Virus record (IMG/VR): IMGVR_UViG_3300030107_001686
Coordinates: 1-24,361 of that record
Length of the DNA: 24,361 nt
Direction: 5' to 3' (one strand)
Origin: a virus
Part shown: positions 1-24,361 of the stretch, one piece after another
How positions within the stretch are numbered: the first letter of the stretch is position 1
Layout of the letters: the number at the start of each line of letters is the position of its first letter
The notes under the pieces: model-generated
The model's input: only the letters and a program-made list of their open reading frames with translations
Database searches by the model: none
Told to the model about the DNA's origin: nothing
Translations under genes and position numbers: made by a program

Positions 1-189
1 GATGCGGTGGTCACAACTGCAAAAGCATCTCCTGGCTTATCTAAGTATTACGAGTATATTCTAAAAAGGACAGAGCAAAGATACTTGGACTATAATAGAG
101 AGCCCACGGATGAGGAACTAGAAGAGATAGATATAGAGGTAGAAGAAGAGTTTCTAGAATTAGAGAGTCCATCTAATAAGATTCATTAA
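1..189 (+). CDS. C-terminal part of an unknown phage protein (partial)
   Basis: The reading frame is open from the first base and ends in TAA at 187-189, so at least 62 residues of a protein that starts outside the window are visible. A GTG at position 7 could be mistaken for a start, but there is no ribosome-binding site before it. The tail is very acidic: a Glu/Asp-rich stretch covers roughly the last 25 residues, preceded by a basic, tyrosine-rich segment. No family is recognised. It lies just upstream of the gp55 gene, but a promoter sits between them, so it probably belongs to the preceding transcription unit. Confidence 0.55.
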   Translation, partial: DAVVTTAKASPGLSKYYEYILKRTEQRYLDYNREPTDEELEEIDIEVEEEFLELESPSNKIH

Positions 190-205
190 CGGTTCCACAT
201 AACCT

Positions 206-234
206 ATTATACACAAAAAAAATATTTTGTCAAG
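206..234 (-). promoter_or_regulatory. Consensus sigma70-type promoter pointing left
   Basis: Read on the - strand, TTGACA (234-229), a 17-bp spacer rich in T, and TATAAT (211-206) form a perfect consensus promoter. The predicted start is near 198-200. No - strand ORF follows: an ATG at 200-198 stops after four codons. It therefore predicts a transcript antisense to the end of the first gene, or a leader for genes outside the window. Confidence 0.5.
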
Positions 235-247
235 TCCCCAAAGAGAG

Positions 248-276
248 TTGACTTATATACTTCAGTGTAGTATATT
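248..276 (+). promoter_or_regulatory. Early-type promoter for the gp55 operon
   Basis: TTGACT (248-253), 17-bp spacer, TATATT (271-276). The predicted start near 283 leaves a leader of about 19 bases with AGGAG before the ATG at 302. Its -35 box lies 13 bp from the -35 box of the promoter on the opposite strand. Confidence 0.7.
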
Positions 277-301
277 AAACAAATACTATCTAGGAGTAGA
301 T

Positions 302-823
302 ATGAAGAAAAAAGCAAAAGATAAACCACATTACGTAGATAACAAAAAATTCTTACAAGCAATGATAGACTGGCGTGAGACTTGGCCAGATGAAGAAAAT
401 ATTCCACCAGTGACAAACTATATTGGAGAGTGTTTTCTAAAGATAGCAACACACTTATCGTATAGACCAAACTTTATCAACTACACTTATAGAGATGAGA
501 TGATTTCAGATGGTATAGAGAACTGTTTGCAGTATGTAAAGAATTTCAATCCAGAAAAATCTAAAAATCCATTTGCATATTTTACCCAAATAATTTACTA
601 TGCATTTTTGCGTAGAATACAAAAAGAGAAAAAACAATCTCATGTAAAAAATAAAATGATTGAAAAAGGTAGCTTTGAATCTTGGACAGTTATGGATGGT
701 GATGATACTGGTTATACTGTGTCGGGTTTTGATCCTAACATCATGCTACCAGATGAGGATGTATATAAACCTAAAAAGAAAGAGGTCAAAAAAACAAAAG
801 GCCTAGAAAAATTTATGGAGTGA
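302..823 (+). CDS. 55: Late-transcription sigma factor gp55
   Basis: Distant sigma70-family factor that, in T4, directs host RNA polymerase to late promoters together with the sliding clamp gp45. The ATG at 302 is chosen because AGGAG lies about 7 bases upstream; an in-frame ATG at 227 would place coding sequence across the promoter. The product is 173 residues, near the T4 length of 185. Residues about 60-111 look like sigma region 2: an acidic segment, then an aromatic run ending in a basic patch (FAYFTQIIYYAFLRRIQKEK). The protein ends GLEKFME, resembling the hydrophobic C-terminal clamp-binding peptide of T4 gp55. It is followed after 4 bases by gp47. Two TATAAATA late-type promoters in this window are its expected targets. 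Confidence 0.9.
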   Translation: MKKKAKDKPHYVDNKKFLQAMIDWRETWPDEENIPPVTNYIGECFLKIATHLSYRPNFINYTYRDEMISDGIENCLQYVKNFNPEKSKNPFAYFTQIIYYAFLRRIQKEKKQSHVKNKMIEKGSFESWTVMDGDDTGYTVSGFDPNIMLPDEDVYKPKKKEVKKTKGLEKFME

Positions 824-827
824 ATAC

Positions 828-1883
828 TTGAAGTTAGCAATCATCACCGATACACATTTTGGTGCTAGAAACGACAATCTAAATTTCAACGAATACTTTT
901 ACAAATTCTATGATAACATATTTTTCCCTACTCTAAAAGAAAGAGGTATCACCACCTGTATTCATATGGGTGATGTTACGGATAGGCGTAAGTATATTAG
1001 TTTTAGAATTGCAAATGATTTTCGTGAGAGGTTTGTCAATCGTTTTAAGGAAATGGGTATTGACCTACACATTACAATCGGCAATCATGATACCTATTAT
1101 AAGAATACCAGTGAAATCAATTCTATGCACGAACTCGTAGGTTCAGATAATTTTAAAATTTATACTGGGCCAGAGGTTGTAGAGTTTGACGGCACACCTA
1201 TTCTGTTTATTCCTTGGATTAACTCTAATAACTACGAAGCCTCAATGGATGCATTAGAAACTGCAAATGCAGATATTGCTATGGGTCATCTTGAAGTAAA
1301 TGGTTTTGAGATGCACAAGGGTCAAATGGCAGAAGGTAAACAAGAGAAGAAACTATTTCGTAGATTTGAAACAGTATTCAGTGGACACTTTCATCACAAG
1401 TCAGATGACGGTCAAATCTATTATCTTGGAACACCTTATGAATTATATTGGAATGATTTTGATGACCCAAAAGGATTTCATATTTTTGACACCGACACAA
1501 GAGAACTTGAACGTATTGTAAATCCTTATACTTTGTTTGAGAAGATTTATTATGATGATATTGAGCATGACTATAAAAAACATGATGTATCCAAGTACAA
1601 AGAGAAGTATGTCAAACTTATAGTGGTCAATAAGAAAGACTTATATCAGTTTGATATGTTTACTGATAGACTACTCAAGGCTGACGCACATGAGGTCAAG
1701 ATCATCGAAGATTTTTCAGAGTTGGATGCAAGTAATGTATCAGATGAAATTGTAGAAAATACAGAAGATACAATGACTCTACTTGAGAAGTATATTGATG
1801 AGTTAGACGTTACACTAGACAAAAAGAGACTCAAAAATACAATGAAGTCTTTATATAATGAGGCACAGGATTTAGAATTGTAA
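828..1883 (+). CDS. 47: Recombination endonuclease subunit gp47 (Mre11/SbcD-like)
   Basis: Calcineurin-like phosphoesterase forming the nuclease half of the gp46/gp47 (Rad50/Mre11-type) complex, which processes DNA ends for recombination-dependent replication. Metal-binding motifs are in order: D8-x-H10 (ITDTHFG), GD49 (HMGDVTD), N86-H87-D88 (IGNHD), H154 (MGH) and H187-x-H189 (GHFH). Length 351 residues compares with 339 in T4. The start is TTG at 828, with GGAG six bases upstream; the next residues (MKLAIITDTH) are the normal beginning of the fold, so the rare start codon is probably right. The stop at 1881-1883 overlaps the ATG of the next gene by one base (TAATG), which implies translational coupling. 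Confidence 0.93.
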   Translation: MKLAIITDTHFGARNDNLNFNEYFYKFYDNIFFPTLKERGITTCIHMGDVTDRRKYISFRIANDFRERFVNRFKEMGIDLHITIGNHDTYYKNTSEINSMHELVGSDNFKIYTGPEVVEFDGTPILFIPWINSNNYEASMDALETANADIAMGHLEVNGFEMHKGQMAEGKQEKKLFRRFETVFSGHFHHKSDDGQIYYLGTPYELYWNDFDDPKGFHIFDTDTRELERIVNPYTLFEKIYYDDIEHDYKKHDVSKYKEKYVKLIVVNKKDLYQFDMFTDRLLKADAHEVKIIEDFSELDASNVSDEIVENTEDTMTLLEKYIDELDVTLDKKRLKNTMKSLYNEAQDLEL

Positions 1884-2773
1884 TGAAATACGATTTTAAA
1901 ATAAATGAAATTTCTAGGCCAGTTGCAACGGACTTTGTTCAGTCTTTACACTATTCCAAAATTATGCCTAAACTCACAAAACATTTTTTAGGTTGTTACT
2001 TAAAGAATGAACTTGTTGGTGTTTTAACTTTGGGATGGGGAACACAACCAAAAGCAACAATCGCAAAATTGTTTAATGATAAAAATTTATGTCATGTGAA
2101 GTTTGATAAAAAATCTAATAAATTTATTAGTGAAGACTTAGATACAAAAGATTATTATGAAATTGGTAAAATGTGTATGTCAGAACAATTTCCAGATAAA
2201 TCGTACCCAGAATCACAAATGATTTCTGCTGTGGTGAAATGGATGAAAGTAAATACTCCAGAAAAAAAGTTTCTCTATACATGGGCAGATGGTATAATGG
2301 GTAAGCCTGGATATGTGTATCAAGCTGCAAATTTTCTTTATGGTGGTTTTATTTGGACACAGATTTATATTAGTGATAAGGGTGAAAAAATTCATCCAAG
2401 GTCTAGTAGAAGGTTGTGTGATGAAAATGTTAAGTTTAAACTTGCCAAAGAACCAAATTTTTTTGAAGGTAAAAAAGGTGAGAGAATATATTGGTTAACT
2501 CAAGACTTTCTTGATCATAAAGGTATAAGTAAAATACATGGTAAACAATTTAGATATATTCTTCCTTTAAATAAAAAGGCAAGAAAACTTTTAAAAAAAT
2601 CAAATGTAGAATGGAATTTAAATTATCCAAAAGAAAGTGATTTGGTTTGGGATAAATCTACATTAGAGGGTAGAAAACAATTAAGTGATATGCCGTATAT
2701 TGATGGTGATATGACAGAATATAATAAGAAAAATGTTAATGCACATAGAGGTACTTTGGAGGCTTTTCTTTGA
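1883..2773 (+). CDS. Mom-like GNAT-fold DNA modification protein (putative)
   Basis: A 296-residue protein resembling the Mu Mom family, GNAT-fold enzymes that modify adenine in phage DNA and block restriction. Visible landmarks are HYSK (23-26), LVGVLTLG (44-51), an EIGKMCMSEQFP stretch (93-104) equivalent to the Mom strand before the core helix, YTWADG (132-137), and a Gly-rich segment followed by YVYQAANFLYGG (144-155). These are the most recognisable parts of the family; the assignment is by motif memory, not a search. Residues 160-296 are basic and unassigned. The C terminus GTLEAFL matches the end of this phage's DNA polymerase (GTLEDFF). The gene sits between 47 and 46, overlapping 47 by one base and 46 by four, and looks more A+T rich than both, suggesting insertion. 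Confidence 0.65.
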   Translation: MKYDFKINEISRPVATDFVQSLHYSKIMPKLTKHFLGCYLKNELVGVLTLGWGTQPKATIAKLFNDKNLCHVKFDKKSNKFISEDLDTKDYYEIGKMCMSEQFPDKSYPESQMISAVVKWMKVNTPEKKFLYTWADGIMGKPGYVYQAANFLYGGFIWTQIYISDKGEKIHPRSSRRLCDENVKFKLAKEPNFFEGKKGERIYWLTQDFLDHKGISKIHGKQFRYILPLNKKARKLLKKSNVEWNLNYPKESDLVWDKSTLEGRKQLSDMPYIDGDMTEYNKKNVNAHRGTLEAFL

Positions 2774-4482
2774 TAATTTTTAAGTATGTGAGATGGAAGA
2801 ACTTCCTTTCCACTGGTAATCAGTTTACCGAAATACAACTAGACAGAAACAACACAACATTAGTAATAGGAGAGAATGGCTCTGGTAAGTCTACAGTTCT
2901 TGATGCACTATGTTTTGGTTTGTTTGGTAAACCGTTTCGTAATATCAATAAAGGACAGTTGGTAAACTCTGTCAATACTGGTAGTTGTGAGGTCGAAGTA
3001 GATTTTAAGATTGGTACAAAATCATTCAAAGTGATTCGTGGTATCAAGCCAAATATGTTTGAGATTTATATCAACGGTAAGATGTACAATCAAGATGCAA
3101 ATGCAAGAGACTATCAGAAGTATCTTGAGCAGCAAATACTCAAACTAAACTATCGAAGCTTTACACAAGTTGTTATTCTTGGTAGTTCAACATTCATTCC
3201 TTTTATGCAGTTGAAGGCTCGTCAACGAAGAGATGTTGTTGAGGATATTTTAGACATTCAAATTTTCTCTTTAATGAATATGATTCTTAAACAGAAGTTG
3301 AAAACAATTCAAGAGCATCAGAGGGATGCTGACTATAATTTTGATTTAACATCTGAAAAAATCGAACTACAGAACAAGTATATTGAGGATGTAAAGAAGA
3401 ATAAAGGAAAACTCATTACAGAGAAAACATCATTACTTAGCAGTAATGAGGAAGAAATACACACTCGACAAAAGAAGGTAGAGGAACTTAAACAAGTCAA
3501 TAAAGATTTAGGTTTTGATACTACACACCTAAACGACACTACAACAAAGGTTCAGAAACTAAAAGGTATTGATGCAACACTAAAAGAGAAACGATCTGCA
3601 ACGAAGAAGTATATAGATTTCTTTGAGGAAAATGATGACTGCCCTGTTTGTGAACAGCATATTGATGAGACATTCAAAGAGAATATGATTGTGACCAAGA
3701 AAGGTGAGCATGACAAATTCAACAATGGTATTCAAGAGTTATCAGAGGAATTAAAAAAACAAGAGGATTTACTGGCAGCTATAAACAGTTATATTGGGAA
3801 GATACGAGAAAATGATGCCGAGATAGGTAAGATTAGTTATTCTATTAAAGAAATGGAAAAATTCAATACCACTTTGCGGTCAGAGATTGAACAACTACAA
3901 TCTGGTGAGGTGAGTAAAGAAGATATGGATAAACTCAAAAAACTCAAAAAATCTTTGAAGTCATATCAAACACAACAACAAGGATTGCGTGAAGAACAAA
4001 CTTATGCAGAAGCTGCTCGTAATATGTTGATGGACACTGGTATCAAGACAAAGATTATCAAGCAGTATCTTCCTATCATGAACAAACTGATAAACACCTA
4101 CCTTACTGCAATGGAGTTCTATGTTAACTTTACATTGAATGAGAACTTTGATGAAACAATCAAGTCTCGACACAGAGATGATTTTACGTATGCGTCTTTT
4201 AGTGAAGGTGAGAAGATGCGTATTGACCTTGCACTACTCTTTACTTGGAGAGCAGTTGCAAAGATGAAGAACAGCACAAATACTAACCTGTTAATTTTAG
4301 ATGAGATATTTGATAGCTCCCTCGACTCTACAGGAACAGATGAATTTCTAAAGATACTCAATACTTTAGATGGTGAGAACGTATTTGTGATTAGTCATAA
4401 ACAAGATGTACTTGTAGACAAGTTTAGAAGTACAATACGATTTGAGAAGGTGAAAAATTTTAGTCACATAACAGGATCATGA
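2770..4482 (+). CDS. 46: Recombination endonuclease subunit gp46 (Rad50/SbcC-like)
   Basis: SMC-like ATPase partner of gp47. Walker A is GENGSGKS at 34-41; the ABC signature lies in FSEGEK near residue 478; Walker B and D-loop are LLILDEIFDSSLD near 507-519, followed by a conserved VISHK. Between the ATPase halves is a coiled coil interrupted by a zinc hook, CPVC at 291-294. The 570-residue length matches T4 gp46 (560). The start is TTG at 2770, overlapping the preceding stop (TTGA); the first residues IIFKYVRWKNFLSTG are the usual gp46 beginning, so this start is well supported. The stop overlaps the next ATG (ATGA). Confidence 0.93.
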   Translation: MIIFKYVRWKNFLSTGNQFTEIQLDRNNTTLVIGENGSGKSTVLDALCFGLFGKPFRNINKGQLVNSVNTGSCEVEVDFKIGTKSFKVIRGIKPNMFEIYINGKMYNQDANARDYQKYLEQQILKLNYRSFTQVVILGSSTFIPFMQLKARQRRDVVEDILDIQIFSLMNMILKQKLKTIQEHQRDADYNFDLTSEKIELQNKYIEDVKKNKGKLITEKTSLLSSNEEEIHTRQKKVEELKQVNKDLGFDTTHLNDTTTKVQKLKGIDATLKEKRSATKKYIDFFEENDDCPVCEQHIDETFKENMIVTKKGEHDKFNNGIQELSEELKKQEDLLAAINSYIGKIRENDAEIGKISYSIKEMEKFNTTLRSEIEQLQSGEVSKEDMDKLKKLKKSLKSYQTQQQGLREEQTYAEAARNMLMDTGIKTKIIKQYLPIMNKLINTYLTAMEFYVNFTLNENFDETIKSRHRDDFTYASFSEGEKMRIDLALLFTWRAVAKMKNSTNTNLLILDEIFDSSLDSTGTDEFLKILNTLDGENVFVISHKQDVLVDKFRSTIRFEKVKNFSHITGS

Positions 4483-4676
4483 TTTTATTTAGAATACTAT
4501 TGATTACGATGATGAATGACCAACTCGTAGACAAACAAGAAATCGCTGTCTATGAACTTAAAACCACAGTTGAGCATTGTGAGGAGTACATAAAACCCAC
4601 ATTTGACAGAACTTATGTGTCAAAGGATTCTCACAGAATGGAACTAAAAACAGTTACGGAGTGTTTGAAAATATGA
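4479..4676 (+). CDS. Small hypothetical protein, 65 residues
   Basis: Not recognised. The ATG at 4479 overlaps the gp46 stop (ATGA), and the gene's own stop TGA at 4674-4676 overlaps the ATG of the methyltransferase at 4673, so it is tightly coupled on both sides, which supports a real gene. The first ten residues are hydrophobic (MILFRILLIT) but too short for a membrane span; ATG codons at 4509 and 4512 give shorter forms beginning MNDQLVD. The rest is mixed charged, with Cys in the middle and near the end. Confidence 0.5.
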   Translation: MILFRILLITMMNDQLVDKQEIAVYELKTTVEHCEEYIKPTFDRTYVSKDSHRMELKTVTECLKI

Positions 4677-5944
4677 TTATTAATGGTGATTGTTTAGAGG
4701 AAATGCAAAAATTGATTGATGATGGAGTACAAGTGGACTCTATTGTTACAGACCCACCATATCATTTAACATCTATTGTAGAACGATTTGGTAAAGAAGG
4801 TTCTGCTCCAGCACAAGAAGGAACTGATGGTGCATTTGCAAGAGCATCAAAAGGTTTTATGGGTAAAGAATGGGACGGTGGAGACATTGCATTTAGACAA
4901 GAGACTTGGGAACTTGCGATGAAACTATTGAAGCCAGGCGGTCATCTACTTGCATTTTCTGCTTCTCGTAATTATCACAGAATGGCAGTTGCAATCGAAG
5001 ATGCTGGTTTTGAAATTCGTGACCAGATTATGTGGATATATGGAAGTGGGTTTCCAAAAAGTTTGAATATTGGAAAAGGTATTGATAAGAAACAAGGTAA
5101 CGAAAGAGAAGTCGTTGGTGAGGTCAGAGCTGGAAAAAATGCACTAGGACAAGACAGTGGTTGGAATAAACATAATAACAGAACAGAGATAGAGGTAACA
5201 AAAGGTAATTCTGAATGGGAAGGTTGGGGAACTGCTCTCAAGCCTGCACACGAACCGATTGTGATGGCAAGAAAGTCTATAGAGGGTACTATTGTTGATA
5301 ATGTATTGAAACATGGAACTGGTGGCATCAACATTGATGATTGTAGGATTGAAACGGAAGAAAATCTAAATGGTGGTGCTTATGCGAAAAATGGAAATAG
5401 AAGATCGTTAGTAAGTGATATTAGATCAGGTGCTTCTGAAGGTATGTTTCAATCTAAAAAAACTGTAGGAGAAGATTTTGTACAACCGACAGGTAGATTC
5501 CCTGCCAATGTAATGCATGATGGTAGTGATGTTGTGCAAGATATATTTCCAAAGACCTCTAAATCTACTGGTGGAAAAACTAAAAGTGATTTTGGTGACA
5601 TATATGGAACTTATTCTGGTGATGTGTTATCAAGTAGTTCAGGCGGATTTGGTGATGAGGGAACAGCTGCAAGATATTTCTATTGTCCTAAAGTATCAAG
5701 TGCAGAGAGAGGCGAGGATAATACGCATCCCACAGTAAAACCGCAAGAGTTGATGAAATACCTATGCAGACTCGTAACACCAAAGAACGGCACAGTCCTA
5801 GACCCATTTATGGGTAGTGGTTCGACAGGAATGGCTGCCAAGGATGAAGGGTTTGAGTTTATCGGTATAGAACGAGAAAAAGAATATTTTGAGATTGCAG
5901 AGAAACGAATAAGTAGTTATGCACCATTGATGGAATTTATGTAA
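4673..5944 (+). CDS. DNA methyltransferase, DPPY type (N6-adenine or N4-cytosine)
   Basis: Amino-methyltransferase with the catalytic motif DPPY at residues 27-30 ahead of the SAM-binding motif DPFMGSG at 377-383, the permuted (beta-class) order. The large middle region (about 120-340) carries a GSGFPKSLN stretch and a WGTALKPAHEPIVMARK stretch common in phage enzymes, plus a Gly/Ser-rich probable target-recognition loop. HPTVKP before motif I is typical. DPPY favours N6-adenine over N4-cytosine but does not prove it. I chose ATG 4673 (423 residues), which overlaps the upstream stop and has GGAG at 4658-4661; an in-frame GTG at 4661 lies inside that site. No restriction endonuclease is adjacent, so it is a solitary phage methyltransferase. 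It ends in a hydrophobic PLMEFM. Confidence 0.88.
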   Translation: MIINGDCLEEMQKLIDDGVQVDSIVTDPPYHLTSIVERFGKEGSAPAQEGTDGAFARASKGFMGKEWDGGDIAFRQETWELAMKLLKPGGHLLAFSASRNYHRMAVAIEDAGFEIRDQIMWIYGSGFPKSLNIGKGIDKKQGNEREVVGEVRAGKNALGQDSGWNKHNNRTEIEVTKGNSEWEGWGTALKPAHEPIVMARKSIEGTIVDNVLKHGTGGINIDDCRIETEENLNGGAYAKNGNRRSLVSDIRSGASEGMFQSKKTVGEDFVQPTGRFPANVMHDGSDVVQDIFPKTSKSTGGKTKSDFGDIYGTYSGDVLSSSSGGFGDEGTAARYFYCPKVSSAERGEDNTHPTVKPQELMKYLCRLVTPKNGTVLDPFMGSGSTGMAAKDEGFEFIGIEREKEYFEIAEKRISSYAPLMEFM

Positions 5945-5956
5945 GGGGATAAAAAT

Positions 5957-6151
5957 ATGATAGAAGCATTACGAAAAAAGTATGAAGCTGATATAGCTCA
6001 TGCAAAGGCAAACATAGAAGTGTATTTACACAATCCAGTAGGAATTGGTGAGCATCCAGACCTAGTTTCTGCTGTTGATGAGCAGATTGACAATATGGCT
6101 CATGCTGAAGATAAATTAGAGGTATTAAATAAATATTATGGCAGTTTATGA
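5957..6151 (+). CDS. Small helical hypothetical protein, 64 residues
   Basis: Not assigned to a family. A good AGGGG ribosome-binding site lies about 9 bases before the ATG. The sequence looks largely helical with heptad-like Ala/Leu spacing at both ends (EALRKKYEADIAHAKANIE and NMAHAEDKLEVLNKYY) around a central Gly/Pro break, consistent with a short helical hairpin. Its 3' end overlaps the deformylase start by 14 bases, so the two are probably translated together. Confidence 0.6.
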   Translation: MIEALRKKYEADIAHAKANIEVYLHNPVGIGEHPDLVSAVDEQIDNMAHAEDKLEVLNKYYGSL

Positions 6152-6659
6152 ATTATTACCAAGTACTCATCCTAGTTTATCTGTTCCATTAACAGAAGTT
6201 ACGGATGACCAAGAAGGACGAGAACAAATTCAACAAGACCTAGTTGATACGATGAGAGCTAAGAACGGTATCGGTCTGTCAGCAAATCAAATTGGTATTG
6301 GTGCTCGTGTTTTTTCAATGTATGCAGACGTAAAAGAAAAAGATATTTTAGTTTGCTTTAATCCTAAAATTGTAAACCAATCAGAGGAAGAAATTCTTAT
6401 GGATGAGGGCTGTCTTTCATATCCAGGCCTATGGCTGAAAGTGCGACGCCCCGAAGGTATAGAAGTCACATACGAGGATGTAAAAGGTGAATTGCAAGAA
6501 AAAGCCATGTTTGGTTTGGAAGCAAGAATATTTCAACACGAATATGACCATATGGACGGTTTAAACTTTACTGATAGGGTTTCTAAACTAAAAATGGATA
6601 GAGCAAAAAAACGTCTAAAAAAAGTACAAAAAAAACTTGACAAACCTGTTTTGCCGTGA
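6138..6659 (+). CDS. def: Peptide deformylase
   Basis: Metal-dependent enzyme that removes the N-formyl group from nascent proteins; phage versions are common in marine T4-like phages and are thought to sustain protein turnover in the infected host. All three family motifs are intact: GIGLSANQ (44-51), EGCLS (90-94, Cys92 as metal ligand) and HEYDH (134-138, two His ligands and catalytic Glu135). The 173-residue length is that of full bacterial enzymes; the last 25 residues are an unusually Lys-rich tail. The start overlaps the preceding ORF. A TTGACA box at 6637-6642 lies inside the last codons, so the gene's end doubles as promoter sequence. Confidence 0.93.
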   Translation: MAVYELLPSTHPSLSVPLTEVTDDQEGREQIQQDLVDTMRAKNGIGLSANQIGIGARVFSMYADVKEKDILVCFNPKIVNQSEEEILMDEGCLSYPGLWLKVRRPEGIEVTYEDVKGELQEKAMFGLEARIFQHEYDHMDGLNFTDRVSKLKMDRAKKRLKKVQKKLDKPVLP

Positions 6660-6665
6660 TAGTAA
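6637..6665 (+). promoter_or_regulatory. Putative early promoter inside the end of def
   Basis: TTGACA (6637-6642), 17-bp spacer ending in TGA, then TAGTAA (6660-6665). The TGn before the weak -10 gives an extended -10. No convincing ORF follows directly (an ATG in the next 25 bases stops after two codons), so if active it makes a longer leader for the next units. Confidence 0.4.
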
Positions 6666-6720
6666 AAATCGTTTAGAATCAATGACTTAGAAAAAAGTTG
6701 TCGAATCTGTAATTTTTTGC

Positions 6721-6749
6721 TTGACAAATCTCTCTCAATATGATAGCGT
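6721..6749 (+). promoter_or_regulatory. Early promoter of the extended -10 type
   Basis: TTGACA (6721-6726), 17-bp spacer ending TGA, TAGCGT (6744-6749). The 18 bases around the -35 box (ATTTTTTGCTTGACAAAT, 6713-6730) are repeated exactly at 6914-6931. It would drive the tiny ORF at 6778, which has its own ribosome-binding site. Confidence 0.6.
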
Positions 6750-6777
6750 AAGTATAGATAATGAGAGAGGATTCGTT

Positions 6778-6870
6778 ATGACTAAAATTTTAAAATACAT
6801 TCCTAAAAAGTTCCATTACCGTCTTGGGTATATGGTTGGCCTCACTAAGCGATGGAGGTATCCTAATTGA
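6778..6870 (+). CDS. Tiny basic protein, 30 residues
   Basis: ATG at 6778 preceded by GAGAGAGG (6763-6770) at normal spacing and by a promoter at 6721-6749. The product MTKILKYIPKKFHYRLGYMV... is strongly basic and aromatic. Many T4-like phages express small host-takeover proteins from such early promoter units, but no family is recognised here. The dedicated promoter and ribosome-binding site are the main evidence; the length alone proves nothing. Confidence 0.5.
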   Translation: MTKILKYIPKKFHYRLGYMVGLTKRWRYPN

Positions 6871-6938
6871 AGAACATGAAGAAATTGTTCGGATTATTCA
6901 CAAATTGTCACCATTTTTTGCTTGACAAATATTCTTGA
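6867..6938 (+). CDS. Possible 23-residue ORF coupled to the tiny basic gene
   Basis: A TTG at 6867 overlaps the stop of the 30-residue ORF (TTGA, the same arrangement as gp46) and has GGAGG at 6854-6858, eight bases upstream. It would encode MKNMKKLFGLFTNCHHFLLDKYS. It runs through the -35 box of the next promoter, and such a short ORF could be chance. Confidence 0.2.
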   Translation: MKNMKKLFGLFTNCHHFLLDKYS

Positions 6939-6950
6939 GTGTGGTAGCTT
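6922..6950 (+). promoter_or_regulatory. Early promoter giving a leaderless start at the VWA gene
   Basis: TTGACA (6922-6927), 17-bp spacer ending TGG, TAGCTT (6945-6950). The ATG at 6957 is seven bases after the -10 box, where transcription would begin. There is no ribosome-binding site. A TATAAT at 6950-6955 also exists but sits 22 bp from the -35 box. Confidence 0.6.
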
Positions 6951-6956
6951 ATAATT

Positions 6957-9296
6957 ATGATGATGAAAAACACAATTGCAAAACTTCTTGCTGAAGAAGA
7001 TATTTTCGTAGTCCGTAAACAGATGGAAACGGCCTACTTTGATGTAAAGAATCGTGAGTTAGGTCTTCCTATCTGGAAAGAGAACACGATGACAGACGTT
7101 GAAGAAGATTTATTAATCTGTCATGAAATCGGTCATGCTCTGTACACTCCATTAGATATGATGGAAAAGACACAGTTGCGTGAGATTGAACATTCGGTTG
7201 TCAATGTTCTTGAAGATGCACGTATCGAAAAGAAAGTTATGAACAAGTATCTTGGTACTGTTCGGGTTTTCAAAAATGGTTACGAGTCTCTAATCAAGAA
7301 AGATTTCTTTGGAACATCTGGTAAGGATTTGTCAAAGCACAATCTGATTGATCGTATCAATCTTCACTATAAAAACAATGTTGGTGTTCCTTTTTCAGAG
7401 GATGAACTTGTTTGGGTTGAGAAGGCTGGTAAGACTGTAACGCCTGATGATGTTCTTGATCTTGCAGAAGAGTTGATTGCATGGATGAAAGAAAATCCTG
7501 AGTCGATGGGTAATCCAGATGAGTCTGGTGATACTTCTGGTGAGTCGATGGGTAAATCTTTAGAGATGGACTCTGGTGAGTCTGGTGAAGGTGATATTGG
7601 AAAGGTTGCAAAAGAACTTGCTGATGCTATAGAAAATGGTAGTTCAGAGGAGCTTTCCAAGAAAGTTGAAGAATTAAAAAATGAAATGGAGAAGAGTGAA
7701 AATGATTCTAAGTCTAATGATGGTGACAACGGTGATGCTGATGGTGACAGCAGTGACGGTGAAAACTCTGATGGTTCCGAAAACGGTGGTGATAAGGAAG
7801 TAACAAAAGCACCAGATACCAAAGATGTTATCGAAGGTGGTAAAGATGGTTCTGGTGGTGCTGGTGCAATGCCTAACATCACTGCCGAAACTGCTGAGAA
7901 GTTTGGTAAGTCACTTCAAAATGCTCGTGACCTTGATGCGGAAACTTATACTTATGTTCGTATCAATGACTTTGATTTGGAAAAGATTGTAATTCCTTAC
8001 AAGACTGTAGTAAGTGAGCTTGAAGAGCATTACACTAGAAATGATACTCATAAGACTGATATGTTTATTTTATCGACTCTTGAGGAAATCAACGAAAAGA
8101 AAAAATCTGCAAAGAAAACAGTTGCTTATATGGTCAAAGAATTTGAGATGAAGAAATCTGCCGATGCATATGCTCGGGCTGCGGTTTCTAAAACTGGTTC
8201 TTTGGATATGGGTAAACTTCACACCTACAAGTATAATGAAGATTTGTTTCGTAAGGTAACTACTCTGCCTGGTGCAACAAATCACGGTTTGGTAATGTGC
8301 CTCGATTGGTCTGGTTCGATGGCTGATAACCTTAAAGATACTCTAACACAGTTGTTTAATCTTGTTTGGTTTTGTCGTAGGACTAAGATTCCTTTTGAGG
8401 TCTATGCGTTCTCTAATCAGTATACAAAATTTAATGATGTTAAGTTTGAGCGTGAAGCTGGTGCTTTTACTATTGATAGTTTTTCAATGTTGAACTTCTT
8501 TTCTTCAAAGATGACTACTGATGAAGAAAACAAAATGATGCACTATCTCTGGATGGTTGCAAACCAGTGGGGATATCGTGATTGGCGTGAGTATGGATAT
8601 CCAGTTCGGACAAAAAACGGTTATTGCTTGGGTGGAACTCCACTAAACGAAGCCATTATTGCAATGATGAAAATCGTTCCTAAGTTCAAGAATGATAACA
8701 ATCTACAGAAAGTGCATAGTGTTTTTCTGACTGATGGTGCTGGTTCCAGATTGGGTGGTAAAAACGAGTGGATGCTTGAGACTAATAAAAATGCACACAA
8801 TTATGGTGAACACTATCTTGGTTATTCAAGTCTGCGTGGTAACTGTGTAATTACTGACCCTGTTACTAACAAAACAGTTAGTGTAAAATCTGACTATGGT
8901 TTCGATATTACTCCAATTCTTCTAGGATTACTCAAGAAACGTGTTCCTGATATGAATGTGGTTGGGTTCTTTGTTGCTGGTTCTGGTAAGTCTGGTAAGG
9001 TAAAGCCTGATACTCTACGGTATGCGATTGATGGATGGCAGTATGAGTATGGTAAAAGTGACAAGATTCTTGCTGCTCTAAAAGAACTGAAAAAGAACAA
9101 TGTGTTCGTTGCAAAGCAGAAAGGTTACGATGAGTACTACATTCTGCCTGGCTCGATGAAAACAGAGGAATACGAAATGTCTGATGAACTGGTTGGAGCA
9201 TCGAAGGCAAAACTCAAGACTGCGTTCGGTAAATCAACGGCTGGTCGAGTATCGAGTCGTCCACTATTGAACAAATTTATTTCGATGGTGGCGTAA
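6957..9296 (+). CDS. CobT-like metallopeptidase/VWA-domain protein
   Basis: Partner of a MoxR-type ATPase (next gene). Three parts are visible. The N-terminal domain has a zinc-peptidase motif HEIGH (56-60) followed by NVLEDARIE (83-91), the usual third-ligand segment of this family. Residues about 180-306 are a low-complexity Gly/Ser/Asp/Glu linker with near-repeats of GESMG and DGDS. The C-terminal VWA domain has the metal-binding DWSGS (450-454) and FLTDG with Asp593. In marine phages such proteins are usually labelled CobT after the cobaltochelatase subunit, but no cobalamin role is shown here; the MoxR-VWA pairs known in bacteria act as chaperone or protease-like assembly machines. The three consecutive ATGs at 6957-6965 lie at the predicted transcript start; no Shine-Dalgarno is present. 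Confidence 0.8.
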   Translation: MMMKNTIAKLLAEEDIFVVRKQMETAYFDVKNRELGLPIWKENTMTDVEEDLLICHEIGHALYTPLDMMEKTQLREIEHSVVNVLEDARIEKKVMNKYLGTVRVFKNGYESLIKKDFFGTSGKDLSKHNLIDRINLHYKNNVGVPFSEDELVWVEKAGKTVTPDDVLDLAEELIAWMKENPESMGNPDESGDTSGESMGKSLEMDSGESGEGDIGKVAKELADAIENGSSEELSKKVEELKNEMEKSENDSKSNDGDNGDADGDSSDGENSDGSENGGDKEVTKAPDTKDVIEGGKDGSGGAGAMPNITAETAEKFGKSLQNARDLDAETYTYVRINDFDLEKIVIPYKTVVSELEEHYTRNDTHKTDMFILSTLEEINEKKKSAKKTVAYMVKEFEMKKSADAYARAAVSKTGSLDMGKLHTYKYNEDLFRKVTTLPGATNHGLVMCLDWSGSMADNLKDTLTQLFNLVWFCRRTKIPFEVYAFSNQYTKFNDVKFEREAGAFTIDSFSMLNFFSSKMTTDEENKMMHYLWMVANQWGYRDWREYGYPVRTKNGYCLGGTPLNEAIIAMMKIVPKFKNDNNLQKVHSVFLTDGAGSRLGGKNEWMLETNKNAHNYGEHYLGYSSLRGNCVITDPVTNKTVSVKSDYGFDITPILLGLLKKRVPDMNVVGFFVAGSGKSGKVKPDTLRYAIDGWQYEYGKSDKILAALKELKKNNVFVAKQKGYDEYYILPGSMKTEEYEMSDELVGASKAKLKTAFGKSTAGRVSSRPLLNKFISMVA

Positions 9297-9304
9297 AAAA
9301 GTGC

Positions 9305-9333
9305 TTGACAAATGTTTCTGGATATGTTAGCTT
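9305..9333 (+). promoter_or_regulatory. Early promoter for the MoxR/CobS-like gene
   Basis: TTGACA (9305-9310), 17-bp spacer ending TGT, TAGCTT (9328-9333). The GCTTGACAAAT core matches the promoters at 6721 and 6922. The predicted start near 9340 leaves a leader of about 24 bases containing a purine run (GAGAGAGAGAAAG) before ATG 9364. Confidence 0.65.
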
Positions 9334-9363
9334 AAGATATAATCAATAGAGAGAGAGAAAGAT

Positions 9364-10509
9364 ATGACTATTAAACTTACCCCACGTAAAAAGTTGTTTG
9401 TAGAAACTGCTGCTTCTATGTATGGTAATGGTGCAGTTATTACCAAAGATGAAATTCGTAATGCTGCTGAAAAAGCAGGGATACCATATCCCTCTTGGAT
9501 GTGCCGTACGAAAGTCGGTTACAATCAGCATGAACTGCCAGAACTTGAAGTTCCTTCCTTTGTTGCTGCATCAGCTTCTGCAACTTCTACTGAGTCACTA
9601 AATACCACTGTGAATCTTGTTGCTTCAACTGAAATCGAAAATCTGGTTCCTACCAAATTTGAGGGTTTTGTCGAGTGGGGTCATTTCTCGACTCTCACTA
9701 AGATTATCAAATCTGGTTTGTTTTATCCAGTTTTCATCACTGGTCTTTCTGGTAACGGTAAGACTTTGATGGTTGAACAGATTCATGCCAAGTTCAAAAA
9801 AGAACTTATTCGGGTGAACATCACCATCGAAACTGATGAGGATGATTTGCTTGGTGGATTTCGTTTGGTAAACGGTGAAACCAAATTTGTTCCTGGCCCT
9901 GTGATTGAGGCAATGGAACGTGGATGCACTCTGCTCCTTGATGAGTGTGACCTTGGTTCTAACAAGTTGCTTGCTTTGCAGCCTGTCCTTGAGGGCAAAG
10001 GTGTTTACCTCAAGAAAGTAAACAAGTGGGTTACTCCGAAGGATGGCTTCAATGTCATTGCTACAGCCAACACCAAAGGCAAAGGTTCAGAAGATGGTCG
10101 GTTCATTGGAACCAACATTCTCAACGAAGCATTTCTTGAGAGGTTTGCGATTACTATCGAACAGCCCTATCCTTCTGCTGCAATCGAAAAGAAGATTGTG
10201 GTAGGTGCGATGAACAAGTACGGTTCAGTCGATGAAGACTTTGCATCGAACCTTGTCACTTGGTCAGAGGTCATTCGGAAGACATTTTCTGATGGGGGTG
10301 TAGATGAAGTGATCTCGACTCGTAGGTTGGATCACATTGTCAAAGCGTTTGCCATTTTTGGTGACAAGATGAAGTCTATTGAGCTGTGTGTTGCACGTTT
10401 CGATGAAGATACAAAGAGCTCGTTCATGGATCTTTACACAAAGATCGATGCCGGTGTAGACGTTTCTTCTAGTGAAGAAGATACTACAGAAACCGAAGAT
10501 GCTTTCTAA
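9364..10509 (+). CDS. cobS: CobS-like MoxR-family AAA+ ATPase
   Basis: AAA+ ATPase, 381 residues. Walker A is GLSGNGKT (127-134) and Walker B LLLDE (190-194), with a sensor-type ATANT near 235 and an arginine-finger region (NEAFLERF) near 256. This is the pattern of MoxR/CobS ATPases, which act with VWA-domain partners such as the preceding gene. Residues 1-60 form a separate basic, helix-turn-helix-like N-terminal domain; 70-95 are a Ser/Thr/Ala linker. The C terminus is acidic (SSEEDTTETEDAF). The gene has its own promoter, so the two partners can be expressed at different levels, and it ends at a strong terminator. The name cobS follows phage usage and does not imply vitamin B12 synthesis. 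Confidence 0.85.
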   Translation: MTIKLTPRKKLFVETAASMYGNGAVITKDEIRNAAEKAGIPYPSWMCRTKVGYNQHELPELEVPSFVAASASATSTESLNTTVNLVASTEIENLVPTKFEGFVEWGHFSTLTKIIKSGLFYPVFITGLSGNGKTLMVEQIHAKFKKELIRVNITIETDEDDLLGGFRLVNGETKFVPGPVIEAMERGCTLLLDECDLGSNKLLALQPVLEGKGVYLKKVNKWVTPKDGFNVIATANTKGKGSEDGRFIGTNILNEAFLERFAITIEQPYPSAAIEKKIVVGAMNKYGSVDEDFASNLVTWSEVIRKTFSDGGVDEVISTRRLDHIVKAFAIFGDKMKSIELCVARFDEDTKSSFMDLYTKIDAGVDVSSSEEDTTETEDAF

Positions 10510-10525
10510 AAGTTCTCTCTCGACT

Positions 10526-10554
10526 TGGGGTGCTTCGGCACCCCACTTTTTTTT
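10526..10554 (+). terminator. Strong intrinsic terminator with UUCG tetraloop
   Basis: An 8-bp stem (10526-10533 with 10538-10545, including GGGGTGC/GCACCCC) closes a TTCG loop in C(UUCG)G context and is followed by eight T (10547-10554). It is the only textbook terminator in the window and ends the VWA/MoxR unit. Confidence 0.95.
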
Positions 10555-10563
10555 AAAAAGGTG

Positions 10564-10593
10564 TTCACATTTAAGATACTTTCTGACTATATA
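10564..10593 (+). promoter_or_regulatory. Weak candidate promoter for the ParB-like gene
   Basis: TTCACA (10564-10569), 18-bp spacer, TATATA (10588-10593). A TATAAT at 10599-10604 is an alternative -10 but has no -35 at a suitable distance. A promoter is expected because a strong terminator lies just upstream, but this match is clearly poorer than the others in the window. Confidence 0.3.
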
Positions 10594-10602
10594 GACTATA
10601 TA
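10585..10602 (+). repeat. Tandem 9-bp direct repeat
   Basis: GACTATATA occurs twice without a gap (10585-10593 and 10594-10602), just upstream of an inverted repeat. It could be an operator pair or simply A+T-rich slippage. Confidence 0.5.
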
Positions 10603-10605
10603 ATA

Positions 10606-10640
10606 TGACTAACATCGCCTTTGAGCAATACTGTTAGTCA
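10606..10640 (+). promoter_or_regulatory. 9-bp inverted repeat in the leader of the ParB-like gene
   Basis: TGACTAACA (10606-10614) pairs perfectly with TGTTAGTCA (10632-10640) across a 17-base loop. There is no T run, so it is not a terminator. It could be an operator for the HTH protein encoded in this operon or an RNA hairpin. A ten-codon ORF (ATG 10605, stop 10635-10637) lies across it. Confidence 0.4.
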
Positions 10641-10673
10641 CCCAAATGGTTTTAACTTAATAAGGAGAATATA

Positions 10674-11849
10674 ATGAGTATACTCATTTCTATTGAGACA
10701 GATTCCTGTCCGAAATTCAATGAAGAAAAAGGTTACATTGATTATAAACCGTTTCCAGAACCACATAGTGTCTTGGGATATGAATTTGTTGGCTATGGTA
10801 TGGCTGACTTGTCTTCCGTAACTGAGGAAAGCCTTGAACAATGGTGGACTCGCGAAGAATATAATGATGAGCGTATTGAGACGCTACAAGATTGGTTTGA
10901 ACGTGATGGTTTCTTGACTGTTGTTCCCCCACCAATCGTTGATGAGAATGGTAATATTGTTGAAGGCCGAGGCAGATTTGAAGCTGCGAAAAAGAATAAA
11001 GAATCTTGGATTCCAGTTATGAGATATAAAGCAATTAGTCCAAGTGAAGGCACTGGACTAAAAGCCGCACTAACTGAAAATAATCCAGTACCAACAAATA
11101 GTAAAAAACCAAACACTATGAAAGAGTGGTCTATAACCATTTGTAAACTAGTTGAACTTGGTTCCGAAAATGGTGGAATTGAAGATACAGAATCTGCTAT
11201 CGTGAATCTCTTGAAAGAGATGAAGTGGAAAGAAAGATGGATGCGTCAATCCACAAGGCGTACTTTGCAAAAAATGATTGAGTCTGGTTTGGAGGCAATG
11301 CGCCGTGGTGATTCAGTTGTAAATGTTAACGAGAGTGACATAAAACAGTGGGTTAAGGATAATTATAGTGGCACCACTAATTATGTGTTGGTATGTGCAG
11401 ACAATCTACGATATGCTATGAATGTCATTCACGAAAATATTTTTAAAGGTATAAAGGGGGGTAATTATCCACTCCAGATTATTCTTTACAGTAAAAAGAT
11501 TCACTCAGGACATGCTATCAAGAATGTTGATACATTCACAAAACATTTTAATACTACTTATAAAAATATGTTTAGGCATGTTGAATTGTGGCAACGAAGA
11601 GATGAAGAGAAGTCGGAAATGATGGGTAAAGCTACTTTTCAATTGGGTGATGAACGTCCATATATTTTTGCTGGTTGTGTTCCGCAGATTATTGATTATC
11701 ATTACCTTGATAGTAAGAAATTGATACCTGTGAAAGATTACGGTAAAAGGCAAGTGATAGACAAATCTGATGAACCTGTTGATTTAACTGACTTCTATGA
11801 AATTAACGACTCACTTGACGTAGAGTTGGTGGAACAGGTGCCACAATGA
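10674..11849 (+). CDS. ParB-like nuclease-fold domain protein (putative)
   Basis: A 391-residue protein with a clear AAGGAG ribosome-binding site. Residues about 75-120 resemble the ParB/Srx N-terminal domain: a PPPIVDENGNIVEGRGRFEAAKK stretch (split here as PPPIVDENGN then IVEGRGRFEAAKK) containing the G-x-R-x-x-A-A core at 98-105. In ParB-type proteins this pocket binds or hydrolyses a nucleotide. Residues 140-220 are helical and Lys/Arg-rich and may bind DNA; the remainder is unassigned. Its stop overlaps the ATG of a small HTH protein, so the two form an operon. Segregation, DNA modification and transcription regulation are all possible roles for phage ParB-domain proteins; none can be chosen from sequence alone. 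Confidence 0.55.
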   Translation: MSILISIETDSCPKFNEEKGYIDYKPFPEPHSVLGYEFVGYGMADLSSVTEESLEQWWTREEYNDERIETLQDWFERDGFLTVVPPPIVDENGNIVEGRGRFEAAKKNKESWIPVMRYKAISPSEGTGLKAALTENNPVPTNSKKPNTMKEWSITICKLVELGSENGGIEDTESAIVNLLKEMKWKERWMRQSTRRTLQKMIESGLEAMRRGDSVVNVNESDIKQWVKDNYSGTTNYVLVCADNLRYAMNVIHENIFKGIKGGNYPLQIILYSKKIHSGHAIKNVDTFTKHFNTTYKNMFRHVELWQRRDEEKSEMMGKATFQLGDERPYIFAGCVPQIIDYHYLDSKKLIPVKDYGKRQVIDKSDEPVDLTDFYEINDSLDVELVEQVPQ

Positions 11850-12022
11850 GTATTAAAATAACACCAAAATATATTGAATTGATTGAAACTATTGTTGATT
11901 GTGATTATGGTGCTAGTCAAGTAACATTAGCTGAAAAGATGGATGTTTCCAGAAATAGAGTAAATAAGATGATTAGTAATTTACGAAAGGTGGATAGAGA
12001 AGAACTATTATCTTTTATTTAA
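11846..12022 (+). CDS. Small helix-turn-helix DNA-binding protein, 58 residues
   Basis: The ATG at 11846 overlaps the stop of the ParB-like gene (ATGA). Residues 25-47 (QVTLAEKMDVSRNRVNKMISNLR) fit a winged-helix/HTH: a first helix, the turn at DVS, and a recognition helix RNRVNKMISNL. The protein is basic and too short for a separate ligand domain. It may act as a repressor of its own operon or as a DNA-binding cofactor of the ParB-like protein. Confidence 0.7.
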   Translation: MSIKITPKYIELIETIVDCDYGASQVTLAEKMDVSRNRVNKMISNLRKVDREELLSFI

Positions 12023-12029
12023 AGGTGCA

Positions 12030-12060
12030 TTGACTTTTTGTATAAAATGGTTTATAAATA
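12030..12060 (+). promoter_or_regulatory. Composite early/late promoter for hsp20
   Basis: TATAAATA (12053-12060) is the T4 late-promoter consensus recognised by gp55. TTGACT lies at 12030-12035, exactly 17 bp upstream, so TATAAA also forms a host-type -10. The predicted start is about 12066, leaving a leader of roughly 55 bases with AAGGAG before ATG 12120. Confidence 0.75.
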
Positions 12061-12119
12061 ATATAGAAGATGCCATAAAGGGTCTTTAATTTAAATCTTG
12101 CTTTTTAAGGAGATAAAAA

Positions 12120-12554
12120 ATGGTAAGAAATACTTTAACACTACATGACAATTTCCACAAATTAACACCCTACGCAGTTGGGTTTGATCGTATGTTCGAC
12201 AACCTAACTCGTTACATGGACAATAATGTTCAGTCTACAGGGTTTCCACCATACAACATACACAAAGGCGGTGACTTTACATATACAATAGAAATGGCTC
12301 TTGCTGGTTTCAGTAAAGATGACATTGAGGTGGAAGTAGCCGATGGCACTCTATCGGTTAGATCAGACAAGAAAGATGAAACTGGTGAGTGGACTTTCCA
12401 TCGTGGAATTTCTTATCGCAAGTTTGACCGTAGGTTTACTCTTGCAGATGATATTGTAGTCAACGGTGCAAAGCTTGAGAACGGTATGTTAACTATCGAA
12501 CTAGAGCGTATTGTTCCAGAGGAAAAGAAGCCTCGACTCATTGAAGTCAAATAA
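12120..12554 (+). CDS. hsp20: Small heat-shock protein Hsp20 (alpha-crystallin family)
   Basis: ATP-independent chaperone that holds unfolding proteins; frequent in marine T4-like phages, where a role in virion assembly or host proteostasis is proposed. The 144 residues hold an N-terminal IbpA-like part (LTPYAVGFDRMFDNL, 15-29; FPPYNI, 43-48) and an alpha-crystallin domain from about 50 to 135, with the conserved MALAGFSKDDIEVEV strand and the late ENGMLTIELER strand. A short C-terminal tail follows. AAGGAG lies 7 bases before ATG. It is monocistronic: own promoter upstream, hairpin downstream. Confidence 0.93.
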   Translation: MVRNTLTLHDNFHKLTPYAVGFDRMFDNLTRYMDNNVQSTGFPPYNIHKGGDFTYTIEMALAGFSKDDIEVEVADGTLSVRSDKKDETGEWTFHRGISYRKFDRRFTLADDIVVNGAKLENGMLTIELERIVPEEKKPRLIEVK

Positions 12555-12567
12555 TCTTAGAAAAGAT

Positions 12568-12595
12568 AGAAGGGTACTTGACAAAGTATCCTTCT
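12568..12595 (+). terminator. Stem-loop after hsp20 with the next -35 box in its loop
   Basis: AGAAGGGTAC (12568-12577) pairs with GTATCCTTCT (12586-12595), ten pairs with one G-U, around an 8-base loop TTGACAAA. The T run after it is weak (TTCTAT), so termination may be partial. The loop contains the complete -35 box of the next promoter. Confidence 0.5.
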
Positions 12596-12606
12596 TTCTA
12601 TATGAT
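12578..12606 (+). promoter_or_regulatory. Early promoter giving a leaderless start at the DUF3310-like gene
   Basis: TTGACA (12578-12583), 17-bp spacer, TATGAT (12601-12606). The ATG at 12614 is eight bases after the -10 box. It begins the DUF3310, gp45, gp44, gp62, RegA series. Confidence 0.75.
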
Positions 12607-12613
12607 AGGTACT

Positions 12614-12892
12614 ATGTACAAATACAGTGAAGATAAAACTCTTGCAGAGTTGAAAGACTATATTGATGGCACTTATGACCAACATTACAGCAAGAACAAG
12701 TTTCAGGCTACCGAATTTATAATTGATGGTGGTCATGGTGAAGGTTTCTGTATCGGCAATATCTTGAAATACGCTCAACGATATGGAAAGAAGGATGGTA
12801 AGAACCGCAAGGATTTACTAAAGGTGATTCATTATGGAATCATCGCACTACACATTAATGATATGGAGAATATAGATAATGAAATTAAGTGA
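12614..12892 (+). CDS. DUF3310-like small protein
   Basis: A 92-residue protein resembling the DUF3310 family of phage proteins, related to the nucleotide kinase region of T7 gp1.7. The family core is visible: HYSKNKFQATEFI (24-36), a Gly-rich FCIGNILKYAQRYGKK (45-60), then KNRKDLLKVIHYGIIAL (62-78). A TTG at 12578 in the same frame is not a credible start because it is the -35 box itself. With ATG 12614 the transcript would begin at or one base before the start codon, and the only upstream AGG is four bases away, so no proper ribosome-binding site exists. The 3' end overlaps gp45 by 14 bases. Confidence 0.75.
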   Translation: MYKYSEDKTLAELKDYIDGTYDQHYSKNKFQATEFIIDGGHGEGFCIGNILKYAQRYGKKDGKNRKDLLKVIHYGIIALHINDMENIDNEIK

Positions 12893-13544
12893 ACAAACAG
12901 TGTCGATACTGAAAAATTTTTCTGCTATCAACCAAAATCTAATAATTAAACAAGGGAGTGAAATTGCTACAGTCAGTGCAATGAAGAACATCGTGGCATC
13001 TGCTAAAGTTGAAGAGAGTTTTCCAATAGAGTTTGCAATCTATGACTTGAACGAATTTCTTTCTGCCCTATCTCTTTTTGAAAAACCAGATTTAGATTTT
13101 CAAGAGAACTATGTTCTTATAACTGAATCAGGTTTTAAGGGTAAAAGTTTGAAATATTGGTTTAGTGATTCCTCTGTAGTTACTTCACCAAACAAGGAAG
13201 TAACTATGCCTTCAAGTGAAGTTAAGTTTCCTCTACAGAGTAACGTGTTGTCAGAGGTTCAGAAAGCTGCAGCTGTTATCGGTGCTCCCGATATGGTGCT
13301 TGAGGATGATAAGTTACGAGTGACAGATAAAAAGAATGATACTGCAAACTCTTATTCAATTCCTCTTGATACAGAGTCAAATGGTGCAAGTTATAAATTC
13401 TGGTTCAAGGTTGAAAATCTTAAATTATTGCCAGGATGTTATGATGTTGAAGTTTCATCAAAACGCATCAGTCATTTTCAGAATAAAAAATTACCTGTGG
13501 GATATTGGATTGCACTAGAACCTGAGTCGTCCTATGGTAATTAA
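12879..13544 (+). CDS. 45: DNA polymerase sliding clamp gp45
   Basis: Trimeric clamp that tethers gp43 to DNA and, in T4, also activates gp55-dependent late transcription. Identified by position just before gp44 and by overall likeness to gp45: 221 residues (T4 has 228), an N terminus MKLSEQTVSILKNFSAINQNL typical of the family, and alternating beta-strand sequence throughout. The ATG overlaps the end of the DUF3310-like gene and has GGAG ten bases upstream. Its stop is two bases before gp44. Confidence 0.92.
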   Translation: MKLSEQTVSILKNFSAINQNLIIKQGSEIATVSAMKNIVASAKVEESFPIEFAIYDLNEFLSALSLFEKPDLDFQENYVLITESGFKGKSLKYWFSDSSVVTSPNKEVTMPSSEVKFPLQSNVLSEVQKAAAVIGAPDMVLEDDKLRVTDKKNDTANSYSIPLDTESNGASYKFWFKVENLKLLPGCYDVEVSSKRISHFQNKKLPVGYWIALEPESSYGN

Positions 13545-13546
13545 TC

Positions 13547-14482
13547 ATGGAAACATTTTTATGGGTTGAACAGTATCGTCCTAAAACTGTTGATGATTGT
13601 ATTCTTCCACAATCTCTGAAAGGTACTTTTAAAGAGTTTGTAGAATCTGGTAACATACCAAATATAATTTTATCTGGTGGCCCAGGCGTTGGTAAGACAA
13701 CTATCGCAAAGGCTGTACTAGATGAAATCGGTGCAACGTATATGATGATAAATGGTTCTGAGGAATCTGGTATTGATGTTCTTAGAACTAAGATTAAAAA
13801 CTTTGCATCTACGGTATCTCTTGAGGGTGGTAGAAAGTATCTGATTCTTGATGAGGCAGATTATTTAAATCCACAATCAACTCAACCAGCCTTGCGTGGG
13901 TTCATGGAAGAGTTTCATAAGAACTGTGGTTTTATTCTAACTTGTAATTACAAGAATAGATTGATTGAACCACTACACTCTCGTTGTAGTGTGATTGACT
14001 TTACAATTCCAAAATCTGAGAAACCACAACTTGCTACAGAGTTTATGCGACGTGTTGTTGGTATTCTTGAAAACGAAAATGTAGAGTATGACAAGAAAGT
14101 TCTTATTGAGGTAATTCAACGACACTTTCCAGATTGGAGGCGTATACTAAACGAACTGCAAAGGTATTCTATTTCTGGTCGTATTGATGCTGGTATCCTA
14201 GTTGATATGGCAGAGATAAATATTAAGGAACTGATGAAGTTCATGAAAGAGAAGGAGTTTACTAATGTTCGCAGATGGGTTGTTAATAATCTTGACATGG
14301 ATGCTGTACGCCTTTATCGGAGTATTTACGATAGCCTGTATACTTTCCTTGATCATAGTACTATACCTCATGCTGTCTGTATACTATCTGAATATCAGTA
14401 TAGAGGAGCATTTGCGGCCGATCAAGAAATCAACACCTTGGCATGTCTCACAGAAATAATGGCAAAGGTTAAATTTAAATGA
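13547..14482 (+). CDS. 44: Clamp loader ATPase subunit gp44
   Basis: AAA+ ATPase of the clamp loader (four gp44 with one gp62 in T4) that opens gp45 and places it on primer-template DNA. Walker A is GPGVGKT (45-51), Walker B has the DEAD variant (102-105), and the SRC motif with the arginine finger lies in PLHSRCSVIDF near 145-155. The 311-residue length matches T4 (319). The N terminus WVEQYRPKTVDDCILP is the family's usual start. No strong ribosome-binding site is seen before ATG 13547, so translation is probably coupled to gp45, two bases upstream. Confidence 0.95.
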   Translation: METFLWVEQYRPKTVDDCILPQSLKGTFKEFVESGNIPNIILSGGPGVGKTTIAKAVLDEIGATYMMINGSEESGIDVLRTKIKNFASTVSLEGGRKYLILDEADYLNPQSTQPALRGFMEEFHKNCGFILTCNYKNRLIEPLHSRCSVIDFTIPKSEKPQLATEFMRRVVGILENENVEYDKKVLIEVIQRHFPDWRRILNELQRYSISGRIDAGILVDMAEINIKELMKFMKEKEFTNVRRWVVNNLDMDAVRLYRSIYDSLYTFLDHSTIPHAVCILSEYQYRGAFAADQEINTLACLTEIMAKVKFK

Positions 14483-14973
14483 TTGAAGTTATTGATAATG
14501 TCTTAGAGGATCACACTGCTATTCTGATAGATGACTATGTAAAAAATCTATCTTGGAAATTTGATTATAAATCTCAAAAGGGCCAACCAAACAAACACTG
14601 GCACGTTTTTTGTGGACATAATAAAAAAGAGTGTGATGAAAGTGGTTTTGATTGGGCTCATCTTTTGTTTGAGTCTGCAAAGAACAAAATTGGTAAAGAA
14701 CTATTTTACGGAAGAGTTTATTGTAACGCTCACACTCATGGTGTAGAACCACACTTACATAAAGATGAGGGTGAATTCACCATAATTTTTTATCCACGAT
14801 TAGATTGGAAACAAGAATGGAATGGTGGAACATTGATAGACGGTCAACTAGTAGAGTATGTGGGAAACCGTTTAGTAGTATTTACTGCCCATCTACCACA
14901 TAAAGCTATGTCGGTTTCAAGAGAGTGTTATGAGCTCAGAACTTGTGTAGTATTCAAATGTCACGGGCCATAA
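14479..14973 (+). CDS. 2-oxoglutarate/Fe(II)-dependent oxygenase (putative)
   Basis: A 164-residue protein with the complete facial triad of the 2OG-Fe(II) family: H94-x-D96 (HLHKDEGEFT), distal His141 (AHLPHKAMSV) and Arg154 for 2-oxoglutarate (YELRTCVVF), with a WNGGTLI strand between. The spacing fits the prolyl-hydroxylase-like branch common in marine T4-like phages. The substrate is unknown; nucleic acid bases and protein side chains are both known for the family. The start overlaps the gp44 stop (ATGA), and the gene separates gp44 from gp62, which are adjacent in T4. Confidence 0.82.
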   Translation: MIEVIDNVLEDHTAILIDDYVKNLSWKFDYKSQKGQPNKHWHVFCGHNKKECDESGFDWAHLLFESAKNKIGKELFYGRVYCNAHTHGVEPHLHKDEGEFTIIFYPRLDWKQEWNGGTLIDGQLVEYVGNRLVVFTAHLPHKAMSVSRECYELRTCVVFKCHGP

Positions 14974-14976
14974 GTC

Positions 14977-15096
14977 ATGTATGAATTAAAAGTAAAGAGC
15001 GGAACCTATACAGCAGATAGTTTTTTTGAATTGTGTTGGGTAGTATTTCAACATCGTCTACATCACTTTTGTAAGGGTGAAGGGTTTAGAGATTAA
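14977..15096 (+). CDS. Small protein, 39 residues, between the oxygenase and gp62
   Basis: ATG at 14977, three bases after the oxygenase stop; its TAA at 15094-15096 overlaps the gp62 ATG (TAATG), so it fills the gap exactly and couples to gp62. The product begins MYELKVKSGTYTADSFFELC and ends HHFCKGEGFRD. It is mixed basic and aromatic and is compatible with small hypothetical proteins of T4-like marine phages. It shares its first five residues, MYELK, with gp62. Confidence 0.6.
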   Translation: MYELKVKSGTYTADSFFELCWVVFQHRLHHFCKGEGFRD

Positions 15097-15491
15097 TGTA
15101 TGAGTTGAAAGACTATCTTAATGCAATAAACCATACCAAAGAAAGATTGATGGATACAGAGGATGAAGAATGGGAAAGAAAATATCCACCTTTCATCGTA
15201 AATAAGTGCCTATCTGGCTTTCAAGATACCATAATGTTGGTTAATGAGATTAACTGTACACCAAATGTAGACAAAAAACTCCAATTTGATTTTTTAATAA
15301 ATAGTATACGTCCAAGGAAAAGGTTTACTCCTTGGTTGAAGGCGAATAAATTAGAGAATCTAGAGTATGTTAAAGAGTTTTATGGATACAATAACGAGAA
15401 AGCAAGGAACGCTCTAAACATATTGAATGATGAACAAATCGCCACCATAAAACAAAAATTAAATAAAGGTGGAAAAAATGGAAGAAGTTAA
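15096..15491 (+). CDS. 62: Clamp loader small subunit gp62
   Basis: Non-ATPase subunit of the clamp loader. Recognised by YPPFIVNKCLSGFQDTIMLV (from residue 31), the QFDFLINSIRPRKRFTPWLK segment (residues about 68-87) and the C-terminal FYGYNNEKARNAL, all usual for gp62 of marine T4-like phages. At 131 residues it is shorter than T4 gp62 (187), the typical compact form in those phages. It begins inside the stop of the small ORF upstream and its last codons overlap the regA start. Confidence 0.9.
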   Translation: MYELKDYLNAINHTKERLMDTEDEEWERKYPPFIVNKCLSGFQDTIMLVNEINCTPNVDKKLQFDFLINSIRPRKRFTPWLKANKLENLEYVKEFYGYNNEKARNALNILNDEQIATIKQKLNKGGKNGRS

Positions 15492-15882
15492 TTGGACACA
15501 GGAGCAAATGCTGGAAGTTGGTTTGAACGAACCAGATGATTTTCTCAAAGTAAGAGAGACACTTTCACGAATGGGTGTTGCATCACGTAAAGAAAGAAAA
15601 TTATATCAATCTTGCCACATTCTTCATAAACAAGGAAAATACTACATAGTACATTTCAAAGAGTTATTTGCTTTGGATGGTAAGCAAACTAATTTGACTG
15701 AAAATGATATTGCACGCAGAAACACTATTTCTAATTTGTTAAAAGATTGGGGCTTAATTTCTATTATGGGAGACTCATCAAATGTTGCTCCTTTAAGTCA
15801 GATTAAAGTTTTAAGTTTTCGTGAAAAAGATGATTGGGAACTTTGTACAAAGTACAACATAGGTAAAAAGAAAGAGGTTTAA
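15478..15882 (+). CDS. regA: Translational repressor RegA
   Basis: RNA-binding repressor that in T4 blocks translation of many early mRNAs, including gp44 and gp45, by binding at their start sites. Clear likeness to T4 RegA: DDFLKVRETLSRMGVAS, LYQSCHILHKQGKYYIVHFKE, and RRNTISNLLKDWGLISI, with a final KYNIG. Length 134 residues against 122 in T4. I chose ATG 15478 because AGGTGG at 15466-15471 precedes it; a GTG at 15469 falls within that site. It lies inside the end of gp62, the T4 gene order. Its TAA overlaps the ATG of the next gene. Confidence 0.95.
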   Translation: MEEVNWTQEQMLEVGLNEPDDFLKVRETLSRMGVASRKERKLYQSCHILHKQGKYYIVHFKELFALDGKQTNLTENDIARRNTISNLLKDWGLISIMGDSSNVAPLSQIKVLSFREKDDWELCTKYNIGKKKEV

Positions 15883-16523
15883 TGAAAAGGTTTACAAGTC
15901 ATTTTGTCGAACAAAAAGATATAGACTCTTTGAAGTATGATAAGGTGGAAGAAAAGCCAGTTCCTCTTCTTAAAGGTAAGGATTGGAAGAATATTTCTGT
16001 GCCTGAACCTCCAAGAAATAGTAGTCCAGAAGCTCGATTAGAACTGTCAATGATAAAAGCATTAGGGGATAATAGGTCACAAAAAGATATTAACAGTATC
16101 AAAGAGCATGATATGGTTGCAACCTATGCTATTAGAGATTATCTTGAAGAAAATGATTTAGATTACAATAGTGAAGATATATCAAAAATAGTTGAAACAG
16201 GTGCGGGTGTTAGCAGATTTTACAAGAACAAATTTCAAAGAATAAGACCATTCCAGTTAGCAAAAGAATTGGATATAGATATTAATCACATGGATTTTCC
16301 ATCTGACACTATGCAAACACCATCTTATCCAAGTGGTCACACCGTACAATCTCGTTTGGTTGCAGAATATTATATTCGTAAGTATCCACAACATAAGAAA
16401 GGATTGATAGCCGCAGCTGAGGAGTGTGGTCAAGGTCGAGTAAAAGCAGGATGGCACTTTCCCTCTGATCATGAAGTTGGAGTCATGATAGCAGTAGAGA
16501 TTGCACCAATGGTAGAACTATAA
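15882..16523 (+). CDS. PAP2-family phosphatase with capsid-targeting-like N terminus
   Basis: Soluble phosphatase of the PAP2/class A acid phosphatase family, 213 residues. All catalytic motifs are present: K115-x6-R122-P123, P150-S-G-H153 and R186-x5-H192-x3-D196. There is no signal peptide or membrane span, unlike most PAP2 enzymes, so it acts in a cytosol or inside a virion; the substrate is unknown. The N terminus MKRFTSHFVE|QKD resembles the T4 capsid-targeting sequence (MKTYQEFIAE as recalled), which directs proteins into the prohead and is cut after Glu by gp21. Residues 12-60 are a charged linker. It starts in the RegA stop and ends in the start of the ATP-grasp gene (TAATG twice). 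Confidence 0.82.
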   Translation: MKRFTSHFVEQKDIDSLKYDKVEEKPVPLLKGKDWKNISVPEPPRNSSPEARLELSMIKALGDNRSQKDINSIKEHDMVATYAIRDYLEENDLDYNSEDISKIVETGAGVSRFYKNKFQRIRPFQLAKELDIDINHMDFPSDTMQTPSYPSGHTVQSRLVAEYYIRKYPQHKKGLIAAAEECGQGRVKAGWHFPSDHEVGVMIAVEIAPMVEL

Positions 16524-17887
16524 TGGAAAACTTTAAATCTTTTATCACTGAACAAAAAGACGAAAAATATAAAGTTGTTGTTATATCAGCTAACTCTGAT
16601 GAAAAAGGTATTACAACTAAAAGAATTGAAGCAGAGGCAAAAGAGATTAACTATCCATCTTATACAGTTCTTATGGATGGAGCATACACTAGTTTTGAAA
16701 ATGGTCAAAGAACTATTCATAGAGGTGATGATGATAAAGGATTTAAAATACATCCTAGTGATACTATAATTTTTGTTCGTGGAACTACTGAAAGAGATAG
16801 TCATTTAAATTTAATATCTCAACTTCAACGTGCGGGATATTGTGTGGTAAATAGTAGAGAGTGTTTAGAGGTTGCTTCTGATAAATATCGAACCTATTTA
16901 AGATTAAAAGATTTTGGACTCACACAACCTAAAACTGTTCTGGTTCCCACTAAAGATTCGATAGAAAAATCTTTTAATGATTTGGACACAAAATTTCCAA
17001 TTATACTCAAAACACTAAGAGGAGCAAAAGGTGTAGGTGTTCTATTTGTCGAATCAGAAAGGTCTTTAATATCTCTAGTACAACTTTTGTATAAACAAGA
17101 TTCACAAACAGATATATTAATTCAAGAATATATTAAAACTGATTTTGATGTTCGTGTTTTAGTTCTAGGAGGCAAGGTTATTGCCACAATGCAAAGAGAT
17201 GTAGTAGAGGGTGATTTTAGAAGTAACGCATCTTTAGGTGCTAAAGTTAAAAAATATAATTTAACTACTTTAGAGGAAGAGCATAGTATTCGTGCTGCAA
17301 AGGCTGTTGGTGGTATTTTTACTGCTGTTGATTTTATACCATCTAATGATCCAGAAAATAAACCACCATATGTTTTAGAAGTAAACAGTAGTCCAGGCAC
17401 AGAAAATATTGAGAAAGTAAATAGTAAAAATATTGTTAAAGATGTTATTGAATATTTTCAAAATCCAAAAATTAGATATACCGTTCCTACAGAGTGTGGA
17501 TATGAAGAAGTTGTAACAATCAATCCATTTGGAGAAATAATTGCCAAGTTTGATACTGGTAACTCAGCCATGTGTGTTCTCCATGCAGAAGATGTAAAAA
17601 TAAATGGAAAGAAAGTTACTTTTACAACAAACAACAAAACAATCACAACAACCTTTGTTGGTAAATACAAAGCAACTAGTGGTATTGGTGATGATGATCG
17701 TCCAATAGTAGAACTTGAGTTTGAATATGCCGGAACAAATTTTGGTAAAGTTCGATTTGGTTTAGATAATCGTGAAGATATGTCAACTGATGTTTTATTG
17801 AATCGAGATATTATGAAAGTAATGAATGTAATGGTAAACCCTCAACGTAAATATATCATAACCACTAAAATAGTCCTTGACAAATAA
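16523..17887 (+). CDS. RimK-like ATP-grasp ligase fused to a RimB-like retropepsin domain
   Basis: A 454-residue two-domain enzyme. Residues about 110-310 are a RimK-type ATP-grasp: PIILKTLRGAKGVGVLF, ILIQEYIK, DVRVLVLGGKVIATM and the metal-binding LEVNSSPG (E286, N288). RimK enzymes add amino acids, usually Glu, to protein C termini. Residues about 335-450 match the retropepsin-like RimB/zinc-protease family (Pfam PF05618): AKFDTGNSAMCVLHA with D344-T-G, then RPIVELEFEY and a final DVLLNRDIMK. In bacteria these are separate, neighbouring genes. The N terminus MENFKSFITE|QKD is again capsid-targeting-like. The gene is visibly A+T rich. Its last codons contain the -35 box of the gp43 promoter. 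Confidence 0.82.
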   Translation: MENFKSFITEQKDEKYKVVVISANSDEKGITTKRIEAEAKEINYPSYTVLMDGAYTSFENGQRTIHRGDDDKGFKIHPSDTIIFVRGTTERDSHLNLISQLQRAGYCVVNSRECLEVASDKYRTYLRLKDFGLTQPKTVLVPTKDSIEKSFNDLDTKFPIILKTLRGAKGVGVLFVESERSLISLVQLLYKQDSQTDILIQEYIKTDFDVRVLVLGGKVIATMQRDVVEGDFRSNASLGAKVKKYNLTTLEEEHSIRAAKAVGGIFTAVDFIPSNDPENKPPYVLEVNSSPGTENIEKVNSKNIVKDVIEYFQNPKIRYTVPTECGYEEVVTINPFGEIIAKFDTGNSAMCVLHAEDVKINGKKVTFTTNNKTITTTFVGKYKATSGIGDDDRPIVELEFEYAGTNFGKVRFGLDNREDMSTDVLLNRDIMKVMNVMVNPQRKYIITTKIVLDK

Positions 17888-17905
17888 CCTAAAGAGTGTT
17901 ATAGT
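17877..17905 (+). promoter_or_regulatory. Early promoter giving a leaderless gp43 start
   Basis: TTGACA (17877-17882, inside the last codons of the ATP-grasp gene), 17-bp spacer ending TGT, TATAGT (17900-17905). The gp43 ATG at 17912 is seven bases after the -10 box. Confidence 0.75.
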
Positions 17906-17911
17906 CTGTAC

Positions 17912-20407
17912 ATGAATTTTTATACAAATGTCCTTCAACGTGGAAACAATCTCCATGTTCGTGCTGTCGTAAACGGTGAACGACAAAACTTTAAGATTCG
18001 ATATCAACCCACTCTATTTTATCCTGTTGATTATGAAACTGGATACAAAACCCTAGAGGGTAAATCAGTTAGACCAAAAAACTTGGCCACAATGAAAGAG
18101 GCTAAAGATTGGGTTGATTTATATGAGAGTCAGCCAGGTCAAGTTTATGGTAATACTCAATACGCATATAACTATATCTCTGATACGTATGAGGGTCAAG
18201 TCGATTGGGATTTAGACAAGATACTCATTGTTACAATTGATATCGAAGTTGAGTGTGAGAATGGATTTCCTTCTGCAAAACTAGCAGAGGAACCAATGCT
18301 GTCAATTACGATTAAGAATCACCAAAACAAAAAGATTGTGGTGTTTGGACTTCATGAGTTTCAAAATGACCGTGATGATGTTACGTATATTCACTGTGAA
18401 AGTGAAATACATCTGTTAAAAGAGTTTCTTATATTTTGGGAGAAACATCAACCAGATATCATCACAGGCTGGAATACAGAGTTCTTTGATATACCATATC
18501 TCTGCAATCGAATCACTCATTTGTTTGGTGAGGATGAAATCAAACGTCTGTCACCTTGGGGTGTTGTCTATTCCAAAGACATTTACAAAATGGGTAGAAA
18601 TCATCAAGTGTATGCGATACAAGGTGTTGCTGGACTTGACTACTTTGACCTGTACCAGAAATTTACATATACTGCACAAGAGTCTTATCGTTTAGATCAT
18701 ATTGCATTTGTTGAGTTGGGTGAAAAGAAAGCTGGTAATCCCTATGAAACTTTCAGAGATTGGTATCAGAAAGATTATCAATCGTTTATCGAATATAACA
18801 TACAAGACGTTGAGATTGTTGATAAGCTAGAGGATAAGATGAAGTTGATTGAACTTTGTCTTACCATGGCTTATGATGCAAAAGTTAATTATATGGATGT
18901 TCTTGGTACAGTTAGATATTGGGATGTTCTCATATACAACTATCTCAAAGAACATAATATTGTTATACCACAAAAAATGCCACATGATAAAGCTGCACAG
19001 TTTGAAGGTGCATATGTAAAAGACCCACAAGTAGGTATGCACAAATGGGTCATGTCTTTTGATCTAAATAGTCTATATCCTCATTTGATTATGCAGTATA
19101 ATATTTCACCAGAGACTCTTATTCCTTCTGATGAGAAGGCACCAGAGAAGATGGTGGATAAAATTCTAAAAGGTAGTGTCACCAATAACACAAAATATTG
19201 CATGGCTCCTAACGGTGCATTTTTCAGTAAGGATAAAAAAGGGTTTCTTCCAGAACTAATGGAGACTATCTACAATGACAGAGTTAAGTACAAAAAACTT
19301 CTGTTGGAATCTAAACAGAAATTTGAGGACACTAAGGACAAAAAGTATCTCAAGGATATCTCAAGGTATGAGAACATCCAAATGGCCAAAAAGATTTCAC
19401 TCAATAGTGCGTATGGTGCGATTGGGAATTCTTGGTTTCGGTATTTTGATCTTAGAAATGCTGAAGCTATTACAACAAGTGGTCAGTTATCTATACGATG
19501 GATTGAAAAGGCACTTAACATCTATCTCAACAAGATTATTGGAACTGAGAAAGAAGATTACGTTATTGCGAGTGATACGGACTCAGTATATATTACTTTT
19601 GACGCACTTGTACATAAATCTTTTAAAAATGGAAATCCATCTACAGACTCCATCGTTCGCTTTCTGGATAAAATTGCCACTAATAAAATTGAACCATTTA
19701 TTGATGTATCTTATCAAGCTCTTGCTAAGGTGGTAAATGCGTATGACCAGAAAATGGTCATGAAACGAGAGGTGATTGCAGACAAAGGTATCTGGACTGC
19801 CAAGAAACGGTATATTCTCAACTGTCATGATATAGAGGGTGTTCGATACAAGACTCCTAAACTCAAGATGATGGGCATCGAAGCAGTCAAGAGTTCAACT
19901 CCTGCTCCTTGCCGAGACAAGATTAAAGAGGCAATGAACATCATTATGAACGGTGATGAGAAAATGCTAAATACCTTTATACAAGAGTTTCGTGAGGAGT
20001 TTATGAAATTACCACCAGAAGATATTGCATTTCCTAGAAGTTGTAATGGAGTGCAAAAGTTTAGGGGTGAAAGTTCTTTATATAAAAAGGGCACTCCAAT
20101 TCATGTTAAGGGTGCGCTATTATATAATTTTTTAGTTGAAAAGGAGAAGTTAGAAGGTAAGTATCCAAAAATACAAGAGGGTGATAAGATTAAATTTATA
20201 AACATGAAACAACCAAATATCTATCAATCCAGTGCATTTTCTTTTATAACTTCTATGCCAAAGGAACTTGACTTATTGAACAAAATAGACTATGATGTAC
20301 AATTCGAGAAGAGTTTTGTAGAACCGTTAAAATTTATTACACAGAAGATGAATTGGTTGATAGACAGTAGTTATGGCACACAAGGAACACTAGAGGATTT
20401 CTTTTAA
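17912..20407 (+). CDS. 43: Family B replicative DNA polymerase gp43
   Basis: Replicative polymerase with 3'-5' proofreading, 831 residues (T4 has 898). Exonuclease motif I is D110-I-E112, and the Exo III segment contains YNIQDVEIVDK near 294-304. Polymerase motifs follow: A, DLNSLYP (384-390); B, KKISLNSAYG (493-502); C, DTDS (555-558). The protein is intact with no split or intein. The C terminus GTLEDFF fits the clamp-binding peptide of gp43 proteins. The first residues MNFYTNVLQRGNN look like a normal gp43 start, so ATG 17912 is credible although no Shine-Dalgarno precedes it and the promoter puts the transcript start on the ATG. A tRNA follows one base after the stop. Confidence 0.96.
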   Translation: MNFYTNVLQRGNNLHVRAVVNGERQNFKIRYQPTLFYPVDYETGYKTLEGKSVRPKNLATMKEAKDWVDLYESQPGQVYGNTQYAYNYISDTYEGQVDWDLDKILIVTIDIEVECENGFPSAKLAEEPMLSITIKNHQNKKIVVFGLHEFQNDRDDVTYIHCESEIHLLKEFLIFWEKHQPDIITGWNTEFFDIPYLCNRITHLFGEDEIKRLSPWGVVYSKDIYKMGRNHQVYAIQGVAGLDYFDLYQKFTYTAQESYRLDHIAFVELGEKKAGNPYETFRDWYQKDYQSFIEYNIQDVEIVDKLEDKMKLIELCLTMAYDAKVNYMDVLGTVRYWDVLIYNYLKEHNIVIPQKMPHDKAAQFEGAYVKDPQVGMHKWVMSFDLNSLYPHLIMQYNISPETLIPSDEKAPEKMVDKILKGSVTNNTKYCMAPNGAFFSKDKKGFLPELMETIYNDRVKYKKLLLESKQKFEDTKDKKYLKDISRYENIQMAKKISLNSAYGAIGNSWFRYFDLRNAEAITTSGQLSIRWIEKALNIYLNKIIGTEKEDYVIASDTDSVYITFDALVHKSFKNGNPSTDSIVRFLDKIATNKIEPFIDVSYQALAKVVNAYDQKMVMKREVIADKGIWTAKKRYILNCHDIEGVRYKTPKLKMMGIEAVKSSTPAPCRDKIKEAMNIIMNGDEKMLNTFIQEFREEFMKLPPEDIAFPRSCNGVQKFRGESSLYKKGTPIHVKGALLYNFLVEKEKLEGKYPKIQEGDKIKFINMKQPNIYQSSAFSFITSMPKELDLLNKIDYDVQFEKSFVEPLKFITQKMNWLIDSSYGTQGTLEDFF

Positions 20408-20408
20408 T

Positions 20409-20482
20409 GCGGGTATAGTATAATGGTATTACATCAGTTTACCAAATTGAAAATGGGGGTTCGATTCCCTCTACCCGCTCCA
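20409..20482 (+). tRNA. tRNA-Gly with anticodon ACC (reads GGU)
   Basis: A full cloverleaf with encoded CCA. Acceptor GCGGGTA pairs with TACCCGC (20472-20478); D arm GTA/TAC with GG in the loop; anticodon stem TCAGT/ATTGA around loop TTACCAA, anticodon ACC at 20441-20443; T arm GGGGG/CCCTC with TTCGATT. Glycine identity is supported by C35, C36, U73 and the G1-C72, C2-G71 and G3-C70 pairs. It resembles bacterial tRNA-Gly(UCC) except for A at position 34, which is unusual because bacteria normally read Gly with GCC or UCC. It is probably co-transcribed with gp43. Confidence 0.92.
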
Positions 20483-20498
20483 AAGAGTATATATAATT

Positions 20499-21833
20499 AT
20501 GAACCTATTTGACCTAGAAGAAAAAAAAGTAAAAACAATTCGGATTTTAATTTATCCAAATATTACGCTCCAGAAATCGCTCGAGAGCGACTCATATATC
20601 CAAGTCGTCAAGAATCAAATCAAACTACTGAATGAGATTCGTGATGACCTCTGGTTTTATCTGGTATTACCAAAAGAGGTTCAGTCATTACAATTTCCTA
20701 ATACCACACAGTGGTATATTGACTTTGAAACGTATCCACAAACCATGCGCTCAAACTTTAGAGTTGATATCATGAGAAGAATGCTACATAACGGTATGGA
20801 CTTTGATCTCGTTATGTCTCATCTGCCAGAACATACGCACCAGCTTGTAAATACACTTTACAACGTGACGCATCATATACCGCCAGTGTTTGGATATGCT
20901 CACTGGTTTGATCTGAAAGAAGTCGTCACTTGGCCAAAAGATAGTTTTTTACAAAATATTACAGGGTTATTGGAGATGGATAGATGCTATTTAAATACAC
21001 AACATCAAAAGGATATGGTTCTTAATCAGGCAAGAGAGACTTTCAATGATGCTACGATTGAGAGATTAGATTCTATATTGACAGTTCAACATTTGGGTGT
21101 TAATCTTGAAGATATTATACCAGAGATAAATGAAACACCAGAAAAGATTATTGTGTTTAATCATCGGCCTGATACATATAAACACTTCAAAGAGTTTATT
21201 GCTGTATGTGATGAGTTATGGAAACTGCGACAGGACTTCAAAGTTTGGATACCGTTGTTGGACAAACCTAATCGTGAGTACGTTATTACAGACAAGGGTG
21301 ATAAACGATGGTACTACAACAAACTGAAGACTTGTTATGTTGGGTTCTCACCTAAACAAAAGTATGGTGGTTGGTCAGTTGCTACTACAGATGGCATGAT
21401 GAATGGTGTTCCTTATATAATGTATAACGATACATATTATAAAGAACTACATCCACAAGGTGAGTTTTTTGATGATGACCATGATGCTTTGATGTTGTTA
21501 AATACATATCTTGATAATCCAAGATATCGTAATGAAGAAGCACAAAGAGCACTAGACTGTATAAAATACTCTCTGATATATAAAGACAAAATAGTTGAAA
21601 TGAATAACTATATGAATGATTTGTTGCTACGTCAGAAAGTTATGGGTGAGAGTGACAAGTTAAAAGAAATCATAGAGTTTATTAAAAGATACAAATCAGT
21701 TACTAAAAAAGAAATGATGAATTTTGTAGGATGGGGTAGAGGTATTAAATGGACTCCATACCGCAGAGCTCTTATGAATCATCCTAACATATATGATGTT
21801 ATGGATGAACAACCAAAGTATATATGGTCTTGA
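20499..21833 (+). CDS. Putative GT-B glycosyltransferase with C-terminal helical domain
   Basis: A 444-residue protein. The region IIVFNHRPDTYKHFKEFI (near 214-231) and YVGFSPKQKYGGWSVATTDGMMNGVPYIMYND (split: YVGFSPKQKYGG, then WSVATTDGMMNGVPY, near 281-310) resemble the C-terminal donor-binding half of GT-B glycosyltransferases, where a conserved acidic residue follows a Gly-rich loop. The last 65 residues (SDKLKEIIEFIKRYKSVTKKEMMNFVGWG...) look like a separate winged-helix-type domain that could bind DNA. T4-like phages use glycosyltransferases to decorate modified DNA bases, but glycan or protein targets are equally possible. The only candidate ribosome-binding site, AAAGAG, is 11 bases upstream and overlaps the tRNA 3' end. 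Confidence 0.55.
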   Translation: MNLFDLEEKKVKTIRILIYPNITLQKSLESDSYIQVVKNQIKLLNEIRDDLWFYLVLPKEVQSLQFPNTTQWYIDFETYPQTMRSNFRVDIMRRMLHNGMDFDLVMSHLPEHTHQLVNTLYNVTHHIPPVFGYAHWFDLKEVVTWPKDSFLQNITGLLEMDRCYLNTQHQKDMVLNQARETFNDATIERLDSILTVQHLGVNLEDIIPEINETPEKIIVFNHRPDTYKHFKEFIAVCDELWKLRQDFKVWIPLLDKPNREYVITDKGDKRWYYNKLKTCYVGFSPKQKYGGWSVATTDGMMNGVPYIMYNDTYYKELHPQGEFFDDDHDALMLLNTYLDNPRYRNEEAQRALDCIKYSLIYKDKIVEMNNYMNDLLLRQKVMGESDKLKEIIEFIKRYKSVTKKEMMNFVGWGRGIKWTPYRRALMNHPNIYDVMDEQPKYIWS

Positions 21834-21860
21834 CTTTATAACTTGTAACCTTTATAAATA
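21830..21860 (+). promoter_or_regulatory. Composite early/late promoter for the last two genes
   Basis: TATAAATA (21853-21860) is a T4-type late promoter; TTGACT at 21830-21835 is exactly 17 bp upstream. The element begins in the last codons of the glycosyltransferase gene. The leader to ATG 21889 is about 23 bases with a GGAGAG ribosome-binding site. Confidence 0.75.
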
Positions 21861-21888
21861 CTATTAATTAATTCATATGGAGAGATTG

Positions 21889-23292
21889 ATGAGTATTACA
21901 GATTTCGGTAGGCAACTACGGCCAAGAGAACATAAATCCGTCAATCACTTAGAAAAAGTTCAGAGTTTAAGAGAGTTAACCGTTTCTCCAGACTATCAGA
22001 GTAGGGGCAACTTTAATCCATTCTATGTTTTAGATGTAGATGAAACGGATATAAGGTCAGCAGTTGGTGATGGTGAAATTAAATATAAGAGTGTAGATAC
22101 CGGCTCTGGTAATCTTGTCAAGAATTTTGGTGGTAAGTATAATTTTCAGATAAATGTAAATGATGAGGACACTGGTTATTATATTATCGTTCCTAGAAAG
22201 TCCGTAAAGTCACACTTTGGCCAAAAAACGAGAAAAGACTCTACTGCATCATCAAATGTAAATGAGTTTTTGTCAGTTTATTTTCTGGTTCATACGGACT
22301 ATACAGACCCACAAAGTTTTCAATCAGAGATTGGTGGTAAAACTGGAAACACTGGTGTAGTGGATGGTGATGGTAAAGCAGTTACATATGAAGACCTTGT
22401 TGCGTTGATTGATAAAGATGAAAGTGCTGATAGAGATATTGAGATAGGATATCAAAACTCACTTGTAGTAAAAAATGATCTACCAAATACTATTGATACT
22501 TTATTTTGGGTTCCTAGAAGAAAACCAGATGGTATTGGAGATAAAAATCCATCAGATATAATAATTAAATTGTCAGATGGCAACTATGTTGGATACTCAA
22601 ATAAGATTGCAGCTGGTAAAGATGCAACACCAAAGATTAATACAAACATAACAGCATTTTACTCAAAAATGGGTGATACCAGACAGTTGCAAAATATAAA
22701 AAATATGATTGATAAGGCATGGAAAGATGCAGCCGCAACTATAGACAATAAGACTCCAAACGCATATAAAGCAATACAGAAGTATGATATAACCAGAGAG
22801 AAATTTAGTGAGAGTTCATCTCAAAGGTCTTTTGCAACTCTTGCTCGTGCGTTTAAAAAGGATAGACTTAAATTTTATCAGGATGATTTTTATTACAAAT
22901 TTCGTAATAATCTAATATCTGCATTTGCAGACTATATATCAAATTCAAAGAATATGTTATATTTAATTAATACTGTTGGATACTATACATATGATGATCC
23001 AGATGCAACTCCTTGTCCATACAAACTACTTGTTGGTAGCGAGAAAGGATCAAAGATCACAGAGGTATCTTCTGATGAGGATAAAAGACAGATATTTTTT
23101 GCAGATAAGTCTACAGACTTAACAAACACAAAAACAAATTATAATAATAAGGGGCAGTCTTTTGACCTTGCATTTGGATATAGACCACAGAAAAATATTA
23201 TATCTGCTCCTATGACTATTAGAACAAGAGCACAAGGTGGTTGGAGTGGTAAAAGTCTTTACATCACTACAAGTGGATTTAAAGTAAAATGA
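21889..23292 (+). CDS. Late hypothetical protein, possible nuclease-like fold
   Basis: A 467-residue protein of unknown function. The start at 21889 is preferred over the in-frame ATG at 21877, because GGAGAG (21879-21884) then acts as the ribosome-binding site. It is expressed from a late-type promoter, so a virion or late-stage role is likely. One segment, PSDIIIKLSDGNYVGYSNK followed by a Gly/Lys-rich stretch and PKINTN (about residues 229-260), has the D-x(n)-(E/S)-x-K look of PD-(D/E)xK nucleases, but with Ser where Glu is common. No signal peptide, membrane span or tail motif is seen. Its stop overlaps the next ATG (ATGA). Confidence 0.65.
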   Translation: MSITDFGRQLRPREHKSVNHLEKVQSLRELTVSPDYQSRGNFNPFYVLDVDETDIRSAVGDGEIKYKSVDTGSGNLVKNFGGKYNFQINVNDEDTGYYIIVPRKSVKSHFGQKTRKDSTASSNVNEFLSVYFLVHTDYTDPQSFQSEIGGKTGNTGVVDGDGKAVTYEDLVALIDKDESADRDIEIGYQNSLVVKNDLPNTIDTLFWVPRRKPDGIGDKNPSDIIIKLSDGNYVGYSNKIAAGKDATPKINTNITAFYSKMGDTRQLQNIKNMIDKAWKDAAATIDNKTPNAYKAIQKYDITREKFSESSSQRSFATLARAFKKDRLKFYQDDFYYKFRNNLISAFADYISNSKNMLYLINTVGYYTYDDPDATPCPYKLLVGSEKGSKITEVSSDEDKRQIFFADKSTDLTNTKTNYNNKGQSFDLAFGYRPQKNIISAPMTIRTRAQGGWSGKSLYITTSGFKVK

Positions 23293-24361
23293 TTAGTTTT
23301 TTAGAACTCACAGAAGATAAGGGAGGCAAGAACCTTCACCTAGAACATCTAGAGGATGAGATAATCAACTATGGTGTAGATGGTGGTAGAGCTGCAATCA
23401 ACTTTCTACGGTCACTAAGAGATATGCTTGCTGGTGCAAGTCGTAGTTCGGTGAATATGACAGTGAAATGGGATGGAGCCCCTGCCATCTTCGCTGGTAT
23501 TGATCCATCTGATGGTAAGTTCTTTGTTGCAAAGAAAAGTGTATTCAATGTAAATCCCAAGTTATATAAGACAGAGAAGGAAATAGATGATGATTTATCC
23601 GGCACCCTCAACTCCAAGTTTAAAGTTGCATTATCAGAATTTTCAAAATTGGGTATTCAAGGAGTATTGCAGGGCGATCTTCTTTGGACTGATGATATCG
23701 AAACGGAAACAATTGATAATCAAAAATACTATACTTTTCAGCCTAATACTATCGTGTATGCTGCACCTGTTAATAGTGATCTTGGTAGAACATTCGCTAG
23801 GTCTAAAATAGGTATTGTATGGCACACCACATATAAAGGCGATAAGTTGGAGGATATGAAGGCATCATTCGGTGCAGATATATCAAAACTAAAAAAGACT
23901 AGTTCTGTGTGGATGGATGATGCAACATACAAAGATACCTCTGGTAAATCTACCTTTACTGCAAAAGAAACAGAAACAGTAACAGCAATTCTATCTCAAA
24001 CAGGTAAAACCTTTCAAAAGATTAACTCTGGACAACTAAAAAGATTTATTGCACTACAGGATAGTCTTACTGGTAATATGGCTGGTGCATCTCTCAAAAC
24101 TTATAATAACAGTTTAGTTCGACAAGGAGAAAAGATAAAGAATGCTCGTAGTCACGCAATGGGATATCCGACATGGGTAGAGGGACATATACAAAAACAA
24201 ATAGATAAAGCAAAAAGTCCAGCAGGAAAAAAGAAGTACGAAAACATACAAAAAGAAATGGTACGAGAATTTAAAAAATATGTCAAAGTTCTAGAATATG
24301 TCATAACATTCCAAAACTTACTCGTAGATGCAAAGATGCTAATCGTAAAAAAACTAAATAG
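23289..24361 (+). CDS. DUF6267-like protein with KWDG ligase-type motif (3' end outside window)
   Basis: An ATG at 23289 overlaps the preceding stop; the frame stays open for 357 codons to the window edge, so the gene is partial. It resembles a family frequent in T4-like marine phages (DUF6267, from memory). LEHLEDEIINYG (18-29) is followed by VKWDGAPAIFAG, in which K60-W-D-G63 looks like motif I of ATP-dependent ligases/nucleotidyltransferases, then FFVAKKSVFN and VLQGDLLW, compatible with the following strands of that fold. Catalysis is unproven. The N terminus MISFLELTE|DKG is another capsid-targeting-like sequence. Late promoter control fits a packaged protein. Confidence 0.7.
   Translation, partial: MISFLELTEDKGGKNLHLEHLEDEIINYGVDGGRAAINFLRSLRDMLAGASRSSVNMTVKWDGAPAIFAGIDPSDGKFFVAKKSVFNVNPKLYKTEKEIDDDLSGTLNSKFKVALSEFSKLGIQGVLQGDLLWTDDIETETIDNQKYYTFQPNTIVYAAPVNSDLGRTFARSKIGIVWHTTYKGDKLEDMKASFGADISKLKKTSSVWMDDATYKDTSGKSTFTAKETETVTAILSQTGKTFQKINSGQLKRFIALQDSLTGNMAGASLKTYNNSLVRQGEKIKNARSHAMGYPTWVEGHIQKQIDKAKSPAGKKKYENIQKEMVREFKKYVKVLEYVITFQNLLVDAKMLIVKKLN

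Follow-up and report, generated by a model that had tools for sequence, protein, structure and literature searches.

Does a phage enzyme that modifies DNA, and that ends in nearly the same short peptide as the phage's own DNA polymerase, work on replicating DNA by way of that peptide? The question is raised by positions 1 to 24,361 of a virus record 36,313 bases long, the whole stretch of DNA analyzed here and called the window below. It carries the T4-type genes gp55, gp47, gp46, gp45, gp62 and gp43, together with genes for a Mom protein and a DNA methyltransferase. An original prediction, made from sequence alone, held that Mom shares the C-terminal clamp-binding-type peptide of the polymerase and that such an ending would tether it to the moving replisome, so that modification could follow the fork.

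A Mom protein with a polymerase-like ending

The window Mom protein matches PF25680 (E=4.2e-46, 157.6 bits against a cut-off of 27.1) and phrog_1384, and is linked to the Mom protein of phage Mu both by a profile match (E=1e-25) and by structure, with Mu Mom (8bv8) being the top Foldseek match to its AF2 model (E=1e-13). It is thus a member of the Mom family with the fold of Mu Mom; that it carries out an adenine N6 acylation-type modification is inferred. Mu Mom differs at its end, FKVQPYPK, which is not a clamp-type tail. The window gene lies between gp47 and gp46, and the T4 alpha-glucosyltransferase gene, between 47 and 55, occupies a comparable region. The features considered here are as follows.

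302-823, + strand: gp55-type late sigma factor (phrog_234, E=1.2e-59)
800-820, + strand: gp55 C-terminal peptide GLEKFME (read from the sequence)
828-1883, + strand: gp47 (SbcD-like), immediately upstream of Mom (phrog_100, E=1e-110)
1883-2773, + strand: Mom-family DNA modification protein (GNAT fold), 296 aa, in the order gp47-Mom-gp46
2750-2770, + strand: clamp-binding-type peptide GTLEAFL at the Mom C terminus (stop codon at 2771-2773)
2758-2762, + strand: GGAGG within the tail codons, the probable Shine-Dalgarno site of gp46 (TTG start at 2770)
2770-4482, + strand: gp46 (SbcC-like), downstream neighbor overlapping the end of Mom (phrog_77, E=3e-170)
4661-5944, + strand: N6/N4 DNA methyltransferase (PF01555, E=1.8e-33; phrog_67, E=8e-71)
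5921-5941, + strand: methyltransferase C-terminal peptide APLMEFM (read from the sequence; PL[MS][EDN]F[FM] tails in T4-context relatives)
12879-13544, + strand: gp45-type sliding clamp, the proposed partner (phrog_223, E=1.8e-70)
13547-14482: ORF which we take to be gp44, from its position and relatives and without a family scan
15096-15491, + strand: gp62-type clamp-loader small subunit (phrog_225, E=6e-46; PF16790)
17912-20407, + strand: gp43-type DNA polymerase (phrog_262, 1082 bits)
20384-20404, + strand: gp43 C-terminal peptide GTLEDFF (read from the sequence; [ST]LExFF conserved in a gp43 scan)

The C terminus of the window Mom reads ...NVNAHRGTLEAFL. All four endings named in the original prediction were confirmed (GTLEAFL for Mom, GTLEDFF for gp43, GLEKFME for gp55 and PLMEFM for the methyltransferase), and its span for the Mom peptide, 2749-2773, was right to within one base, the peptide codons starting at 2750. 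Among the gp55 relatives compared, LExFM is kept, often with a few residues after it.

Peptides of this type are known from gp43, gp55, gp33 and DNA ligase, which use them to bind a hydrophobic pocket of gp45 (PMC7892883, PMC2988020), and the tails of T4 gp43, gp55 and gp33 are interchangeable (PMC2988020). As in those three T4 proteins, the motif found here is short, acidic-hydrophobic and placed at the very C-terminal end, following a flexible segment, in a phage that has gp45; unlike in them, it sits on DNA-base-modifying enzymes, which we did not find described with it in the literature searched. By sequence and predicted structure the window Mom fits a gp45 client, with physical binding inferred: it has a gp43-like terminal motif, a gp45-type clamp in the same genome, whose model matches the fold of the gp45 structures 6drt, 1b77 and 1czd, and a flexible end, with residues 291-296 having pLDDT below 50 in an AF2 model that has an ordered core.

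The ending is rare and, polymerase aside, is found mostly on DNA-modification enzymes

We screened ORFs blindly for the strict tail pattern [AGST][LIM][DENQS]xF[FLMIV]x0-2$. The first screen covered 1834 non-redundant ORFs from T4-like contigs (the window, Melnitz, L004-L015, L023-L035, L086, L159-L238 and L239-L318, leaving out L016-L022 and L036-L158), with 94 families of at least five members. Its loci had been picked for gp43 or Mom, a choice that in itself inflates the share of these two families; the remaining three tailed families were not sought in advance. The pattern was present in 176 of the 1834 ORFs, and 170 of these fell into the five families that had the tail in half or more of their members: gp43 (77/81), Mom (73/78), N6/N4 methyltransferase-like proteins (8/8), QueC/asparagine-synthase-like proteins (7/12) and Tet_JBP dioxygenases (5/10). 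Outside these families it was found in only 6 of 1645 ORFs. A six-residue tail profile trained solely on 53 gp43 peptides was passed by 8 of 1440 other ORFs and by 2 of 1834 shuffled tails, and 72 of 81 Mom tails exceeded the 99.5% background level. The window Mom tail scored 9.7 bits against 7.3 for that threshold, with window gp55 (0.9) and the window methyltransferase (0.2) both below it. The predicted likeness of the Mom and polymerase endings therefore held beyond chance, by pattern counts as well as by the gp43-trained profile.

A second screen of 100 T4-context loci (1040 ORFs), fetched for the methyltransferase and TET families, found the tail in 27 of 33 Tet_JBP proteins, 26 of 27 gp43 proteins, 14 of 47 methyltransferases and a handful of others. 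The profile was passed by 2 of 13 members of a family of TET-associated glycosyltransferases (PF20691), and a looser pattern picked up the motif in 8 of the 16 TAGT-like ends; in the non-T4 loci of this screen 1 of 290 ORFs passed the profile. The two screens show that, polymerase aside, families with this ending are mostly DNA-modification enzymes, and that the tail is not peculiar to Mom, being carried also by N6/N4 methyltransferases, TET/JBP dioxygenases and some TET-associated glycosyltransferases. In one locus, a TET-associated glycosyltransferase ending NLEEFFS (L261:1473-2267) directly precedes a Tet_JBP-family dioxygenase ending GSLEEFLGE (L261:2264-3220), so that successive steps of one pathway bear the same tail. 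The QueC/asparagine-synthase-like proteins (L302:6687-7505 and relatives) adjoin gp43.

The Mom tail follows the clamp context

The original prediction called for a comparison of Mom-like homologues in T4-like genomes with those elsewhere. We grouped 137 Mom proteins into 74 clusters at 92% identity, 57 of them with known context; the 17 of unknown context (5 tailed, 12 tail-less) were kept outside the 2x2 table, and Melnitz-like clusters whose own contig lacked replication genes were scored as T4-context by at least 78% similarity to Melnitz. A tail of the F/W-hydrophobic type was present in 50 of the 52 clusters with T4-type context and in none of the 5 in which no T4-type clamp or loader was detected (Fisher 5e-6, not corrected for the tree). 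The tree yielded one independent contrast in favor and none against, which is too few for significance; in addition, many contigs are fragments, a caveat on the context calls. The tail-less set includes large contigs (95 to 380 kb) that gave no match to gp45 (phrog_223) and no relative of the clamp loader. Three records of this set have a family-B polymerase, for which the match to the T4-type model ends before the C-terminal part, and the two such polymerases inspected have no terminal motif. The tail is also absent from the Mom proteins of the named non-T4 phages Mu, PAN70, BarretLemon, KP13-7, LP-064, Riggi, Y8A and ET-ABTNL-9.

In Melnitz, a complete T4-like phage of Methylophilales, Mom ends ATLEGFF, gp43 ends TTLEDFFG and a Tet_JBP protein ends NLNDFLGE. 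Contigs that carry both Mom and gp43 have paired endings that are alike by group (MTLEEFFE with NTLEGFFE, TLDNFLR with TLDQFF, xFFG with xFFDF), a co-variation that is confounded with descent. In another group, both Mom and the neighboring methyltransferase have FW endings (HKFWR and NDFWE in L039).

The prediction was to be refuted by loss of the ending in close homologues. Apparent losses were found in L016-L022: a Mom gene 88% identical in DNA to T4-like relatives occurs in two otherwise unrelated contigs without the motif, the similarity stopping just before the tail, and one copy adjoins a phrog_38 terminase. Reading the three forward frames immediately after Mom in L016-L022 uncovered no frameshifted tail. 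Since the same Mom gene here lies in non-T4 surroundings, this loss supports the clamp reading rather than refuting it. True exceptions to the rule are the tail-less T4-context Mom proteins of L037/L038, beside uvsX and gp41, and of L066, where gp43 ends NTLERFF.

Two further observations concern Mom genes outside T4-like phages. The contigs of L018 (9974-10802) and L022 (5569-6397) share this Mom gene alone, at 98.6% identity over 829 bases, and the gene seems to move alone. The Mom protein of L036 (6973-7803), whose contig carries a non-T4 primase-helicase, ends GQMELFI, near the bacterial clamp motif, and is the only such Mom seen. A genome-contig search with Y8A Mom returned no bacterial Mom homologues.

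Methyltransferase endings differ between replication contexts

The original prediction had rated the methyltransferase ending a weaker match. It is meaningful nonetheless, as the family shows the same association with context and a switch to bacterial beta-clamp-type endings elsewhere. From 82 loci we obtained 56 distinct methyltransferase ends (54 of 57 rows entered the tree, under identity and length cut-offs). The gp45-type tail was found on 28 of the 35 ends with T4 replisome genes on the contig and on none of the 21 without (Fisher 1.8e-9, not tree-corrected); of the 7 T4-context ends that lack it, 5 are aromatic variants such as PLMDCFE, QHDFF and GEFWK. Conversely, Q..[LM][FLIM] endings such as QLKLF, QNDLF and QPDMF were carried by 14 of the 21 methyltransferases without T4 replisome genes and by none of the 35 with them. 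In non-T4 loci the terminal beta motif was present on 16 of 23 methyltransferases and on none of 267 other ORFs; it was found in 0 of 1040 ORFs in T4-context loci and in 3 of the 1834 ORFs of the first screen. The Q.. endings form three separate lineages on the tree, and the independent contrasts were three for and none against (p=0.25).

Motifs that bind the bacterial clamp have the consensus Q-phi-x-[LM]-[FL] (PMC11139829). QLKLF fits it, and QNDLF and QPDxx fit save at position 2, where their residue is not aliphatic and where known bacterial clamp ligands tolerate change; QPDMF is also near the QADMF of Pol III alpha. Binding of these endings is untested, and no paper on QLxLF on a phage DNA methyltransferase was found in the literature searched. 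Unlike these relatives, the window methyltransferase itself has a gp45-type ending. No family A, B or C polymerase was found in 24 such non-T4 records, including the contigs of L018, L022 and L036, which is consistent with use of the host replisome; this is weak evidence, because the records are fragments. One of them, L351, has portal, terminase and primase-helicase genes. A PDB profile search with the 424-aa methyltransferase-like family gave no match. Separately, the T4-like phage Melnitz has a 73-aa ORF just upstream of gp43 (L084:1142-1363) whose ending, EQLPLFS, is of the bacterial-clamp type.

A proposed clamp tether

The peptide, its conservation in T4-like phages, its dependence on clamp context, its recurrence on other modifiers and the switch to beta-type endings in methyltransferases are all shown by these data. 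What they mean is inferred. We propose that the flexible end of Mom is a short gp45-binding peptide of the gp43/gp55 type, which would dock in the hydrophobic pocket of the clamp and keep Mom on newly replicated phage DNA. Adenine modification could then keep up with replication, shielding the DNA before host nucleases arrive, and other modifiers would use the same gp45 pocket and likewise act on new DNA. That the tail brings modification to replicating DNA is the likely reading, with gp45 binding, its consequence for modification and the gain for the phage each inferred. The homologue checks thus support the predicted tether that follows the fork; 'tethered' remains an inference, because there are neither gp45 binding data nor a model of the complex. 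Counting against the reading, 5 of 12 QueC-like and about half of the TAGT-like proteins lack the tail.

Clamp-bound DNA modifiers are already known in kind, and the general idea of the original prediction is not wholly new. The T4 alpha-glucosyltransferase, likewise a phage DNA modifier associated with the sliding clamp, pulls down gp45 (Sommer 2004, cited in PMC13216743, where the pull-down was repeated). It differs from Mom in fold and chemistry, and its ending, FDIITK, lacks the motif, so gp45 can be reached by other routes as well. Promoter swaps in T4 showed that the alpha-glucosyl share in vivo depends mainly on how strongly the enzyme is expressed rather than on its clamp binding (PMC13216743). 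Similarly, DNMT1 is a DNA modifier brought to newly replicated DNA by a short motif that binds PCNA (PMC9690074), in a system that differs in being eukaryotic, in performing maintenance methylation and in using another motif. The prediction's statement that no Mom protein has been described as clamp-tethered held in the literature searched, which misses most subscription papers; the relevant sections of the phage momylation paper that we found make no link between Mom and the clamp. Nor did the literature searched yield any account of clamp-type tails being conserved on Mom, methyltransferase, TET and glycosyltransferase proteins, or of their dependence on the replisome.

Alternative explanations

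The ending might be a by-product of overlap with the gp46 ribosome-binding site, with the amino acids merely following. In favor of this, TTG GAG GCT holds GGAGG seven bases ahead of the gp46 start, and all 19 genes of the window's clade have such a site within their final 21 bases. The tail codons of this clade are nearly fixed as TTG GAG (Leu TTG in 15/16, Glu GAG in 16/16), and because GGAGG sits within them their conservation does not count as support for the peptide; for this clade, the overlap is a partial confounder. However, the Phe, the final Leu/Ile and the Thr lie outside the site, yet are conserved. Furthermore, in the Melnitz-like clade, where Mom is located elsewhere, the motif is kept despite free synonymous change: in 26 Melnitz-like Mom genes the Leu is invariant (26/26) while using all six codons, the Phe is likewise invariant (26/26), position +1 is acidic in 25/26 and position +2 is free, giving [TSN]-L-[ED]-x-F-F with few exceptions. 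Such a site is lacking in 52 of 78 genes of the Melnitz-like clade, and the motif is also found on other enzymes with different downstream genes. Overlap as the whole cause is thus very unlikely and we reject it, as the motif persists in clades without the site; it is a second constraint in the window's clade and is refuted as a general cause.

Alternatively, the tail may serve a role other than clamp binding, such as contact with a different hub of replication or recombination, stabilization of the protein or dimerization. There are no binding data for the tail, and in some groups with FFG or FW endings no clamp was identified by phrog_223. Nevertheless, we consider this unlikely, since gp43 and gp55 have the same tail and are known to use gp45 (PMC2988020, PMC7892883), and outside T4-like phages the methyltransferase family bears endings of the class established for the bacterial clamp (consensus in PMC11139829). 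Less plausible still, and very improbable in our view, is that the tails persist in T4-like phages by shared ancestry alone, with no present function. Changes of context and tail on the trees are few, leaving the contrasts underpowered. However, the same ending is found on the unrelated GNAT, Rossmann methyltransferase, 2OG dioxygenase and glycosyltransferase folds, for which common descent is no explanation; the motif stayed through extensive synonymous change; and the Q..[LM][FLIM] endings are carried by three separate methyltransferase lineages.

Returning to the clamp reading, a bolder form of it is that modifiers of unrelated folds carry exchangeable tails matched to the replisome, gp45-type in T4-like phages, beta-type in apparent users of host machinery and none where a clamp was not found. 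We lean slightly toward this form. If it is true, methyltransferase, TET dioxygenase, glycosyltransferase and Mom could form a modification station on new DNA, and the tail would tell which clamp an enzyme serves. A clamp tether would also explain how phage DNA is protected at the speed at which it is copied, ahead of host restriction or CRISPR nucleases, and it would offer a simple way to search sequences for more replisome-linked modifiers, the candidates being uncharacterized ORFs with the ending beside TET or Mom genes.

Other observations and further tailed proteins

The window ORF at 14479-14973 matches phrog_274, named endonuclease V; Pfam gives only a sub-threshold match to 2OG-Fe(II) oxygenase, and the name is doubtful. 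Large ORFs of the window's virus (L086:518-4321) and of Melnitz (L084:14914-16866) both end GLSGGGNFFW, with no clear relation to the clamp tail. In the gp47-Mom interval of L029 (3819-4232) and L030 (3632-4045), a 137-aa ORF with a weak match to NERD nuclease ends SPLEQFFK. Beside a Mom gene, a macro-domain protein (L055:11109-11684; PF01661, E=1.8e-8) ends VTLDSFI, the same type of tail, and may possibly be a clamp-linked de-ADP-ribosylase of DNA or protein. Finally, four proteins near TET or methyltransferase genes have a gp45-type tail and no family match (L253:8721-9470, L253:10909-11796, L275:4873-5490 and L445:7358-8635), and are possible candidates for unknown DNA-modification steps.

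What the first reader, a model, noticed from the sequence alone, without database searches (positions are those of the whole stretch)
15882..16562. Capsid-targeting-like N termini on a PAP2 phosphatase and an ATP-grasp enzyme
The two proteins start MKRFTSHFVE-QKD and MENFKSFITE-QKD although their enzyme domains are unrelated. Both match the T4 internal-protein capsid-targeting sequence (MKTYQEFIAE, recalled): length ten, aromatic at 4, hydrophobic near 7-9, Glu at 10 where gp21 cuts. The last gene (23289) starts MISFLELTE. This suggests that a phosphatase and a protein-tailing ligase/protease are packed in the head and injected with the DNA to act before any phage gene is expressed. Neither of the two adjacent genes has its own late promoter, which is a point against.
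Basis: partly seen in the sequence, partly recalled or inferred. Interest (0 to 1): 0.78.

Follow-up and report, generated by a model that had tools for sequence, protein, structure and literature searches.

The report
Head-targeting tags on phage cargo enzymes
A marine relative of phage T4 starts a protein-tailing enzyme, and probably the phosphatase next to it, with the ten-residue tag that T4 uses to load proteins into its head, so these enzymes are probably carried in the particle and delivered with the DNA; in a related phage with published particle proteomics the same tag marks enzymes found in the particle.

Summary
The N termini are as described. The ATP-grasp gene (16523-17887) begins MENFKSFITE|Q and matches the T4 capsid-targeting sequence at all four residues shown to matter in T4 (4 and 7 targeting, 8 and 10 processing). 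In 21 non-redundant phage homologues those positions are the best conserved of the N terminus (mean pairwise identity 0.84; flanks 0.40-0.42), and AlphaFold leaves residues 1-12 disordered outside a RimK fold. The same pattern picks IPII, IPIII, Alt and gp24 (all gp21 substrates) plus one unknown out of 269 called T4 genes. In cyanophage S-CREM2 it picks six of 219 genes, five of them in the published virion proteome. The PAP2 leader (MKRFTSHFVE) is weaker: His at 7, Phe at -3, conserved only in close homologues; but most other PAP2 relatives are modules of long multidomain proteins, often with the NMNAT-like domain found in cyanophage virions. Best reading: head-packaged, prohead-protease-trimmed cargo, probably injected; well supported for the ATP-grasp enzyme, moderate for PAP2. 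Packaging, cleavage and injection were not shown directly. The principle is known from T4; the cargo (RimK ligase fused to a RimB-like retropepsin domain) and the tag as cargo predictor in Kyanoviridae appear undescribed.

The parts
15882..16523 (+). Soluble PAP2-family (class A acid phosphatase-like) phosphatase gene, 213 aa
   Evidence: PF01569 2.4e-12; PDB class A acid phosphatases; motifs K115-x6-R122-P123, P150-S-G-H153 and R186-x5-H192-x3-D196, catalytic residues invariant in alignment A2
15882..15911 (+). Putative capsid-targeting leader MKRFTSHFVE of PAP2 (imperfect: H7, F at -3)
   Evidence: residues 1-10 are the only segment with pLDDT below 50 in the model
16523..17887 (+). RimK-like ATP-grasp ligase fused to a C-terminal retropepsin-like (RimB/PF05618) domain, 454 aa
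   Evidence: PF08443 4.7e-38, PF05618 1.5e-4; Foldseek to RimK 7qys E=4e-23
16523..16552 (+). Capsid-targeting leader MENFKSFITE, predicted prohead-protease cut after E10
   Evidence: F4, F7, E10 nearly invariant; key-position identity 0.84; disordered residues 1-12
16874..17455 (+). ATP-grasp domain (residues 118-311), with invariant D270, E286, N288
17504..17863 (+). RimB-like aspartic protease domain (residues 328-447), DTGN at 344-347
   Evidence: PF05618 in 27/27 homologues; D344-T-G-N347 invariant
23289..24361 (+). DUF6267 gene (runs on to 24521 in the full contig)
   Evidence: PF19782 5e-103
23289..23315 (+). Nine-residue form of the leader, MISFLELTE
   Evidence: 33 distinct homologue leaders keep F4 and L/I-x-E
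21853..21860 (+). T4-type late promoter-like TATAAATA, 17 nt before the gene at 21877 that precedes the leader-bearing cluster (number of matches in the window is not above chance; position suggestive only)

Best explanation
The first ten residues are a capsid-targeting propeptide of the T4 internal-protein type. Residues 4 and 7 dock the newly made enzyme to the prohead core, and the prohead protease (gp21 homologue) cuts after Glu10, releasing the mature enzyme inside the head, from where it leaves with the DNA at infection. The ATP-grasp enzyme (RimK ligase plus RimB-like aspartic protease) would then add, and trim, amino-acid tails (probably Glu) on a host protein, ribosomal protein S6 being the first candidate; the PAP2 enzyme would remove phosphate from a soluble host metabolite or signal. 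Shown: the leader and its selective conservation, and association of such leaders with virion proteins in T4 and S-CREM2. Inferred: packaging, cleavage and injection of these two proteins. Speculative: the host targets.
For: Leader matches the T4 CTS at residues 4, 7, 8 and 10, identified in T4 by suppressor analysis, and at the L/I-x-E cut site (PMC9026906). The same four positions are selectively conserved in 21 non-redundant homologues (F4/F7/E10 at least 90%). The leader lies outside the fold. Pattern control in T4: IPII, IPIII, Alt, gp24 plus gp61.1, 5 hits against 0.41 expected. S-CREM2: 6 hits, 5 in the virion proteome, 0.28 expected; Fisher p=0.0032 for all genes and 2.4e-4 with annotated structural proteins left out. 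The slot just upstream of RimK holds unrelated leader-bearing genes in different phages: PAP2 (window), a CapA/PGA_cap protein (L027, MEQFKSFLNE beside MEQFKSFITE) and a small module otherwise found at the end of a polyprotein (L023). PAP2 domains occur inside long proteins, often with CTP_transf_like/NMNAT-like domains, a class found in cyanophage virions. The RimK-retropepsin homologue of phage YerA41 is annotated 'structural protein'.
Against: No proteomics exists for this phage or for the RimK/PAP2 proteins of close relatives. The PAP2 leader violates positions 7 and -3 and is absent from distant homologues. Both genes lie among replication genes (clamp loader, RegA, DNA polymerase) without a late promoter of their own. 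Two perfect leaders in S-SZBM1 (gp191, gp192) were not reported in its shallower virion proteome. YerA41's virion-annotated homologue lacks the leader. S-CREM2's authors note possible carry-over of abundant proteins through CsCl purification. The contig is a fragment without its own prohead-protease gene.
Confidence: 0.72

Rival explanations
1. Only the ATP-grasp enzyme carries a working targeting leader; the PAP2 N terminus is a chance or decayed look-alike and the phosphatase acts in the cytoplasm during infection.
For: PAP2 leader has H7 and F-x-E, fails the strict pattern and is conserved only in homologues of 81% identity or more, which are alike over their whole length.
Against: F4 and E10 are kept in all the close homologues while residues 5, 6 and 9 vary; residues 1-10 are loose; other PAP2 relatives are built into multidomain proteins with leader-like N termini.
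Confidence: 0.3
2. The leader targets the proteins to the prohead core, but they act in head assembly or stay in the particle and are not injected.
For: T4 core proteins are also gp21 substrates; gp24, a vertex protein, matches the same pattern.
Against: An ATP-dependent ligase with intact catalytic residues has no obvious role in a sealed head; [quoted passage not shown]
Confidence: 0.15
3. Short amphipathic N termini arise often by chance or spread between neighbouring genes with no targeting function; the enzymes are ordinary auxiliary metabolic genes expressed with the replication genes.
For: Location between RegA and DNA polymerase; the two leaders share 11 identical nucleotides, GAACAAAAAGA; looser patterns move towards background (16 hits against 5.3 expected).
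Against: Selective conservation at exactly the T4-critical positions, enrichment over shuffles and agreement with proteomics.
Confidence: 0.12

Closest known systems
T4 internal proteins IPII/IPIII and Alt (CTS, cleaved by gp21)
   Same: Ten-residue N-terminal leader with aromatic/hydrophobic 4 and 7, hydrophobic 8, Glu 10; unrelated cargo behind it
   Different: Cargo here is a RimK-retropepsin enzyme (and a PAP2 phosphatase); the phage is a marine Kyanoviridae-like virus; packaging not shown
Virion-associated enzymes of cyanophage S-CREM2 (SAM hydrolase, APH-like kinase, cytidylyltransferase)
   Same: Same family of phages, same leader; detected in virions by mass spectrometry
   Different: Different enzymes; the passages of the paper that were read do not mention the leader
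RimK / RimB and the RimBK hybrid of bacteria (PMC11957791)
   Same: ATP-grasp ligase and retropepsin-like protease domains with catalytic residues in one chain
   Different: Domain order reversed (RimK first), viral, with a leader; substrate unknown
Class A acid phosphatases (PhoN type), PAP2 superfamily
   Same: Soluble, three catalytic motifs
   Different: Phage leader at the N terminus; often a module of multidomain phage proteins
Polyvalent proteins (injected multidomain phage effectors)
   Same: PAP2, NMNAT-like, Pol-beta-like and kinase modules joined in long proteins that are predicted to be packaged
   Different: The defining paper does not mention PAP2 or cyanophages (PMC5512222); packaging here would rest on a T4-type leader
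Yersinia phage YerA41_066
   Same: 33.6% identical RimK-retropepsin fusion, annotated as structural protein of a myophage
   Different: Different phage type, no T4-type leader; its entry in the proteome table was not checked

Membership tests
T4-type capsid-targeting sequence (RimK enzyme) | N-terminal, about ten residues, aromatic/hydrophobic at 4 and 7 | tested here: met
   F4, F7; at least 90% conserved
T4-type capsid-targeting sequence (RimK enzyme) | L/I-x-E prohead protease site ending at residue 10 | tested here: met
   I8-T9-E10; I/L at 8 in 20 of 21 and E at 10 in 20 of 21
T4-type capsid-targeting sequence (PAP2) | Aromatic/hydrophobic at 4 and 7 | tested here: not met
   F4 but H7 in all close homologues
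T4-type capsid-targeting sequence (PAP2) | L/I-x-E site | tested here: not met
   F8-V9-E10; S-CREM2 gp136 (F-S-E) is a virion protein, so Phe may be tolerated
T4-type capsid-targeting sequence (DUF6267 gene at 23289) | Aromatic 4 and terminal L/I-x-E | tested here: met
   33 of 33 distinct leaders; length 9 or 10
T4-type capsid-targeting sequence (both enzymes) | Protein present in the head, leader removed, protein injected | not testable with these tools
   no proteomics for this phage
RimK ATP-grasp ligase | ATP-grasp fold with metal-binding Asp/Glu/Asn | tested here: met
   Foldseek 7qys E=4e-23; D270, E286, N288 invariant
RimB-type retropepsin-like protease | DTG-type catalytic motif in a PF05618 domain | tested here: met
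   DTGN invariant; PF05618 below gathering score in the window protein but found in 27/27 relatives; fold of this domain alone not tested
PAP2 / class A acid phosphatase | K-x6-RP, PSGH and SR-x5-H-x3-D motifs | tested here: met
   all three, with Gly for Ser in motif 3
Polyvalent proteins | Long multidomain protein delivered at infection | tested here: inconclusive
   PAP2 homologues lie in multidomain proteins of up to 1181 aa; delivery not testable

The most novel reading that the evidence does not exclude
Marine T4-like phages run a general cargo-loading code: a leader M-x-x-F-x-x-[FIL]-[LI]-x-E is placed before interchangeable enzymes and before long polyproteins whose modules are separated by further L-x-E sites, so that the prohead protease both releases and dices a cocktail (RimK-retropepsin, PAP2, NMNAT-like, adenylate kinase, SAM hydrolase, kinases, DUF6267) that is injected to re-tune translation and nucleotide metabolism before any phage gene is expressed.
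Probability: 0.35. Interest if true: 0.8.

Novelty: new variant of a known kind. Interest (0 to 1): 0.64.

Why it matters
Enzymes have repeatedly turned up in cyanophage virion preparations and their discoverers could not exclude contamination. A sequence tag that predicts them turns that into a testable rule and lists further candidates in very abundant ocean phages. If right, a ligase/protease that tails proteins, and a phosphatase, would act on the host in the first moments of infection.

Tried and rejected
Looser leader patterns (variable spacing, optional residue 8) lose specificity: 16 hits in S-CREM2, 6 in virions, 5.3 expected. My own ORF caller chose wrong starts for S-CREM2 gp6 and gp14, so the S-CREM2 test was redone with the annotated coordinates; the T4, Mosig, Melnitz and contig counts still rest on that caller. 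PAP2 tblastn in named phages gave nothing. The genome-contig scan for cellular relatives returned four contigs; L245, L246 and L248 carry phage neighbours (RegA, clamp loader) and L247 a phage-type NMNAT gene, so they look like phage contigs binned into MAGs rather than cellular controls. Foldseek of the whole model shows only ATP-grasp hits in the top 50, so the retropepsin assignment of the C-terminal domain rests on Pfam and the DTGN motif. S-SZBM1 did not serve as a clean second proteome. The S-SM1 and S-SCSM1 proteome tables are in supplements that could not be read.

Full report
WHAT IS THERE. The window is the first 24,361 bases of a 36,313-base IMG/VR virus record. Its gene order (sliding clamp, clamp loader, RegA, then PAP2 and ATP-grasp genes, then DNA polymerase) and best DNA matches (Pelagibacter phage Mosig, Methylophilales phages Melnitz, cyanophages) place it among marine T4-like phages of the Kyanoviridae type. 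The two N termini are exactly as reported: MKRFTSHFVE-QKD (PAP2, 15882-16523) and MENFKSFITE-QKD (ATP-grasp, 16523-17887); a gene at 23289 starts MISFLELTE.

THE PROTEINS. The first is a soluble PAP2 enzyme with the three catalytic motifs of class A acid phosphatases. The second is a RimK-type ATP-grasp ligase (Foldseek to RimK 7qys, E=4e-23) followed by a RimB/PF05618 domain with an invariant DTGN motif. In Pseudomonas RimK adds glutamates to ribosomal protein S6 (RpsF) and RimB, a retropepsin-like aspartic protease, removes them; a natural RimBK hybrid is known, with RimB at the N terminus (PMC11957791). Here the order is reversed.

TEST 1, CONSERVATION. In T4, ten residues of IPIII suffice for head targeting; residues 4 and 7 matter for targeting and 8 and 10 for processing, and gp21 cuts after L/I-x-E (PMC9026906). 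Among 21 non-redundant homologues of the ATP-grasp protein, mean pairwise identity at positions 4, 7, 8 and 10 is 0.84, against 0.42 for residues 11-20, 0.40 for 21-60, 0.61 for the ATP-grasp domain (100-320) and 0.43 for the C-terminal part. F4, F7 and E10 are at least 90% conserved in a 31-member alignment that includes named phages. One of the six search patterns overlapped residues 10-17, so some ascertainment bias is possible; homologues matched only from later residues (L051, L052, L062, L068, L247) show altered leaders. AlphaFold models give pLDDT below 50 for residues 1-12 of this protein and 1-10 of PAP2, with well-folded bodies behind.

TEST 2, POSITIVE CONTROL. The pattern M-x-x-[FYWLIM]-x-x-[FYWLIM]-[LIVMF]-x-E, derived from the T4 literature, hits five of 269 called T4 genes: IPII, IPIII, Alt and gp24, all head proteins cut by gp21 (established T4 knowledge), and gp61.1 of unknown role; 0.41 hits are expected from shuffled N termini. 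It misses IPI, whose leader is longer.

TEST 3, INDEPENDENT PROTEOME. S-CREM2 is a Kyanoviridae cyanophage with a published virion proteome of 52 proteins (PMC10665884). Among its 219 annotated genes the pattern finds six (0.28 expected); five are in the virion list: gp6 SAM hydrolase MKDFDSFLEE, gp14 APH-like kinase MKRFDAFLTE, gp154 cytidylyltransferase MKNFSSFLTE, gp13 MKDLHSFLTE, gp136 MQTFSMFFSE. Fisher p=0.0032 over all genes and 2.4e-4 with annotated structural proteins left out. A stricter form (Phe at 7), written after seeing these proteins, gives 5/5 and should be discounted accordingly. Of the six non-structural proteins with an assigned function in that list, three have this leader at residue 1, and a fourth (the Cas9-like nuclease gp12) has RFASFMAE about 20 residues in. 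A second proteome is not a clean replicate: S-SZBM1's detected cytidylyltransferase starts MRFRQFIIE, but gp191 (MKSFKSFLSE) and gp192 (MKTFKQYITE) were not listed among its 30 proteins.

TEST 4, REUSE OF THE LEADER. The slot between RegA and the ATP-grasp gene holds PAP2 in the window, L007 and L012, a CapA/PGA_cap protein starting MEQFKSFLNE in L027 (beside an ATP-grasp gene starting MEQFKSFITE), and a small module starting MEKFKTFIKRNSWGEITE in L023; in most relatives it is empty. DUF6267, the last gene of the window, shows 33 distinct leaders of 9 or 10 residues, all with F4 and a terminal L/I-x-E before an almost invariant body. Downstream of the window the contig continues with genes starting MKTFLEFINE, MRKFSDLFE (NMNAT-like, 1267 aa), MTTYRKSMREALNE and MKKFKEVLAE. 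Adenylate kinase (MKSFRDFIFE) and other families carry it in further contigs.

PAP2 IN PARTICULAR. Its leader misses two of the defining features (H7; F-x-E) and is found only in homologues of 81% identity or more. Against dismissing it: most other PAP2 relatives examined are modules of longer proteins, typically 550-1181 residues; of six examined with Pfam, five carry further modules such as CTP_transf_like (NMNAT-like), Pol-beta-like, P-loop kinase, HNH or DUF5824. Their N termini include MRFKEFID, MKQFKSIIQE, MSFKSFCNFILE and MRKFREITE. NMNAT/cytidylyltransferase proteins recur in cyanophage virion proteomes. In T4, Asp at position 10 still allows targeting but blocks processing, which may bear on the MRFKEFID forms. 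PAP2 packaging is therefore likely but not established.

EXPRESSION. No TATAAATA lies directly before either gene; the nearest are at 12053 and at 21853, the latter 17 nt before the gene that heads the leader-bearing cluster, and the number of matches in the window is not above chance. The two genes would have to be made from a middle or read-through transcript, which weakens but does not exclude packaging.

MECHANISM AND STATUS. Shown here: the leader, its selective conservation, its disorder, and the correlation of such leaders with virion proteins in T4 and S-CREM2. Inferred: core docking, cleavage after E10, injection. Speculative: tailing of host S6 and the phosphatase substrate. A RimK-retropepsin homologue in Yersinia phage YerA41 is annotated as structural protein; the published study of that phage found 63 particle-associated proteins. 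It lacks the T4-type leader, and I could not check its entry in the proteome table.

NOVELTY. Capsid-targeting leaders are known from T4, and reviewers have suggested they let T4-like phages package diverse proteins. I found no paper in the held library that holds both 'capsid targeting' and 'cyanophage' other than that review, and none on a virion RimK-RimB fusion. I score it as a new variant of a known kind.

Noticed in passing
T4 AF158101 18966-19130 (gp61.1): T4 gp61.1, of unknown function, starts MKTFKEFIKE|DMV, a perfect capsid-targeting leader; it may be an overlooked T4 internal protein.
   Followed up: partly
L070 2880-6680 and 6945-9110 (contig 24879-28682 and 28944-31112): 1267-aa and 722-aa proteins contain repeated EEVELDE-like segments (L-x-E) between modules, as if meant to be cut into pieces by the prohead protease.
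   Followed up: partly
L027 1387-2994 and 2981-4348: A CapA/PGA_cap protein and the neighbouring RimK enzyme carry nearly identical leaders (MEQFKSFLNEQ and MEQFKSFITEQ).
   Followed up: yes
L220 1738-2319: Adenylate kinase (PF00406, 2e-41) with the leader MKSFRDFIFE; its cluster holds 35 leader-bearing ORFs in the fetched loci.
   Followed up: partly
L219 2329-5871; Melnitz-3 MZ577098 65855-66523: P-loop kinase-like modules behind leaders MKQFKSIIQE and MKTFAELQE; in L219 the same protein carries AAA_33/Zeta-toxin-like, PAP2, Pol-beta-like and NMNAT-like domains.
   Followed up: partly
L245-L248 (GTDB MAG contigs): Contigs filed as Thaumarchaeota, Chloroflexi, Saprospiraceae and Alphaproteobacteria look like T4-like phage DNA (RegA, clamp loader or phage NMNAT beside the RimK gene).
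   Followed up: partly
L247 1774-2772: The gene right after RimK is NMNAT-like and starts MNKTYQQFLKE, very close to T4's MKTYQEFIAE.
   Followed up: no
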